Assembly (NCBI GenBank): GCA_905181685.1
Contig: CAJIYK010000003.1
Location: forward strand, 62,001 to 126,000
Length of the DNA: 64,000 nucleotides
Origin: Methylophilales bacterium BACL14 MAG-120910-bin43
GTDB lineage: Bacteria > Pseudomonadota > Gammaproteobacteria > Burkholderiales > Methylophilaceae
Direction of reading: 5' to 3'
In this document: piece after piece, positions 1 to 64,000 of the stretch
How the letters are laid out: each line of letters begins with the position of its first letter
Numbering within the stretch: the stretch's first letter is position 1
Made by a program: the position numbers and the translations under genes
Notes under the pieces: model-generated
What the model was told of the DNA's origin: nothing
Databases searched by the model: none
Seen by the model: the letters and a program-made list of their open reading frames with translations, nothing else

Positions 1-449
1 CCTTCAGGGAAGATAACAATACAGAATCCTTTTCTAATTCGATCAAGGCCTTGTTCTAGCATTTGGTTTAATGATTTCTTGCCTAACGATCGGTCAATTG
101 CAATGGGTGAAGTCATCGCTAAACCCCAACCAAAAAAAGGGACAAATAATAATTCACGTTTCATTACCCACACCTGAGGAGGAAAAATTTTTTGAAATGC
201 TAACGTTTCCCAGGCTGATTGATGTTTAGATAAAATTATGAAGGGGTTTTTAGGAATATTTTCTTGGCCTTTTATCCTAAATGTGATGTTACAAGTCCAT
301 TTCAACCAAACCAACATTGTTTTGGCCCATAAAGAAATAAATTTATAGCGATGCATTGGCGAAGCTGGGAAGGTGAGTATTGAAAGCAATGTAAATGGAA
401 TTGTAAAAATCCACATACCCAACTGAAATAATATTGATCTTAATAACAT
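1..449 (-). CDS. plsC: 1-acyl-sn-glycerol-3-phosphate acyltransferase, C-terminus cut by window edge
   Basis: Transfers an acyl chain to lysophosphatidic acid to make phosphatidic acid at the inner membrane. Not in the ORF track because it runs off the left edge. The reverse strand reads MLLRSILFQLGMWIF from an ATG two bases past the gmhB stop. A hydrophobic N-terminus is followed by the acyltransferase motif KHQSAWET, then KRELLFVPFFGWG and a terminal FPEG, which are family blocks I to III. The usual HX4D is HX4E here, a substitution I recall in betaproteobacterial homologues. It is probably co-transcribed with gmhB upstream. About 149 codons are visible of a usual 240 or so. The family call is firm. 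Confidence 0.88.
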   Translation of the reverse strand, partial: MLLRSILFQLGMWIFTIPFTLLSILTFPASPMHRYKFISLWAKTMLVWLKWTCNITFRIKGQENIPKNPFIILSKHQSAWETLAFQKIFPPQVWVMKRELLFVPFFGWGLAMTSPIAIDRSLGKKSLNQMLEQGLDRIRKGFCIVIFPE

Positions 450-451
450 TA

Positions 452-991
452 CTATTCCATTTTAATTATGAATTTGGAAGCCTCAAGGAGATTATCAAAA
501 ATTAAGGTATTACTTGGGAAGGATTTCTTTTTTTCAACATCCTTTCCATTACCCGTTCTGACAAGAATAGGTTGGGCCTCAGATTTTGAATAAGCCTCTA
601 AGTCTCTTGTTGAATCGCCAATAGCAGGTATTTTTTCTAAATTAATACTGTAGTGTTCTTTTATTTTTTGCATTAATCCAGTTTTTGGTTTTCTGCATGC
701 ACAGTCATCTTCCTTAACATGAGGGCAATAAAAAATTTTATCAATCTTGCCCTTTTTCTTATCTAGCAAATCTTGCATTTTTTTATGAATATTGTCTAAG
801 GTAACATTGCTAATTAATTTTTTACCAATAGCACTTTGGTTTGTTGCCACAACCACAGTATATCCATTTTTATTCAATAAACTAATTGCTTCAAGGCTTC
901 CTTCGATGGGGACCCACTCCTCAGGACTTTTTATGGAATGAACGCTGTCTTTATTGATGACGCCGTCTCTATCCAAAATCACTAATTTCAT
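452..991 (-). CDS. gmhB: D-glycero-beta-D-manno-heptose-1,7-bisphosphate 7-phosphatase
   Basis: HAD-family phosphatase that removes the 7-phosphate in ADP-heptose synthesis for the LPS inner core. The nucleophile motif DRDGVIN (D7, D9) is at the N-terminus, ATNQSAIG supplies motif II and GDSTRD (near 125) the metal-binding motif. The loop CPHVKEDDCACRKPKTG carries the Cys-His-Cys-Cys zinc site typical of GmhB (C89, H91, C97, C99), which separates it from histidinol phosphatases. At 179 aa it is of normal length. The start ATG lies one base from the glyS stop, so the two are in one operon. HldE and HldD, which act on either side of it in the pathway, are encoded at 45-48 kb. Confidence 0.93.
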   Translation of the reverse strand: MKLVILDRDGVINKDSVHSIKSPEEWVPIEGSLEAISLLNKNGYTVVVATNQSAIGKKLISNVTLDNIHKKMQDLLDKKKGKIDKIFYCPHVKEDDCACRKPKTGLMQKIKEHYSINLEKIPAIGDSTRDLEAYSKSEAQPILVRTGNGKDVEKKKSFPSNTLIFDNLLEASKFIIKME

Positions 992-992
992 C

Positions 993-3080
993 TCAAGAGG
1001 CTAATTTAGAAATATCAGCAACACAGTTTAAATTTTGTCTTAACTTGAACAGCAGGCTATATCGATTATTTTTGATTTTGGAATCATCAGCATTTACCAT
1101 TACTTTTTCAAAGAAATTATTTATTGGCGTATTTAAAATGACTAAATTTTTTAATGCACTTATAAAATCATTCTTAATTAAGCATTGATTAATTTTTGGC
1201 TCAAGATCCAACAAAACTTTATGAAGCATAATTTCTTCATTCTCTATTAGAAGATTTTCATCAATAGGGTTAATGGAAATTTTGTCTGCTTTTTTGAGGA
1301 TATTAGATACCCGTTTATTTGCTGATGAGAGTGTCTCAGATTCCTTGAGTTTTACAAATTCAGAGATTGCTTCTAAGCGTTCTAAAATATCATGAATTTT
1401 TTCTGGTCTTGAAGATACGAGTGCATCAACTATCTCATTGGAATAACCAAGGTCTTTAAGGTAGTTGAACAGTCTTTCATAGAGGAAATTAGTTAAACTT
1501 ACCCTAGCAGAATCATTTTTATCTATGAAGTCATCGATTAATGTATTTAGATTGATTGGCAATTTTTTTTCTATGATCAGTCTTATTACACCTATGGCGT
1601 TTCTCCTTAAGCCAAAGGGATCTTTCTCGCCTGTTGGAATTTCATTTATAGAAAATAAATCAATCAGGGTTGTAAATTTGTCAGCAATTGCAAGCATAAA
1701 ACCTAACTCATCTCTTGGTAGTGAATCATTAGAGAATCTTGGCTTATAGTGATCTTCAATCGCATTGGCAAAACTTTCATTTTTATTTTCGTTAAGTGCA
1801 TAGTAGTGCCCCATTATTCCTTGCAGTTTTGGAAATTCACCTACCATGAGGCTTAAAAGGTCTGCTTTAGAAAAAAGACTTAACTCCATTGGATCAATAT
1901 TAAATTCTATATTTAAATTTTTGGTTAAGTACTCTAGCTTTTGAGCAACTCTCTCCGCCCGATCTTTTTGTGATCCTAGCTTGTGATGGTAGATAACGTT
2001 TTTAAGTTTTTCGCAAAAAGTTGTTAACCCCAGTTTCTTATCTTCATCATAAAAGAATTCAGCATCCGCTAAACGGGGCCTGATCACTTTTTCATTCCCA
2101 TGGATAACTTGATCTGTATTTTTTGGTGAAATATTTGAAACAATAATAAAACTATTTGTTAGGCCGTTATTTTTATTAAAAATAGGGAAGTATTTTTGGT
2201 TTGTCTTCATCGTTAATGTGAGGCATTCTTCTGGGATAGAAAGATATTTATCTTCAAAGTTACCGATTAAAATATTTGGCATTTCGACAAGTGATGTTAC
2301 CTCATCAGTTAAAGCTTCATCTTCAGTAATAAAAAAATCTTTGCCAAGCTTAGCAAGAGCATCTTTTATATCCTTTTTAATCTTAGTTTTACGATTGTTA
2401 AAACATACAATTACGTTACCATCCGTCTCTAGAGTTTTTTCATAATCATCAGCATGGTTAATTGTGATAGTTTCTTTATTGGATTCAAACCTATGGCCTC
2501 GTGTTTTATTTGATGATGTGCAGCCAAGAACGCTTGCATTTAATACTTGTTTTCCATGAAGCACAATTAAACCTCTCATTGGTCTAGCAAAGTTGACTGA
2601 TGTCCATCCATCTTCAAGCTGATAAGTCATCACTTTTTTTATTGCTAATTTTTGAAGTGAATTCTTGATAATATCGTTCAAAGAGTCTTCAAGCTTTATA
2701 CCTTTTAATTTTTTTGTAACATAAATAAATTTCTGACCTTTGTCTTCTTTAATCTCAAGATCTTCTTTTTTAATTGCTTCATCGATAGAACTTATTTTCT
2801 TTAATAATGGTTGTGTTGGTTTATTATTTTCATCAAAGCCTACAGAATAGGGCATTAATTTAATCAGCTTTTCTTCGTCTTCTGCTTCATCTATTACTGA
2901 TTTAATGTTTACAGCAATTCTTCTTGGCGTAGCATATGTTTGAAAATCACTCTTAGTTACTAAATTCCTTGAGATAAGTTCTGATGCTATGGCTTCACCA
3001 AACTGATGACTTAAAGTTTCGAGTGAATCAGGTGGTAACTCCTCTGTGAAAAGTTCTATTAGTAAATTATCTTTAACCAC
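993..3080 (-). CDS. glyS: glycyl-tRNA synthetase beta subunit
   Basis: Beta chain of the bacterial alpha2-beta2 glycyl-tRNA synthetase, which binds tRNA while GlyQ carries the catalytic core. The N-terminus [19 protein letters not shown] and ATPRRIAV are characteristic of GlyS, and the C-terminal part has the usual HD-like and anticodon-binding regions. The ORF track starts at a GTG at 3107. I prefer the GTG at 3080, which overlaps the glyQ stop (GTGGTTAA) and gives the usual start just before the LLIEL block. This yields about 695 aa, normal for the family. Overlap with glyQ indicates translational coupling. Confidence 0.95.
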
Positions 3081-3999
3081 TTGAATCACTTTTTTTGTCA
3101 AGTTCACTTATCGCTTCTTTGGCATGGTTTTTATCTGCCATGGGGAAACCTAATTTTTTTCTGCTCATTAAGTATGCGCTAGCAACATTTCTAGAAATAT
3201 CCCTTATTTTTCCAATATAGTCAGCTCTTTCTGTAACGCTTATTACACCCCTTGCATCTAATAAATTAAATGTATGCGCTGCTTTTAAAACTTGCTCGTA
3301 GGCAGGTAATGCAAGGTTTTCTTCGACAAGTTTATTTGCTTGTTTAGCGTGGGAGGCAAAAGCCTTTAATAGAAATTCACTATCACTGAATTTAAAGTTG
3401 TAACTACTTTGTTCTTTTTCATTTTGTAAGAAAACATCACCATAGCTAATTCCATCTGTCCATTGAATATCGTAAACACTATCTACATTTTGAATATACA
3501 TAGCGAGTCTTTCTAATCCATAAGTAATTTCACCCGTGATTGGCTTGCATGTAATTCCTCCGACCTGCTGGAAATAGGTAAATTGAGTGATCTCCATTCC
3601 ATTTAACCAAACCTCCCATCCTAGACCCCAGGCACCTAGTGTTGGATTTTCCCAGTTATCTTCTACTAGGCGAATATCGTTTTTTTTAAGATCAATGCCA
3701 AGGCTCTGAATAGACGACATATAAAGATCTACAATATTTTCTGGCGCTGGTTTTAACGCAACTTGAAATTGATAATAGTGCTGCAGACGATTTGGGTTTT
3801 CACCATAACGCCCATCTTTTGGTCTTCTACTTGGCTGCACATAGGCAGCCTTCCATGGCTCAGGCCCAATCGACTTTAAAAATGTGGCGGTATGTGAGGT
3901 TCCGGCACCTACTTCCATGTCATAGGGTTGAATGATGGCGCATCCTTGTTTACTCCAATATTCCTGAAGCTTAAAAATAATTTCTTGGAAGTTAAGCAT
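3073..3999 (-). CDS. glyQ: glycyl-tRNA synthetase alpha subunit
   Basis: Catalytic class II subunit that activates glycine and charges tRNA-Gly with GlyS. It begins [20 protein letters not shown], the standard GlyQ opening. [40 protein letters not shown] and the long conserved [14 protein letters not shown] segment are visible. At 308 aa it is of usual length with no break. The last codons overlap the start of glyS, and lnt lies 18 bp upstream on the same strand, so transcription probably continues from lnt. Confidence 0.97.
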
Positions 4000-4017
4000 T
4001 TTTTTAATTTTAATTAA

Positions 4018-5523
4018 TTACCAACGTATTTTACGTTGTTTCTTAATCACAGCAAGAAACTTACTAATTAATTTTTTACGCAACAAGGTAATTGAGGTAA
4101 TTAAAAAGCATAGAATTAAAATTGGAAAATGACCATATTTTATAAATGGCGTACTTCCATTAAAACCCTGCACATTCTGAGTAAGTGACCCACTTTGAAA
4201 TTGGGGTAGTTTATTTATGACCTTACCTTTTTCATTGATAAAAGCAGTGACGCCAGTATTTGTCGCTCGAAGCATCATCCTTCCAGTTTCAATGGCTCTT
4301 GCTTGTGAGATTTGCAAGTGTTGTTCGGCAGCAATTGAATGTCCATACCATGCATCATTACTCATATTTAACAAAATGTTTGCGTTGGGTAATTGACGAA
4401 TTATTTCATTCCCAAATACATCTTCATAGCAAATATTTATTGCTATCTTTTGTTGATCAAACTTCATTGGAAGCTGTATTCTCTCACCCCTTGATAAATC
4501 ATTAAATGGCATGTTAAGTAGATCTTCATAAATGAAACCAAAAATACCCCTCAGTGGGACATATTCTCCAAAGGGGACTAAATGATATTTCCTATATTTC
4601 TGTGATTCATCCTCCCCAAAAGAAATAGCAGAGTTATAAATATCAGCGTCATTCCTTTCGATGACGCCTAAAATTAGATTCCCGTCAATTTTATTCATAT
4701 GTCTTTTAATTTTATTTAAATAATTTGATGGAATATATTCAAGTAAAAGTGGTATTGAGGTCTCTGGTAAAACAGTCAGGGGAGAATTACTTTTTAAAAT
4801 TAAACTTTCATACTTATTTAATATTTTTTTAATTTTAGTTTGATCCCACTTTTCATCCTGCTTTACATTGCCCTGCAATAATGTAACTTCAATAGGGTCT
4901 CCATTTGGCTCTGTCCATTCAATTTTTTTTAGAAAATGACCTCCGCCCCAGATAATAATGATTAAAAAAATAATCCATAAACGTTGATGGGCTTTATTTA
5001 ACAAAAGAAATAAGAGATGCGAGGTTAATATTAGAAGGAAGCTAACACCGTAGATACCTGTAATAGGAATGTATCCAGCCAAAGGGCTACCCTCAACTTG
5101 AGAATACCCGAGAGTTAACCATGGAAAACCTGTAAAGATCCAAGAGCGAACCCATTCAACTAGTGTGAAAATTGCTGCGACTAAGAGAGGTTGATTTTTA
5201 AATTTTGGAAAAACTGAAAGGGATAGAAAAAAAAGAGATAGAAATAAACATAAAATAAAGGTTGAGAGTATTGCTAAAATTTCTGGCATACCCCCAAATT
5301 TTTGGAGGCAGATATATATCCAATAAATTCCAAAAATAAATAAACCTAATCCAAAAAGAAGACATTCTTTGACGGGCAGATTATTTTTACGGATTAACCA
5401 AAAAAAAATGGTAAATACAAGAGGAAGAATGAGATAAAAATTAAACGGAGAAAAACTTAAAACAAGTAAACTTCCAAGAATGAGATAAGAAGTATTTAAT
5501 GCTTGTTTAAATAAAAAGGTCAA
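4018..5523 (-). CDS. lnt: apolipoprotein N-acyltransferase
   Basis: Adds the third acyl chain to the N-terminal cysteine of lipoproteins in the inner membrane. About 200 residues of hydrophobic helices are followed by a carbon-nitrogen hydrolase domain. The catalytic triad can be read: LPETSIP (E254), YRKYHLVPFGEYVPL (K312) and NICYEDVFG (C365). A C-terminal helix follows. At 501 aa it is of normal size. The start is TTG, with no better upstream choice. A 9-bp inverted repeat lies just upstream, between this gene and the secreted protein gene. It serves the lipoproteins LolB and BamE also encoded in this window. Confidence 0.95.
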   Translation of the reverse strand: MTFLFKQALNTSYLILGSLLVLSFSPFNFYLILPLVFTIFFWLIRKNNLPVKECLLFGLGLFIFGIYWIYICLQKFGGMPEILAILSTFILCLFLSLFFLSLSVFPKFKNQPLLVAAIFTLVEWVRSWIFTGFPWLTLGYSQVEGSPLAGYIPITGIYGVSFLLILTSHLLFLLLNKAHQRLWIIFLIIIIWGGGHFLKKIEWTEPNGDPIEVTLLQGNVKQDEKWDQTKIKKILNKYESLILKSNSPLTVLPETSIPLLLEYIPSNYLNKIKRHMNKIDGNLILGVIERNDADIYNSAISFGEDESQKYRKYHLVPFGEYVPLRGIFGFIYEDLLNMPFNDLSRGERIQLPMKFDQQKIAINICYEDVFGNEIIRQLPNANILLNMSNDAWYGHSIAAEQHLQISQARAIETGRMMLRATNTGVTAFINEKGKVINKLPQFQSGSLTQNVQGFNGSTPFIKYGHFPILILCFLITSITLLRKKLISKFLAVIKKQRKIRW

Positions 5524-5526
5524 AAT

Positions 5527-5553
5527 GTACTATTTCAATTAGGAAAATAGTAC
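5527..5553 (-). other. 9-bp inverted repeat between the secreted-protein gene and lnt
   Basis: The arms GTACTATTT and AAATAGTAC match perfectly around a 9-base loop. The hairpin lies after the stop of the upstream gene and directly before the lnt TTG. There is no long U-run after it on the minus strand, so it is not a clear terminator. It may be a weak terminator or an RNA stability element. Confidence 0.4.
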
Positions 5554-5582
5554 TTTAACCCTAGTTGTTAGTCTTGTAAAAA

Positions 5583-5984
5583 CTAAAACAAACTATCAGG
5601 CTGTTTAGTATCGAACTTTTTACCTTCAAAATTTGAGTTTTCATCTACGTCATTTAAAAATACAACCGATTCAACGTATCCGTCGATGATATCTAGTTCC
5701 GTGGTAGGAAAGTAGTTACCATTTCCATCGGTATTAAGGTTGTGGTAGTACCATGAACTTGCTATTACTTCATTGGATGATTTCATCTTTAAATCTAACT
5801 TTTTAGCAGGCTCCCCAATAAGGCCAATAATTTCTTCTGGTTTTAAAAGTCCAATGACATTGGCAAACTCTAAATAATCAGTGGGCATTTCTTCAATGAT
5901 TGGGTTTTCAACGTCAGCCTGTTGTTCGTCGGCATGTGCAAAAGAGATACAAAAAATTGAAAGTAGGGAGATAATAATTTTCAT
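5583..5984 (-). CDS. small secreted protein of unknown function
   Basis: I do not recognise a named family. The 133-aa product begins with a clear Sec signal peptide (MKIIISLLSIFCISFAHA, cleavage likely before DEQQ) and then an acidic, soluble domain. The segment LLKPEEIIGLIGEPAKKLDL followed by SSWYYHN and VESVVFLND resembles in outline the fold of BamE/SmpA-like domains (a helix with GxP, then strands), but this is only a pattern impression. It lies between corC and lnt on the same strand, so it may be an envelope protein of that operon. Confidence 0.6.
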   Translation of the reverse strand: MKIIISLLSIFCISFAHADEQQADVENPIIEEMPTDYLEFANVIGLLKPEEIIGLIGEPAKKLDLKMKSSNEVIASSWYYHNLNTDGNGNYFPTTELDIIDGYVESVVFLNDVDENSNFEGKKFDTKQPDSLF

Positions 5985-6024
5985 AAGATGATATCCAATT
6001 TAAAATAAGTAGAGTGCTAGATAT

Positions 6025-6861
6025 TTATTTAAGTTCCACATTTCTCTTTGCCTCAGCAATATTGATTTGAATTGAGTGAATTTGCCTGCTATCTGAGCGT
6101 ATGATTGTTATATCAAGGCCGTCAAATGAAATTTTTTCATCATTTTCCGGTAGATAACCAAATTTATGTGTCACCAAACCACCAATCGTCGAAAAATCAT
6201 TGTCTTCATAGGAGGTGGCAAAGAAACTATTAAAATCTGAAATTTCTGTGGTTGCCTTAACTCGAAATTGTCTCTGATTCTCTTCGACTATATTGCCTTC
6301 CGTTTCATCGTAATCAAATTCATCTTCGATATCACCTACAATTTGCTCAAGCACATCTTCAATTGTAACCATGCCAGCTACACCACCGTGTTCGTCTACA
6401 ACAATTGCGATATGATTTCGTTTCGTTCTAAATTCTTTCAGTAAAACATTTAATCTTTTGGACTCAGGAATAAATATGGGAGGCCTTAAAATATCTCGAG
6501 TTTCAAATTCATGTTTGGATGTGAGCTTAAGTAGGTCTTTAGCGAGAAGAATTCCAATTATGTTATTGATGCTTTCCTCAAAAACAGGAAATCTCGTATG
6601 CGCGGTTTCTATTACAAATGGAATGAATTCTTCAGGCTTCTTCGATACATCGATAGCGTCAATTTGTGACCTAGGTCGCATAATATCTCTGACCTGCATA
6701 TCTGAAACATTTAGCACTCCTTCGATCATCATTAATGCATCTGCATCAATCATATTTTTATCGAAAGCGGACTTTAAAAGATCACCAAGTTGTTTTTTAT
6801 CTCTTGGTTTTAATAAAAGGTTTCTTAGTTGAGATCCAATTTTTATTCTTTTTCTTTTCAT
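6025..6861 (-). CDS. corC: CorC/HlyC-family CBS-domain protein
   Basis: Cytosolic CBS-pair protein of the CorC (YbeX) group, linked to magnesium/cobalt efflux and, in E. coli, to ribosome-related phenotypes of the ybeZYX cluster. Two CBS motifs span roughly residues 50-180 (MRPRSQIDAIDVSKKPEEF, then HIAIVVDEHGGVAGMVTIED), followed by the CorC_HlyC domain (FSTIGGLVTHKFGYLPE). There is no membrane DUF21 domain, which fits YbeX rather than the larger paralogues. The 278-aa length is normal. It sits next to ybeY and phoH, the standard order. Confidence 0.92.
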   Translation of the reverse strand: MKRKRIKIGSQLRNLLLKPRDKKQLGDLLKSAFDKNMIDADALMMIEGVLNVSDMQVRDIMRPRSQIDAIDVSKKPEEFIPFVIETAHTRFPVFEESINNIIGILLAKDLLKLTSKHEFETRDILRPPIFIPESKRLNVLLKEFRTKRNHIAIVVDEHGGVAGMVTIEDVLEQIVGDIEDEFDYDETEGNIVEENQRQFRVKATTEISDFNSFFATSYEDNDFSTIGGLVTHKFGYLPENDEKISFDGLDITIIRSDSRQIHSIQINIAEAKRNVELK

Positions 6862-6872
6862 GAATTCAACTA

Positions 6873-7315
6873 TTAATAATCTTTATATGGGTCATTGATA
6901 TTGAATTTACTTAGTATTTTTCTTTCCATTTTTTCCATTTTATCAGCATCTACATTATTCTGGTGATCATATCCTAAAAGATGCAGATATCCATGGATAA
7001 TGAGATGTGCGTAATGATCTTGGATTTTTTTATTTTGGGCTTTTGCCTCCTTCTTTATAACGGGATGACATAAGACCAAATCACCTTCAATTGGATCTTC
7101 CAGCATAAGAAAAGATAAGACATTTGTAGGCACATCTTTATTTCTAAATTGTTTGTTTAATTTTTTTGATTCATTTTCACAACAATTCTGAGCGTAATTT
7201 TACTTTGATTTTTGGCTACAAGGCTCAACCATTCCTCGCATTGCTTTTTTGTTAATTGTTTTCTTTTGTGAACTGTATCTTGTATGAATACAGAAAATAA
7301 ATTTTTAAACTTCAT
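6873..7315 (-). CDS. ybeY: endoribonuclease YbeY, one frameshift
   Basis: Metal-dependent RNase for 16S rRNA 3' end maturation and ribosome quality control. The ORF track shows only the last 86 codons, with the signature HGYLHLLGYDH. Reading upstream gives MKFKNLFSVFIQDTVHKRK from an ATG at 7315 and then ITLRIV. The frame breaks near 7180: one extra base in GTTGTGAAAATG restores IVDENESKKLNKQFRNKDVPTNVLSF, the standard block before TNVLSF. So the gene is whole apart from one missing base, most likely a sequencing error. The restored length of about 147 aa is normal. Confidence 0.88.
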
Positions 7316-7324
7316 TTTAAAATT

Positions 7325-8260
7325 TTAGAGTTTAAATTTCTCATAAGCATTAATAATTTTTTGCACTAATGGGTGACGAACAACATCCACAGAAGTAAAG
7401 AAATTGAATTCGATACCTTTCACAGATTTTAAAATTCTTTGTATTTCTATCAGGCCACTCTTTTGAGATTTTGCAAGGTCAATTTGAGTGACATCACCAG
7501 TTATTACAGCCTTTGTCCCAAAGCCTATGCGGGTTAAAAACATCTTCATTTGTTCCGGCGTTGTATTTTGTGCTTCATCAAGAATAATAAAGCTTTGGTT
7601 GAGTGTCCTTCCTCTCATATAAGCTAAAGGAGCGACCTCTAATATGCCTTTATCAAACATTTTAGTCACGTTATCGTAACCAGCCAAATCGTATAATGCA
7701 TCATATAAGGGCCTTAGGTAAGGGTCCACTTTTTGTGCAAGGTCACCCGGAAGAAATCCTAGATTTTCTCCGGCCTCAACTGCCGGTCTGACTAAAACTA
7801 TTCTTTTAACCTTTTCTTTATTAAGGGCATCAACAGCCGAGGCAACTGCAAGATATGTTTTTCCTGTACCGGCAGGCCCAATACCAAAATTGATATCATT
7901 TGATTGAATATTATTAAGGTAGCTAACTTGCATGGGAGTGCGACCTTGTAAATCAGCTTTTAAGGTATGAAGTTGGGGCGAGTCTTTTGTGTTACCGTTT
8001 TCTTTTTGGTTTAGCTCTACAAGGCTTAATTGAATATCTTCAGGCAGGATAGCCCTTGTTGCTCTTAGGTAGATACTTTCAAGCAATTGGGATGCAAGTA
8101 AAACTTTTTTCTCGTCACCATTAAGAACAAATGAAGAATTTTTTCTATTTATCTTTACATCTAACCCCACACTTATTTGCGAAATATTTTCATCAAGTGG
8201 GCCACATAAGTTCGCGAGTTTTTTGTTGTCTTGAGGTGAAAGATTTAATTCTGTTTTCAT
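7325..8260 (-). CDS. phoH: PhoH-like ATPase (YbeZ)
   Basis: Cytoplasmic P-loop ATPase of the PhoH/YbeZ family, functionally linked to YbeY in RNA metabolism. The Walker A motif GPAGTGKT lies at about 128-135 and a DEAQN Walker B near 225. GRTLNQSFIILDEAQNTT is diagnostic for the family. The N-terminal region resembles a KH-like fold (KINRKNSSFVLNGDE). The 311-aa length is typical. It is directly upstream of ybeY with about 10 bp spacing, and 4 bp downstream of the miaB stop. Confidence 0.93.
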   Translation of the reverse strand: MKTELNLSPQDNKKLANLCGPLDENISQISVGLDVKINRKNSSFVLNGDEKKVLLASQLLESIYLRATRAILPEDIQLSLVELNQKENGNTKDSPQLHTLKADLQGRTPMQVSYLNNIQSNDINFGIGPAGTGKTYLAVASAVDALNKEKVKRIVLVRPAVEAGENLGFLPGDLAQKVDPYLRPLYDALYDLAGYDNVTKMFDKGILEVAPLAYMRGRTLNQSFIILDEAQNTTPEQMKMFLTRIGFGTKAVITGDVTQIDLAKSQKSGLIEIQRILKSVKGIEFNFFTSVDVVRHPLVQKIINAYEKFKL

Positions 8261-8264
8261 GTGC

Positions 8265-9586
8265 CTAAACTAATTCTCCAACAAGAGATTTACCTAAAAT
8301 TTTCATCACTTTTACGTTGACAAATTTGTTCAATAAATCTTTTGACTCTTTAAATTCAATAATTCTGTTGTTATCAGTTTTCCCCAACAAGACACCTGGT
8401 TTCTTTTTTGAAAAATGATCAATAAGAACTCTTTGGGTAGTCCCAATCATTTTTTTTGTGTAAACTCACCCTGAGTAATATTTATTGACTGAATTTCATG
8501 TAAGCGCTCAAGTTTTTCTTCATTTGTCGTTTCATCTTTAAGATACGCTGCAGGTGTACCAGGTCTTTTGCTATAAATAAAACTGAATGAGTAATCAAAA
8601 TCAAGCTCAATAAATAATTTTTTAGTTAAATTAAAATCATTTGTTGTCTCAGTAGGAAAGCCAATAATAAGATCTGTAGTTAACGAAACATTAGGTAATT
8701 TTTTTCTAAGTTTTTTTATAATCGATTTATATTCTAAAGTTGTGTAGTTTCTCTTCATTGCCATCAATACCTTGTCTGAACCAGATTGAATGGGTAAGTG
8801 AAGGTGATTGGCTAATTTTTTGATGTTTCCAAAACAGTCAATTAGGTGATCATTCATTTCATTTGGATGACTGGTTGTAAACCGTATTCTTTTTACTTCT
8901 TCAATTTCCGATATATATTCAATGAGGGATGCAAAGTTTGCAATTTTTCCGCTACTCATCAGCCCTCTGTAACCATTTACATTTTGGCCTAAAAGTATAA
9001 TTTCAGATGCTCCTTGCAGCGTTAGTTGGATAATTTCGGTGATGATATCGTCTAGTGGCCGTGAAATTTCCTCTCCTCTTGTATAAGGAACGACACAAAA
9101 AGAGCAGTACTTACTACAACCCTCCATGATTGAAACCATTGCAGAAGGATTTTTACTTTTGGATGTAGGCAAGTTATCAAACTTTTCAATTTCTGGGAAT
9201 GAGATATCTATTTGGGGCTTTCCTGTTACTTCTCTTAAATTAATAAGCTCAGGTAATCTGTGAAGGGTTTGTGGCCCAAAAACAGCATCTACATAGGGCG
9301 CACGTTTAATTATTTCCTCACCTTCTTGACTCGCAACACAACCACCTACAGCAATTTGTATATGCGGCTTTGTTTCTTTTAGCTTTCTATATCTTCCTAA
9401 ATCGCTGAAAAGCTTAACCTCTGCTTTTTCCCTAACGGAGCAAGTATTAAGAACAATTAAATCTGCATCCTCTGGTGAATCTGTCTGTGATAAATTTTTT
9501 TTTGAACCTAAGATATCTTCAATTTTTTCAGAATCATACTCATTCATCTGACAACCAAAAGACTTTACAAATACTTTTTTTGACAT
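8265..9586 (-). CDS. miaB: tRNA-2-methylthio-N6-dimethylallyladenosine synthase, one frameshift
   Basis: Radical-SAM methylthiotransferase acting on i6A37 of tRNAs. The N-terminal UPF0004 domain has C12 and C49 with a third cysteine in [10 protein letters not shown]. The radical-SAM triad is CSKYCSFC (about 156-163). The main ORF stops at 8447 after FTQKK. The TRAM domain ([16 protein letters not shown]) continues in another frame to 8265. The break is in a run of eight A on the coding strand, and one more A joins QKK to MIGTTQRVL, the normal MiaB junction. I read this as one gene of about 440 aa with a homopolymer error. It is the first gene of the miaB-phoH-ybeY-corC run. Confidence 0.92.
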
Positions 9587-9681
9587 GTTTTATTAAAATA
9601 TAATTTTACGACTTTGGATTATAACTTTTTTTGTATACAAGGCCTATGTATATAACATCCTTAATAGAGTAACATTTTGTT

Positions 9682-11052
9682 ATGGACAACTTCCCGATAT
9701 TTTTAGAAATTAAAAATAAACCAGTTTTAGTAATTGGTGGGGGAGATATTGCTTTAAGAAAAATCAAATTATTGATTAAGTCAAAACCTAATTTAACGGT
9801 AGTAGCAAAGAATTTTTGTGAAGAAATATTAGATCTTAAAGATAGGTATTCGATAGATATTATCCAAAAAGATTTTCATCCCGATGATATCGAATTTCCA
9901 ATGATTATCATTGCTGCGACAAATAATAAATTACTTAATAAACAAATTGCACAAATCGGGGGAAAGAAAAAAATCCCAGTCAATGTCGTTGATCAACCTT
10001 CATTATGTACTTTTACAATGGGTTCAATTGTTGAAAGAGGGTCACTAGTTGTTTCTATTTCTAGCAGCGGAAAAGCGCCTGTATTAGTAAGGCAATTAAG
10101 AGAAAAAATTGAGATGATGATTCCTGACGCTTATAAGGATCTAGTAGATTTAGCAGGGAGCTTAAGAGATAAGGTTAAAAAATCTATTAAGGTAAATAAT
10201 AAAAGAAGAATCTTTTGGGAGAAGTTCTTTGATGTTGAAAATATTCAATCATTTTTAAATCAAAATAAAACCTTAACTAAAAAATTTAATTCATTACTTC
10301 GTAGCATGAAAAATAATACTGGGGAGGTTTATTTAGTTGGAGCAGGGCCTGGAGAGAGAGACTTGTTAACAATAAGGGCTCTACATTTAATGCAAAAATG
10401 TGATGTTTGTATTTATGACAATTTAGTCTCTGACGAAGTGATTGAATTAGTTCGGCGAGATGCCGATATGATTTTTGCTGGTAAAAAAAGAGATCAACAT
10501 ACATTTAGCCAAGAAAAAATCAATGATCTACTAGTGAAATATGCTAAAAAAGGTAAAAAAGTTTTAAGGCTTAAGGGAGGCGATCCATTCATTTTTGGCA
10601 GGGGTGGCGAGGAAATTGAGTCGCTTATGTCACATAAGATAAATTTTCAAGTTGTCCCCGGTATTTCAGCGGCTAATGGAGTTGCTGCTTATGCAGGAAT
10701 TCCTTTGACGCATAGAGACTATGCCCAAAGCTGTTTATTTTTAACAGGTCACTTTAAGGATGGCAAAATTGATTTTGATTGGCCAAAATTAATAACAGAA
10801 AAACAAACTCTTGTCATTTATATGGGGCTTCTGAGCCTGCCTGACTTTATAAAAGAGCTTGTTGAACATGGCCAAAATAAAACAATGCCGGTTGCCGTAA
10901 TTCAAAGTGGCACAACAAACGCACAAAGAGTAATTGTAGGTAATATTGGAAGTATAAAAAGTAAGGTGGTTCGCTCAAAGATAAAATCACCTGCATTGGT
11001 TATTATTGGCGAGGTAGTAAAATTAAGAGATCAGCTTAAATGGTTTAAGTAA
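9682..11052 (+). CDS. cysG: siroheme synthase (trifunctional CysG)
   Basis: Converts uroporphyrinogen III to siroheme, the cofactor of sulfite and nitrite reductases. The N-terminal half is the precorrin-2 dehydrogenase/ferrochelatase part: VLVIGGGDIALRKI (Rossmann loop) and SISSSGKAPVLVRQLR. The C-terminal half is the SUMT methyltransferase: LVGAGPGERDLLTIRAL near 220, RLKGGDPFIFGRGGEE, VVPGISAANG and PLTHRDYAQS. The length of 456 aa matches fused CysG. It runs alone on the plus strand and ends one base from the end of the sensor kinase gene. Confidence 0.95.
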   Translation: MDNFPIFLEIKNKPVLVIGGGDIALRKIKLLIKSKPNLTVVAKNFCEEILDLKDRYSIDIIQKDFHPDDIEFPMIIIAATNNKLLNKQIAQIGGKKKIPVNVVDQPSLCTFTMGSIVERGSLVVSISSSGKAPVLVRQLREKIEMMIPDAYKDLVDLAGSLRDKVKKSIKVNNKRRIFWEKFFDVENIQSFLNQNKTLTKKFNSLLRSMKNNTGEVYLVGAGPGERDLLTIRALHLMQKCDVCIYDNLVSDEVIELVRRDADMIFAGKKRDQHTFSQEKINDLLVKYAKKGKKVLRLKGGDPFIFGRGGEEIESLMSHKINFQVVPGISAANGVAAYAGIPLTHRDYAQSCLFLTGHFKDGKIDFDWPKLITEKQTLVIYMGLLSLPDFIKELVEHGQNKTMPVAVIQSGTTNAQRVIVGNIGSIKSKVVRSKIKSPALVIIGEVVKLRDQLKWFK

Positions 11053-11053
11053 T

Positions 11054-12385
11054 CTACGCTCTTATTATTGGAATTGTAATTTTCGCTTCGAGCCCTTTAT
11101 CCTTTTTATCTGAGATTAACTCTAATTTACCATCATGAGCCTTTACAATTCTATCGGCAATCGATAAACCTAAGCCACATCCACCTTCATTACCTCTAGC
11201 TTCATCGAGGCGTTCAAATGGCTTTAATAGTCTTTCTAGCTCTTTATCAGGGATCCCGGGACCATCGTCAACCACACTTATGGTAAAAGATTCTTCCTCG
11301 AGGGTAGCAATAAGAACAACTTTTCCTTTTGCATAAAAGAAAGCATTATTAATTAAATTATCTAAACATCTTTGCAATGCTAAGGGCCTCAAGTCAATAA
11401 AGAGTTTTTTTGGTATATCAGTTTTTATATTCTTCTTTCTTAATATAAATTTCTGACCCATTCTTAGATGCTTTACTTGTATGTTATTTAAAAATTTACC
11501 TAAATTAACTGGAATTTTAGTCTCATCTTCGAAGCCTCGAGCAAAATCAAGAAATTGGTTAAGAATATTGTTTATTTCTAGAATATCCTCTTCCATACTA
11601 TTTTTTAAATCATCTGACTTTTCTGGAAGCATTTCAGATGCGATTCTTAGGCGCGTTAAAGGTGTTCGAATATCGTGAGAAACACTTGCAAGCAAAAACT
11701 TTCTCTCTTGGCTTGCCTTTTTTAAGTTAGCTAACATTTCATTAAAAGCCACATTTAAATCGCTAAATTCAACCAAATTATCATGAGGAAGTTTTTCAGG
11801 AGACAAGTCCTTTCGAACGCTTTCTGCTGCTTCAATTAGTCTGTTCAAGCGCCTATTGATTCTCTCAGTTGTCATATAGGCGGCAACAAGTGCGATTAAG
11901 GCGATAATAGTTCCCCAACCTATCCAGTGCCACGGAAAGGGTCTATCTACGATTGTGCGGGGGATCACAACCCAAAATAACTCACTATTTAACTCAAAAC
12001 TGACCCATATTCCCTCAATTGAAAAATGATTAATAGCGATAAGCGTTCCAAGAGGTAGCCTTTGGGTAACTTTTTGGATAACAAGCTGAAGAAATGGGTC
12101 ATCTGGTATTGGCTCAATTTGCTCAAAGAAGTGCGCGGGATATATCCTGACGTTTCCCATAGTTGAAAGCTCGTTCAAGAGTTGAACTCTTTTGTCCGTC
12201 GCAGATGCTGCCATTGATGCTTTGGTAAAATTGACTATGGTAGATATTTCTAAAGCTAAAGCCTCTGCACGAGGCTCTCTTTCATAGATATCAAAAATTT
12301 TAAGTGATACGAGCTGTGTGGTGATCAATAATAATGCAATTATTAAAGAAATCCTGGTAAGGAGACTCTTTGGTAAGTATTTCAA
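11054..12385 (-). CDS. EnvZ-type sensor histidine kinase
   Basis: Inner-membrane kinase of a two-component system. One helix near residues 10-30 and a second near 155-172 flank a periplasmic sensor loop of about 120 residues. HAMP follows, then the phosphoacceptor SVSHDIRTPLTRLR (H237), N box NNAFFYA, G1 DDGPGIP and G2 GCGLGLSIA. The 443-aa length matches EnvZ and betaproteobacterial RisS. The TTG start immediately follows the response-regulator stop (TAATTG), so it is translationally coupled to its partner. The periplasmic signal cannot be told from sequence. Confidence 0.9.
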   Translation of the reverse strand: MKYLPKSLLTRISLIIALLLITTQLVSLKIFDIYEREPRAEALALEISTIVNFTKASMAASATDKRVQLLNELSTMGNVRIYPAHFFEQIEPIPDDPFLQLVIQKVTQRLPLGTLIAINHFSIEGIWVSFELNSELFWVVIPRTIVDRPFPWHWIGWGTIIALIALVAAYMTTERINRRLNRLIEAAESVRKDLSPEKLPHDNLVEFSDLNVAFNEMLANLKKASQERKFLLASVSHDIRTPLTRLRIASEMLPEKSDDLKNSMEEDILEINNILNQFLDFARGFEDETKIPVNLGKFLNNIQVKHLRMGQKFILRKKNIKTDIPKKLFIDLRPLALQRCLDNLINNAFFYAKGKVVLIATLEEESFTISVVDDGPGIPDKELERLLKPFERLDEARGNEGGCGLGLSIADRIVKAHDGKLELISDKKDKGLEAKITIPIIRA

Positions 12386-13101
12386 TTACTGAGCTTCTCC
12401 ATCAGGATCAAAGATATAGCCATACCCCCATTTAGTTTGGAGATATTTTGGTTTATTGGGATTGTCCTTCAATTAATCTTCTAATACGTGAAATTTGTAC
12501 GTCAATACTTCTATCAAAAACATCCAACTCTTTTCCCTTTAGCTAATTGCATTATTCTATCTCTAGACAAAGGTTGTTTTGCATGATCAGTGAAAACTTT
12601 TAATAAATCAAACTCACCGGCTGTAATAGAAATATTTTTACCTTCATGAGAAAGATTTCGGTTTTCTGTATCAAATTCGAATGAACCGAAACGAACTACT
12701 TGTTTTGGAGATGGAGCTCCCAGTGTTGTTTGTCTTCTGATAATTGCATTAATACGCGCTAAAAGTTCTCGAGGGCTAAAAGGTTTTGGAAGATAATCAT
12801 CCGCTCCCATTTCAAGCCCAACAATTCGATCAACCTCATCTCCTTTGGCGGTAAGCATGATGATCGGCACATTAATATTCTTTGCCCTATATCTTTGGCA
12901 TAAATTTAGACCTGATTCTTCAGGCATCATTAAATCAAGAACAATTAAATCAATATCGTTAGCATCAACAATCTCATCAAGGGCAGAGCCACTATCAGCT
13001 GTAAAAACTTTTAAATTTTGGTCAGTAAGATATTTTGCAGTGAGCTCAAGTATTTTTGGGTCATCATCAACAAGTGCAATGTTTGGTTTGTTCTCTGCCA
13101 T
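12386..13101 (-). CDS. ompR: OmpR-family response regulator, two frameshifts
   Basis: DNA-binding partner of the kinase downstream. The receiver domain has the acidic pair VDDD near 11-14, the phospho-acceptor in IVLDLMMPEE (D56) and K in LPKPFSPREL. The winged-helix domain starts FGSFEFDTENRNLSHEG. The ORF track ends early after AKGKRVGCF. Removing one A near 12531-12534 restores AKGKELDVFDRSIDVQISRIRRLIE, and removing one G near 12466 restores DNPNKPKYLQTKWGYGYIFDPDGEAQ. These are the normal OmpR recognition helix and wing. The gene is therefore complete apart from two one-base insertions, most likely sequencing errors. RisA is an equally good name. Confidence 0.9.
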
Positions 13102-13167
13102 AGTGTCTATTTGATTATAATTACTGTATATAATATGCTATAAAAGCTGAATGAGCATATTTAAATC

Positions 13168-13215
13168 GTTACAGTTCTGTTACAATTTCACGGTTATTTG
13201 TAATATTAGGTTAAC
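13168..13215. promoter_or_regulatory. candidate response-regulator binding repeats in a divergent promoter region
   Basis: The 166-bp gap between the response-regulator start and the EF-hand gene holds GTTACAGTTCTGTTACAATTT, a direct repeat of GTTACA at exactly 11-bp spacing (13168 and 13179). Weaker GTTAT and GTTAACA follow at 13193 and 13210. Direct hexamers at 10-11 bp are the usual target of OmpR/PhoB-type winged-helix regulators. A TATAAT lies 24 bp before the regulator ATG without a good -35, as expected for an activated promoter. Binding by the adjacent regulator is inference. Confidence 0.45.
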
Positions 13216-13267
13216 ATTGTAGTTGCAAAATGATTGACCGTTTAAAGAAAAAGGCGTTAAGTTAAAT

Positions 13268-13747
13268 TTGAACAAACTAATTCTTTTACCACTATTATTT
13301 GTGACTTGGCATGCTAATGCTGAGGTTGACTTGCAAAAGGTTCGAATCACAAATTCCAATCAATCTATTGAATTAGAAGAGATACATAACGCTTTATCAA
13401 ACTTCTCAAGGTCAGAAGATAAAGTGAACATCATATACGAAGAGCGAAGAAGAGAGATGCTTGAAAGCGTTGAGAGAAGATTTATTTTATGTGATTCTGA
13501 CAACAATGAGCAGTTGGATGTTTATGAAACTACAGTATGCCTCCCACAAATTGCAAGGCAGTTTAGAAGGGTAGATACTAATAATGATTTTTTGATTAGT
13601 TTTGATGAAATGGCCATATTAGCAAAAGCCTATCAAGATAAAGTAAATGTCAAAGAAGACGAAAGTTCTCAAATAGTTAAAAGTAACAAAAAAACATCAC
13701 CAGCAACAGCACAAAAGAAAAAAACTAAAACCAAAAAAATCAATTAA
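13268..13747 (+). CDS. periplasmic EF-hand calcium-binding protein
   Basis: A signal peptide (MNKLILLPLLFVTWHANA) is followed by two canonical 12-residue EF-hand loops: DSDNNEQLDVYE (76-87) and DTNNDFLISFDE (103-114). The ligand positions 1, 3, 5, 7, 9 and 12 are filled in both. The C-terminus is a lysine/threonine-rich tail (KKTSPATAQKKKTKTKKIN). The start is TTG behind a weak AAGGCG. Function is unknown: a periplasmic calcium sensor or buffer is an inference. It is divergent from the two-component genes and shares their promoter region. Confidence 0.72.
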   Translation: MNKLILLPLLFVTWHANAEVDLQKVRITNSNQSIELEEIHNALSNFSRSEDKVNIIYEERRREMLESVERRFILCDSDNNEQLDVYETTVCLPQIARQFRRVDTNNDFLISFDEMAILAKAYQDKVNVKEDESSQIVKSNKKTSPATAQKKKTKTKKIN

Positions 13748-13788
13748 TTTTCTCTAAACTTTATCCTTATTAGAAGACTCAATAGATT

Positions 13789-14908
13789 ATGATTGAGATT
13801 ACTTCAGCCAACAGTTTTTTAAATTTAAAGAATGAGCTCTCGGACCTAAAGATAGATTCATCTTTTTTATCTTGGGAATTTCATAGTGCACTTGAAACTT
13901 CAGGCTCTGTTGGAAAAAATTCTGGCTGGATTCCCTTCCCAATTGTGGCGAAATCAGAGGGAAAGATGGTTGGTTTTATGCCTATATATCTTAAGGAGCA
14001 TTCATATGGAGAGTATGTATTTGATTGGTCATGGGCAGAAGCTTTTCATAAAAGCGGTTTAAATTATTATCCTAAAATGATTTCGGCTATCCCTTTTACC
14101 CCAATCACTGGTAGGAGAATCATCGCTGAAAGTATAGATATTAAGAGGATGATGGTTAAAGCTCTGGAAAAGATTTTACTCGATCATAAAATTTCTTCGT
14201 GCCACATATTATTTCCGAATGAAGAAGATACCACCTTATTCAATGATATGGGTTGGTTACAACGTGAGGGTGTTCAATTTCGGTGGGAAAATAAAGATTA
14301 TGATAATTTCGAGCAATTTTTATCTAACCTTTCACATAACAAGAGAAAAAAAATCAAACAAGAAAGAAAGAAAATCAATAATTTGAATATTGAAGTCATT
14401 ACCAAACAAGGCAACTTAATCTGTGATGAAGATATTGAATTTTTTTACGCGTGTTATTGCAATACTTATATGCTTCATAATTCATCTCCTTACCTAACAA
14501 AAGAATTCTTTTATCAATTGAATAATAATATGCCCAACAAGCTTGTATTTATATTCGCAGAGAAAGAGGGGAGGAGAATAGCGAGTGCGCTTAATATTAT
14601 TAGCGAGCAGAGCTCTATATGGACGCTATTGGGGGGCGCTAGAATATATTCCTAGCCTACATTTCGAACTTTGTTACTACGCGGGACAAGAGTTTTGTAT
14701 TCAAAATAAATTAAAGTATTTTGAGGGCGGCGCACAAGGGGAACATAAATTAGCTAGAGGTTTTGATCCATTCAAAACATTCTCAAATCATTTCATTGCA
14801 AATTCTGAATTTAAAAGTGCAATCGAAAGTTTTCTAAGCAAAGAAAAAACACATATGACAATGTATACTGATGAATTGGAGGAGAGGTCAGCTTTTAAAA
14901 AAAAATGA
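13789..14908 (+). CDS. COG3146 (DUF482) GNAT-like protein, one frameshift
   Basis: Member of the COG3146 'peptidoglycan biosynthesis/recognition' family, a FemAB/GNAT-like fold of unproven function. Recognisable are SSFLSWEFHSALETSGSVG, YGEYVFDWSWAEAF, FTPITGRR, SHNKRKKIKQERKK and, in the second ORF, GRYWGALEYIPSLHFELCYY, FEGGAQGEHKLARGF. The frame breaks near 14609: the first ORF ends wrongly at GGARIYS while the second continues LYGRYWGALEYIP. One added base joins them. The restored length of about 373 aa is typical. It ends one base from the DUF2970 gene. Confidence 0.83.
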
Positions 14909-14909
14909 T

Positions 14910-15113
14910 CTAGCTGAGAATAAAATCTACAATGAAATACAGTATAAGGCCCAGTAAGAATACCAGAGTAAATCCAATTAAAATATAGCTTGATACTCCA
15001 TTCTTTTGAATGTAATTATCATCTTCACTAAATTTTTTATTTGATTGAATTCCACAGAAAGCAGCTAAAACACTTTTAATAATGAGAAGGAGTTCTTTCA
15101 TATTTATCTTCAA
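14910..15113 (-). CDS. DUF2970-type small membrane protein
   Basis: A 67-aa protein with one strong C-terminal transmembrane helix (YILIGFTLVFLLGLILYFIVDFI) and an N-terminal segment SVLAAFCGIQSNKKFSEDD. This layout matches the short DUF2970 proteins common in betaproteobacteria, with a conserved FxG(V/I)(R/Q) step near the N-terminus. The function is unknown. It lies between tRNA-Met upstream and the COG3146 gene, with which it is convergent. Confidence 0.65.
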   Translation of the reverse strand: MKINMKELLLIIKSVLAAFCGIQSNKKFSEDDNYIQKNGVSSYILIGFTLVFLLGLILYFIVDFILS

Positions 15114-15116
15114 AAA

Positions 15117-15193
15117 TGGTGGTGATGGAGAGACTTGAACTCTCGACCTCAGGATTATGAATCCTGCGCTCTAACCACCTGAGCTACATCACC
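15117..15193 (-). tRNA. tRNA-Met (anticodon CAT)
   Basis: The minus strand reads GGTGATGTAGCTCAG, an anticodon arm CAGGA-TTCATAA-TCCTG and T-arm GAGAGTTCAAGTCTCTC, and ends with an encoded CCA. The acceptor arms GGTGATG/CATCACC pair. Anticodon CAT fits elongator Met. A lysidine-modified Ile2 tRNA has the same anticodon but usually starts GGGCCC or GGCCCC, so Met is preferred. It lacks the initiator features. Confidence 0.93.
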
Positions 15194-15251
15194 AATAATT
15201 TAAATTTAGCGTGAGATTATATTTTTATAGGCAACTAAAGTCAAAGTGTTA

Positions 15252-16337
15252 TTAAACATTAAATCTAAAATGAACCACATCACCATCTTGAAGGACATAA
15301 TCTTTTCCTTCTAGGCGAAGTTTACCTGCTTCCTTTGCTTTTTGCTCACCACTTAAATCAATGTAGTCTTGATATGAAATTACCTCTGCCTTGATAAAGC
15401 CTTTTTCAAAATCTGTATGAATAACGCCTGCCCCTTCAGGAGCTGTCGCACCAATTTTAACCGTCCAAGCTCGAACTTCTTTAACTCCAGCAGTGAAATA
15501 TGTTTGCAACCCCAAAAGCTTATAAGAGGCTCTAATCAATCTATTTAACCCAGGTTCACTTAAGCCTAATTCACTCAAAAAAATTTCTTTTTCTTCATCC
15601 TCAAGATCAGCTATATCTGATTCTATTTTTGCACAGACTGTTACAACAGGAATATCAAGCTTTTGTGCATAAGCGCTTAATTCGTCTAAAGATGAGTTAT
15701 TTTCAAAACCATTTTCATCTACATTAGCGACAAACATTATTGGTTTAATTGTAATTAGGCAAAGAGGTTTAATTAATACAATCTCTTCTGCGGACAGTTC
15801 TATTGTTGATGCAAGGTTACCTTCATTAAAAACTATCTGAATTTTTTTGTACAATTCTAATAACTTTTGGGAATCTTTATCACCTGACTTTGATTTCTTT
15901 GACTCTTTCTGGATGGCTTTATCAAGCGTCTCCATATCAGATAAAATTAATTCAGTATTAATAGTTTCAATATCAGATAAGGGGTTGATGTGTCCTGAAA
16001 CATGAACAATATTTTCATCATCAAAACATCGAACAACATGCATGATTGCATCAGTCTCTCTAATATTAGCTAAAAATTTATTGCCTAAACCCTCACCTTT
16101 AGAAGCGCCTGCTACCAAACCAGCAATATCTACAAGTTCAACCGTGGCGGGTTGAGTCTTTTCTGGAGAGACTATGTTTTCGAGTTTTGAAATTCGTTGG
16201 TCAGGAACTTCTACGATGCCAACATTTGGTTCAATTGTACAAAAAGGATAGTTTTCAGCATCAATGCCTGCCTTAGTGATAGCGTTAAAAAGCGTCGATT
16301 TACCCACATTTGGGAGCCCTACAATTCCACATTTCAT
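15252..16337 (-). CDS. ychF: ribosome-binding GTPase/ATPase YchF
   Basis: Obg-family P-loop protein that binds ribosomes and prefers ATP. The N-terminus [21 protein letters not shown] supplies the G1 loop and [20 protein letters not shown] the G3 motif with the YchF-specific sequence. NVDE replaces the NKxD guanine-specificity motif, as in the family. The C-terminal TGS-like domain includes [16 protein letters not shown] and [14 protein letters not shown]. The 361-aa length is normal. It lies 19 bp downstream of pth on the same strand, the usual pairing. Confidence 0.96.
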
Positions 16338-16356
16338 ATAATAAATTCCAAAATAT

Positions 16357-16929
16357 TTAAGCTGAGTGAAGATTTAACATTGCTTTTTCAAACTGACCGC
16401 TTTTAAGTAGAGAAAAAATTTTATAACTATTAAGTATTGAATCTTCAATTAGCTCATTTTCTTTTTTTAAAGGAGGTTTTAATACAAAATTACTTACTAG
16501 ATTCTTATTTCCAGGATGACCAATCCCAATACGAATTCTCCAGAAATTTTTACTTTTTATTGAATCAGTAATACTTTTAAGGCCGTTATGCCCACCATCA
16601 CCGCCACCAAGTTTTAGTTTGATCTTTCCAGGCTCAATATCTAATTCATCATGAATAACAAGAATTTCTTCAGGTTGGATTTTGTAGAAATTAGCAACTG
16701 CAGCGAGTGACTTTCCACTCTCGTTCATAAACGTTGTAGGCTTTAAGAATAAACAATTACCGTCCTCGGTATATTTAGCAATATCGCCATTAAATTTTGC
16801 ATTATGTTTTAAATTGAGGCGGTGATTGTTGGTTACAAAATCGATCCACCAAAAACCACAATTATGGCGTGTATTTTGATACTTTTCTCCAGGATTTCCT
16901 AATCCAGCAAAGAGCTTTATTTTGTTCAT
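16357..16929 (-). CDS. pth: peptidyl-tRNA hydrolase
   Basis: Releases peptides from prematurely dropped peptidyl-tRNA. The N-terminus [23 protein letters not shown] contains the catalytic histidine. [42 protein letters not shown] and [10 protein letters not shown] are all standard. The 190-aa length is typical. It is in the order rplY-pth-ychF, as in most proteobacteria, and a strong hairpin separates it from rplY. Confidence 0.96.
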
Positions 16930-16939
16930 TAGTGATAGG

Positions 16940-16967
16940 ATAGCGCACTTGTAATTAAGTGCGCTAT
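16940..16967 (-). other. perfect hairpin between rplY and pth
   Basis: The arms TAGCGCACTT and AAGTGCGCTA pair perfectly around a 6-base loop, with one further A-T pair giving an 11-bp stem. It starts about 10 bases after the rplY stop. The T-rich flank is on the 5' side for minus-strand transcription, so it is not a canonical intrinsic terminator. It may tune read-through from rplY to pth or protect the rplY mRNA end. Confidence 0.55.
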
Positions 16968-16976
16968 AAAAACCTA

Positions 16977-17688
16977 CTAATCCTTTTTATCTGATTTTTC
17001 GTCACCACCTTCAGCAGCTTTATCGTCACCACCTTCAGCAGCTTCTTCACCTTCAGCACCTTCTGCACCTTCAGCACCTTCTTCACCTTCAGCAGCCACT
17101 GGTGTTTCTTCGACAACAACCTTAGGCTTGGATATAGAGGTAATAGTAGGATCATTATCTTCAGATAAGTCCAGTTAACTCTACGCCCTCTGGGACCTTT
17201 ATGTCTGATAGACGAATAGAGTCACCAATAGATAAAGCGATCATATCTACCTCTATATAGGTTGGTAAATCTTTAGGAAGACATGAGATATCAACATCGA
17301 CCATGATATGAGAAACAACACCACCTTCGAGTTTTACTCCAGGCGCAACATCTTCATTCAAGAAGTGGAATGGAATTTTCACACTTAGTTTCTTATTTTC
17401 ATCAATTCGTTGAAGATCAATATGTTGAATATTGTTTCTAACAGGATGCATTTGATAGTCTCTAAGTAAAACAGACTCTTTCTTACCATCTAAATTTAGA
17501 GTAAGGATAGAGGCATGAAATGCTTCATGTTTGAATTGCATATATAAGTCTTTAGCATTCAATTCAATACTTTTTGCATCACCATTTCCACCATAAAGAA
17601 CACCTGGAACCTTTCCTTCATGACGAAGACGGCGGCTCGCACCCGTACCTTTCGCATCTCTTAATACTGCATTTATTTCAATTTTCAT
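16977..17688 (-). CDS. rplY: 50S ribosomal protein L25 (CTC type) with acidic repeat tail, one frameshift
   Basis: 5S rRNA-binding ribosomal protein. MKIEINAVLRDAKGTGASRRLR is the L25 opening, and VPGVLYGG and HIDLQRID are also family blocks. The start ATG at 17688 has AGGAG at good distance; the ORF-track start at 17709 is upstream of it. The ORF stops early at ELTGLI because of one extra T near 17165. The corrected frame reads ELTGLSEDNDPTITSISK and ends in an acidic tail rich in GAEGAEG, GGDDKAAEGG and DEKSDKK. The low-complexity tail is encoded by short direct repeats. The track's ORF at 16964-17155 is a shadow of this tail. Confidence 0.9.
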
Positions 17689-17775
17689 TATAGAACTCCT
17701 AAAATTCAAATAGACCCGCGACCAGGTCTATTTATGTTTTTAAATTACTCATCATTCAAAGAAAGCTTTTATTTT

Positions 17776-18726
17776 TTAATCAATAAATAAAGAGCTTACA
17801 GAATCTTCGTGGCTAATTCTTTTTATTGTCTCAGCTAAAATTTTAGCGACTGACAGTTGCCTTATTTTTTCACAGCCTAGAGCATTTTTTTCAAGCGTAA
17901 TTGTATCAGTAATTACAATTTCATCAAGCTCAGAGGATTGAATTGATTCAATGGCTTTCCCTGAAAAAATTGGATGTGTAGCATACGCAACAACTTTTTC
18001 TGCGCCCTTCTTTTTTAAAGCTAACGCTGCCTCACAAAGCGTATTCGCTGTATCAACAATATCATCGACTATGATGCATGTACGACCATTCACATCACCA
18101 ATAATGTTCATCACCTCTGATACATTCGGTTTTGGACGCCTTTTGTCTATAATCGCTAAATCACTACCAAGAATCTTTGCCATCGCTCTTGCTCTGACAA
18201 CCCCTCCGACATCTGGGGATACTATTACAGCATCCTCATAGCTTTGTTTTTTTAAATCTTCAAGCAATACAGGTGTTGCGTATATATTATCAACTGGAAT
18301 TTCAAAAAAACCTTGTATCTGATCTGAATGAAGGTCCATCGTTAGAAGTCTATCTACCCCAACTCCAGTAAGCATGTTGGCAACTACCTTTGCAGTAATA
18401 GCTACTCTGGCTGACCTTGGTCTTCTATCTTGTCTTGAGTAGCCGAGATATGGTATGGCAGCCGTTATTCTTGCAGCAGAAGACCTTCTGAGTGCATCGA
18501 CCATCACCATGATTTCCATTAGATTATCGTTGGTAGGAAAACTAGTTGATTGTAAAATGAAAACATCCTTTCCTCGAACATTTTCAAGAAGTTCTAGCAT
18601 GGTTTCTCCATCGCTAAAATTACCAACAGTCGCTTCACCAAGTTTTAGACCTAAATTAGAGGCAACTTTTTTTGCAAGATCTTTATTGGCATTCCCAGTA
18701 AAAACCATTAGATTTTCGTTTTTCAC
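17776..18726 (-). CDS. prs: ribose-phosphate pyrophosphokinase
   Basis: Makes PRPP from ribose 5-phosphate and ATP for nucleotide, histidine and NAD synthesis. Visible are [37 protein letters not shown]-like [25 protein letters not shown] and the PRPP loop [13 protein letters not shown]. The ORF-track start at 18786 would run through the tRNA-Gln gene. The GTG at 18726 follows GGAGG with 5-bp spacing and gives the usual betaproteobacterial N-terminus, so I use it (316 aa). The order ispE, tRNA-Gln, prs, rplY, pth is the common one. Confidence 0.96.
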
Positions 18727-18750
18727 AAATACCTCCGCATTTAAAAAAAT

Positions 18751-18827
18751 TGGCTGGGGAGGAAGGATTCGAACCTTCGCATGCATGGATCAAAACCATG
18801 TGCCTTAACCAGCTTGGCGACTCCCCA
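18751..18827 (-). tRNA. tRNA-Gln (anticodon TTG)
   Basis: The minus strand begins TGGGGAGTCGCCAAGCTGG, has anticodon arm CATGG-TTTTGAT-CCATG (anticodon TTG) and T-arm GAAGGTTCGAATCCTTC, and ends with the complementary acceptor CTCCCCA-GCCA, so CCA is encoded. It lies between ispE and prs, its usual place in betaproteobacteria. Confidence 0.96.
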
Positions 18828-18828
18828 T

Positions 18829-19692
18829 TTAACTTAAAACATCATAAAAAGGATGTTTAGATAATCCTTTTACAATAAAACTTTTTAAATCTATTGGTTT
18901 TTTCTCATCAATAAATTGAGTTTCTTTTACATCTGCTATTTTTACAAAAACACTTGAGCCTGTTCCTGAGATTTTAGCAAATCCAAAATTATTCATCCAA
19001 CTCAATAATTTTTTCATCTTTATATATTTTTTAGTAATTGTAGATTCCAAGTCATTACATTCTTGGTCAAGTTTTTCACTAAAACAGGTCGACATTTTCA
19101 ATGTAATTGGGACTTTTGTCAATTTAAATGATTTAAATATTGACTCTGTAGAGATAGAAAAGTTGGGGTAACACAAATAATAAATGAAATTAGGAATGTT
19201 AAATTTACTTAGTTTCTCGCCAACTCCTTCTACCCATGCGTTTTCCCCAAATATAAAGAATGGAACATCGGCACCTAGGCCTAGGCCAAGCGTCATTAAT
19301 TCTTTTTTTGTTAGATTTATATTGGCTAATTTATTGATTCCCATGAGTATAGTTGCTGCATCGGAACTTCCCCCACCCAAGCCTGCTCCAATTGGGATAT
19401 TTTTTTTTATATAAATATCGACGCCAATATTTTTATCTTTTAGAATTAATCGTGCAGCCTTAAGCCCAAGATCATCTTGATTATCGACCTCAATCGATGC
19501 ATTGATCAAATTTATTTGAGTGTCACTTCTGATCCTTATATAAATATAGTCATATAAATCTATAAGTTGAAAAACACTTTGTAGCTTATGGAAGCCATCA
19601 TCTCTTTTACCTATTATTTTTAAAAATAAATTAATTTTTGCAGGTGCTTTAAACTCCTCATAACCTTCTTGCTTATAGTCTTTTTTATTCAA
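18829..19692 (-). CDS. ispE: 4-diphosphocytidyl-2-C-methyl-D-erythritol kinase
   Basis: GHMP kinase of the MEP isoprenoid pathway. FKAPAKINLFLKIIGKRDDGFH is the conserved N-terminus, NIPIGAGLGGGSSDAATIL the ATP-binding GHMP motif, and LGADVPFFIFGENAWVEGVGE the substrate region. AKISGTGSSVFVK is the C-terminal GHMP block. The length of 287 aa is normal. The start is TTG directly after the lolB stop. The isoprenoids it supplies feed ubiquinone, whose genes ubiB, ubiJ and ubiE lie at 27-30 kb. Confidence 0.95.
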   Translation of the reverse strand: MNKKDYKQEGYEEFKAPAKINLFLKIIGKRDDGFHKLQSVFQLIDLYDYIYIRIRSDTQINLINASIEVDNQDDLGLKAARLILKDKNIGVDIYIKKNIPIGAGLGGGSSDAATILMGINKLANINLTKKELMTLGLGLGADVPFFIFGENAWVEGVGEKLSKFNIPNFIYYLCYPNFSISTESIFKSFKLTKVPITLKMSTCFSEKLDQECNDLESTITKKYIKMKKLLSWMNNFGFAKISGTGSSVFVKIADVKETQFIDEKKPIDLKSFIVKGLSKHPFYDVLS

Positions 19693-20250
19693 TCAAGATT
19701 TCCATTTAATAATATATATTTTAAGTGTAATTTTATTTTTGTTTAATTCGATGTACTTCGGGAAAATTTTGTTTTCTTTCTCTATTACCCCCTCATAATC
19801 TACCTTCCAATCTGCATAAGATAGCGAGACATTTTTTTTGCTAGTGAGTTGAGTTGGTGGGGTCATAATTAACTTCTCTAGAATAAAAACATTTTGTTTA
19901 TTACCAAAGATTTGCCTAATGATATCTTCGATTTCATTTTTATTCTTTGATAAGTTACTGATTTTTAATGAATTATTTGATTTATCTAAATAAACTTTAG
20001 AAATAACTGAATTGAAGGGGTTTAGAATGGTAATACTACTTTTACCGTTTTTTGTATTCCAAATAAGCTTTCCGGTAAACCCTTTTTTCTCAACAAAAAG
20101 AGTAATTTTGGCTGAAAAAGCTAGGTTAACAAAATCATTTACATTGTTTTGGTTGGAATAGTCTTTGTAGGAAACTATCTCTGGTTGAGTTTTATCAATT
20201 GAAGCGCAACTAACCAGGAAAAAAGATATTAAAATACAAATAAATTTCAT
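19693..20250 (-). CDS. lolB: outer-membrane lipoprotein receptor LolB
   Basis: Accepts lipoproteins from LolA and inserts them in the outer membrane. The N-terminus MKFICILISFFLVSCASIDK is a lipoprotein signal with lipobox LVSC. LAFSAKITLFVEKKGFTGKLIWN is the typical LolB first strand pair, and LTSKKNVSLSYADWKVDYEG with IELNKNKITLKIYIIKW closes the barrel. At 185 aa the length is normal and it sits immediately upstream of ispE, the standard neighbour. Sequence similarity within LolB is low, so the call leans on layout and context. Confidence 0.87.
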   Translation of the reverse strand: MKFICILISFFLVSCASIDKTQPEIVSYKDYSNQNNVNDFVNLAFSAKITLFVEKKGFTGKLIWNTKNGKSSITILNPFNSVISKVYLDKSNNSLKISNLSKNKNEIEDIIRQIFGNKQNVFILEKLIMTPPTQLTSKKNVSLSYADWKVDYEGVIEKENKIFPKYIELNKNKITLKIYIIKWKS

Positions 20251-20272
20251 TATTTGCCTACTTTAGAAAAAG

Positions 20273-21984
20273 TTATCGGTATTTCTTAACAGTCTTTAAT
20301 AATATCTTATTATCAGGGTATTGTTGCAATGATTCGTCCCATATTTTTTGAGCCTCATCAGTTTTATTTGCGTGCCAAAGAACTTCACCTAGGTGAGCCG
20401 AAATTTCGGGATCTTTTTTAATTTCATAAGCCTTTCTTAAAAAATCAAGGGCAACATCGATATTGCCTAGTCTATATTGTACCCATCCCATACTGTCCAT
20501 AATGTAGTGGTTCCTAGGTTCTAGAGATAAGGCTATTTCAATATTTATCTTTGCTTCATCAAGCTTTATGTTTCTGTCGGCAAATGAGTAACCTAATGCA
20601 TTGTATGCAACTGCATAGTCAGGCTTAATTTTTATTGCCTCTCTTAAAAGCTGCTCCATAAGGACTGTATTTCCCATCCTCTCTGCAAGCATGGCGTAAT
20701 CATATTTGAACTCTGCAGAGTTTTTAAAATTTTCCTCTTCTTTTTTCATCAAATCATATGCTTCTGTTTCTTTATTATCGCTATATAAAATTGAAACTTT
20801 TGCTCTGAATAATTCCAACTTGGCCTCTGGAGTTAAGTTGTTATATTGATCTAGGCTCTCTAATGCTTGATCATTCCCTTCATACTTAGCTATTAACTCT
20901 GCGGTTAATATTTTAGATTCAATAAAAGATGGGCCAGAATTAATCTTGTTTAACCAAGCGAGAGCTTCATTATAATTACCTCTTGTGTCTTCAATACGTG
21001 CAAGGTAGATGTAAATTTGTTCGGGTTGTGGATACCCTCTTTCAAGGCTTTGCATCAGAAATTTTTCTGCTAAGTCATAATCTCCTAGCTCGATAGCAAG
21101 CAATGAAACAGTAAAGCTTATTTCTGCAGACGCAAGTGAACTATTTACTATTTTAAGAAATTCATCTTTTGCTAAATTATATTTTTTTTGATTTGTAAGA
21201 AGTTTTGCATACTCCAGTCTTACTTCACTCGCATCAGGATATTGCTTCAAGTAACTAACATAAAAATTTGTCGCTTTTTCTTGTGATTCTAGTCCTATGA
21301 TATAACCCTCAAATAAAACTGCCGTTTGCCACTTAGGATCAATTTTTTTTACTTTAGCAAGTTCAGAGTTAGTCAATTTTTTATTGTTGGCGAAAGTAAG
21401 CTGCATGTGCAATTGCAAAATGTGCCTCCTTACTATTGGGATAAGGTTCTGCAATGTCAACAATAAATCTAAGAGCATTTTTTTTATTCTCTACTTTCGC
21501 AAGTATAGAATTTAAATATAAGAAACCTTCTCCTCGGTATGTATCTTGCTCAAGTAATTTTTTTACAATTGGCTTTGCCTTACTTAAGTTTCCGCTTGTA
21601 ATATATAGTTCAGCTAAAATTTGCTGGGCTTGGACAGATTTGGGATCTAAACTACTCCACACTTTTGCCGAATCAAGAGCGACGCGACCATTTCTTGAAC
21701 TTCCCGCAACCCTTGTAGCTCTCTCAGCCAAGGAATACTGTGAGTTTGCTTTGCTAAATCAAGGTAAAGATGACCGGCAGAATTAAAATCACCTCTTTGA
21801 GTAGCTATTTCTGCTAGAAGAAACTTATAAACAAATTCTGCATTCGCTTCAGTAATTTTTGGTGGAAGATTAGGATTAAAATTATCTTGTTGATTAGCGA
21901 ATGAAGAGTTAAAAGAAATTACATAAAAAAATAGGTGCTAATTATTACGAAAAGTGTTTTATTAAATATTTTGTTTTTTCTCAT
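20273..21984 (-). CDS. secreted tetratricopeptide-repeat protein, three frameshifts
   Basis: A long TPR protein of the type found upstream of lolB in betaproteobacteria. Repeats such as AVAYNALGYSFADRNIKLDEAK and HYIMDSMGWVQYRLGNIDVALDFLRKA are clear. The track shows two fragments. I extend upstream to an ATG at 21984 that encodes MRKNKIFNKTLFVIIS, a signal peptide ending SSFA before NQQDN. Frames join with one T added in a T-run near 21943, one base added near 21750, and one T removed near 21386 (AAYFANNKKLTNSELAK). The restored length is about 570 aa. It may help envelope assembly, but that is inference. Confidence 0.82.
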
Positions 21985-22068
21985 TCTAAGATCTTTTATA
22001 TAAAGTGGAATTATTTAAATCAATTATAACTCGCTTAATGACTTAGATTTTAAAAGATAATTCATTTA

Positions 22069-22107
22069 TCTTTAAACTTTTTTTTACTTCTTTAAACTTT
22101 TTTTTTA
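22069..22107 (+). repeat. 20-bp tandem duplication upstream of the ABC operon
   Basis: The sequence TCTTTAAACTTTTTTTT occurs twice with 20-bp spacing, just before AATATACACTCC and the GTG of the ABC ATPase gene. It lies in a 172-bp divergent intergenic region. It could be a promoter duplication or a regulator site. The poly-T runs also make it error-prone. No clear -35/-10 pair stands out. Confidence 0.45.
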
Positions 22108-22156
22108 ATATACACTCCTAATAAATTATTAATAAACTCTTTGGAAGTAGATTTAC

Positions 22157-23086
22157 GTGACTACGTTTGAAAATACAATAGAGGCATCAAATCTTACTAA
22201 AAGTTTTGGAAAAAACGTTGCGGTCAACGATGTTTCTTTTCAGCTTAAAAAAGGTGAAGTTCTTGGTTTTTTAGGACCCAATGGAGCAGGTAAATCAACT
22301 ACCATGAGGATGCTTACGGGCAATCTTGCGCCCACAAACGGAGATGTAAGAATATGTGGGATTGATATTATTTCAGAGCCAAAGAAAGCTAAGGCACTGA
22401 TAGGTTATTTGCCTGAGATGAGACCACTTTACAAAGAATTTACAGTTAATGAGTATTTAACTATTGCCGCTAGATTTCATAAAGTACCTTCACCAAAAAT
22501 TAAAAAAGCTCTTGAAGAAGCAAAAGAAAGATGTGGTTTGTCTCATATGAGTAAAAGATTAATTGAAAACTTATCTAATGGTTACCAACAGAGAGTTGGG
22601 ATCGCGCAAGCTATCATCCACAATCCTGAAATTGTTATTCTTGATGAGCCTACTGTTGGTTTAGACCCTATCCAAATAAGAGAAATACGTAAATTAATTA
22701 GAGATATTGGTAAGCAACACAGTGTGATTATATCCACTCATATTCTTCCCGAAGTAGAAATGGTTTGTGATCGTGTGCAAATTATTGATAATGGAAAACT
22801 CGTTTTTCACGGTTCTATTGATGATCTAAAGGCACAAAGAAGAGGTAATAAGTTGCTAGTTGGTTTTTCAAAAGCTCCGGCGCTAAGCAAATTAAAAAAA
22901 ATTAAAGGGGTTGATAGAGTCGAAGATGCTGATAATGGAATGTTTAGATTCCACTTCAAAGATAAATACCTACCCGCTGAAGAAATTGTCAATCTTTCGG
23001 TGAAAGAGGGCTGGGGTTTATATCACATAAATATGGACGTAACGAGCTTAGAAGAGACCTTTGTCAATTTAACGCAAACTAGTTAA
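22157..23086 (+). CDS. ABC transporter ATP-binding protein (GldA-like)
   Basis: ATPase of an ABC-2 type export system. Walker A is GPNGAGKST near 46-54, the signature LSNGYQQRVGIAQA, and Walker B IVILDEPTVGLDP. A C-terminal extension (KGVDRVEDADNGMFRFHF) is typical of the CcmA/GldA group. The start is GTG. It is the first of four plus-strand genes with short spacing: ATPase, permease, GldG-like protein and DUF4340 protein. This set occurs widely in bacteria that do not glide. The substrate is unknown, so I give no gene symbol. Confidence 0.9.
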   Translation: MTTFENTIEASNLTKSFGKNVAVNDVSFQLKKGEVLGFLGPNGAGKSTTMRMLTGNLAPTNGDVRICGIDIISEPKKAKALIGYLPEMRPLYKEFTVNEYLTIAARFHKVPSPKIKKALEEAKERCGLSHMSKRLIENLSNGYQQRVGIAQAIIHNPEIVILDEPTVGLDPIQIREIRKLIRDIGKQHSVIISTHILPEVEMVCDRVQIIDNGKLVFHGSIDDLKAQRRGNKLLVGFSKAPALSKLKKIKGVDRVEDADNGMFRFHFKDKYLPAEEIVNLSVKEGWGLYHINMDVTSLEETFVNLTQTS

Positions 23087-23096
23087 AGAGAATTTT

Positions 23097-23843
23097 ATGA
23101 TTATTAACGTTGCCAGAAAAGAATTAAAAAGTTTATTTGCATCACCGATGGGGTGGATAATACTTTCGATTTTGATGTTTGGGTTTGGAACATTATATTT
23201 GCAAGGGGTTAATAGTTATTTTGAAGTTATGTCTGGGGCCGTTCGACCCGCTGAAAGAGTTGGCGTCACAATCTATGTTGGGTCTCAAATTTACAGTACC
23301 GCACTTTTTTTGCTTTCTGTAACGACCCCCATGCTTACTATGAGGTTGATTAGTGAAGAAAGAAAGAGTCAAACGATGCCATTTTTGCTAAGTGCCCCAA
23401 TATCCCTCACCGAAATAGTGGTAGGTAAGTTCTTAGGCCTAGTTATATTCTTAAGCATTCTTGTTATCTATATTTTTGCCATGCTTTCAACACTTAATAT
23501 ATGGGCTGATATAGATTTTGGATACCTAATTGGTAACTCTTTTGGATTCATTTTATTAATTGCAAGTTTTACAGCACTAGGAATTTTTTTCTCTAGCTTA
23601 ACGAACCAGCCTATTATTGCTGCAATCACAACATTTATTGCACTTGTTTCGATGGTCGGTTTGGGAAGTTATTTTGCGAGCGATCCAAGCCACTGGTTTA
23701 ATTACATCTCAATGACAAAACATTATCAATCATTTACTAGGGGAGTTTTTGATAGCGCAGATATTGTTTATTATTTGCTTTTTATTGTTACCTTTTTAAC
23801 GTTAACTGTTAGAAGGCTTGATTCAGATAGGCTCAGGGGATAA
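23097..23843 (+). CDS. ABC-2 type permease (GldF-like)
   Basis: Inner-membrane permease of 248 aa with about six hydrophobic helices. It starts MIINVARKELKSLFASPMGWI, a typical ABC-2 opening (the KEL...SP motif). TMRLISEERKSQTMPFLLSAPISLTEIVVGKFL is the conserved coupling segment of GldF-like permeases. It lies 10 bp after the ATPase gene and 5 bp before the GldG-like gene. It should form the transport channel with the ATPase; the cargo is unknown. Confidence 0.88.
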   Translation: MIINVARKELKSLFASPMGWIILSILMFGFGTLYLQGVNSYFEVMSGAVRPAERVGVTIYVGSQIYSTALFLLSVTTPMLTMRLISEERKSQTMPFLLSAPISLTEIVVGKFLGLVIFLSILVIYIFAMLSTLNIWADIDFGYLIGNSFGFILLIASFTALGIFFSSLTNQPIIAAITTFIALVSMVGLGSYFASDPSHWFNYISMTKHYQSFTRGVFDSADIVYYLLFIVTFLTLTVRRLDSDRLRG

Positions 23844-23848
23844 CTGCT

Positions 23849-25228
23849 GTGAAAGCGAATAAAAAATTTAGATTACAATATTCTCTACAAAATAGTTTTT
23901 TTCTTATTTTATTTTTATCTTTGGTATTTGTTATTGGCTTTTTGGCCAAGCAATTTGTCTATGTCAAAGACATGACCCAAGCCAATAGGAGCGTACTTAC
24001 CAAAGGCAGTATTGAGGTCGTTGAGAGTATGAAAGATCCCATACAGCTTACAATTTTTGCATCGAATGATGATGGTAGCGAAAACTTTAGGAAAAGTATC
24101 GTAGATTTTTTTGCTAAGTACCAGAGAGCTAAGTCAGATATAAACATAACATTTATTAATCCAATTGAAGAACCAAAGCTTTTACAGGAGCTAGGCATAA
24201 GAAGTGATGGAGAAGTTGTTGTTGAATATAACAAAAGAACAGAACATATATCACCACCATTTGCTGAACAAGAATTTACAAACCTTCTCGTTAGGCTTTC
24301 CCGAACAAATCAAAAACCAATCTTATATCTTGATGGTCATGGTGAAAAAAACTTAATCGGTAAAAAAACAAATGACTTAGGTGGCTTTGGTGATCAATTA
24401 AGAAACAAAGGACTCAAGCTTGCAAATCCAGATCTAACAGCTCTAAGCGAAGTCCCTAAGGAAGGGGCAATGTTAATTATTGCAAGCCCCCAAGTAAATA
24501 TTGGAAAAGTAGAGGCAAAAAAAATATTAAATTATGTAGAGCAGGGTGGAAATCTACTATGGCTATTGGATGATAATAATTTTAAAGGGCTTGATAGTCT
24601 TGCAAATTATTTAGCTTTGAAGGTATCCGATATTTCAGTTATTGATCCACTTGCTGAAGAATATGGTGGTGATGAAAATATAACTTTTTCAACTATTTAT
24701 GGAGATCATCCGATTACGAGAAATTTTATGTTGAGGACTATATATTCTAATGCCCACGAAGTGAATGCTCAAGACTCCTATGAGAATGGATGGGAAGTGA
24801 GTGAGTTGATAGAAGTTGCTACAGGTGGATGGCTCCCCTTAAGCAAAAAAAATGGCGATGATAAATTTAATTTTATAAAGGGTGAGGATAAAGAGGGACC
24901 TATAAATATTGGAATTGCACTTAAAAGGAAGTTTGGAGAAATTGGGCAAAGAGTTGTTGTGGTTGGCAATGCGGCATTCTTATCAAATACCTTCATCACT
25001 TCTGGTGGTAATTTAGATTTGGGTATCAATATTATTAATTGGCTTGCTGGTGATGATCAGTTAATAACCATTCAGCCAATGCCACTTAAAGATATAAATG
25101 TAAGCATCCCGAACGATAGTAAGTCAGTATTTATTGCATGGAGCATATTTCATTCATTTCAATATTTTATTCCAATCGGTTTGTTCATTTTAGGTTTTGT
25201 TGTTTGGTTCAGAAGAAGAAAAGCCTGA
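23849..25228 (+). CDS. GldG-like ABC transporter auxiliary protein
   Basis: A 459-aa membrane-anchored periplasmic protein of the 'ABC-type uncharacterized transport system' (GldG) family. An N-terminal anchor (NSFFLILFLSLVFVIGFLAK) is followed by a long soluble region. Within it are ILYLDGHGEKNL and GGNLLWLLDDNN, the family's DUF4350/Rossmann-like blocks. A C-terminal helix (YFIPIGLFILGFVVWFRRRK) re-enters the membrane. It lies between the permease and DUF4340 genes, so it probably acts as the extracytoplasmic part of the exporter. Confidence 0.87.
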   Translation: MKANKKFRLQYSLQNSFFLILFLSLVFVIGFLAKQFVYVKDMTQANRSVLTKGSIEVVESMKDPIQLTIFASNDDGSENFRKSIVDFFAKYQRAKSDINITFINPIEEPKLLQELGIRSDGEVVVEYNKRTEHISPPFAEQEFTNLLVRLSRTNQKPILYLDGHGEKNLIGKKTNDLGGFGDQLRNKGLKLANPDLTALSEVPKEGAMLIIASPQVNIGKVEAKKILNYVEQGGNLLWLLDDNNFKGLDSLANYLALKVSDISVIDPLAEEYGGDENITFSTIYGDHPITRNFMLRTIYSNAHEVNAQDSYENGWEVSELIEVATGGWLPLSKKNGDDKFNFIKGEDKEGPINIGIALKRKFGEIGQRVVVVGNAAFLSNTFITSGGNLDLGINIINWLAGDDQLITIQPMPLKDINVSIPNDSKSVFIAWSIFHSFQYFIPIGLFILGFVVWFRRRKA

Positions 25229-25229
25229 T

Positions 25230-26132
25230 ATGACTAATAAATGGGTTACTAATTTAATATTACTAGTTGTATTAATTGGTGCAAGTTTAGTTGCCTTCCA
25301 GTCTTTAAAGGAAGAACCTGAAATTATAAAAGGTCTTGAAGTAACCAACCTTAAGCTTTCTGATTTTGACGAAATAGAGTTAAATTTTCCATCAAAAGCA
25401 AAAGTACATTTTAAAATAATTGAAGATCACTGGAAAATTTTGTCACCAGTTAAAGGTAGAGCAAATGAGCGTTATGTATATCAACTTCTATCAATCCTGG
25501 CCTCAAGGAGCCCTGAAAAACTTAAAAGTGATGACTTAGAAAAATATGGTCTTGATCAGCCTCAGTTAAAATTGACATTCTTAAATAATGAAAAGTCGTT
25601 GAAAGAAGAGTTTGTATTTGGGACTTATAATCCAATTTCAGAAAATCAGTATATAAAATATAAAGATGATGTATTTATTGTGAATGGCCTATTTTCCGAA
25701 ACTGCATCCTATGTTCCAATTGAGTTCATTGATAAGAGACCCATTGCGCCCTATGAAATGATTCAAGGTTTTAATTTTTCAAGGTTAGAGCAATGGCAAA
25801 AAAACCAATTAAAGCTTGTTGAAAAAAATGGTAGGTGGTCTACGAAAGGCATAAATGTCTCAACTACCCAGGAAGACATTGTTGAATGGCTGAGTGTTTC
25901 TTGGGATGGCTTGCAAGCCCTCTCAGTTGAAAGCTTTAAGATGGACTCAAGGCTTGGGTATAAAAGCTTTGATGTCATAGTTAATGATAATAAAAAAGTA
26001 ACATTTTATAAAATTCAAGAATCCCCTCAACTTCATTTGTATCGTAAAGATGAAGGGCTACTGTATCGATTCCCGGGAGATCTTGGATTCACAATGCTAA
26101 ATCCCCATGTAAAGGTAAAAGAAAAAGAATAA
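25230..26132 (+). CDS. DUF4340 domain protein
   Basis: A protein of about 300 aa with an N-terminal anchor (VTNLILLVVLIGASLVAF) and a soluble DUF4340 region that carries WKILSPVKGRANERYVYQLLSIL and the hallmark LEKYGLDQPQLKLTF. DUF4340 proteins are regular partners of GldG-like genes. I start at the ATG at 25230, one base after the GldG stop; the track's earlier start overlaps the GldG tail. Its last base is the first base of mutM (TAATG). The role is unknown, presumably a periplasmic component of the exporter. Confidence 0.85.
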   Translation: MTNKWVTNLILLVVLIGASLVAFQSLKEEPEIIKGLEVTNLKLSDFDEIELNFPSKAKVHFKIIEDHWKILSPVKGRANERYVYQLLSILASRSPEKLKSDDLEKYGLDQPQLKLTFLNNEKSLKEEFVFGTYNPISENQYIKYKDDVFIVNGLFSETASYVPIEFIDKRPIAPYEMIQGFNFSRLEQWQKNQLKLVEKNGRWSTKGINVSTTQEDIVEWLSVSWDGLQALSVESFKMDSRLGYKSFDVIVNDNKKVTFYKIQESPQLHLYRKDEGLLYRFPGDLGFTMLNPHVKVKEKE

Positions 26133-26953
26133 TGCCTGAACTACCTGAGGTTGAAGTAACAAGACTTGGCTTATTACCCCTCATAAATGGCATAGTTTCT
26201 AGTGTTGATGTCAGAAACCATTCGCTAAGGTGGCCAGTAAACCCTAATCTAAAAAAAATACTTAATTCACAAAAATTAATTTCGCTTTTACGAAGAGGAA
26301 AGTATCTTCTTGCTCAATTTTCAAATGGATACCTAATTATCCACCTTGGAATGTCTGGAAGGATATCAATCGTTAATGAAAAAAAAAGTCTCTTAAAACA
26401 TGATCATATCGATATATGTTTCAATGTAAATGGCAATAAAAAAATATTAAGATATAACGATACAAGAAGGTTTGGGGCGATGATATGGACAGACGACAAC
26501 CCGTCTAATCATAAACTTATAGCAACCCTTGGCCCCGAGCCTTTATCGGATGAATTCAATGCTGACTACTTATACGAGATAGTTAAAAGAAAAAAACAGC
26601 CAATCAAAAGCACAATAATGGATAGCCACTCTGTGGTCGGCGTTGGTAATATTTATGCTAGCGAATCCCTTTTTCTTGCTTCCATTAGACCTCAACGCCG
26701 ATCTCAAAAGATCAAAAAAAAGGAAATTAGTATATTAGTTGATTCTATAAAAATGGTTATCCAAAAGGCAATTGAAAGAGGGGGAAGTACACTTAATGAC
26801 TTTTTTAGCGTTAATGGACAAAGCGGGTATTTTCAAAATGAGCACAATGTCTATGGAAGAGAAAATGAAAGTTGCAATAAGTGCGAGGGAAGGATATATC
26901 AATTAAGAATTGCGCAGAGGTCAAGTTTTTATTGTAAAAATTGTCAAGTTTAA
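26132..26953 (+). CDS. mutM: formamidopyrimidine-DNA glycosylase
   Basis: Base-excision repair enzyme for 8-oxoguanine and FaPy. PELPEVEVTR gives the catalytic N-terminal proline and glutamate after methionine removal. HLGMSGR, DTRRFGAM, VVGVGNIYASE (H2TH region) and the C-terminal zinc finger CNKC...CKNC are all present. The 273-aa length is normal. The start overlaps the DUF4340 stop codon. It ends just before ubiB, which is convergent. Confidence 0.96.
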   Translation: MPELPEVEVTRLGLLPLINGIVSSVDVRNHSLRWPVNPNLKKILNSQKLISLLRRGKYLLAQFSNGYLIIHLGMSGRISIVNEKKSLLKHDHIDICFNVNGNKKILRYNDTRRFGAMIWTDDNPSNHKLIATLGPEPLSDEFNADYLYEIVKRKKQPIKSTIMDSHSVVGVGNIYASESLFLASIRPQRRSQKIKKKEISILVDSIKMVIQKAIERGGSTLNDFFSVNGQSGYFQNEHNVYGRENESCNKCEGRIYQLRIAQRSSFYCKNCQV

Positions 26954-26966
26954 AGTTACTTAAATT

Positions 26967-28494
26967 TTATATAAATGTGAGGACTGTAAGAGTTATAACC
27001 ACAAATAAAAGAATCATTACCAATTATAATTCTGTCCTGCCTAAGCTTTATTCCTTCAATTGATTTTCGGATATCTTTTTCAATGATTGTGTATGAATCT
27101 TTATTATGATTATTCAAATAAGCATGAAGAAGTGTAGGTAATTGAGGAGCAATGTCCACCCAATTAGGAAATTCCTTTTTTATTCTATTTATTAAGTTCT
27201 TGGGGCCAATTTGCTCCTTTAACCAATTTTCTAAAAAGGGCCTTGCTGTTACCCATAGATCTAAATTTGGATCTAGTTCACGACCTAAACCCTCAACGTT
27301 AAGAAGCGTTTTTTGTAACATGGTTAATTGAGGTTGTATTTCCATATTAAACTTTTTAGAAGTTTGAAATAGCCTTATGAGCAGCTTTCCAAATGAAATA
27401 TCTTTAAGGGGTTTATTGAAGATTGGTTCACATACCGAACGAATTGCATTTTCAAATTCATCAATAGAGGTTTCAGCCGGGACCCACCCTGATTCAATAT
27501 GAACCCTTGCAACTTCACGATAATCTCTTTTGAAAAATGCTGCAAAATTTTTGGCTAAATAAAGTTTATCTTGCTCATTAAGCGTACCCATTATTCCAAA
27601 ATCCATTGCAATATATTTTCCACTTTTTGCAACCTGAATATTCCCAGGATGCATATCTGCGTGGAAAAAACCATCTCGAAAGACTTGTGTAAAAAATATT
27701 TCAACTCCATTCTTTGCTAATTCGGATAAATTAATTTTATTCTTCTTGATGGCATCAATATTACTTATAGGAATTCCATCCATTCTTTCCATTACCATAA
27801 CTTTTTCGTGACAGTAGTCCCAAAAAACACTTGGAACAACTAATAATTTTTTATCTTTAAAGTTTTCGCCGAGATGACTACAATGACCAGCCTCAAGTAA
27901 TAGATTTAGTTCTGATTGCGTATGCCTCTCAAATTCAGAGACGACTTCATCTGGTTTTAATCTCTTACCGTCTGACCAAATTTTATATAAAATATTTGCA
28001 ATTAAATGAAGTAATTTAATATCTTTTTTAACTTCACTTTCTATGTTTGGGCGAAGAATTTTGACAGCCACTTTCTCTCCGTTGTGGAGTATGGCAAAGT
28101 GAACTTGCGCCACTGATGCACTTGCTACAGGTTTCTCATTAAATTCTTTAAATACGGATGAAATTTTTTTTGAATAAGCATTTTCTATTGTTTGTTTAAC
28201 TTTCTTAAACTCAAAGGGTGGTACTTTGTCCTGAAGCTTTGAGAGTTCAATTGCAATATCATTAGGTAATAAGTCTTTCCTTGTAGAAAGCATTTGTCCA
28301 AATTTTATAAATATTGGACCTAAACTTTCGAGAGCAAGCCTGAGTCGAATTGCTCGATTATCTTTTTTGGATTTGATAAGGCTAAGGGGGTAGAGCAAAA
28401 TAGATAAAAGAGAGTTTTTACGTAATTTAAAAAACTCATCAAGTCGAAATTTGAGCACGATGAAAATAATAAAGATTATTCTAAAAATAATCAT
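26967..28494 (-). CDS. ubiB: ubiquinone biosynthesis kinase-like protein UbiB, one frameshift near the C-terminus
   Basis: ABC1/ADCK-family atypical kinase/ATPase needed for ubiquinone synthesis at the membrane. FIKFGQMLSTRKDLLP is the KxGQ motif, ASVAQVH the A-rich loop, and MDFGIMG the DFG region. The track ORF ends in a non-hydrophobic tail (GNDSFICGYNSYSPH). In the next frame the same DNA reads VMILLLFVVITLTVLTFI and stops at 26967: the membrane helix expected at the UbiB C-terminus. One indel near 27014 therefore explains the odd tail. It overlaps ubiJ by 4 bp and is last in the operon DUF971-ubiE-ubiJ-ubiB. Confidence 0.93.
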
Positions 28495-29063
28495 TTTGAA
28501 ATTTTTAGCGCTAAGCTATTAATCTTCGCTTCAATACGCTCTACATCCTCACTGATATTGTCTATTTCAGCTAAAAATTGATGTACCCTATTTTTTTTTG
28601 CAATTAAGGGCTTTTCTTCTTCCCAATATTCTTTGAATGCCTCAGCTATACTTATTGTAATTTTTTTACTTTCATTGAAGACTTTTTCTCCCAAAATTCC
28701 TACTCTGTTTGCTGCTACATCACCAATAATTTTACTTAAATCTTCCTCTACATCCCATTTAATTTTTTTCAATATTTCAGATACTTCCCTTGCCAAATCA
28801 ATATCACCTTTGATGGTGATATCTTTATTTTCTTTATGAAGTATTTGATTAATTAAGCTTTTGATAGGCATAGAAATTGAAGCATCAGGATTTTTTACCT
28901 GACCAATATATTCTAACAAACCCTTTTTGTTAACACTAAAGTACATAGATAGCTCTGAGATTTTGATGAGGATAGTTTTGTTATGAAATTTCTTTAATCT
29001 TGTGCTCATCCAATCGTTTTGAAATAAAACATGATTCAGAATAATTTTTCTTAATTTTTCCAC
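28491..29063 (-). CDS. ubiJ: ubiquinone biosynthesis accessory factor UbiJ (SCP2 domain)
   Basis: A 190-aa protein between ubiE and ubiB, the position of ubiJ (yigP). An SCP2-like lipid-binding region (ISMYFSVNKKGLLEYIGQVKNPDASISMP) fills the first 100 residues, and the C-terminal third is a predicted coiled coil (EIDNISEDVERIEAKINSLALKIS). UbiJ acts as a scaffold in the soluble Ubi complex and binds the hydrophobic intermediates. Similarity between UbiJ proteins is low, so the call rests largely on context and layout. Confidence 0.86.
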   Translation of the reverse strand: MEKLRKIILNHVLFQNDWMSTRLKKFHNKTILIKISELSMYFSVNKKGLLEYIGQVKNPDASISMPIKSLINQILHKENKDITIKGDIDLAREVSEILKKIKWDVEEDLSKIIGDVAANRVGILGEKVFNESKKITISIAEAFKEYWEEEKPLIAKKNRVHQFLAEIDNISEDVERIEAKINSLALKISK

Positions 29064-29794
29064 TAAAATTTATATCCCTGATGGATTGCAACAATACCTC
29101 CTGATAGGTTTTGAAAGCTTGTATTATCAAATCCTTGATTTTGCATCATTGATTGTAATGTTTTTTGATCTGGATGCATTCTTATTGATTCAACAAGATA
29201 TTGATAGCTGCTTTCATCTTTTGCAAAAATTTTACCTAGCTTAGGAAGTATATTAAATGAAAAGCCATCGTAAATTTTCGAGAGTGGTGCCCAAATCTTT
29301 GAGAATTCTAAGATAACTAATTTTCCACCGGGAGATAACACTCTATACATTTCTGACAATGCCTCTTCTTTGTTTGTAACATTCCTTAATCCAAAGGCTA
29401 TTGTTATACAGTCAAAATAATTTGATGGAAAGGGAATTTTTTCAGCATCACAAACTATGCTTGGGATTATTTTGCCATGATCAATTAATTTTATTTTTCC
29501 TTGTTCTAGCATCTTGATATTTATATCGGTATGAAAGATTTGAAAGTTTTTATTTTGGTTTGATAGCTCAATACAGACATCACCTGTACCACTTGCTAAA
29601 TCAAGGATTTTTGAGTTATTTTTTAATGTTAAAATCTGGGTTAAATATTTTTTCCATATCTTATGCAATCCCCCTGACATTAAAGAATTCATAAGATCAT
29701 ATCTAGTAGCAACTGACTCAAAGACACCTTTTACTTTTTTTGCCTTTACATTTTTATTTACTGACTCAAATCCGAAATGTGTTTTATTGTTCAC
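29063..29794 (-). CDS. ubiE: ubiquinone/menaquinone C-methyltransferase
   Basis: SAM-dependent C-methyltransferase of ubiquinone synthesis. THFGFESVNKNVKAKKVKGVF is the UbiE N-terminus. ILDLASGTGDVCIEL is SAM motif I, ITIAFGLRNVTNKEEAL the UbiE-specific motif and PGGKLVILEFSK motif III. I choose the GTG at 29794, 10 bp inside the DUF971 gene end; the track start at 29827 has no homologous sequence. This gives about 243 aa. Confidence 0.95.
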   Translation of the reverse strand: MNNKTHFGFESVNKNVKAKKVKGVFESVATRYDLMNSLMSGGLHKIWKKYLTQILTLKNNSKILDLASGTGDVCIELSNQNKNFQIFHTDINIKMLEQGKIKLIDHGKIIPSIVCDAEKIPFPSNYFDCITIAFGLRNVTNKEEALSEMYRVLSPGGKLVILEFSKIWAPLSKIYDGFSFNILPKLGKIFAKDESSYQYLVESIRMHPDQKTLQSMMQNQGFDNTSFQNLSGGIVAIHQGYKF

Positions 29795-30161
29795 TATCTT
29801 CAACCTTTCTCTTAACACCTGATTCATCTAACTTCATAATATACTCCATCCAAAGTTGATCATAATTTTTTGCTAATTTATAAAGATATGCCCAACTATA
29901 TAAGCCGGTGTCATGACCATCAGAAAAATGTAATTTTATTGCATACTGTCCTACAGGAGAAATTTTAAGAATATTGACATTTTCTTTACCTATTTGAAGA
30001 ACTGCTTGAGAAGGATGATGACCTTGAACTTCTGCAGAAGGGGAGTATACCCTTAAAAATTCGCATGATAACTTACATTCAGTCTGATCATTAAAAACAA
30101 TATGAAGTAACTTTGACTTTTGTTGGAGGTTTATTTCAATAGGTATCGGTGAGGAAGCCAT
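29784..30161 (-). CDS. DUF971 protein
   Basis: A 125-aa cytosolic protein of the DUF971 family (gamma-butyrobetaine hydroxylase N-terminal-like). It has CEFLRVYSPSAEVQGH and the family block ISPVGQYAIKLHFSDGHDTGLYSWAYL. DUF971 genes are regularly found directly upstream of ubiE in betaproteobacteria, and here the genes overlap. The biochemical role is unknown. Related domains bind metal, but I do not see a full cysteine set here. Confidence 0.88.
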   Translation of the reverse strand: MASSPIPIEINLQQKSKLLHIVFNDQTECKLSCEFLRVYSPSAEVQGHHPSQAVLQIGKENVNILKISPVGQYAIKLHFSDGHDTGLYSWAYLYKLAKNYDQLWMEYIMKLDESGVKRKVEDSEQ

Positions 30162-30198
30162 GGTTAATCTTTAAAATGGCTAATTTTATCAGAAAGAA

Positions 30199-31062
30199 TT
30201 AATCTAATCTTTCTTTACTCATTGCTACTTTTAGTTTATCCATAGCAATTTTTTCAATTTGCCTGATACGCTCTGCTGAGACATTAAATTTATTTGCGAG
30301 ATGGTTCAACGTTTTTGCTTTATCTTCACCCAACCATCGAGCTTTAATAATCGACTCGCTTCTTTCATCCAAGGTTGCCATGGCATTTTTAAGTAATTCT
30401 AAATTATTTGATTCTGCCTGGCTTTCGTGAAGTGCATCATGTGGGTTTAATGATTTATCTTCGAGGTAGGAGATGGGTCTAAATGAATCCTCATCAGAAT
30501 CATCATCTGAATAGTCTATTGTTAATTCTTGACCGTTCATTCTGTATTCCATTTCCTTTACATCAGATTCCTTTACATTCAAATCATTAGCAATCGATCG
30601 TATTTCATCAACACTTAATGGCTTTAAAGTTTTCTTCATGCTTCTTAAATTAAAGAAGAGTTTTCTTTGAGCTTTTGTGGTTGCATTTTTAACCAAACGC
30701 CAGTTCTTGACAACATATTCTTGTATTTCTGCCTTTATCCAGAAAATGGCATAAGATACCAAGCGAACACCCTTATCTACGTCAAATTTTTTAACAGCTT
30801 TCATTAGGCCAACATTACCCTCTTGAACAAGGTCAGATACTGGAAGGCCATACCCACTGTAAGACCTAGCAATTTTGATAACTAATTTTAAATGCGACAA
30901 AATTAGTTTTTTTGCTGCTTCTAGGTCATTGTTAAGTTTTAATTTTGTACCAAGCTCATGCTCTTCTTCAGCGGTAAGTGAAGGAAAAGCTCTAATTTCT
31001 CTTTGATATAAATCAAAACTATCAGTTACGTTATATCTTGATAATGAAAATGTATTTGTCAT
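30199..31062 (-). CDS. rpoH: heat-shock sigma factor RpoH (sigma-32)
   Basis: Directs RNA polymerase to heat-shock promoters. Region 2 has LILSHLKLVIKIARSYSGYGLPVSDLVQEGNVGLMKAV, the RpoH box reads QRKLFFNLRSMKK, and region 4 ends NVSAERIRQIEKIAMDKLK. The 287-aa length is typical. A CIRCE operator covers its leader, ending 9 bases before the ATG, so transcription is probably repressed by HrcA. Sigma-32-like promoters precede grpE and dnaK in this window. No strong Shine-Dalgarno is present in the short leader. Its upstream neighbour ftsX is on the same strand. Confidence 0.96.
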   Translation of the reverse strand: MTNTFSLSRYNVTDSFDLYQREIRAFPSLTAEEEHELGTKLKLNNDLEAAKKLILSHLKLVIKIARSYSGYGLPVSDLVQEGNVGLMKAVKKFDVDKGVRLVSYAIFWIKAEIQEYVVKNWRLVKNATTKAQRKLFFNLRSMKKTLKPLSVDEIRSIANDLNVKESDVKEMEYRMNGQELTIDYSDDDSDEDSFRPISYLEDKSLNPHDALHESQAESNNLELLKNAMATLDERSESIIKARWLGEDKAKTLNHLANKFNVSAERIRQIEKIAMDKLKVAMSKERLD

Positions 31063-31071
31063 AATAATATT

Positions 31072-31098
31072 TTAGCACTCTTTATACATGAGTGCTAG
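31072..31098 (-). promoter_or_regulatory. CIRCE element (HrcA operator) in the rpoH leader
   Basis: The plus strand reads TTAGCACTC, nine bases (TTTATACAT), then GAGTGCTAG. The CIRCE consensus is TTAGCACTC-N9-GAGTGCTAA, so 17 of 18 conserved bases match with exact spacing. The element ends 9 bases before the rpoH ATG. HrcA, the only known reader of this operator, is encoded at 48.9-49.9 kb. I found no second CIRCE near grpE, dnaK, dnaJ or hrcA. Confidence 0.9.
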
Positions 31099-31130
31099 TT
31101 TTCTGTATAAAGTTCAATTAAAACAATATT

Positions 31131-32040
31131 TTATTTATAAATTTTTAGTCTTTGGATCGAATTTCTTGCTGAGATATATGATGAAACTAGGCCAATAAGC
31201 ATCGCTAGAACTATAATGTACATGTAATAATTTTGTGGCAAATCATTAAAAATGAAATCTGTACCAAATATTGAAACTAACTTATTTAATGTGGCATTTA
31301 AACCAATGATGGATAGTTTTAATATAGAAATGGTAAGAATCCCTCCCCCTAGCCCATATAATATGCCTGTATACATGAAAGGTCTTTGAATAAAAGCATT
31401 TGTTGCACCAATTAATTTGCTGACTTCAATTTCATCTTTATAGGTAAGCGTTTGGAGGCGAATTGTATTTCCAATTACAACCAGAAGGACAATTATTAAA
31501 AGTGAAGCTATAAAAAATACACTTAATTTTCCTAGCGATAGACCCAATTCTAAGTTTTTTAATCCAATTTCCGTCTAGTATGACACTATCAATCCCATCA
31601 ATCCCATCAAGACTGTCTATGAGCTTTTGAATTTTAATTTCATCAAGTGTATTTAATGATATAAAAAAAGCATCAGGAAGTGGGTTGGCAGAAACACTCG
31701 AGCTTACAGCTACATCAAGTTTGGTTTGAAGTTTTTCCCAGGCAATCAGTTTAGGTTCAAAATGAATTTTTTTTACTAAACTATTTTTTTTGAGGCTTAA
31801 TTGAATGAAGTCAATTTGGTCTTTTGAGACGGTCTTATCAAGAAAAATACTAATTTCCGCTTCGTGTTCTATATTTTGTGAAATTTGGCTCGCATTTTCA
31901 ATAAGCAACAAACCTGCGCTTGGTAAGCAAAGGGTTATGCCAATGACAATGATCATCATAATGGATGCACCAATATTATTAATGAATCTTGAAAATCCAT
32001 TTAAAAAAGCCTGATAGTGATTATGAAGGTAGTTGAACAT
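31131..32040 (-). CDS. ftsX: cell-division protein FtsX, one frameshift
   Basis: Membrane partner of FtsE, which controls peptidoglycan hydrolases at the septum. The N-terminal ORF has the first helix (IGASIMMIIVIGITLCLPSAGLLL) and a periplasmic loop. The second ORF has the other three helices and KDEIEVSKLIGATNAFIQRPFMYTG, the FtsX signature. The frames meet near 31548: one added G turns LRIGSIAR into LRELGLSLGKLSVFF. The restored length of about 303 aa is normal. It overlaps the end of ftsE by about 20 bp and lies upstream of rpoH, as in E. coli (ftsY-ftsE-ftsX-rpoH). Confidence 0.92.
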
Positions 32041-32699
32041 GGCCTATTAAATTTTGAATTGATCCCCCATTGAGTTGGAATCTTTTAAAATTAATTTTAG
32101 TTGATGGTATTTCATGTGTTGAAATAATGACAGTTACACCAACCTGTTGGAAAGCTATAAAAAATATTCATTATTTCCTCTGCATACTCTTTGTCAAGAT
32201 TTGCTGTAGGTTCATCTGCAATAAGAATTGAAGGTCTTGATACAATCGCTCTGGCAATTGCCAATCTTTGTTGCTCTCCTCCCGAGAGTGTAACGGGCAT
32301 CATTTTTTCTTTTTTGAGTAAATCTACTTTATCAAGCGCAGCTCTTACCCTTCGATTTATATCTGCTTTTGACATGTTATTAATTTCCAATGGCAGGGCA
32401 ACGTTTTCAAAACAATTTCTATCGTAAAGCAGTTTATGGTCTTGAAATATCATTCCAAAACGCCTTCTCAAGAAAGGTATTTCTTTATCTTTAATACTTG
32501 AAAGATTTTGACTTTCAAAAATAATTGATCCTGAGCTTGGTTTTTCTATGGCCGATATAAGTTTAAGAAGTGTCGTTTTCCCTGCGCCTGATGGACCAGT
32601 AACAAATACAAGCTCACCTGAAGATATTTCTAAATTAATATTTTGTAGTATTTCAGGGCTATTTGGATAACTCTTACATACTTTCTCAAAGGTTATCAT
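32021..32699 (-). CDS. ftsE: cell-division ATPase FtsE, one frameshift
   Basis: ABC ATPase that drives FtsX. Walker A is GPSGAGKTT, Q-loop region IFQDHKLLYDRN, signature TLSGGEQQR and Walker B ILIADEPTANLD. The track ORF ends wrongly (FPTGWCNCHYFNT). Removing one T from a T-run near 32160 restores NIFIAFQQVGVTVIISTHE with the switch histidine, and the frame continues to a TAA at 32021. The length is then about 226 aa, as usual. The start overlaps the end of ftsY. Confidence 0.93.
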
Positions 32700-33811
32700 T
32701 CAATCATCCCCTCAACATAGTCCTCTGCATTAAAAACCTTTAAATCATCGATTTTTTCTCCTACACCAACATATCTTAATGGTGTTGGTTGATCTTTTGC
32801 AATAGCCGCAACAATTCCACCCTTCGCTGTTCCATCTAACTTGGTTATAATTAAACCAGTTACGTTCAAAGCGTCATTAAATATTTTGAGCTGATTGATC
32901 GCATTTTGACCAGTATTTGCATCAATGACTAACATTACTTCTTGAGGCGCAACAGAATGACACTTTGTTATGACTCTTTTTATTTTTGTTATCTCATCAA
33001 TTAGATTTTTCTGAGTCGGCAATCTCCCGGCCGTATCCGCTAAAACAATATCAATATTTTTTGATTTTGCTGAATTTACAGCATCAAATATAACAGCACT
33101 TGGATCTCCATTCTGCTGAGCGATTACCTGAGTATTATTTCTCTCCCCCCATACTGATAATTGCTCAACTGCAGCTGCTCTAAAAGTATCTCCGGCGGCA
33201 ATTAAAACCTTCTTGTTTTGTGATTGAAATATTTTTGTTAATTTACCAATTGTTGTTGTTTTTCCTGCACCATTAACGCCGACAATCATCATAACGAATG
33301 GACCTGAATTATCTATATTTAAAGGTTGTTCGATTTTTTTTAATAATTCAACGAGGCAACCTTTAAGAATTTTTTTTAATTCCAATGGGTCAGTAACTTT
33401 ATCTTTTTTTACCTTTTCCTTTGTTTCTTCAATAAGCATTGTAGTGGCAGATATACCAACATCTGCAGTCAGAAGAATCATTTCTAGCTCATCATAAAAG
33501 AATTTCTTTTCTTTAGCCTGAACTTTTTTAGGTTTCTGAGGAGCAGGTTTCTTTTCTTTAGCCTGAACTTTTTTAGGTTTCTGAGGAGCAGGTTTCTTTT
33601 CTTTAGCCTGAACTTTTTTAGGTTTCTGAGGAGCAGGTTTCTTTTCTTTAGCCTGAACTTTTTTAGGTTTCTGAGGAGCAGGTTTCTTTTCTTTAGCCTG
33701 AACTTTTTTAGGTTTCTGAGGAGCAGGTTTCTTTTCTTTAGCCTGAACTTTTTTAGGTTTCTGAGGAGGTTTATCTTTTTTTTGAATTATTTTTTTTAAA
33801 AAATCAAACAT
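32696..33811 (-). CDS. ftsY: signal-recognition-particle receptor FtsY with tandem-repeat N-terminus
   Basis: GTPase receptor that docks SRP-ribosome complexes at the membrane. The NG domain begins near residue 110 and contains MIVGVNGAGKTTTIGKL, GDTFRAAAVEQL, DTAGRLPTQ and TKLDGTAKGG. Before it, residues 20-105 are a perfect 15-residue repeat (KEKKPAPQKPKKVQA) in about six copies. E. coli FtsY has an acidic domain here, whereas this one is strongly basic. The length of 371 aa is normal only because of the repeats. The order ftsY-ftsE-ftsX-rpoH is conserved. Confidence 0.95.
   Translation of the reverse strand: MFDFLKKIIQKKDKPPQKPKKVQAKEKKPAPQKPKKVQAKEKKPAPQKPKKVQAKEKKPAPQKPKKVQAKEKKPAPQKPKKVQAKEKKPAPQKPKKVQAKEKKFFYDELEMILLTADVGISATTMLIEETKEKVKKDKVTDPLELKKILKGCLVELLKKIEQPLNIDNSGPFVMMIVGVNGAGKTTTIGKLTKIFQSQNKKVLIAAGDTFRAAAVEQLSVWGERNNTQVIAQQNGDPSAVIFDAVNSAKSKNIDIVLADTAGRLPTQKNLIDEITKIKRVITKCHSVAPQEVMLVIDANTGQNAINQLKIFNDALNVTGLIITKLDGTAKGGIVAAIAKDQPTPLRYVGVGEKIDDLKVFNAEDYVEGMIE
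33511..33775 (-). repeat. 45-bp tandem repeat, six copies, inside ftsY
   Basis: Copies begin at 33511, 33556, 33601, 33646, 33691 and 33736 on the plus strand with CTTTAGCCTGAACTTTTTTA. Five are full-length and look identical; the sixth is truncated. The period is a multiple of three, so copy-number change keeps the ftsY frame. Identity at synonymous positions implies recent expansion. Read length may also have affected the copy number in the assembly. Confidence 0.93.
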
Positions 33812-33859
33812 CTTCTTATTCTTAAGTAATTATACGAACTTATTCGAGTAGTATTAGTC

Positions 33860-33879
33860 GATTATACTTAATTATAATC
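33860..33879. promoter_or_regulatory. palindromic operator-like site between ftsY and the M16 operon
   Basis: GATTATA-CTTAAT-TATAATC has perfect 7-bp arms and a 6-bp spacer. It sits in the 97-bp divergent gap and contains two -10-like hexamers (TATACT and TATAAT). It may be a promoter core, a regulator site, or chance in AT-rich DNA. I cannot assign a regulator. Confidence 0.35.
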
Positions 33880-33908
33880 AACGATGTTTAACTATATAAG
33901 GACTTGAT

Positions 33909-35270
33909 GTGAAGTTATTTAAAATCTTATTTTTACTGTTTTTTATTCCAATTACAGGTTACACCACTGTTCACAAACACTCTCTTGAAAATGGCTTAAA
34001 AATATTTGTTAAAGAGGACAATAGAGCACCTATTGTTGTTTCACAAGTATGGTATCGGGCGGGGAGCTTAGACGAAGTGAATGGTAAAACAGGAGTGGCT
34101 CATCTTTTAGAGCACATGATGTTTAAAGGAACTAAAACAACTAAGCCTGGTGAATTTTCTAAAATAATAGCCGCTGCAGGTGGAAGAGAGAATGCTTTTA
34201 CTGGAGCAGACTACACATGCTATTTTCAGCAACTTGAAAAAAGCCAATTACCAATTTCTTTGAAAATGGAAGCTGACAGAATGCAAAACTTAGTCGTATC
34301 TGAAGAGGAATTCGCAAAAGAGATTAAGGTTGTTATGGAGGAAAGGTTATGGCGCACAGATGACAACCCAAAAGCACAAGCAAATGAGCTATTTAACACA
34401 CTCATGTTTCATGCTCACCCATATGGCAAACCAATTGTTGGATGGATGAATGATCTAGAAAATATGACACACAGTGACGCTGAAGAATGGTATAAAAATT
34501 GGTATGGTCCAAATAATGCCATACTAGTTGTTGCTGGTGATGTTAAAGCTAGCGAAGTATTTAAAATGGCAGAAAAATATTTTGGGCAAATACCACCAAT
34601 TGTTTTGCCTGAAAGAAAGCCGCAACAAGAACCAAAACAAAATGGGACAAGAACTTCAATCCTAAAAGCCCCAAGCAAATTATCATATGTGCAAATGGGT
34701 TATAGAGCTCCAACCCTAGATAAGAATTCGCAAGAAATTAGTAAAGATCAATTTGCTCTTGAAGTTTTAGTAGGAATTCTTTCTCAATCAAGCTCAGCGA
34801 GACTCACACAAAATTTAGTTAGAGATTCTAGAATAGCCTTAAATGTAGGGGCAGGTTATTCAATGGTAAACAGAGGGAATGAGAGCTCATTTGAGCTTTA
34901 CGCGACACCAAGTGAAACAACTTCCACGAGTGACTTAATTGCAGCATTAAAAGAAGAGCTTAATAAAATAAAGCGTGATGGAGTAACTGAAGAAGAATTA
35001 AAGCGAGTAAAGACTATTGTGATTGCAGACGATGTTTATCAAAAAGATTCAGTGTTCAATGCAGCAATGCAGATTGGTCAACTTGAAACGCAGGGTTATT
35101 CGCATGAGATTTTAGAAGACTATATTAAAAACATTAAAAAAGTGACGTCAAAAGATATACAAAATGCAGCAAGCAGATATTTTACAGATGATACTTTGAC
35201 TGTTGTGACAATTGATCCTCAACCATTAGATACAAGTAAACCAAAAAAAGGGAAGCCACATGTTCATTAA
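33909..35270 (+). CDS. periplasmic M16 zinc peptidase (catalytic partner)
   Basis: Pitrilysin-family protease. After a signal peptide (MKLFKILFLLFFIPITGYTT) comes the inverted zinc motif HLLEH (H65, E68, H69) in TGVAHLLEHMMFKGT, with the distal glutamate in the EEFAKEIKVVMEERLW region. The 453-aa length is usual for bacterial M16 subunits. GTG start after AAGGA. It overlaps the next gene, a second M16 protein without the zinc motif, so the two probably form a heterodimer like PqqF-type or mitochondrial processing peptidase pairs. The substrate is unknown. Confidence 0.9.
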   Translation: MKLFKILFLLFFIPITGYTTVHKHSLENGLKIFVKEDNRAPIVVSQVWYRAGSLDEVNGKTGVAHLLEHMMFKGTKTTKPGEFSKIIAAAGGRENAFTGADYTCYFQQLEKSQLPISLKMEADRMQNLVVSEEEFAKEIKVVMEERLWRTDDNPKAQANELFNTLMFHAHPYGKPIVGWMNDLENMTHSDAEEWYKNWYGPNNAILVVAGDVKASEVFKMAEKYFGQIPPIVLPERKPQQEPKQNGTRTSILKAPSKLSYVQMGYRAPTLDKNSQEISKDQFALEVLVGILSQSSSARLTQNLVRDSRIALNVGAGYSMVNRGNESSFELYATPSETTSTSDLIAALKEELNKIKRDGVTEEELKRVKTIVIADDVYQKDSVFNAAMQIGQLETQGYSHEILEDYIKNIKKVTSKDIQNAASRYFTDDTLTVVTIDPQPLDTSKPKKGKPHVH

Positions 35271-36556
35271 TAGATTAGTTTTATTAATTTTATTCTTTTC
35301 ATCGTATGCTCATGCAGAGTTAAGTATACAAAATTGGAAAACCCCTAATGGCTCACAAGTTTATTTTGTTGAAAACCATAGTCTACCCTGTCGTTGACGT
35401 TAATGTTATGTTTAGTGCGGGAAGTGTCAGAGATTCGAAACAGACTAATGGCGTAGCATCTATGACAAACCATCTTATGTTTTCTGGATCAGCAGGTATG
35501 AGTGAGCAAAAGTTGATGAATAGTTTCGCTGATATTGGCGCCCAAATTGGTAGCAACTTCAATCGAGATCAAAGCAGTTTTTCATTGCGAACACTTTCTG
35601 AGGAAAAGTCTGAAGCCATTGAGTTATTTAAGGTAGTTTTGCAAAAACCAAACTTTGATAAAGAAATCCTTGATAGAGAGGCAAAAAGATATGTTGCTAA
35701 TATTGCACAAGCAGAGACAATGCCCGAGGCAATTGCCACTAAGAGATTCATGAAATCAATCTATGGTGAACACCCCTACGGACTCCCAAGTTCAGGAACA
35801 ATTGACTCAATAAATAGAATTAAGGTAGCGCATCTTAAAAAATTCTATAAAGAGTTTTATGTGGCAAATCAAGCAGACATTGTAATAGTCGGTGACGTCA
35901 CAAAAGCTGAAGCAGAATTAATTGCAAAAGATATTTCAAGTGGACTTCCTGTAAATAATAATATTAAGGCAATCCCGGATGTTAAAAAGGTGGAGAAACA
36001 AGAAACAAGAATTAGCCATCCTGCAAAACAAGCTCACTTGTATTATGGTGTTCCAATTATGAAAAGAAATGATCCTGATTTTTTCCCTCTATATGTTGGA
36101 AATCACGTTTTAGGGGGGAGTGGATTTGGTTCTCGCTTAACATACGAAATTAGGGAGAAAAAAGGCCTTGTTTATAGTGTCTATAGTTACTTCATGCCAC
36201 TTACTAAAAAAGGTCCTTTCGAAGTTGCATTACAGACTTCTAAGGACCAAGTTGATGAAGCTATGGGATTAATTAAAACCACTATCCAGAGTTTCATTGA
36301 AAATGGACCAAGCGAATCTGAACTTCAAGCCTCTAAAGATAATATAACGGGTGGATTCGCACTTAGATTTGGCAGCAATCAAAAAATAATGAATTATGTT
36401 TCGATGATGGCTTTTTATAATTATCCCCTAGACTATCTAAAAACATATACAGATAAAGTTAATGCAGTTACGGTCGATCAAATTAAAACTGCTTTCAAAA
36501 AGAGAGTAGACTTAAATGAATTCTCAACCGTCATTGTAGGAGTTGATGAAAGATAA
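35260..36556 (+). CDS. M16-family non-catalytic partner, one frameshift
   Basis: The second M16 protein. A start ATG at 35260 inside the end of the first gene gives a signal peptide (MFINRLVLLILFFSSYAHA) and NWKTPNGSQVYFVENHSLP. The frame breaks near 35385, where one extra C in CTACCCTG separates it from VVDVNVMFSAGS. The zinc motif position reads MTNHLMFSGSA, without HXXEH, so it cannot bind zinc in the usual way. GSGFGSRLTYEIREKKGLVYSVYSYF keeps the substrate-binding Arg/Tyr block. The restored length of about 431 aa fits. It overlaps rsmD. Confidence 0.88.
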
Positions 36557-37076
36557 TAATGTAAAAATTATTGGTGGAAAATGGAAGAGGAAAAATATTT
36601 CATTTAATGAGGCGATGGGATTAAGACCCACCTTGGGTAGAGTTAGAGAAACACTTTTCAATTGGCTTGGGCAAGATCTAAATAATAAGAAGTGTTTAGA
36701 CTTGTTCGCGGGCACTGGTGCATTGGGTTTTGAAGCGCTATCTAGAAATGCTGAGTCATGCACATTTGTTGAGAATAATCCAAGCACTTTCCAAAAACTT
36801 ATTGAAAATAAAGAAAACCTCAAGGCAGATAATGCCATTATAAAAAAAATACACGCAGATTTTTTTATAAAAAACAATGATGAGCTTTTTGATATCATAT
36901 TTTTTGACCCACCATTTGTCCTAGACAACTCTATCCAACTAATAGAGTTCATTAGAAAATTTTTGAAGCCTCATGGCGTTATTTATTTCGAAACAAATAT
37001 AAAGCTACCTGAAAATTTTTTAGAAATAATAAAAACCTCAAGGGTAGGGAAGGTATACTTCCATTTAGTGCATTAA
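36546..37076 (+). CDS. rsmD: 16S rRNA (guanine-966-N2)-methyltransferase
   Basis: Methylates G966 of 16S rRNA. VKIIGGKWKRKNISF and LRPTLGRVRETLFNWL are the RsmD N-terminal blocks. CLDLFAGTGALGFEALSR is SAM motif I, and FFDPPF the catalytic (D/N)PPF motif. I start at the ATG at 36546, one codon after the track's TTG. It overlaps the end of the M16 partner gene and precedes coaD, the usual order. Confidence 0.94.
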   Translation: MKDNNVKIIGGKWKRKNISFNEAMGLRPTLGRVRETLFNWLGQDLNNKKCLDLFAGTGALGFEALSRNAESCTFVENNPSTFQKLIENKENLKADNAIIKKIHADFFIKNNDELFDIIFFDPPFVLDNSIQLIEFIRKFLKPHGVIYFETNIKLPENFLEIIKTSRVGKVYFHLVH

Positions 37077-37090
37077 ATTTAAATTTTATT

Positions 37091-37564
37091 ATGTTTGTTA
37101 TTTATCCAGGTTCTTTTGATCCGCTTACACTAGGTCACGAAGATATTATAAAAAGAGCGGCATCGTCTTTTGATAAGGTGATGATTGCTGTCTCCGAGGA
37201 TAATGCAAAGACGTCAATATTTTCTGTGAAGGAAAGACTCAAGATGGCAGAAATCGTAGCTAAGAAATATACCAATGTTACAGCTTCATCATTTAAAGGG
37301 TTGACAGTAGATTTAGCTAAAGCAAATGCTACAAATTTTATTTTAAGAGGTGTGAGAGATTCATCAGATTTTGATAATGAAGCTCAAAATGCATTAATGA
37401 ATAAAACTTTGGACAATTCAATAGAAACCATATTTTTGATTTCATCTAAAAACGTCAGAGAAATTTCATCGACCAATGTAAGACAAATTTTATCGCTTGC
37501 TGGCGATGTAAGTAATTTTATGTCGAATGAAATTATTTCTTATATTAATTCTTTAAAAACATAA
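37091..37564 (+). CDS. coaD: phosphopantetheine adenylyltransferase
   Basis: Penultimate enzyme of coenzyme A synthesis. The N-terminus YPGSFDPLTLGHEDII holds the nucleotidyl-transferase GxxDxxHxGH-type motif (TLGH), FILRGVRDSSDFDNE the pantetheine-binding part, and SSTNVRQIL the ISSTxVR motif. At 157 aa it is of normal size. rsmD is 14 bp upstream and a ferredoxin gene 3 bp downstream, both standard. Confidence 0.97.
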   Translation: MFVIYPGSFDPLTLGHEDIIKRAASSFDKVMIAVSEDNAKTSIFSVKERLKMAEIVAKKYTNVTASSFKGLTVDLAKANATNFILRGVRDSSDFDNEAQNALMNKTLDNSIETIFLISSKNVREISSTNVRQILSLAGDVSNFMSNEIISYINSLKT

Positions 37565-37825
<261 letters not shown>

Positions 37826-37848
37826 ATTTAGTTTTTAAGGAGTTTTTC

Positions 37849-38238
37849 ATGAGAATCTTGCACTCAATGATTCGCGTTAATGATTTAGAAGAATCAATTA
37901 AATTTTATAGCGAAGTTTTAGGTATGAAGCTTCTTCGAGAAAAAGAATATCCAGAAGGTAAATTTTCCTTAGCTTTTTTAGGTTATGGAAATGAAACTGA
38001 AAACACTGTTATTGAACTCACTTATAATTGGGATACAAAGGATTATGAGCACGGAAATGCATTTGGCCATATTGCCATTGAGGTTGATGATATATATAAA
38101 GTCTGTGAGGAGATAAAGAATAAGGGAGTAAAAGTTATAAGAGATCCCGGCCCTATGATGGGGTCAAGATTACTTTTAGCATTTATTGAGGACCCAAATG
38201 GTTACAAAATTGAGCTTATAGAAAAAGGAACATTCTAG
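37849..38238 (+). CDS. gloA: lactoylglutathione lyase (glyoxalase I)
   Basis: Detoxifies methylglyoxal as its glutathione hemithioacetal. The 129-aa sequence starts MRILHSMIRVNDLEESIKFYSEVLGMKLLR, followed by IELTYNWDTKDYEHGNAFGHIAIEVDD and PGPMMGSRLLLAFIEDPNGYKIELIE. The metal ligands are H6 of the first motif, E of ENTVIELTYNW, H of GHIAIEV and E of KIELIE. AAGGAGTTTTTC precedes the ATG. It ends 4 bp from the convergent dnaJ. Confidence 0.96.
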   Translation: MRILHSMIRVNDLEESIKFYSEVLGMKLLREKEYPEGKFSLAFLGYGNETENTVIELTYNWDTKDYEHGNAFGHIAIEVDDIYKVCEEIKNKGVKVIRDPGPMMGSRLLLAFIEDPNGYKIELIEKGTF

Positions 38239-38242
38239 AGTC

Positions 38243-39355
38243 CTAGAAAAAATCCTTAACTTTGTCCAGCCAAGTTTTTGATCTTGGGCTATGTTTATCA
38301 CTATCTTTTTGGTTTATTGCTTCAAGCTCTTCTAGTAGCCTTTTCTGGTCATCATTCAGTTTCACAGGTGTTTCTACTACGACGTGGCAATGTAAATCTC
38401 CATATTGACTTTGTCTGACTGGTTTTATGCCTTTTCCACGTAAACGAAAGACAGAGCCTGTTTGGGTTTCTGGAGAGATTTTAATTTTGGCAGTGCCATC
38501 TAAGGTTGGTATTTTTAATTCTCCACCAAGTGCTGCTGTTGAAAAACTAATAGGCATTTCACAATGAAGATTACCCCCGTCTCTTTGGAAAATAGTATGT
38601 TCCTTAAGACTAATAACTACATATAGGTCACCTGATGGGCCACCATTAACACCTGCTTCACCTTCACCGCTTAGTCGAATTCTATCTCCTTCATCCACAC
38701 CTGCAGGAATTTTGACAGATAACGTTTTCGATTCTTTTACACGGCCAGTGCCATTACAATCTGGACATGGGTCTTTAATTGTTTTGCCGGTACCATTACA
38801 ATCTGGACAAGTTTGTTGAACAGAAAAGAAACCCTGCTGCATTCGAACTTGTCCATGTCCCTGACATCTTTGACATGTTGTTGGCTCTGTTCCTTTCTTA
38901 GCACCTGTTCCGCTACATGATTTACAGGTTGATAATACTGGAACACGGATTTTTGTTTCAGTTCCTTTTGCAGCATTTTCTAATGTAATTTCCATGTTGT
39001 ATCTAAGGTCTGCACCACGATATACATTGGATCTTTGGCTTTGTTTACCCCCGAAAATATCTCCGAAAATATCTCCAAAAGCATCTCCAAAGTCACCAAA
39101 GCCTTCAGCGCCACCTCCACCTACAGACTGATCAACACCTGCATGGCCAAATTGATCATAAGCTGATCTTTTATTAGAATCAGATAGGACTTCATAAGCT
39201 TCTTTCGCTTCCTTGAAGCTATCTTCTGCTTTCGGGTTATCGGGATTTCGGTCTGGATGGTATTTCATTGCAAGCTTTTTGAATGATTTTTTTATTTCCT
39301 CATTAGATGCTTGACGACTTAACCCAAGAACTTCGTAGTAATCTTTTTTAGCCAT
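38243..39355 (-). CDS. dnaJ: chaperone protein DnaJ
   Basis: Co-chaperone that delivers substrates to DnaK and stimulates its ATPase. J domain at 1-70 with [10 protein letters not shown] (HPD), a Gly-rich linker ([20 protein letters not shown]), four zinc CxxCxGxG repeats ([41 protein letters not shown]) and the C-terminal domain. The 370-aa length is normal. It is the third gene of grpE-dnaK-dnaJ. A perfect 13-bp hairpin lies in the spacer after dnaK. Confidence 0.97.
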
Positions 39356-39365
39356 AAAATAGTAA

Positions 39366-39394
39366 AGGACAATACTTTTTTAAAGTATTGTCCT
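39366..39394 (-). other. 13-bp perfect hairpin in the dnaK-dnaJ spacer
   Basis: AGGACAATACTTT and AAAGTATTGTCCT pair perfectly around a 3-base loop in the 52-bp gap between the two genes. The minus-strand sequence after the stem is T-rich but not a full U-tract (TTTACTATTTTATG). It may be a leaky terminator or an RNA processing/stability element that sets the dnaK:dnaJ ratio. Confidence 0.6.
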
Positions 39395-39407
39395 ATTTGA
39401 GTTTAAT

Positions 39408-41366
39408 TTATTTCTCTTCTTTCTTATCTTCTTTTTTGTCTTCAGCTTTAACTTCTTCAAACTCAGCATCAACAACTTCAGCATCGACGGTTTTCTCTTC
39501 TGCTCCGCCTTGTGCTTCATTTCCTTGCGGTTGACCTTGTTGAGCTTGTTGGTCAGCATACACCTTTTCTCCGAGTTTTTGTGATGCCTCAGCTAAAACT
39601 TTATTTTTCGCTTCAATTTCTTCCTTATTATCTGTTTTAACTGCCTCCTCAAGATCTTTGATAGCAGATTCAATTTTTGACTTTTCATCATCGGTGACTT
39701 TATCTTTATGGTCAGTCATCGTTTTTTGAACGGAATGAATCATTGCTTCTGCCGCATTTTTTAAATCAACTAGCTCACGAAGTTTTTGATCTTCTTCAGC
39801 ATGTTTTTCAGCATCCTCTTCCATTTTTTTAATTTCTTCTTCAGATAACCCACCGTTAGCTTTAATCGTTATTTTATTTTCTTTGCCAGTAGCTTTATCT
39901 TTAGCATTCACATGAAGGATACCGTTTGCATCAATATCAAATGTAACCTCAATTTGTGGCGTGCCTCTTGGTGCAGAAGGAATATCTGTTAAGTTAAACT
40001 GACCAAGACTTTTATTTCCCGACGCCATCTCACGTTCGCCTTGAAGCACATGAATTGTGACAGCACTTTGGTTATCTTCAGCTGTAGAAAAAACTTGAGA
40101 TGCCTTTGTTGGGATCGTTGTGTTTTTCTTAATTAGTTTAGTTGAAACAGACCCTAGAGTCTCAATTCCTAAGCTAAGAGGTGTCACATCAAGTAACAAC
40201 ACATCCTTAACGTCACCTTGCATTACGCCTGCTTGAATAGATGCACCAACCGCAACAGCTTCATCTGGGTTTACGTCTTTTCGGGCTTCTACTCCAAAGA
40301 TTTCTTTAACCTTATCTTGAACTTTTGGCATTCTTGTTTGACCACCAACGAGAATAACATCTGAAATATCACCGTTACTCACACCTGCATCCTTCATCGC
40401 AGTTTGGCAAGGCTCAACAGTTCTATCAATCAAATCTGCAACAAGTGATTCAAGTTTTGCGCGAGTTAACTTTACAACTAAATGCTTAGGTCCTGATGCA
40501 TCGGCAGTTATGTATGGAAGATTAACTTCAGTTTGAGTGCTACTTGATAACTCAATTTTTGATTTTTCAGCAGCTTCCTTTAATCTTTGTTTAGCAAGCA
40601 TATCCTTAGTTAAGTCTACGCCATTTTCTTTTTCAAAAATTTCAGCCAGGTGCTCGATAATTCGATTATCAAAATCTTCTCCACCCAGGAAAGTATCTCC
40701 ATTGGTAGATAACACTTCAAATTGATGTTCACCGTCAACACTTGAGATTTCAATAATAGAGACATCAAAAGTACCACCACCTAAATCGTAAACGGCAATC
40801 TTTCTGTCGCCTTCTTTTTTATCCATACCAAATGCTAGTGCTGCTGCTGTAGGTTCATTAATAATACGTTTTACTTCTAAGCCAGCAATTTTTCCTGCAT
40901 CTTTTGTTGCTTGCCTTTGGCTATCGTTAAAGTAGGCAGGGACTGTAATGACTGCTTCAGTTACAGTTTCACCAAGATAATCTTCTGCAGTTTGTTTCAT
41001 TTTTCGTAAAATTTCAGCGGATATTTGAGGCGGTGCTTTTTTATCACCCTTAATTTCTACCCAAGCATCTCCACTGTCTGCTTTTGAAATGGTATAAGGC
41101 ATTAATTTAATGTCCTTTTGAACTTCATCTTCTTCGAACTTTCTACCAATCAATCTCTTTACAGCATAGACTGTATCTTTTGGATTGGTCACCGCCTGAC
41201 GTTTTGCAGGGGCTCCAACCAGAGATTCACCATTATCTTGATAACCAACAACTGAAGGCGTCGTTCTTGTTCCCTCTGAATTTTCTATAACCTTAGGTTT
41301 TCCACCTTCCATTACTGAAACACAAGAGTTTGTTGTTCCTAAGTCAATTCCAATTATTTTTCCCAT
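39408..41366 (-). CDS. dnaK: chaperone protein DnaK (Hsp70)
   Basis: ATP-dependent chaperone, also a sigma-32 antagonist in proteobacteria. [21 protein letters not shown] opens the ATPase domain, [13 protein letters not shown] and [12 protein letters not shown] are the ATPase signatures, and [15 protein letters not shown] leads the substrate domain. It ends in a charged tail ([18 protein letters not shown]), slightly longer than in E. coli. The 652-aa length is usual. A sigma-32-like promoter lies between grpE and dnaK in addition to that before grpE. Confidence 0.98.
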
Positions 41367-41421
41367 ATTCTTATTTTTCCTATTTTTTTTATTAGTTTAA
41401 GTTGATGCTTTATAATTTAAT

Positions 41422-41448
41422 ATATTGGGTCATTTGTATTAATTTCAA
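41422..41448 (-). promoter_or_regulatory. sigma-32-like promoter directly upstream of dnaK
   Basis: The minus strand reads TTGAAA, 13 bases, then CCCAATAT. The sigma-32 consensus is CTTGAAA-N13 or so-CCCCATNT. The -35 core and the CCC-AT-T core fit with the ideal spacing; the base before TTGAAA is G rather than C. It lies in the 91-bp grpE-dnaK gap, about 55 bases before the dnaK ATG. Confidence 0.6.
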
Positions 41449-41457
41449 CTCTACAAG

Positions 41458-42004
41458 TTAATTCTTTTCTTTTGCTACTGTAACAAGGGCTGGTCTGAGC
41501 ACTCTCTCGTTAAGGGTATATCCCTTTTGCATTACTGAAATAACAGTATTTGCATCTTGATCTGACTCAACCATTGTCATCGCTTCATGAAAGTTTGGAT
41601 CAAAAACTTCTCCCTTTGGGTCAATCTCTTTGATATTAAGTTTTTCAAAAACACTGGTTAATTGTTTTGAAGTGAGCTCCATACCTTCTTTATAATTTTC
41701 TAATGATGATTCATCCACCATTAATGAAGCATCTAAACTGTCTTTAACAAGTAAAATTTCAGAGGCAAAATTTTCAATGGCGTATTTTCTGGTCTTATCC
41801 ATCTCATCAATTGATCTTTTGCGAAAGTTTTCAGTTTCAGCTTTTGCGTATAAAACAGCACCTTCAAGTTCAGTAATTTTTGCTTTTAAATCATCTAAGG
41901 ATTCTGTTTGATCATTTTCATTTGATGACTTCTTGAGTATCAATATCTTGTTGTTTGTCTTCTTTACTTTGTTTAGCTGTAGTTTTTTTTTGTGATTTAC
42001 TCAT
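41458..42004 (-). CDS. grpE: nucleotide exchange factor GrpE, one frameshift
   Basis: Releases ADP from DnaK. The track ORF covers the coiled coil and beta domain, with ENFRKRSIDEMDKTRKYAIENFASEIL and the C-terminal block EVFDPNFHEAMTMVESDQD. Upstream, the ATG at 42004 encodes MSKSQKKTTAKQSKEDKQQ, a typical disordered GrpE N-terminus, in another frame. One indel near 41935 (around ACTCAAGAAGTCATC) joins DTQE to SSNENDQTES. The restored length of about 181 aa is normal. It is first in the operon, behind a sigma-32-like promoter. Confidence 0.92.
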
Positions 42005-42048
42005 AAAATATTTTTTGATTTCATTTAATTTAATTAATAACTAGATTT

Positions 42049-42076
42049 ATATTGGGACAGTTTTTAAAAATTCAAG
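42049..42076 (-). promoter_or_regulatory. sigma-32-like promoter upstream of grpE
   Basis: The minus strand reads CTTGAA, 14 bases, then CCCAATAT, about 45 bases before the grpE ATG. This matches the sigma-32 consensus CTTGAAA/CCCCATNT in both elements. It is divergent from the edd promoter in the same 167-bp gap. Confidence 0.68.
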
Positions 42077-42113
42077 ATGAAAATTACATAATTTATTTTT
42101 TTTTAAATGTCAT

Positions 42114-42143
42114 TTGACTTAACTATATTGTTTACTTGATAAT
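42114..42143 (+). promoter_or_regulatory. sigma-70-type promoter of edd-eda
   Basis: TTGACT, 18 bases, then GATAAT, about 28 bases before the edd ATG. Both hexamers are within two mismatches of consensus. No carbon-source regulator site is apparent. Confidence 0.5.
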
Positions 42144-42171
42144 GGACGGCTAGCAATTAAAAAGTTAAAAA

Positions 42172-43987
42172 ATGAAACAATCAATTATTGAAATCACAGA
42201 GCGAATCATAGAAAAGAGTAAACCGACTAGATCCTCTTATTTGCAACGTGTGAAAGATATGCAAAACAGAACCAGGGGGGCCGACAGAATGGGTTGTGCA
42301 AATGTTGCTCATGCCATTGCTGCCTTACCTAAAAACGATAAATTAAAAATTGTTGAAGAGAAAAAACCTAATTTAGGAATTGTGACTGCTTATAACGATA
42401 TGTTGTCTGCGCATAAGCCCTATGAGGACTATCCTAAAATAATAAGAAATTTTGCAGCAAATTATGGGGCGACAGCACAAGTTGCATCTGGGGTTCCTGC
42501 TATGTGTGACGGCGTCACACAAGGTGAACCTGGAATGGAGCTCAGTCTTTTTTCAAGAGATACGATAGCTATGTCTTCCTCGATTGGTTTATCTCATGAC
42601 GTTTTTGATGGCGTTTTAATGCTTGGAATCTGTGACAAAATTGTGCCAGGCCTTTTAATTTCTGCATTACATTTTGGCCACTTACCAACAGTATTTGTCC
42701 CGGCAGGCCCAATGTCAACAGGTATAGACAATACAACAAAATCAAAGGTCAGGGAGAAATATGCTCAAGGCTTAGTGGGGAGAGAGGAGTTATTAGCTTC
42801 TGAATCTGCAGCATATCATGGTGAAGGAACATGTACATTTTATGGCACTGCAAATAGCAATCAAATGTTGATGGAGGCAATGGGCCTGCATGTGCCAGGT
42901 GCAGCATTTGTTCATCCTCATGATGGTATTAGATCTTTATTAACAGACGAAGCCGTTAAGCTCCTTGTTCAAAACATCAAGAAAGACACGATTCCTGTTG
43001 GAGAATTAGTAGATGAAAAGGTGATTATTAATGCTATGGCAGCCTTACTAGCTACAGGTGGATCTACAAACCATTTAATTCACTGGGTAGCGATAGCAAG
43101 AGCAGCTGGCATCATTATTGATTGGACAGATTTTCATAATTTAGCGAAATCTGTACCCTTACTTGCAAGTGTTTATCCAAATGGCAAAGCTGATGTAAAT
43201 GAATTTCAAGCTTCAGGTGGCCCAGCATTTATTATTAGAGAGTTAATAGACGCTGGATGCATGTATCCAGATGTTGCCACTGTCTCTAAGGGTGGGCTTG
43301 GAGAATATGCGAAGCAACCAGAAATTAAAGATGATAAATTAGTTTGGACTGAGCTTGCATCTGAGAGTGTTGATGAATCTATAGTACGAAAGGCTGATAA
43401 GCCTTTCAGTGAATCGGGAGGCCTCAGGCTTCTAAAAGGTAATTTAGGAAGATCAGTCATTAAAATTTCTGCGGTACCTGAAGAAAAACATATAATTGAA
43501 GCTCCCTGCAATGGTTTTTAATGGACAAGAAGACTTGCTAAAAGCCTTTGACGATGGAAAATTAGAAAAAGATTTCATAGCAGTAGTTCGCTTTCAAGGA
43601 CCAAAAGCAAACGGAATGCCTGAATTGCATAAACTAACTCCACCTTTGTCTGTAATACAAAATATGGGATTTACAGTGGGTATAGTAACTGATGGTCGTA
43701 TGAGTGGTGCATCTGGAAAAATCCCAGCAGCAATTCATTTAAGTCCCGAGGGTGCAGCGGGTGGTGCAATAAGTAAGATTAGAGAGGGAGACATGATAAG
43801 GCTTAATGCGACTGTAGGATCTTTAAATGTTTTAGTTGATGAGGAGGAGTGGCTTGAAAGGGAAACACAGAAGATGGCCGATTCTCAAAAAATTAATAAT
43901 GGTCATGGGATAGGACGAGAGCTTTTTGCCAGTATGAGAAATAACGTATTGTCAGCAGAAGAGGGTGCCATCACATGGATAAGTTAA
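42172..43987 (+). CDS. edd: phosphogluconate dehydratase, one frameshift
   Basis: Iron-sulfur dehydratase making KDPG from 6-phosphogluconate in the Entner-Doudoroff route. IlvD/Edd-family blocks are clear: GIVTAYNDMLSAHKPYEDYP, ASGVPAMCDGVTQGEPGMELSLFSRD, LLATGGSTNHLIHWVAIARAAG and VTDGRMSGASGKIPAAIHLSPEG. The track splits it at 43500: one extra C in GCTCCCTGC breaks EAP-AMVFNGQEDLLKAFDDG. The restored length of about 605 aa is standard. It is followed by eda. In methylotrophs this pair cleaves 6-phosphogluconate in the ribulose-monophosphate cycle. Confidence 0.95.
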
Positions 43988-44012
43988 ATAAATTAAAAGA
44001 AGAAAAAATTAA

Positions 44013-44630
44013 ATGAAAACAATTGAATTGGCTAAATTTGGCCCTGTCATTCCAGTTATTGTCATCGATCGTGTTGAGGATGCGGTACCAGTGGCATCAA
44101 GCTTGATTGAAGGTGGTGTAAAAGTGCTAGAGGTTACATTAAGATCAAAATGTGCATTACAAGTTATTGAAGAGATCGCAACAAAAGTTCCTGAGGCTGT
44201 TATTGGTGCTGGGACAATTAGGACGCAAGCAGATGTTACGAATGCAAAGTTAGCTGGAAGCCAGTTTGCTGTTAGTCCGGGTTACACTTTTGATATCGGG
44301 CAAACATGCAAGGATGTTGACCTCCCATTGCTACCCGGTGTTTCAACTGGTAGTGAAGTGATGAAAGCGAATGCTGATGGCTTTAATTTCCTAAAATTAT
44401 TCCCTGCTGTTGCCGTAGGCGGCATTAATTTATTAAAAGGATTTGCAGGTCCATTTGCTGATATTTCATTCTGCCCAACCGGAGGCATTACCATAAAAAC
44501 AGCAAAAGATTTCCTATCTTTGCCTAATGTGCCTGTTTGTGGAGGCACATGGCTTACCCCAAAGGATCTAATTCAAAACAAACAATGGGGTGAAATTACA
44601 AAGCTTGCTAAAGAGGCTTCATCAATCTAA
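44013..44630 (+). CDS. eda: KDPG aldolase
   Basis: Splits 2-keto-3-deoxy-6-phosphogluconate to pyruvate and glyceraldehyde 3-phosphate. GPVIPVIVIDRVEDAVPVA, LIEGGVKVLEVTLRS (catalytic Glu), IGAGTIRTQADV, FAVSPGY and NFLKLFPA (Schiff-base Lys) are all present. The 205-aa length is normal. It lies 25 bp after edd and is surely co-transcribed. Confidence 0.97.
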   Translation: MKTIELAKFGPVIPVIVIDRVEDAVPVASSLIEGGVKVLEVTLRSKCALQVIEEIATKVPEAVIGAGTIRTQADVTNAKLAGSQFAVSPGYTFDIGQTCKDVDLPLLPGVSTGSEVMKANADGFNFLKLFPAVAVGGINLLKGFAGPFADISFCPTGGITIKTAKDFLSLPNVPVCGGTWLTPKDLIQNKQWGEITKLAKEASSI

Positions 44631-44641
44631 ATTTCAACGAT

Positions 44642-45295
44642 ATGATTGAGTTAGAAAAATACGAAACTATTATTTTTGATTGTGATGGCGTCATTCTAAA
44701 TTCAAATTTTCAAAAAATTGAAGCATACAGAAATACAGCCATTAGTTTTGGTGCTAGTGAGCAACAAGCACAAGCTTTAGTTGATCATCATGTTAAATTA
44801 ACAGGCATTTCGCGAAACATAAAATTTAAATATTTCTTATCGGAGATTATGCATCAAGAAGTTTCTGAAGAAGCAATGAGTGAACTCTTGAAGGTGCTAA
44901 ATACACAAGTATTAAAATTGCTAAACGAATGCGAGATAGCAAAAGGACTTTCTAAATTGCGAGAAAGGACAAAAAGTAGCAAATGGATGGTTGCTTCCGG
45001 TGGTGACGAAAAGGAACTCAATCATTTATTCAAGGAAAAAAAAATAGACCACTTTTTTGATGAAGGTATCTTTGGTAGTCCAGCATCAAAACATGAAATA
45101 ATAGAATTAAAGCAAAAAAAAATTAACTTTTCTCCAGCACTTTTCTTAGGAGACTCTCTATACGACATCCAAACTGCGCAAAAATATAATTTAGATTTTA
45201 TCTTTGTTTCTGGCTGGACAGACCTATCTGGTTGGGAGCAAATATGTGCTGATGATGAAATCAGGACTATTGAGCGAATTAACGATCTTATTTAA
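44642..45295 (+). CDS. HAD-superfamily phosphatase of unknown substrate
   Basis: A subfamily IA HAD hydrolase: the nucleophile motif FDCDGVILNSN (D and D) near residue 12, a helical cap at about 20-90, VASGGDEKE for motif II and LFLGDSLYDIQTAQKYN for motif IV. Phosphoglycolate phosphatase-like, but not close enough to gph for me to name it. It lies 12 bp after eda, so it may remove a phosphorylated sugar or side product of that pathway. That is inference. Confidence 0.8.
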   Translation: MIELEKYETIIFDCDGVILNSNFQKIEAYRNTAISFGASEQQAQALVDHHVKLTGISRNIKFKYFLSEIMHQEVSEEAMSELLKVLNTQVLKLLNECEIAKGLSKLRERTKSSKWMVASGGDEKELNHLFKEKKIDHFFDEGIFGSPASKHEIIELKQKKINFSPALFLGDSLYDIQTAQKYNLDFIFVSGWTDLSGWEQICADDEIRTIERINDLI

Positions 45296-45301
45296 TCAAA
45301 C

Positions 45302-46754
45302 TCACTTCATTTTGCTAATTATTTTGGAACTGCTCTTTCCTTCTACAAGTGGAACGAGATAGAGCTTACCCTTCCATTTTTTTATTTCATTTGCACCCAC
45401 AACACTCTTAGGTGTGTAGTCATTGCCTTTAATCAGGACATCAGGCTTAATCACCTTGATAAGTTTTATGGGGGTAGATTCTTTAAAAATGATGACCGCA
45501 TCAATTGATTCAAGGGCACATAGAACTCGAGCCCTATCGGCCTCACCTATAATGGGCCTATTTTTACCCTTAATAGTTTTGATTGAGGAGTCTGAATTTA
45601 GACCCAATATCAAATAATCAACCTGAGATTTTGCCTTCTCAAGATAGGTGACGTGACCAGAATGCAATATATCAAAGCAACCATTAGTGAAGCCAATCGT
45701 TTGCCCCTTTGCTTTTAAGTCAGTAATTTTTGGTAATAATTCTCTTAAAGAAAATATTTTATTTTTTTGGCCGTTAAAATTACTCTTCTATCTCTTCCAA
45801 TAATTCCTCACCCTTGATAGGAACAGTACCTAATTTTGATATAACAATACCTGCAGCCAAGTTAGCCAATTTAAAGCTATCTGATAAATCAAGTTTTGCT
45901 GAAATACCACAAGCTAATGTGGCTATCACAGTATCACCCGCTCCAGAGACATCATAAACTTGCTTTGATATTGAGGTTGGGTAAGTATTAATCTTGTTTG
46001 ACGTGATATGACTTATCCCATCCTCTCCTTGTGTCATTACGATAGAGTTAATATTAAAGTTCTTACTTATTTTTCTTAAGGCCGTATTGAGCAAATCCTT
46101 ATCAAAATTTGTAAGGCCAGTAAGCTCCATCGCCTCTTTTTTATTGGGAGTGATAAGCGTTGCCCCTGCATATTTGGCTACATCTTTTCCTTTAGGATCA
46201 ATTAATACAGGTATTTTTTTTCTATTAGCTTGTTGAATAATTTTTTTTAAAAAAGGAGCTGAAAGAAAACCTTTGTTATAGTCAGAAATGACAATGCACG
46301 AGAGATCAGAACTTATATACTGCATAACTTTTTTAATATTTGCTTCACTTGGCCCATGACTTTCCTGCTCCTCATCAACCCTCGCAATTTGATGATGACC
46401 GGCCATTATTCTTGTTTTTGTCGTCGTAGGACCATTTTCTTTAATAAGCCCCTTTATTGATAAACTATGTTCTTTAATGAGACTGGAAAGTATTTTTCCA
46501 TTGCCGTCATTACCAATATTACCTACTAGTATAGGTTTTATTCCTAAGCCTTGAAGGTTGAGCGCTACATTTCCTGCACCACCAATGCGATTATGGTGCT
46601 TATTCTTTTTTATAACAGGAACTGGCGCTTCTGGAGATATACGGTCTACATCCCCAAAAATATATTGATCTAACATCAAATCGCCGATAACAAGACATGA
46701 TTTTTTAGATCCAAGAAATTGATTTTTGACTATGTTAATAAGTTGGTCTGACAT
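45302..46754 (-). CDS. hldE: bifunctional heptose 7-phosphate kinase/heptose 1-phosphate adenylyltransferase HldE, one frameshift
   Basis: Catalyses two steps of ADP-heptose synthesis. The first ORF (324 aa) is a PfkB-type kinase: CLVIGDLMLDQYIFGDVDRISPEAPVP, RIGGAGNVALNL and VYDVSGAGDTVIATLA. The second is a cytidylyltransferase-like domain with FTNGCFDILHSGHVTYLEKAK. No ATG, GTG or TTG exists for the second ORF upstream of TNGCFDILHSGH. Removing one T at the kinase stop (GAGTAATTT) gives EEIEENFNGQKNKIFSLRELLPKITDLK and a single protein of about 484 aa, the size of HldE. A fusion with an indel is therefore the best reading. The adenylyltransferase ORF in the track starts inside the HSGH motif. 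Confidence 0.87.
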
Positions 46755-46756
46755 AG

Positions 46757-47740
46757 TTATGCATACCTATCTGATGTCAGGAGGTAATTCTCTAAATAAT
46801 CCGTAACACCTTCTTTCAGATTCATAAAATTATCATTAAAGCCGATAGAATTTATTTTATTCATTGTTGCTTGAGTATAGTACTGGTATTTTCCCTTTAA
46901 GTCATTTGGCATCTCTATATATTTAATATCATCAGGTTGTCCTTTTGTATTAATTAATAAAGCTTCTGCTAGAGCTTTAAATGTCTCAGCATTTCCGGTA
47001 CCGGCGTTATATAGGCCTGAGAAATTATTATTGTTGAGGAAAAAAATTATAATCTTTACGGCATCTTTAACATAAATAAAGTCTCGAACTTGCATCCCGT
47101 CTGCATAAGATGGGTGCTCACTTTTAAATAGCTTAATCTGATTGGTCTCTTTAAATTGATTAAAGGCATGAAAAGCAACACTTGCCATCCTTCCCTTATG
47201 ATATTCGTTAGGCCCGTAAACATTAAAAAACTTTAGACCGCACCATTGTGGTGGGGTTGGTTGATTTTTTGATAATTCAAGCTGAACCCAGCGGTCAAAA
47301 AAATGTTTTGAGTAGCCATATGCATTTAATGGACTCAGTTTATCGAGTTCGGATTCATTGTCACCATAACCAACCGAGCCATTTCCATAGGTTGCCGCCG
47401 AGCTTGCATAAATGAAAGGCACTTTATTTTCAGCACACCAATGCCAAAGAGCTTGGCTAAATCTTATGTTTGATTGAAGCAGCCGATTAAAGTTAGATTC
47501 TGTTGTCGCGCTTATAGCTCCCATATGAATTACTGCGGAAACATTTTTTTTATCGTTAAGATATTTTTCTAAATCGTCTTTTGCAATATATTCAATGAAC
47601 TTACGCTTGTTGAAATTATTTTCTTGTTGTTCATTGATTAGGTCATCAACAATCACAAAGTCATCAAAATTCATCTGGGTGTTTAAATGCCAGGCAATCA
47701 TACTTCCAATCATCCCACCCCCACCTGTGAGAATTATCAT
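46757..47740 (-). CDS. hldD: ADP-L-glycero-D-manno-heptose 6-epimerase
   Basis: Last step in nucleotide-heptose synthesis. It has the N-terminal Rossmann motif GGGGMIGSMIAWHLN, the SDR catalytic pair YGYSKHFFD, FNVYGPNEYHKGRMASV, and YNAGTGNAETFKALAEAL. The 327-aa length matches HldD (RfaD). It is next to hldE, and its start overlaps the end of hemH by 4 bp. With gmhB at the left end the whole ADP-heptose branch except GmhA is in this window. Confidence 0.95.
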   Translation of the reverse strand: MIILTGGGGMIGSMIAWHLNTQMNFDDFVIVDDLINEQQENNFNKRKFIEYIAKDDLEKYLNDKKNVSAVIHMGAISATTESNFNRLLQSNIRFSQALWHWCAENKVPFIYASSAATYGNGSVGYGDNESELDKLSPLNAYGYSKHFFDRWVQLELSKNQPTPPQWCGLKFFNVYGPNEYHKGRMASVAFHAFNQFKETNQIKLFKSEHPSYADGMQVRDFIYVKDAVKIIIFFLNNNNFSGLYNAGTGNAETFKALAEALLINTKGQPDDIKYIEMPNDLKGKYQYYTQATMNKINSIGFNDNFMNLKEGVTDYLENYLLTSDRYA

Positions 47741-48846
47741 TTTGAAGTAGCCTTAACTTTGTTGTACATTTTCTTTGTTTTGTCTGAAGCGCTATCCTCT
47801 TTTTTCTTTGTCCATTTAGGATCTATCCATCCTGCTAAATGAGGTCTGATTATTTCCTCCATAGATTTAATCCACTCGTCTTCATTATTTAAAGCAGGAA
47901 TATAGTTGAAACTTTTGCCACCACCTTCTAAAAATAAAGATTTGCCCTCCATATTAATTTCTTCGAGAGTTTCTAGGCAGTCACTTGAAAAGCCAGGGCA
48001 AATAACATGGATACTGGCATCTTTTTTTTCTGCTTCTTGCGCTATTACGTCAGTAAAGTAGGGTTTAAGCCACTCAGCTTTCCCAAATCTTGATTGAAAG
48101 CAGACTTGATACTCATGGTCCTTGAGTTTTAAAGCTTCGGCAAGAAGCCTTCCTGTTTTATGGCACTCACAGTGATATGGGTCCCCTTGCATTAGCGATT
48201 TTTTTGGAACCCCATGAAAACTCATAATTAATTTTTTCGGTTTTTTATTTTTTTTCCAGAAGTTTAGAACGGATATTTTTAATGCATTTATATAAGCCGG
48301 ATTATCATGATAGTGACGTATTGTTCGAATCTCAGGTACGTTGCGCGTCCGTATTAAAATTTTCCATAGTGCATCCATAGCAGATCCTGAAGAAGAGGCT
48401 GCATATTGCGGATAGAGTGGAAATAATAAGATTTTTGTACAATTCTTTTTTCGTAATTCATCAAGTGCTGATTGCATCGAGGGATTGCCGTAAGACATAC
48501 CAAGTGCAACCTCAAGAGGCTGAGAATATTTTTTTTTCAAAACAGTCTTGAGTAATTTTTCCTGTGAACGAGCATTTACAAGAAGCGGGGAACCCTTAGA
48601 AGTCCATACTTGCGCATATTTTTTTGCAGAAGCATTGGGGCGAAAAACTAAAATAATAAAATGTAAAATCCAACACCAAATAAACCTTGGAATTTCTACG
48701 ACTCTTCTATCCATTAAAAATTGACCTAAATATCTCCTTAGTGATGGGGCATCGGCTGCATCAGGTGTGCCTAAGTTTGCGAGAATGATGCCAATTTTTG
48801 GTGGATCACCATGCTTATATGGTGGCTCAGGATTAAAGTAACTCAT
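47737..48846 (-). CDS. hemH: ferrochelatase
   Basis: Inserts Fe2+ into protoporphyrin IX. IGIILANLGTPDAADAPSLRRYLGQFL, FPLYPQYAASSSGSAMD, IMSFHGVPKKSLMQGDPYHCEC (active-site His) and CFQSRFGKAEWLKPY with CPGFSSDCLETLEEI are diagnostic. The 369-aa length is normal. It lies 10 bp after hrcA, a common betaproteobacterial arrangement. Confidence 0.96.
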   Translation of the reverse strand: MSYFNPEPPYKHGDPPKIGIILANLGTPDAADAPSLRRYLGQFLMDRRVVEIPRFIWCWILHFIILVFRPNASAKKYAQVWTSKGSPLLVNARSQEKLLKTVLKKKYSQPLEVALGMSYGNPSMQSALDELRKKNCTKILLFPLYPQYAASSSGSAMDALWKILIRTRNVPEIRTIRHYHDNPAYINALKISVLNFWKKNKKPKKLIMSFHGVPKKSLMQGDPYHCECHKTGRLLAEALKLKDHEYQVCFQSRFGKAEWLKPYFTDVIAQEAEKKDASIHVICPGFSSDCLETLEEINMEGKSLFLEGGGKSFNYIPALNNEDEWIKSMEEIIRPHLAGWIDPKWTKKKEDSASDKTKKMYNKVKATSK

Positions 48847-48855
48847 AGTATCTTT

Positions 48856-49866
48856 TTATTTAATTGATTTGCTTAGCATTTTAGCAGTGATATCTACAAT
48901 TGGGATGACTCTTTCGTACGCCATCCTGGTTGGCCCTATTACACCAAGTATCCCTAAGACCTCTCCATCGGATTGGTATGGTGCTGTGACGATACTACAT
49001 TCGTCAAGTGCTTGGTATCCAGATTCTTCCCCAATAAATATTTGCATACCAGATGAATGGTGACTTTTTTCAAGTAATTGAAGTAGCGCTGTTTTTTTCT
49101 CAAAAAGCTCAATAATTTTTTTTATACTTTTTACATTTTGTGACAAATCGACTGTATCTAATAACTTACCTTGTCCAGTCAGAATTAAATTTTCATCAAG
49201 TTTAGGACTAATCGAAAGCTCTACCGCTGCACTCATAAGGTTTGTCATATTTTTTTTCATTGTCGAAAGCTCGTCGATAATCTTTTCTTTTATTTTGCTT
49301 ATATCCAAATCCTTATAATGTTCATTAAAGAAATTAGAGGCCTCAATTAATGTGCTTTGATCATATTCCTCTTGAGTATCAAGCACACGATTTTGAACGC
49401 TTCCATCACTTGTCACAATAATAACGAGGATTCTTTTTTTTGATAAGTTTAAAAATTCTATATGCTTAAAGCTAATTTTTTTAGCCTTAGGTAGCATTAC
49501 AACACCAGCAAAGTTAGTCATACTAGATAATGTGTCAGCCGTGATATTAACTAAATCTTTTGAGTTGGAGGTTTGTAAGGAGCTCTGCAGTATATCTAAA
49601 TCAGCTTTATTTGGCGACTTCATCGTAACCAAGCTATCGACAAAAAAACGATACCCTTTATGCGTTGGTATTCTACCTGCAGAAGTATGTGGGCTTGAAA
49701 TGAAGCCTGCATCTTCAAGGTCCTTCATAATATTTCTGATTGATGCAGAACTTAGATCTAGGCCTGAAGAAGCAGTTAATGTTTTTGAACCGACCGGTTG
49801 GCCATCAGCAATATGATGATTTATTAATGTTTTTAGGAGATGCTGAGTTCTAGTATCAATTTCCAT
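48856..49866 (-). CDS. hrcA: heat-inducible transcription repressor HrcA
   Basis: Repressor that binds CIRCE operators. The N-terminal winged helix reads QPVGSKTLTASSGLDLSSASIRNIMKDLEDAGFISSPHTSAGRIPTHKGYRFFVDSL, the classic HrcA opening. The C-terminal half has IFIGEESGYQALDECSIV and GVIGPTRMAYERVIPIVD. At 336 aa it is full length. No CIRCE lies upstream of this gene; the only one I see in the window is in front of rpoH. HrcA usually depends on GroEL to fold, and groE is not in the window. Confidence 0.96.
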   Translation of the reverse strand: MEIDTRTQHLLKTLINHHIADGQPVGSKTLTASSGLDLSSASIRNIMKDLEDAGFISSPHTSAGRIPTHKGYRFFVDSLVTMKSPNKADLDILQSSLQTSNSKDLVNITADTLSSMTNFAGVVMLPKAKKISFKHIEFLNLSKKRILVIIVTSDGSVQNRVLDTQEEYDQSTLIEASNFFNEHYKDLDISKIKEKIIDELSTMKKNMTNLMSAAVELSISPKLDENLILTGQGKLLDTVDLSQNVKSIKKIIELFEKKTALLQLLEKSHHSSGMQIFIGEESGYQALDECSIVTAPYQSDGEVLGILGVIGPTRMAYERVIPIVDITAKMLSKSIK

Positions 49867-49970
49867 TTTATTTAAGATTAATTAATTAAATTTTGTTATT
49901 GCTTTAAAATAATCATATGATTTATTTTACTGACTCATTTAATATATAGCTAGAACTTAAAGAGATTGAG

Positions 49971-50834
49971 ATGAAATTTAAAAAAATAGCCATCATAGGC
50001 AAATATCCAGCTGCCATAGAATCAAGTGAGATGAATTCACAACTTATTGATTTAATTGAATATTTATCAAAAAAAGATTATGAATTAATTATTGAAGAAA
50101 AGACACAAAAAAAAATAAAAATTACTGGTTATCAATCAACACCCTTGCATAGCATTGGAGCTGAGGCTGACATAGCAATTATTATTGGTGGTGATGGCAC
50201 AATGCTAGGCGTAGCAAGAAGTCTTTTAGATGAGGGTATACCAATGATCGGTGTGAATAGTGGTCGTTTTGGTTTTTTAGCAGATCTCAATACAAAAAAT
50301 ATGTTTGCCAGTATAGATCAAGTCTTAAATGGTAATTATGATGAAGATAAACGCTTATTAATTGAATCGAAAGTATATCGTGACAAGAAGGTGATTTATG
50401 AATCTTTTGCATTAAACGATGTTGTTATAAAAAGCGGTGTTAGATTGATTGAGCTAGAAGTATCCATTAATGATAAATTTGTGCATACCCAAAGATCTGA
50501 TGGCATTATTGTCTCCACACCTACTGGCACAACAGCATATGCTTTATCTGCAGGAGGGCCAATTTTACATCCACAACTAGAAGCACTCTCGATTGTTCCG
50601 ATTAACCCACATACTTTAAGTAATCGTCCGATTGCTATTGATGCAACAAGTGAAATAGATATTAAAATTGTGCAAATGGAGGAAGCCTCATTGAGTATCG
50701 ATGGACAAATTAAATTTCCCCTTGATAAAAGAGATGAGATTCAGATTACAAAAGCTAAAAAAACTATCTCAATATTGCACCCAAAAGATTATTGTTACTT
50801 TGAAATGTTAAGAAATAAACTTCATTGGGGTTAG
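49971..50834 (+). CDS. nadK: NAD kinase
   Basis: Phosphorylates NAD to NADP. IIIGGDGTMLGVARSL is the GGDG motif, GVNSGRFGFLADL the NE/D region, and SDGIIVSTPTGTTAYALSAGGPI the conserved second motif. LSNRPIAID and SIDGQIKFPL close the domain. The 287-aa length is typical. It is followed 7 bp later by recN and is divergent from hrcA. Confidence 0.96.
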   Translation: MKFKKIAIIGKYPAAIESSEMNSQLIDLIEYLSKKDYELIIEEKTQKKIKITGYQSTPLHSIGAEADIAIIIGGDGTMLGVARSLLDEGIPMIGVNSGRFGFLADLNTKNMFASIDQVLNGNYDEDKRLLIESKVYRDKKVIYESFALNDVVIKSGVRLIELEVSINDKFVHTQRSDGIIVSTPTGTTAYALSAGGPILHPQLEALSIVPINPHTLSNRPIAIDATSEIDIKIVQMEEASLSIDGQIKFPLDKRDEIQITKAKKTISILHPKDYCYFEMLRNKLHWG

Positions 50835-50841
50835 GTAGGCT

Positions 50842-52497
50842 ATGCTTGAAAATTTACTGATAAAAAATTATGTCATTGTTGATGAGCTTGACCTAAATTT
50901 TTTGTTGGGATTTTCTTCGCTCACAGGTGAAACCGGTGCAGGTAAATCTATCCTCATTGATGCTTTATCACTAGCCCTTGGTTCTAGAAGTGAAAGTGGT
51001 GTTGTAAAAAAGGGGAATGAAAAGGCAGATATCACTGCAACGTTTAATCTTGAAGGAAATGATGAAGCGCAAGCCTGGTTATCGCTAAACGAATTTGAAG
51101 AATCAGACAATCAATTACTATTAAGAAGAGTCATCAATAAAGATGGTAAGTCAAAAGCATTTATCAATGGCATTCCTTCAACCATCAGTCAGCTGAAATC
51201 TATCGGTGAAAGTCTAGTTGATATTTATAGCCAAAATACACATCATTCTTTATTGAAAAAAACAGCTCAAAGAGAAATACTAGACAATTTTTTTGACTCT
51301 AAAGAAGAAATGCAAGTATTAAAAAAACTTTATAGTGAATGGCAAAGATTATCTGTGGAGCAGGATGAATTCTCTAAGAATAAAGAAAGTTTCTTAAATG
51401 AACTCAATGAAACTGAAGAAAAATATAATGAATTTTCAGGATTAAATTTTTCTTATGAAGAATGGAATCAACTTCAAATTGACCAAAAATTTTTAGCAAA
51501 TGGTAAGGAGTTAATCGCTGGCGTTAATAAATGTATCTCAATAATTGATGAGGGCGATATTTCATTAAATTCACTTTCAAGAGAGGCGCAAGTAGAGTTA
51601 AAAAATCTTCATGCGCTTGATACAAGACTTGAAAATGCGAACAATATTATGAGCTCAATTCAGGCAGAATCGTTGGAGCTCGCACGTGAATTGTCAAATT
51701 ACCTACAAAATGTTGATATTGATGAAAATTTACAGCAAAGGGTAGAAGAAAAAATTCAGTCTATATTTAACTTTTGTAGAAAATATAATGTTAAGCCTGA
51801 AAATTTGGAATCAGAAAGTCAAACATGGCTTCAAAGATTAGAGGAGTTAAAGGGTATGTTGGGTGAGAAAGATATATCCGCCATAGTTAAGGAAGCGAAA
51901 GTTTCATATGATAATGTTGCTACAAATGTCTCTAATCAAAGAAAAACCGCTGCCTCATCTTTAAGTAATCTCATCACAGAAAAGCTGAATCAACTATCTT
52001 TCAATGATGCGACTTTTAGGGTTGATCTAATACCATCTGAACCTACAATCCATGGTAATGAAAGCATACAATTTTTAGTTTCAACTTTTAAAGGAGGCGA
52101 TCTCCAACCAATTCAAAAAGTTTTATCAGGTGGTGAGCTATCAAGAATAAGTTTAGCAATTAGGGTCGCATCAATCGCGAATATAGATGTTCCAACTATG
52201 ATATTTGATGAAGTGGATGTAGGTATTGGAGGAGGTGTTGCAGAAGTGGTTGGTAATTTATTAAAAGATTTGGGAGATAAAAAAAATACGCAGGCACTTG
52301 TCATAACTCACCTTCCTCAGGTTGCTGCAAAGGCAAATAATCATTATAAAGTTAGTAAAAAACAAGCAGGTGATTCTATAACAAGTAAAATACAACTTTT
52401 AAATGAATCTGAGCGTATTGATGAAATAGCGAGAATGTTGGGGGGTATCAAGGTGACTGATAAGGCAATTGATCATGCTAAGGAAATTTTAGGATAA
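50842..52497 (+). CDS. recN: DNA repair protein RecN
   Basis: SMC-like ATPase for double-strand-break repair. It has MLENLLIKNYVIVDELDL, Walker A TGETGAGKSILIDAL, a central coiled coil of about 200 residues, signature VLSGGELSRISLAIR and Walker B MIFDEVDVGIGG. The 551-aa length is normal and the frame is intact. The gene ends 2 bp from the convergent fur stop. Confidence 0.97.
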   Translation: MLENLLIKNYVIVDELDLNFLLGFSSLTGETGAGKSILIDALSLALGSRSESGVVKKGNEKADITATFNLEGNDEAQAWLSLNEFEESDNQLLLRRVINKDGKSKAFINGIPSTISQLKSIGESLVDIYSQNTHHSLLKKTAQREILDNFFDSKEEMQVLKKLYSEWQRLSVEQDEFSKNKESFLNELNETEEKYNEFSGLNFSYEEWNQLQIDQKFLANGKELIAGVNKCISIIDEGDISLNSLSREAQVELKNLHALDTRLENANNIMSSIQAESLELARELSNYLQNVDIDENLQQRVEEKIQSIFNFCRKYNVKPENLESESQTWLQRLEELKGMLGEKDISAIVKEAKVSYDNVATNVSNQRKTAASSLSNLITEKLNQLSFNDATFRVDLIPSEPTIHGNESIQFLVSTFKGGDLQPIQKVLSGGELSRISLAIRVASIANIDVPTMIFDEVDVGIGGGVAEVVGNLLKDLGDKKNTQALVITHLPQVAAKANNHYKVSKKQAGDSITSKIQLLNESERIDEIARMLGGIKVTDKAIDHAKEILG

Positions 52498-52498
52498 A

Positions 52499-52924
52499 TT
52501 ATTTCTTACAATCACAGGGTTTTTTTATGGAATCCGCATAAATAATTAATGAATGTTCAATAATTTTAAATCCATGTTCTTCTGCAACTTTTGTCTGTAA
52601 CTTTTCTATTTCCTCATTAACAAACTCTGTGACATGTCCACATTGAAGGCATACGATATGATCATGATGGCTCTTTTCATTGAGCTCAAAAACAGCTTTG
52701 CCTCCCTCAAAATGATGACGAATTAATAAGCCAACTTGCTCAAATTGGGTCAATACCCGATAAATTGTAGCAAGGCCAATCTCTTCATTACTGCCAATCA
52801 TTAACTTATATATGTCCTCTGCTGACAAATGCTTTTGTTTGCTATGCTCAAAAATATCCATGATTTTTAATCTTGGGAGCGTTGCTTTTAATCCAGTTTT
52901 TTTTAAGCCGTCATGCTCATCCAT
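52499..52924 (-). CDS. fur: ferric uptake regulator Fur
   Basis: Iron-responsive repressor. The winged helix has KATLPRLKIMDIFEH and EEIGLATIYRVLTQFEQVGL. The metal and dimer region reads FELNEKSHHDHIVCLQCGHVTEF, with the zinc CxxC and the HHDH cluster. The C-terminus ends CDCKK. The 141-aa length is usual. It is divergent from bamE with an 83-bp gap. I see no convincing Fur box in that gap. Confidence 0.95.
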   Translation of the reverse strand: MDEHDGLKKTGLKATLPRLKIMDIFEHSKQKHLSAEDIYKLMIGSNEEIGLATIYRVLTQFEQVGLLIRHHFEGGKAVFELNEKSHHDHIVCLQCGHVTEFVNEEIEKLQTKVAEEHGFKIIEHSLIIYADSIKKPCDCKK

Positions 52925-53007
52925 CGCTCATACTCCAAATGTAATTTAAAACATAACCATCATTCAAAATGTTATATTATCAACCTTTGAAAATAAAGTC
53001 TTATAAA

Positions 53008-53775
53008 ATGCGTTTAATTTTTATTATCTTCATTTTTTTGATGATGCCGGCATGTTCTTGGTTGGATTCTAATCCATCTGATGAAGACAATATTCCAGTC
53101 GGGCAAGAGGATGACGACACTGATATATCTGTTATCCCGTTAATAAATATCATAACCAAATTCCTTCCTGAAACATATCGACAAGATATCTCTCAAGGTA
53201 ATGAAATAACCCCTGAGATGTTATTAGAGATAAAGCCAGATATGAATAAATCACAGGTAAGGTTTGTTTTAGGTACCCCTTTAATTCAAGACTCATTTCA
53301 TAAGAATCGTTGGGATTATATTTACGTAGTCAGACAGAAGGGTAAATTCATTGAATCTAGACACCTCATCTTAACTTTTAAAAAGGATAAACTTGTTAAC
53401 CTAACGGGTGATCTTATTGATCGAAATAAAGATGTTAAGAATATGGAATTTCAAAATGCAAAAGAGTGGGATGAGGAATCATTAGCAGAAGAACAAAAAA
53501 AATTCGGTGATATTGAGGATAAAAAAGAAACACTTGAAAAAAGTAATGGTTCTATTGATAATGAACAAATACAATCAGTTGAAGAGCCTTTTAAAGAAAA
53601 TGCAGTTGAAGAATCAGGGAGTGTTTCTCAAAGTGCGAATGAACCAGTTAAAAAAAATGCAGTTGAAGAATCAGGGAGTGTTTCTCAAAGTGTTAAGGAA
53701 GATTTAAATACTTCGTTACCTGACAAGGAAGATCCGGGGTATTTTGAACTTCTTTTGGAAAATATTGGGTTTTAA
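53008..53775 (+). CDS. bamE: outer-membrane assembly factor BamE with repeat tail
   Basis: Lipoprotein of the BAM complex. I start at the ATG at 53008 (MRLIFIIFIFLMMPACSW, lipobox MPAC); the track's earlier start has no signal peptide. The SmpA/OmlA domain follows: QGNEITPEMLLEIKPDMNKSQVRFVLGTPLIQDSFHKNRWDYIY. The C-terminal half is a low-complexity acidic tail with an exact duplicated block NAVEESGSVSQS, which makes the protein about 255 aa against roughly 110-180 usual. It is divergent from fur and followed by dapB, a conserved order. Confidence 0.92.
   Translation: MRLIFIIFIFLMMPACSWLDSNPSDEDNIPVGQEDDDTDISVIPLINIITKFLPETYRQDISQGNEITPEMLLEIKPDMNKSQVRFVLGTPLIQDSFHKNRWDYIYVVRQKGKFIESRHLILTFKKDKLVNLTGDLIDRNKDVKNMEFQNAKEWDEESLAEEQKKFGDIEDKKETLEKSNGSIDNEQIQSVEEPFKENAVEESGSVSQSANEPVKKNAVEESGSVSQSVKEDLNTSLPDKEDPGYFELLLENIGF
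53599..53692 (+). repeat. 57-bp direct repeat in the bamE tail
   Basis: AATGCAGTTGAAGAATCAGG and the following bases through AAAGTG occur twice, 57 bp apart, and encode NAVEESGSVSQS twice. The period keeps the reading frame. The match is near perfect over about 37 bases, so the duplication looks recent. Confidence 0.85.
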
Positions 53776-53781
53776 AAAAAA

Positions 53782-54592
53782 ATGGAAAAAATTAATATAA
53801 TCGTTGTAGGCGCCTCAGGAAAAATGGGTCAGGCTATTATTAAAGAGACTCTTGATGATTCTGATTTAAATCTTGCGATGGCAATAGATATAAAAACCTC
53901 ACCAAGAATTGGTAAAGATGCTGGAGAGTTGTTAGGGTTCGAGAGTAATATTAAAATAAGTTCTGACTTGATTGTGGATAAGGCGCAGGCTGATATTTTA
54001 ATAGACTTTCACAAGACCAGAAGCGAGTATGAAGTATTTAGATTTTTGTGAAAAAAATAATTTAGGTTATGTTCTGGGAACTACAGGGTTTTCAGATAAT
54101 GAAAAAAAATTAATAGCGCATGCAGCTAAAAAAATACCAATATGCTTTGCACCAAATATGAGTATTGGCGTTAATGTGCTGATTTCACTTGTAGAGAAAG
54201 CTACTCAATCCCTTCATGATGATTTTGATATCGAAATTATGGAATCACATCATAAGCATAAGGTGGACTCACCTTCGGGGACTGCTATTAGGCTAGGTGA
54301 GGAAGTAGCAAAGGCATCAAATAGAAATCTTAATGAAAATGCTGTTTTTAGTCGCGAAGGTATTCAAAAAGAACGTCAAAAGAAAGATATAGGATTTTCA
54401 GTTGTTCGGGGGGGGGATATTGTTGGAGATCATACAGTTTTGTATGCAGGCGACGGGGAGAGGATTGAATTGACCCACAAAGCGAGTAGCAGAACAACAT
54501 TCTCAAAAGGCGCTATAAAAGCGGCAAAATTCTTAAATAATCAAACACAAGGTTTATTTGATATGTTTGATGTCCTAGATTTAAAAAAATAA
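53782..54592 (+). CDS. dapB: 4-hydroxy-tetrahydrodipicolinate reductase, one frameshift
   Basis: NAD(P)H-dependent reductase of lysine and diaminopimelate synthesis. IIVVGASGKMGQAIIKE is the Rossmann start. The track splits the gene near 54040, but the true error is an extra C at about 54010. Removing it changes DFHKTRSEYEVF to DFTRPEASMKYLDFCEKNN, restoring the family motif DFTRPE. Further on are VLGTTGF, APNMSIGVNVL, ESHHKHKVDSPSGTA (catalytic His and Lys) and RGGDIVGDHTV. The restored length is about 270 aa. Confidence 0.95.
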
Positions 54593-54621
54593 GAAATTTA
54601 AGTTTTTTACTTAAGAATTAA

Positions 54622-54650
54622 TTGATGAAAGTTACAGTTTAAATTATACT
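54622..54650 (+). promoter_or_regulatory. sigma-70-type promoter of carAB
   Basis: TTGATG, 17 bases, then TATACT, in the 128-bp gap between dapB and carA. The -35 has two mismatches and the -10 one, with ideal spacing. The predicted transcript has a leader of about 65 bases that includes a 12-codon open frame. Confidence 0.6.
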
Positions 54651-54666
54651 ACTCGGATCGGCAGTA

Positions 54667-54705
54667 ATGAAGTTTGGCCGCTCAATTTTTTCAAAAACAT
54701 TTTAA
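54667..54705 (+). other. possible 12-codon leader ORF before carA
   Basis: ATG AAG TTT GGC CGC to TAA encodes MKFGRSIFSKTF, lying between the carA promoter and the carA Shine-Dalgarno. There is no good ribosome-binding site for it. It has one arginine and three phenylalanine codons. It might act as a leader peptide, or be chance. Confidence 0.25.
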
Positions 54706-54720
54706 ATCTTGGGAGTTTAT

Positions 54721-55864
54721 TTGGCGTCTAATTTGCCGGCCTTACTAGTGCTTGCGGACGGAACAAAGTTTCGAGGATTTTCAATTGGTGCTTCAGGGCA
54801 TACTGTTGGTGAAGTTGTTTTCAATACTTCAATGACCGGCTATCAAGAAATAATTTCAGATCCATCTTATGCTGAACAAATAATATCTTTTACTTATCCT
54901 CATATTGGAAATGTTGGTATCAATGAGGAGGATTTTGAATCAGACCAAATATATTCAAAAGGTATTATTATCCATGACCTACCTTTCCAGCATTCAAACT
55001 TCAGATCACATTGCTCACTTTCAGAATTTCTAATTAAAAAAAATATTGTTGGTATTGCAGGCATTGATACGAGAAGTTTAACAAGGCATTTAAGAGAGCA
55101 CGGCGCTCAATCAGGATGTATTTTTGCTGACAAAGATATTGATGAAACTCATGCACTTAAAATAGCTCAAGAATTTTCTGGTTTATTAGGTTTAGATCTT
55201 GCCCAAAAAGTTACTACAAAAACTTCTTATAATTTTAATGAGGGCGAATGGTCGCTGGGTAAGGGTTTTGAGAAAAATAACAATAAAGACTAAATGTTGT
55301 AGCTTATGATTTTGGAATTAAAAAAAATATATTGAGAATGCTTGTATCTAGAGGCTGCAAAGTTACTGTGGTACCTGCAAAAACAACCTCAGATGATGTT
55401 ATAGCCCTTAAACCAGATGGTGTTTTTTTATCAAATGGTCCAGGAGATCCAGAGCCATGTGAATATGCAATTAATAGTATTAAGGCTTTGTTAAAAAAAG
55501 AAATTCCTATTTTTGGTATTTGTTTAGGACATCAACTTTTGGCTTTAGCAAGTGGGGCAGAAACACAGAAAATGAAATTCGGACATCATGGTGCTAACCA
55601 TCCTGTTCGTGACTTAGAGACAGGTAAGGTTTTTATTACTAGCCAAAATCATGGATTTTCTGTAGATCCAAAATCATTATCAAAAAATTTAAAAATTACT
55701 CATCTATCATTATTTGATGAAAGCATACAAGGTATTGAAAGATCAGATGTTCCAGCATTTGGATTTCAAGGGCATCCAGAAGCTAGCCCAGGGCCACAGA
55801 AATGTCCTATCTATTTGATAAATTTATTGCAATGATCAAAAATGCAAGGACAAAAAATGAGTAA
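54721..55864 (+). CDS. carA: carbamoyl-phosphate synthase small subunit, two frameshifts
   Basis: Glutaminase subunit supplying ammonia for carbamoyl phosphate (arginine and pyrimidines). I start at the TTG at 54721, five bases after GGGAG, giving [41 protein letters not shown] and [18 protein letters not shown] are standard, and the class I amidotransferase part has [26 protein letters not shown] and [11 protein letters not shown]. One indel near 55290 joins the halves through [19 protein letters not shown] second near 55798 restores [21 protein letters not shown] up to a TAA at 55864. The stop overlaps the carB ATG (ATGAGTAA). Confidence 0.93.
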
Positions 55865-58800
55865 AAGAACGGATATAAAATCAATTTTAATCATAGGTGC
55901 AGGACCAATTATTATTGGACAGGCTTGTGAATTTGATTACTCTGGCGCCCAAGCATGTAAAGCTTTAAAAGAAGAAGGCTATCGCGTTATTCTGGTTAAT
56001 TCAAATCCAGCAACAATTATGACAGATCCAAATGTTGCGGATGCTACCTACATAGAACCAATTAAATGGGAGGTAGTAAAAAGATTATAGAGATTGAAAA
56101 GCCTGATGCGCTTCTTCCTACTATGGGTGGGCAAACCGCACTTAATTGTGCACTTGACCTTGATAAACATGGTGTTTTAAAAAACTTTAAGGTCGAGTTA
56201 ATAGGTGCCTCAAAAGAAGCAATTGATAAAGCTGAGGATAGGCAGTTATTTAAACAGGCAATGAGTAAGATAGGATTGGCATCAGCAAGATCAGTGATTG
56301 CCCATAGCCTTGAAGAGGCGATGCAAGTGCAAGCGAGTATTGGTTATCCAGCAATCATCAGACCATCTTTTACCATGGGAGGGAGTGGAGGTGGAATTGC
56401 TTATAACAAAGAGGAATTTATCACAATATGTGAAAGAGGATTAGATGCTTCTCCAACGAAAGAGTTACTTATCGAGGAATCTTTATTAGGTTGGAAAGAG
56501 TTTGAGATGGAGGTTGTTCGTGACTCAAATGATAATTGCATCATTATATGTTCAATAGAAAATCTAGACCCTATGGGTGTGCATACTGGAGATTCAATTA
56601 CTGTTGCACCAGCGCAAACATTAACTGATAAAGAATATCAAATCATGAGGAACGCCTCGATAGATGTTTTAAGGGAAATAGGTGTGGATACTGGTGGCTC
56701 AAACGTCCAGTTTGCAATAAATCCGGAAGATGGACGAATGGTCGTCATTGAAATGAACCCGAGAGTATCAAGATCATCAGCTCTTGCCTCAAAAGCTACA
56801 GGCTTTCCAATTGCAAAGATTGCCGCTAAATTAGCAGTTGGATATTCTCTTGATGAGTTAAGTAATGAGATTACAGGTGGCTTAACTCCCGCATCATTTG
56901 AACCTACTATTGATTACGTTGTGACTAAAATTCCACGTTTTGCTTTTGAAAAATTCCCAAATGCAGATGCACTTCTTACGACACAAATGAAATCAGTTGG
57001 AGAAGTAATGGCAATTGGTAGAAATTTCCAAGAATCTTTTCAAAAAGCACTCAGGGGGCTTGAGCTTGGATACGATGGTCTAAACGAAATTTCATCAGAT
57101 AAAGCACGCATTATTAAGGAGTTAAAAGAACCAGGTGCGGACAGAATAAGATACCTAGGTGATGCAATGAGACTAGGTTTACCGATAGAGGAAATATTTA
57201 ATTTTACAAAAATTGACCCTTGGTTTTTATATCAAATTGAAGATTTAGTTAAAAATGAAAAACAATTAAAAACTTATAAGCTTGATCAAATTGATAAGCC
57301 TTATTTATTTGAGCTGAAGCAAAAGGGATTCTCAGATCATCGCATTGGATATCTTTTAGGCGAGGATGAAAAAAGTATTAGAGAATTAAGGGCTAAAAAC
57401 CATATTCATCCAGTTTATAAAAGAGTGGATACTTGTGCAGCTGAATTTCATACAGATACCGCGTACTTATACTCCACTTATGAACAAGAATGTGAATCAC
57501 GCCCAACATCAAATAAAAAAATAATGATACTTGGTGGTGGCCCGAATAGAATTGGACAAGGCATAGAATTTGATTACTGTTGTGTACATGCCTCTCTAGC
57601 ATTAAAAGAAGCTGGCTTTGAAACTATCATGGTTAATTGCAATCCTGAAACAGTTTCAACAGATTATGATATTTCTGATAGGTTGTATTTTGAATCAGTC
57701 ACCTTAGAAGACGTTTTAGAAATTGTGTATAAGGAAAATCCTTTTGGTGTGATTGTTCAGTATGGGGGACAAACACCACTCAAACTTTCCAAAGCATTAG
57801 CTGAAGCCGGGGTACCTATTATTGGAACATTGCCTGATGATATTGATGCCGCTGAGGATAGAGAAAGATTCCAAAGAATCTTAAAAGATTTAAATTTAAA
57901 ACAACCACCCAATAGAACTGCCAGAACGCCGGAGGAGGCAATTAAGCTTGCTCAAGAAATTGGATATCCTTTAGTCGTTCGCCCAAGTTATGTGCTTGGA
58001 GGAAGGGCTATGGAAATTGTTCATGAGCAAGAAGACTTAGAGCGATATATGAGGGAAGCTGTAAAAGTATCCCATGATTCGCCGGTGCTTTTAGATCGAT
58101 TTTTAAATGATGCAATTGAAATTGATATTGATGCTATTTCTGATGGAAAGTCGTAGTAATTGGCGGAATCATGGAGCATATTGAACAAGCTGGGGTACAT
58201 TCAGGAGATTCAGCATGTTCACTTCCCCCGTATAGTATTGATGAAAAAAAACAGAATGAATTGATATCTCAAACGAAGAAAATGGCATCGAAGCTTAAAT
58301 GTTTTAGGTTAATGAATGTTCAATTTGCTCTTCAGGGAGAGATATCTATGTATTAGAGGTAAACCCAAGAGCATCAAGAACAGTTCCATTTGTTTCAAAA
58401 GCAATAGGGAAACCGCTAGCAAAAATTGCTGCTAGATGTATGGCGGGTAAATCATTAGCCTCTCAGAAATTGACCACTGAAGTTAAGCCAAAATTTTTCT
58501 CAGTGAAAGAGGCTGTATTTCCATTTCATTAAATTTCCTGGTGTTGATGTGATACTTGGCCCTGAAATGAAATCTACAGGAGAGGTGATGGGGTGTGGTC
58601 AAACTTTTGCTGAGGCATTATTAAGTCACAAATGGGAGCATCCATGAATCTTCCGACAAAGGGAACAGCATTTATTAGCGTTAGAAAAGAGGATCATAAA
58701 AAAGTAGTTGAAGTTGCACATGCACTTAAAAAACTTGGTTTTCTTTAGTGCAACTAAAGGTACTGCAAAAGTTTTAACTGAAAACAATCTCGAAGTTCAG

Positions 58801-59055
58801 TATGTGAATAAAGTTGCTGAAGGGAGACCACATATTGTTGATATGATAAAAAATGATGAAATTGATTTTATTGTGAATATTACTGAAGATAAACAGGCTA
58901 TTGCTGATTCCTATGAAATTAGAAGAAATGCTTTACAGAATAAGGTGACCTACTACACTACTTTTGCCGGGGCTAAGGCGGCCTGCGTTGGAATGAACTA
59001 TTCAGATGAAATTACGTTTCATCACTTCAAAACTTGCATAAAATACCTCTCTTAA
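55857..59055 (+). CDS. carB: carbamoyl-phosphate synthase large subunit, at least seven frameshifts
   Basis: Synthetase subunit with two ATP-grasp halves. I start at ATG 55857: [23 protein letters not shown]. The long middle ORF shows [52 protein letters not shown], and the second-half [32 protein letters not shown]. Indels occur near 56084 (A-run), 58150, 58340, 58529, 58633 and 58740 (two). Each one-base fix restores family sequence, for example [50 protein letters not shown] and the C-terminal MGS-like domain up to the stop. About 1065 aa when restored, the usual size. Not a real pseudogene, in my view. Confidence 0.92.
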
Positions 59056-59110
59056 AATACACTCAATTCATATAACGCTTTCAATAACAATAAGATAATT
59101 AGGAAAAATT

Positions 59111-59590
59111 TTGGATCAAACTCCCATTACAATCAATGGCTCAGAAAAGCTTAAAGAAGAGTTAAAGACTTAAAAAGTGTGGAAAGGCCTGAAGTTATTG
59201 CAGCTATTGCTGAAGCCAGAGCTCAAGGAGATCTCTCTGAAAATGCTGAATACGATGCTGCTAAAGAAAAGCAAGGATTTATTGAGGGAAGAATCGCTGA
59301 TATTGAAGCAAAGCTATCTAACTGCATCATTATTGATCCGGCAGAACTTCAGAATGAGATGGCAAATGTGTATTTGGATCGACTGTTGTTATTCAGGATC
59401 TTGATTCTGAGGATGAGGCTGAATACCAAATTGTTGGTGATGATGAGGCAGATATTAAGGAAAAAAAGATCTCAATAAGTTCTCCATTAGCAAAAGCACT
59501 TATTGGTAAAGAAAACGAAGATATTGTCGAATTTGAGTCGCCTGGTGGATTGAAGACCTATGAAATTTTAAAAGTAAAATACTTATATAA
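59111..59590 (+). CDS. greA: transcription elongation factor GreA, at least two frameshifts
   Basis: Rescues backtracked RNA polymerase. The TTG at 59111 follows AGGA and gives [19 protein letters not shown]. One A is missing near 59168 ([40 protein letters not shown], the GreA coiled coil with its DxxE-type tip). A second indel near 59373 restores [28 protein letters not shown], then [30 protein letters not shown]. The current frame runs past the expected end without a stop; a further indel would put the stop at TAA 59588-59590. It follows carB, the standard order. Confidence 0.88.
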
Positions 59591-59594
59591 AACT

Positions 59595-60041
59595 ATGAAT
59601 TCTTTTTTAAACAAATTAAGTTTCATTTTTACAAGCATTTGGGTTGGAGGTCTCTGGGCAATGCTCATGGTGACTCATGTAATTTTTAACATATTCCTAG
59701 CTCTTATATTGCTGGTGTGATTGTTTCTAATTTATTTACTTATATTAATATCTTTGGAATGGTTACCCTTGTTTTAGCGTTGATATATGGATTCCATATA
59801 GAATCTATTAGGTTCTTTAAAAAAATTCAAGCGTGGCTAGCACTCTTTATTTTAGTCATAGTTTGCATTAGTTATTTTCGGAATCAATCCTATTTTAGAA
59901 GCATTAAAAGTAGAAGCCTTTCCAAAAGAAGTCATGGAAAGTGTTTTTGCAGATAGGTTTTCAGCATGGCATGGGATTGCAAGCATTGCCTATTTAATTC
60001 AGTGTATTTTAGGAATATTTTTACTATTAAAGAGCAGGTAG
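59595..60041 (+). CDS. DUF4149-type integral membrane protein, two frameshifts
   Basis: A small membrane protein that starts MNSFLNKLSFIFTSIWVGGLWAMLMVTHVIF and continues, after an indel near 59697, as SSYIAGVIVSNLFTYINIFGMVTLVLALIYGF. Removing an extra C near 59880 gives SYFGINPILEALKVEAFPKEVMESVFADRFSAWHGIASIAYLIQ and then ILGIFLLLKSR. Four hydrophobic helices and the motif ADRFSAWHGIASIAYLI fit the DUF4149 family found between greA and yhbY in betaproteobacteria. The function is unknown. The stop is 1 bp from the yhbY stop. Confidence 0.82.
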
Positions 60042-60042
60042 T

Positions 60043-60328
60043 CTAAGGAAGTATTATTTTTGATGTCTCATTGGCTTTAAAAATTACTATTTGCTTGCCA
60101 ATCTGATTGATTGCTTGCCCATTAGTTTTTTTACATACTTCATCAAGTAAAAGTTTTCTTTTAGCTTTTTCTTTTTCTTGAAGCTTTATTTTAATGAGTT
60201 CGTGGGCTTTCAAACTGACTATAATTTCATTAATTACTGAATCAGTAAGTCCTTTGTGCCAATTTGTACCACAGGATTAAGTTATGAGAAAGAGCTTTGA
60301 GGTGAGCAACTTGTTTTGAATTTAGCAT
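60043..60328 (-). CDS. yhbY: RNA-binding protein YhbY (CRS1/YhbY domain), two frameshifts
   Basis: A small KH-like protein that associates with pre-50S ribosomes. It is missing from the ORF track because of two indels. The minus strand from ATG 60328 reads MLNSKQVAHLKALSHNLNPVVQIGTKGLTDSVINEIIVSLKAHELIKIKL and ends NQIGKQIVIFKANETSKIILP. The corrections are one added A near 60285 and one added base near 60265. The GTKGLT and AHELIK blocks are diagnostic. It is divergent from rlmE-ftsH, as in most proteobacteria. Confidence 0.87.
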
Positions 60329-60370
60329 ATATAAATAATAATTATTTAAATTTTAGGCGTAGTGTATCAG

Positions 60371-60995
60371 ATGAGTAAAGCCAACAACTAGTAAAAGCTG
60401 GATGAATGAGTCATGTTAAAGACCCATTTGTCATTCAGGCACAAAAAGATGGATATCGCTCGCGAGCCGCATATAAATTAATCGAAATTGATAAAAAGTA
60501 TAAAATCTATTAAATCAGGTATTACCGCAGTAGATTTAGGGGCTGCCCCCGGAGGATGGTCTCAAGTTTTACAAAAAAAATAGGCTTAAAGGGAAAGGTC
60601 GTAGGTATAGATTTGTTAGAAGTAGCGCCCATTAAAGGCATAGATTTTATTCAAGGTGATTTTATGCAAGAAGAGATATTGAATGAAATGGTTGATAAGC
60701 TAGAAAATAAGCCTGTAGACCTTGTAATTTCAGATATGGCCCCCAATATTAGTGGTATAAAAATGGTTGATCAACAAAAAGCTATTTATCTGAATGAATT
60801 GGCCTTTGATTTTGCTTCAAAACATTTGAAACAAAATGGATGTTTTCTGGTCAAGTCTTTTGTTGGTAAGATTTTGAAGAGTTTGTTAAAAATTTGAGAT
60901 CTTGTTTTAAAAAAGTTTATAAAATTAAGCCAGATTCATCGAGAAGCAGAAGTGCAGAAATATTTTTATTAGGCTATGAGTTTTGTAGCAGTTAA
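60371..60995 (+). CDS. rlmE: 23S rRNA (uridine-2552-2'-O)-methyltransferase, at least five frameshifts
   Basis: Methylates U2552 in the A-loop. The track shows only the middle. The restored reading is [69 protein letters not shown], then [13 protein letters not shown] and [19 protein letters not shown], ending [15 protein letters not shown]. The catalytic K-D-K-E set of FtsJ can be placed (K in AAYKL, D in SDMAPN, K in LVKSF, E in SAEIF). Indels occur near 60388, 60411, 60509, 60582 (A-run) and 60868. It lies just before ftsH, its usual partner. Confidence 0.9.
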
Positions 60996-61003
60996 ATTAA
61001 CTG
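60989..61003 (+). other. palindrome between rlmE and ftsH
   Basis: CAGTTAAATTAACTG is a perfect 15-base palindrome that overlaps the rlmE stop. It is followed by T-rich sequence (TTTTAATTTTTAATTAG) and a TATAAT. It may be a weak terminator or an operator before a secondary ftsH promoter, but AT-only arms make chance plausible. Confidence 0.3.
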
Positions 61004-61066
61004 TTTTAATTTTTAATTAGTTATAATAAAGACAATAAGCATTTATTTATTTTTAAGGACTAAACA

Positions 61067-62957
61067 TTGAATAAAAACTTACTTAAGAGTATCGGCATTT
61101 GGATTGCCATTGGCATCATAATGATGACCATATTTAATCAATTTTCTTCTTCATCCAGACTAGAAAATAAACTCGTTTATTCTCAATTTATGGATCAGGT
61201 TAAATCAGGAAATATTGCTAAAGGTGAGAATTGACGGTCAAAACTTAACAGGTACAACTAACAACGGTAAAAAATTCTCAACTTACGCCCCTACAGACCC
61301 ATGGCTTGTTTCAGATTTATTGAAAAATGGTGTGGTGGTTGAAGCTCAACCTGCAGAAAAGCAATCATTCTTTATGCAGCATATTTATTTCTTGGTTCCC
61401 AATGATCTTATTGATTGGTGTATGGATATTCTTTATGAAGCAAATGCAAGGTGGTGGAAAAGGTGGAGGTCCATTCTCCTTTGGAAAAGTAAAGCAAGCA
61501 ATTGATCAAGACTTCAAACAAAACTACTTTTAAAGATGTTGCTGGTTGTGATGAAGCTAAAGAAGAAGTCACTGAAATTGTTGACTTCTTAAAAGATCCA
61601 GCAAAATTTCATAAATTAGGCGGTAAAATTCCCAGAGGTGTTTGCTGGTAGGCCCTCCGGGCACAGGTAAGACATTGCTTGCACGAGCAGTTGCTGGTGA
61701 AGCGAAAGTTCCTTTCTTTACTATATCTGGTTCCGATTTTGTTGAAATGTTTGTAGGTGTTGGTGCAGCTAGAGTTAGAGATATGTTTGAACAAGCTAAG
61801 AAAAACTCACCATGTATTATTTTTATTGATGAAATTGATGCAGTGGGAAGAAGTAGAGGCGCTGGTACAGGTGGTGGAAATGATGAAAGAGAACAAACAT
61901 TAAATCAGTTACTTGTTGAACTCGATGGTTTTGAAGCCAATTCAGGTGTGATTGTTATCGCTGCAACTAAACCGTGCAGATGTTTTAGATAAAGCTTTAC
62001 TTAGACCAGGCAGATTTGATCGACAAATTATGGTTGCATTACCTGATATCAAAGGTAGAGAAGAAATTCTTCATGTTCACATGAGAAAGATTCCAACTGA
62101 CATGATGTAAAGGCAGATATTATTGCTAGAGGAACCCCAGGTTTTCTGGTGCTGATTTAGCAAATTTAGTTAATGAAGCTGCTTTATTTGCAGCAAGAGT
62201 AATAAAACATTGTAGATATGGAAGATTTTGAAGCAAGCAAAAGATAAAATCTATATGGGCCCTGAAAGAAAATCACTGGTATATGCGTGAAGAAGAGAGA
62301 ATGAATACTGCTTATCATGAATCTGGTCATGCAGTAGTTGCTAAATTATTGCCAAATGCTGACCCAGTTCATAAAGTAACGATTATGCCTAGAGGTTATG
62401 CATTAGGCTTAACTTGGCAGCTTCCAGAATTTGATAGGTTTAGTAATTTTAAAACTAAGATGCTCGAGGAAATATCCATATTATTTGGAGGTCGTATTGC
62501 TGAAGAAGTATTTATGAAGCAAATGTCTACAGGTGCTGGAAATGATTTTGAAAGAGCAACAAAGCTTGCAAGAGATATGGTGACCAAATATGGAATGTCA
62601 GATAAGCTCGGAACAATGGTTTATGCTGATGAAAATCAAGAGTCATTTTTGGTGCACCCAAGTCAATATCAGAGGCGACACAACAGTTAGTGGATGCTGA
62701 AATCAAATCTATTTTAGACAAGCAATATTCAATTGCCAGAAAATTGATTGAAAAAAATAAAAAGAAAATTGAGGCCATGGCTAAAGCTTTACTTGAATAT
62801 GAAACAATTGATAGCGATCAAATTGATGACTGTGATGGCAGGGAAAAAAGTAAGAGCACCTAAACCTTCTAAGTCATCTAACGACAAAAAAATGCCTCCT
62901 TCTGGTAAGGCACCAACAAGCAGCATCAAGCCACAACCCGCAACTAAATCTAGATAA
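61067..62957 (+). CDS. ftsH: ATP-dependent zinc metalloprotease FtsH, at least eight frameshifts
   Basis: Membrane AAA+ protease that degrades misfolded membrane proteins and, in E. coli, sigma-32 and LpxC. TTG start: [20 protein letters not shown] (first helix), periplasmic loop, second helix [17 protein letters not shown]. The AAA domain has [34 protein letters not shown] and [12 protein letters not shown]; the protease domain has YHESGHAVV (HEXXH) and [25 protein letters not shown]. Fragments are joined by one-base changes near 61225, 61378, 61500-61530, 61645, 61975, 62100, 62145, 62200-62240, 62280 and 62650. Restored length is about 630 aa. A terminator follows. Confidence 0.93.
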
Positions 62958-62960
62958 AAA

Positions 62961-62989
62961 AAGGGGGGCGAAAGCCTCCTTATTTTTTT
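62961..62989 (+). terminator. intrinsic terminator of ftsH
   Basis: AAGGGGGGC-GAAA-GCCTCCTT forms a strong stem with one G-T wobble and one bulged G, capped by a GAAA tetraloop, and is followed by TATTTTTTT. The flanking A-run can extend the stem. The T-tract runs straight into the folP ATG at 62990. Confidence 0.85.
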
Positions 62990-63805
62990 ATGAATAAAAT
63001 CTCGCAGCTTCTTAAATTAAACACAAGACCATTGATTATGGGAGTGTTAAATTTAACTCCTGACTCCTTTTCTGATGGAGGAAAATATAATGAGATAGAT
63101 CTAGCTCTGAAACGTGTTGAATATATGATTGAATCTGGCGCAGATATTATTGATATCGGGGCAGAGTCTTCACGCCCAGGTGCTGAAATTATTACTGTTG
63201 ATGATGAGAGAGAAAGATTAGAACCCACTTTAAAAGAAATTAAAAAAGTTTTTGATGTCCCAATTTCAATTGATACTTATAAACCAGAAATCATGAAGCT
63301 CTCAATTGATTATGGTGTTGATATGATTAATGATATCTACGCTTTACAAAAATCTGGCACAATTGAAGTTATATCAAATTCAAATGTTCTTGTGTGTTTG
63401 ATGCACATGCAAAATTCTCCAAAAAATATGCAAAACTCACCTCATTATAAAAATATAATATTAGAAGTTGAATCATTCTTTAAAGCTCGTACGGCTGCTC
63501 TTAATAAGGCAGGCATTAAAAACGAAAGAATATTACTTGACCCTGGTTTTGGTTTTGGAAAAACCTTTGAGCATAATATTGATTTATTTAAAAAAATTAA
63601 TCAATTTACAAAATTATCTTTTCCACTTTTAGTTGGTGTTTCAAGAAAATCGATGGTAAAAAAAATGGTAGGTGATATAGAAAATGATATCATTCAAGCA
63701 AGTGTATTACTTGCTTGTTTAGCAGTTCAAAATGGTGCTAAAATTTTGCGGGTCCATGACGTAAAAGAAACATTTAATGCTATATCTGTTCTTCAAGCTG
63801 TATAA
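62990..63805 (+). CDS. folP: dihydropteroate synthase
   Basis: Condenses dihydropterin pyrophosphate with p-aminobenzoate in folate synthesis. RPLIMGVLNLTPDSFSDGGKY, DIIDIGAESSRPGAE, PISIDTYKPE, MINDIYALQ, LLDPGFGFGKT and LLVGVSRKSMV are all standard. The 271-aa length is normal and the frame intact. The ATG comes directly after the ftsH terminator T-tract, so it lacks an ordinary Shine-Dalgarno. It is followed by glmM 9 bp later, the classic ftsH-folP-glmM order. Confidence 0.96.
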   Translation: MNKISQLLKLNTRPLIMGVLNLTPDSFSDGGKYNEIDLALKRVEYMIESGADIIDIGAESSRPGAEIITVDDERERLEPTLKEIKKVFDVPISIDTYKPEIMKLSIDYGVDMINDIYALQKSGTIEVISNSNVLVCLMHMQNSPKNMQNSPHYKNIILEVESFFKARTAALNKAGIKNERILLDPGFGFGKTFEHNIDLFKKINQFTKLSFPLLVGVSRKSMVKKMVGDIENDIIQASVLLACLAVQNGAKILRVHDVKETFNAISVLQAV

Positions 63806-63814
63806 GGGAGTTGT

Positions 63815-64000
63815 GTGAAAAAAAAATATTTTGGTACCGATGGTATTAGAGGAAAAGTAGGAAGTTCACCGATTACGGCAGAGTTTTTTGTCAAGTTAGG
63901 ATACGCTGCTGGGGTGGTATTAGCCCGAATAAATAAACGCAGTAAAAAACCCACGGTAATCATAGGAAAAGATACTCGGATTTCAGGTTACATGCTTGAA
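63815..64000 (+). CDS. glmM: phosphoglucosamine mutase, cut by window edge
   Basis: Converts glucosamine 6-phosphate to glucosamine 1-phosphate for peptidoglycan and LPS. The GTG start follows GGGAG and gives [16 protein letters not shown], the GlmM opening. [31 protein letters not shown] follows, the segment before the catalytic serine loop. Only the first 62 codons are in the window. Confidence 0.95.

Follow-up and report, generated by a model that had tools for sequence, protein, structure and literature searches.

Genes and features of the locus

The window, i.e. the whole 64,000-nucleotide stretch of contig CAJIYK010000003.1 of Methylophilales bacterium BACL14 MAG-120910-bin43 (Methylophilaceae), encodes a sensor kinase and a response regulator on the minus strand and, divergently from them, a small predicted exported protein on the plus strand, with a tandem hexamer repeat in between. 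The features are as follows.

11054-12385, minus strand: RisS/EnvZ-type sensor histidine kinase, 443 aa (Pfam, NCBIfam)
11954-12268, minus strand: RisS periplasmic sensor domain, residues 40-144 (RisS_PPD, 1.2e-26)
12514-13101, minus strand: response regulator of the RisA/OmpR type, read as 195 aa, with a frameshifted winged helix
13168-13184, plus strand: tandem repeat GTTACA-GTTCT-GTTACA, best read as RisA box 1 (exact match, matrix, family conservation, ChIP-seq consensus)
13200-13216, plus strand: GTAATA-N5-TTAACA, candidate RisA box 2, 15 bp after box 1
13229-13234, plus strand: AATGAT, a putative -10 hexamer for the EF-hand gene, 12 bp downstream of box 2
13268-13747, plus strand: EF-hand protein ORF, 159 aa, TTG start (Pfam EF-hand_7/6/1, 61-homologue alignment, AlphaFold)
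13493-13528, plus strand: EF loop 1, DSDNNEQLDVYE, residues 76-87, between Cys75 and Cys91
13574-13609, plus strand: EF loop 2, DTNNDFLISFDE, residues 103-114

The kinase matches the Pfam models RisS_PPD, HAMP, HisKA and HATPase_c, the first of which bears out the periplasmic sensor part ascribed to it in an earlier note made from the sequence. Its best NCBIfam model is EnvZ, matched over the full length with a score under the equivalog cut-off. Similarly, the regulator carries a Response_reg domain (8.7e-31) and has OmpR as its best NCBIfam model, also under the equivalog cut-off. The locus is best read as the RisA-RisS (OmpR-EnvZ-type) two-component system of the Methylophilaceae.

Since the remainder of the C-terminal winged helix of the regulator is found in other reading frames of the window copy, and is intact in a relative that is 98% identical (the relatives are about 237-249 aa long), the window gene is frameshifted, either by assembly error or in reality. 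Intact family copies, through to other Burkholderiales, conserve the recognition helix DRS[IV]DVQ[IV]SR[IL]R. Frameshifts lie at 12380-12620, in the DNA-binding domain of the regulator, and at 14585-14908, in a FemAB-like gene, and the xoxF copy of the window genome is interrupted by an internal stop; in relatives all three genes are intact. The assembly scores as 51% complete and may contain many errors.

The RisA box and promoter anatomy

The GTTACA direct repeat with 11-bp spacing is exact at 13168-13184 and is the single exact copy within the window, where it also has the top score (25.3; 99th percentile, 13.2) of a weight matrix that was built from 59 family boxes and scanned against upstream regions. 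In 31 genus genomes there are 30 exact occurrences of GTTACA-N5-GTTACA, compared with 3 of the reversed control. In ChIP-seq of Bordetella pertussis RisA, the consensus GTTACA is present in 391 of 430 peaks (PMC11019879). Given this consensus and the recognition helix kept across the Burkholderiales, the repeat is best read, by sequence and family match, as a RisA box. The earlier proposal of an OmpR-family regulator site is thus strongly supported, the repeat being identical to the experimental RisA consensus.

In 51 of 59 family loci, box 2 follows box 1 after exactly 15 bp. TATAAT-like hexamers lie 9 bp past box 2 in 71% of loci and 12 bp past it in 46%, as compared with 0-12% at other distances. 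In OmpR/PhoB-type activated promoters the regulator box substitutes for the -35 element. The fixed 15-bp gap and fixed -10 distance likewise suggest that box 2 stands in place of a -35 element, and together with the -10-like hexamer it would form an activator-type promoter pointing at the EF-hand gene. A generic promoter scan of the window did not have the hexamer at 13229-13234 among its predictions. The box spacing and the conserved hexamer support the view, also put forward in the earlier note, that the EF-hand gene is a target of the regulator. RisA probably also regulates its own operon. In B. pertussis, the risA promoter contains a RisA site by ChIP-seq, this site notwithstanding, no autoregulation was seen under the conditions tested (PMC11019879).

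Linkage of the EF-hand gene, box and RisA

We searched 120 relatives for the EF-hand protein and the regulator. Judged from loci and coordinates, the two genes are adjoining and divergent in 62 of the 64 Methylophilaceae genomes that carry RisA, the exceptions (G035 and G067) both belonging to one genus. No homologue of the EF-hand protein was found in eight genus or family genomes that have no RisA orthologue, several of which are incomplete. A second set of 80 named genome contigs, found by the EF-hand protein alone, may overlap the first; here the regulator is divergent and a tandem box is present in 77 of the 77 loci with room to look, including those of Methylotenera versatilis 7 and Methylophilus methylotrophus. 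Since loci of this family also went into the box matrix, the named set is only partly independent. The window genome's placement in the Methylophilaceae agrees with these results, the loci of its family-level relatives matching named Methylotenera and Methylophilus records; its size and gene content suggest a link to the OM43 clade. With this survey the linkage check proposed earlier has been run, and the EF-hand gene and repeat do stay beside the kinase genes in relatives.

Other candidate targets of RisA

The lanthanide-type methanol dehydrogenase gene xoxF was identified from sequence, and a RisA-type site lies upstream of it in all 28 genus genomes in which the gene was found, the window genome included. 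Site scores range from 12.9 to 27.7 and exceed 20 in all except one, compared with the window's 99th percentile of 13.2. Outside the genus, 28 of 36 family loci have a site scoring at least 17. Aligned xoxF promoters read roughly TGTAAM-N5-TGTAAC-N5-TGTTGCAA-N17-TAWWRT, with the site abutting a conserved promoter. The site is flanked by xoxF on one side and by a divergent peptidase-like gene on the other, which makes the latter a possible further target.

The genome G050 is 99% complete and lacks RisA; its xoxF neighbourhood is unchanged and the site is absent. Control of xoxF does not appear to be universal, since the genera of G035, G038, G041 and G053 have RisA and no xoxF site; this distribution suggests that xoxF was gained by, or lost from, a RisA regulon within the family. 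Two genomes, G042 (76% complete) and G007 (91% complete, in 50 contigs), carry the xoxF site though RisA was not found in them.

A site is also found upstream of coxB in 24 of 28 genus genomes. We rejected coxB as a family-wide target, as the site is mostly absent outside the genus, the close genus g14 included. At the cox promoter, many genus genomes (L199-L226) place the box between TTGACA-like -35 and -10-like hexamers, a position that would fit repression better than activation.

Proteorhodopsin was likewise rejected as a target, with a site in one of 25 genomes (G014) and none in the other 24, and was kept as a negative control. Within the window, 51 of 52 genes score below 17 and only the risA region reaches 17. 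A second matrix match, at 49130, was taken as chance; it lies inside the ORF at 48856-49866, which we take to be HrcA-like. Single-genome RisA-type sites were seen upstream of proteorhodopsin in G014 and of a cytochrome c and sugar dehydrogenase-like pair in G026 (L142 and L168).

A proposed circuit

The reading that we prefer, with a probability of roughly 0.6 as a whole, is that RisA activates the EF-hand gene and binds at xoxF and cox, and that the EF-hand protein binds metal and feeds back on RisS. Activated RisA would bind both tandem GTTACA-type boxes in the intergenic region and thereby switch on the EF-hand gene, as the conserved promoter anatomy predicts; it would also bind upstream of xoxF and, in the genus, of the cytochrome c oxidase operon. 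In this way a signal from the envelope may act, through RisA-RisS, on both respiration and the oxidation of methanol. The EF-hand protein would be exported and hold a metal, perhaps calcium or a lanthanide, in its two EF loops. It is most likely a periplasmic accessory that feeds back on RisS, by analogy with CpxP and CpxA. Comparative anatomy and one natural loss of RisA lend good support to the predicted part of the circuit that comprises the RisA box, the EF-hand gene and xoxF. The earlier idea was of a calcium or divalent-cation response; as the box also stands at xoxF and the cytochrome oxidase operon, the likely biology is control of methanol oxidation rather than a generic cation response.

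It is possible, if rather doubtful, that the EF-hand protein does not feed back on RisS and is solely an output of RisA, which would buffer metal in the periplasm or assist metallation, e.g. for XoxF or the envelope. The promoter anatomy marks its gene as a target, xoxF has the same regulator box, and the protein sequence has no sign of RisS contact. The near-invariant linkage to the kinase genes, together with the lack of an EF-hand homologue where RisA is missing, suggests a closer tie than this.

The CpxA-CpxR/CpxP system resembles the proposed circuit in that a small exported protein, whose promoter contains boxes for the regulator, is tied to a two-component system of the OmpR family. The window protein differs from CpxP in having EF-hands rather than the CpxP/Spy fold, and has no match to an LTXXQ/Spy-type domain in Pfam at E ≤ 1; the feedback is proposed by analogy.

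The EF-hand protein and its possible ligand

The protein consists of a signal peptide, a long helix (residues 22-75), the EF pair (76-114) and a Lys-rich tail. Its signal-peptide-like N-terminus and two canonical 12-residue loops agree with the earlier description of a secreted two-EF-hand protein. Against the Pfam EF-hand models it reaches E about 1e-5, slightly below the curated cut-off (26.2 bits for EF-hand_7, where the gathering score is 30), and the homologue L067 passes the Pfam cut-off in two stretches. Both loops have ligands at positions 1, 3 and 5 and Glu at position 12. In an AlphaFold model the long helix is followed by the EF pair, with pLDDT about 97 over the pair; a Foldseek search gave generic EF-hand folds alone, with weak E-values (best 0.018). 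Both results support the EF-hand fold.

The main ligand positions of both loops are kept in 27 of 27 genus copies, as are, specifically, D1, D3, D9 and E12 of loop 1 along with both Cys. In the 61-copy family alignment, D1 and E12 of loop 2 and the 15-residue spacing between the loops are invariant, and the metal ligand positions, including both Glu12, are conserved in nearly all copies, loop 1 being degenerate or shortened in a few copies outside the genus. The Cys pair around loop 1 (13490-13540), which is present in all 27 genus copies and in 9 of the 34 other family copies, occurs as both residues or neither, and is possibly a disulfide that closes the metal site.

Like lanmodulin, this is an exported EF-hand protein of methylotrophs with short inter-loop spacing, and some family loops are nearly identical to those of lanmodulin (DPDND.TLD..E). 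It differs in having two loops rather than four, a spacing of 15 residues rather than 12-13, a Cys pair and a long N-terminal helix, and in that Pro at position 2 is rare: the window loops have Ser77 and Thr104 there, and loop 1 has Pro in 5 of 27 genus copies. Membership of the lanmodulins was rejected on both Pro2 and the arrangement of four EF-hands at 12-13 residues.

A lanthanide is a possible alternative to calcium as ligand. As a special case of the preferred circuit, the EF-hand protein could sense lanthanides and the locus could provide the lanthanide control of xoxF that is still missing for the family, a proposal that we consider unlikely. In its favour, xoxF has the RisA box, and the available sections of a review of lanthanide regulation name no xoxF regulator for the Methylophilaceae (PMC11845868). 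Two loop variants also have lanmodulins as their top solved relatives: DPDNDNTLDVYE, from the genus, for which lanmodulin is the best (8fns, 2e-7; 6mi5, 4e-7), and NRDNDDSLDREE, for which a Hans-type lanmodulin ranks first (0.018). A Lys2 variant and an Asn1 variant have lanmodulins among their best solved relatives (0.0015 and 0.018). However, the window copy and another family variant resemble calcium proteins in the same comparison, their loops being like ordinary Ca2+ EF-hands, and the scarcity of Pro2 and the two loops in place of four tell against a lanthanide sensor. The broader proposition that RisA-RisS and its EF-hand partner form a metal sensor (lanthanide, or Ca/Ln) that sets xoxF expression in the Methylophilaceae, small-genome relatives included, is one in which we place similarly little confidence.

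Small exported proteins beside RisA in other Burkholderiales

Small exported proteins are also encoded divergently from RisA in other Burkholderiales (L095, L096, L098, L099, L114, L117, L120, L123-L127 and L129). Most carry the motif P-x-E-R-x-x-L-R-x-D-L (e.g. TPEERRSLRRDLHEAGRDLYR), and a few have EF-hands; those motif proteins that were scanned matched no Pfam or NCBIfam family. Profile comparison of the motif proteins with the EF-hand protein's N-terminal helix gave an hhalign probability of 72%, with one scrambled control also reaching 0.006; this is no more than suggestive of homology. G116 encodes a motif protein and, next to it, an EF-hand protein, an arrangement that would fit an origin of the Methylophilaceae protein by fusion of the two.

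These proteins, which mostly have the motif and no EF-hands, and the weak profile similarity lend some weight to an explanation less probable still than a lanthanide sensor, in which the EF loops are structural and the protein, as a member of the RisA regulon, has a general role in envelope stress or one like that of a chaperone, and is the counterpart of the Burkholderiales proteins; the retention of metal ligand positions, both Glu12 among them, in nearly all family copies speaks against it. Finally, the genomes encode further OmpR-family regulators, but it is very improbable that the tandem boxes serve one of these and lie beside risA by chance, given their identity to the RisA ChIP-seq consensus, their position beside risA family-wide and the absence of an xoxF box in the RisA-less G050.

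Relationship to known systems and significance

The Methylophilaceae locus shares with RisA-RisS of Bordetella and with OmpR-EnvZ the RisS periplasmic domain, an OmpR-type regulator, the GTTACA box and a box at its own gene. It differs from Bordetella RisA-RisS in the divergent EF-hand gene, and its predicted targets are xoxF and cox, as opposed to the Bvg-repressed genes of Bordetella. The kinase that phosphorylates RisA in B. pertussis is RisK and not RisS (PMC11019879). The control of a PQQ alcohol dehydrogenase by a two-component system, predicted here, has parallels in MxbDM, MxcQE, MxaY-MxaB and PedS2-PedR2, which control such enzymes, xoxF among them (PMC11845868); the regulator of the present locus is instead of the RisA/OmpR type and the taxa are different.

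We found no report of the RisA-RisS/EF-hand arrangement in the open-access journal literature searched. In a cultured OM43 methylotroph, xoxF is reported always to rank first among the genes in transcription (PMC5120137). Judging from its conserved boxes, the locus appears to be a controller of methanol use that has gone unrecognised. A conserved RisA box upstream of both xoxF and the oxidase operon, with an exported EF-hand protein locked to RisA-RisS, makes for a concrete hypothesis. If it is true, RisA, which is known mainly from Bordetella virulence, would extend to central energy metabolism.

Follow-up and report, generated by a model that had tools for sequence, protein, structure and literature searches.

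The stretch of DNA analyzed here (the window, 64 kb in full) carries rpoH, hrcA, and the grpE, dnaK, and dnaJ genes, all on the minus strand. By RpoH, the nearest relatives are marine Methylophilaceae (95% identity). The genes are as follows:

30199..31062, minus strand: rpoH (sigma-32), 287 aa; TIGR02392 370 bits, cut-off 323
31131..32040, minus strand: ftsX, upstream neighbor of rpoH, split by a frameshift in the assembly; intact (302 aa) in the closest relatives
38243..39355, minus strand: dnaJ, 370 aa
39408..41366, minus strand: dnaK, 652 aa
41458..41943, minus strand: grpE, open reading frame as listed lacks the N-terminal part; the ATG at 42004 meets a stop, an apparent frameshift
48856..49866, minus strand: hrcA, 336 aa, without a CIRCE of its own; TIGR00331 331 bits, cut-off 197

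The neighborhood of ftsX and rpoH matches the ftsYEX-rpoH order. Several reading frames are incomplete: ftsE (32112-32699) is short, at 195 aa compared to about 225 aa, and is intact in the closest relatives; the N-terminus of grpE is lost through a frameshift at about 41922-42004; and the open frame of rpoD in this assembly is short as well, at 361 aa. The broken or short ftsX, ftsE, grpE, and rpoD frames are probably assembly indels.

We scanned the window for CIRCE using the inverted repeat TTAGCACTC-N9-GAGTGCTAA as the test pattern. One site was found with three or fewer mismatches in the 64 kb, whereas 0.04 are expected from dinucleotide shuffles:

31072..31098, minus strand: CIRCE operator (candidate HrcA binding site) in the rpoH leader; 17/18 match, family-wide conservation, co-occurrence with hrcA

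The site reads TTAGCACTC-TTTATACAT-GAGTGCTAG, with one mismatch among the 18 fixed bases, and is separated by nine bases (31063-31071) from the rpoH ATG at 31062. The full leader is TTGAACTTTATACAGAAAA-CTAGCACTCATGTATAAAGAGTGCTAA-AATATTATT-ATG. A first-pass annotation of the window had reported both a 17/18 CIRCE nine bases ahead of the rpoH start and the presence of hrcA, and both reports are borne out. The CIRCE at 31072-31098 is real; a chance palindrome is ruled out by the shuffle expectation together with the tracking of hrcA presence described below.

We examined the spread of the site in a Methylophilaceae set of 60 genomes from 24 genera. None of those at 90% completeness or above was without a near-perfect CIRCE; most often there were two, and in the cases with listed positions, one of them abutted rpoH. 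Within the genus itself, four complete genomes had exactly two perfect CIRCEs each. The comparison of rpoH leaders in relatives, which the first-pass annotation had proposed, shows that the palindrome is kept across Methylophilaceae, i.e., not lost in close relatives.

For a wider survey, we sampled genomes evenly over families (70 of Burkholderiales, 79 of other Gammaproteobacteria) and took the 600 bases 5' of rpoH from each, scoring the rpoH CIRCE as present at four or fewer mismatches and hrcA by TIGR00331. The site was present in 64 of the 70 Burkholderiales and 56 of the 79 other Gammaproteobacteria. Among Burkholderiales, 64 genomes had both hrcA and the rpoH CIRCE, none had hrcA only, none had CIRCE only, and six had neither; the corresponding counts for the other Gammaproteobacteria were 54, 3, 2, and 20. 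Pooling the two groups (118, 3, 2, and 26) gives a Fisher p of 1.7e-23, a value that ignores shared ancestry. Thus, all hrcA-bearing Burkholderiales (64/64) and 54 of 57 hrcA-bearing other Gammaproteobacteria carry the rpoH CIRCE, with the three exceptions confined to the latter group, and 26 of 28 hrcA-less genomes are without it, the remaining two keeping a near match. Reversed leaders, which served as a control, never had fewer than four mismatches to CIRCE. Because the leaders of the order and class are nearly saturated outside the conserved elements, conservation of CIRCE and of these elements reflects selection. On this comparative evidence, CIRCE ahead of rpoH is the normal state in hrcA-bearing betaproteobacteria and many gammaproteobacteria, and the order and class survey rules out a lineage-specific oddity. 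The first-pass annotation had presented the arrangement as unusual; instead, it is near-universal in hrcA-bearing betaproteobacteria and common in gammaproteobacteria, and a CIRCE upstream of rpoH was reported in Geobacter sulfurreducens in 2004 by Rodionov et al. (PMC545781), the one relevant paper on CIRCE with rpoH in the literature searched. Conservation and co-occurrence with hrcA strongly support HrcA control of rpoH.

The palindrome could in principle act as a transcribed RNA element between ftsX and rpoH (a hairpin, terminator, or attenuator) rather than as a DNA operator. A 9-9-9 inverted repeat could fold as a hairpin in ftsX-rpoH read-through mRNA, and rpoH of E. coli is regulated post-transcriptionally. 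However, the sequence is conserved beyond the requirements of pairing, to the CIRCE consensus, in about 100 families and tracks hrcA, and the identical type of sequence stands ahead of groES. Furthermore, transcripts born at the local promoters would miss the left arm, because the starts predicted from their -10 elements lie within or behind the repeat. We therefore consider an RNA element very unlikely and treat the palindrome as a DNA operator.

The right arm of this operator overlaps a promoter-like element:

31069..31077, minus strand: TGCTAAAAT, extended -10-like, rpoH-specific, made up of the right arm of CIRCE and AAT; T25-A26...T30 conservation

The element is intact in the window and matches the sigma-70 extended -10 pattern TGnTAnnnT. 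T25-A26...T30 (TGCTAnnnT) was present in 154 of 159 rpoH leaders compared to 1 of 36 groES CIRCEs, and T30 in 155 of 159 compared to 4 of 36; the T30 counts at groES rule out the idea that AAAAT is conserved as a general CIRCE flank. Among groES CIRCEs, 35 of 36 had no extended -10, and GAAC never occurred at the rpoH-type position. Given the different promoters around the rpoH and groES CIRCEs in the leader alignments, the same operator appears to be embedded in different promoters at its two targets. The extended -10 ends six bases before the rpoH ATG in the window; therefore, the rpoH transcript in this lineage may be leaderless or near-leaderless. No Shine-Dalgarno sequence was seen in the nine-base gap between CIRCE and ATG (31060-31071 with the ATG included), in contrast to relatives with AGGAGG leaders.

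A second promoter-like element extends into the left half of CIRCE. We searched for sigma-E promoters as GGAACTT, a spacer of 15 to 17, and TCNNA, following the sigma-E consensus and the E. coli rpoH leader. When leaders are aligned on CIRCE, GGAACTT lies about 16 bases 5' of CIRCE, and TCNNA runs into its left half. A -35 resembling GGAACTTT (at least 6/8) was found in 40 of 41 family leaders compared to 1.8% of control windows. In the 117 leaders with a good -35, the gap to TCNNA was 16 in 72 and 15 to 17 in 100. The operator itself dictates the TC at CIRCE positions 8-9, which leaves the A and the register-shifted cases as the only independent support for a sigma-E -10. With the -35 at -16, TC falls at CIRCE position 8; with the -35 at -14, mostly in Methylophilaceae, it falls at position 10. 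Other than by a putative sigma-E promoter, this compensating two-base shift of the -35 and TCNNA is difficult to account for. The element also tracks rpoE: GAAC was present in 80 of 109 rpoE-positive leaders compared to 1 of 11 rpoE-negative leaders (p = 4.6e-5), the lone exception being a 92% complete genome, and 29 rpoE-positive leaders were without GAAC. Across the clade, the spacing in 100 of 117 leaders, the register shift, and the tracking of rpoE together point to a sigma-E promoter at rpoH. Three rpoE-bearing, hrcA-less genomes (G091, G203, and G138) keep the sigma-E element, with CIRCE decayed to a remnant.

The window itself departs from this pattern:

31109..31116, minus strand: TGAACTTT, sigma-E -35-like, 7/8 match to GGAACTTT; 18 bases to the TC of TCATG inside CIRCE (optimum 16)

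Despite the 7/8 match of TGAACTTT, the spacer of 18 and the -10 TCATG fall outside the sigma-E pattern, and that spacer rules out a clean sigma-E promoter at this locus. The source genome does have rpoE; the sigma-E part of the rpoH promoter may be non-working in this species. The first-pass annotation was thus right about CIRCE itself and missed its interleaving with sigma-E-type and sigma-70-type promoter elements.

The chaperone genes of the window have a different type of upstream sequence, which we identified as CTTGAAA-N11-15-CCCCATNT:

41422..41449, minus strand: sigma-32-like promoter of dnaK, GTTGAAA-N13-CCCAATAT, 12/14 consensus match
42049..42076, minus strand: sigma-32-like promoter of grpE, CTTGAAT-N13-CCCAATAT, 12/14 consensus match

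Sites of 12/14 quality numbered five in the window compared to zero or one in shuffles. The window scan at three or fewer mismatches found no CIRCE upstream of grpE or dnaK, in agreement with the original claim that these genes have sigma-32-like promoters and lack CIRCE. A genome-wide CIRCE scan, also suggested at that stage, returned two sites in the source genome (795 kb, 51% complete): the one at rpoH and a further one just 5' of groES, directly following a sigma-32 promoter, CTTGAAA-N14-CCCTATTA. In the Burkholderiales groES leaders sampled, CIRCE was present in 36 of 40, mostly behind a sigma-32-like promoter. The groES of the hrcA-less genome G091 (L315) has no CIRCE. Second groES copies differ: that of G096 (L314) is without CIRCE, and that of G064 (L316) has a weak CIRCE with three mismatches and no obvious sigma-32 promoter.

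These data bear on a linear cascade in which HrcA controls sigma-32, which in turn controls the chaperones, replacing direct control of chaperone operons. CIRCE at rpoH and its absence at grpE and dnaK fit such a cascade. However, groESL in the source genome carries CIRCE directly behind its sigma-32 promoter, as do most of the CIRCE-bearing groES leaders of the order, and we give almost no credence to the linear scheme; as the whole picture, it is refuted by the groES CIRCE. Loss of CIRCE control at groE is likewise ruled out, and rpoH is not a CIRCE target in place of the usual groE. With CIRCE and a sigma-32 promoter both present at groESL, the wiring predicted from these sites is a feed-forward loop, not a plain cascade. 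The placement of HrcA above sigma-32 is well supported by conservation and hrcA co-occurrence; the strict cascade drawn from it was too simple.

In our reading of the sequences, the rpoH CIRCE very probably works as an HrcA operator through which rpoH is repressed, embedded in the promoter and acting in a feed-forward circuit. Gating of HrcA by GroEL is established in other bacteria. When folding capacity is adequate, HrcA, kept active by GroEL, would occupy the operator and cover the rpoH promoter, occluding RNA polymerase at the extended -10 in the right half and, in most relatives, at the sigma-E promoter in the left half. Because both promoters are interleaved with CIRCE, HrcA would block housekeeping as well as envelope-stress transcription of rpoH. 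Heat or loss of free GroEL would release HrcA and allow rpoH transcription, and sigma-32 would then drive expression of grpE, dnaK-dnaJ, and groESL. HrcA would thereby act on groESL directly, via CIRCE, and indirectly, via sigma-32, with GroEL feedback closing the loop. What we observed are the sequence, its conservation, its co-occurrence with hrcA, and promoter-like logos; binding by HrcA, repression of rpoH, gating by GroEL, and the start sites used are inferred from them.

HrcA might bind this CIRCE and yet be a minor or vestigial brake, with sigma-32 set mainly by the sigma-E and sigma-70 promoters, translation, and proteolysis. Translation and DnaK/FtsH are the main controls on sigma-32 in E. 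coli, and regulation is often simplified in reduced marine genomes. Against this, CIRCE is near-invariant in the family even at a genome size of 1.3 Mb and absent or decayed in hrcA-less genomes, which argues for continuing selection. In addition, the nine bases that separate CIRCE from the ATG here would hardly accommodate a leader thermometer of the E. coli type. We regard a minor brake as unlikely and retain the functional operator as the preferred reading.

E. coli illustrates a related state. Its rpoH P3, a sigma-E-dependent promoter in the ftsX-rpoH intergenic region, appears in the MG1655 leader as GAACTT-N16-TCTGA, with the spacing and the ftsX-rpoH neighborhood of the conserved element. 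Unlike the hrcA-bearing leaders, in which the sigma-E -10 sits inside CIRCE, the MG1655 rpoH leader has no CIRCE (best, seven mismatches), and no hrcA match was found in the E. coli control genome. We lean toward the view that hrcA-bearing beta- and gammaproteobacteria share a composite sigma-E/extended -10/CIRCE rpoH promoter at which one HrcA dimer would integrate GroEL status, envelope stress, and basal transcription, and that loss of hrcA would lead to decay of CIRCE, leaving an E. coli-type P3. The circuit is simple and open to test, and the E. coli state could plausibly have evolved by such a path.

The textbook view, based on E. coli, places sigma-32 under translation and proteolysis and treats HrcA as a repressor of groE and dnaK. 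Our comparisons indicate a serial connection of the HrcA and sigma-32 systems at rpoH in most hrcA-bearing beta- and gammaproteobacteria, and a -10 region common to the HrcA operator and the sigma-E input familiar from E. coli P3. At groESL, the operator and repressor are the same as at rpoH, and the source-genome groES has one such operator; there, unlike at rpoH, CIRCE follows a sigma-32 promoter (CTTGAAA...CCCCTATTA) without an extended -10 or GAAC. No description of a composite sigma-E/sigma-70/CIRCE rpoH promoter was found in the literature searched, which did not cover the most relevant earlier survey, Permina and Gelfand 2003, cited in PMC545781 and likely to include CIRCE sites from some members of the beta- and gammaproteobacteria. 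The composite promoter may therefore be new; the rpoH CIRCE arrangement itself is already known and standard. In G. sulfurreducens (PMC545781), a perfect CIRCE lies at -51 of rpoH, groESL has a CIRCE, and other chaperone genes have sigma-32 promoters, as here; hrcA-grpE-dnaKJ also has a CIRCE in that species, whereas grpE and dnaK in the window have sigma-32 promoters only.

CIRCE also precedes rpoH in Desulfuromonadales, among the loci of RpoH relatives. In the marine single-cell proteobacterium AG-365-F14 (L105:2919-2974), two CIRCE-like sites with three mismatches each precede rpoH, their starts 29 bases apart. Five alphaproteobacterial loci (L126, L131, L138, L139, and L140) have CIRCE-like sites with one to three mismatches about 500 bases downstream of the rpoH match, which probably belong to the leader of a neighboring gene.
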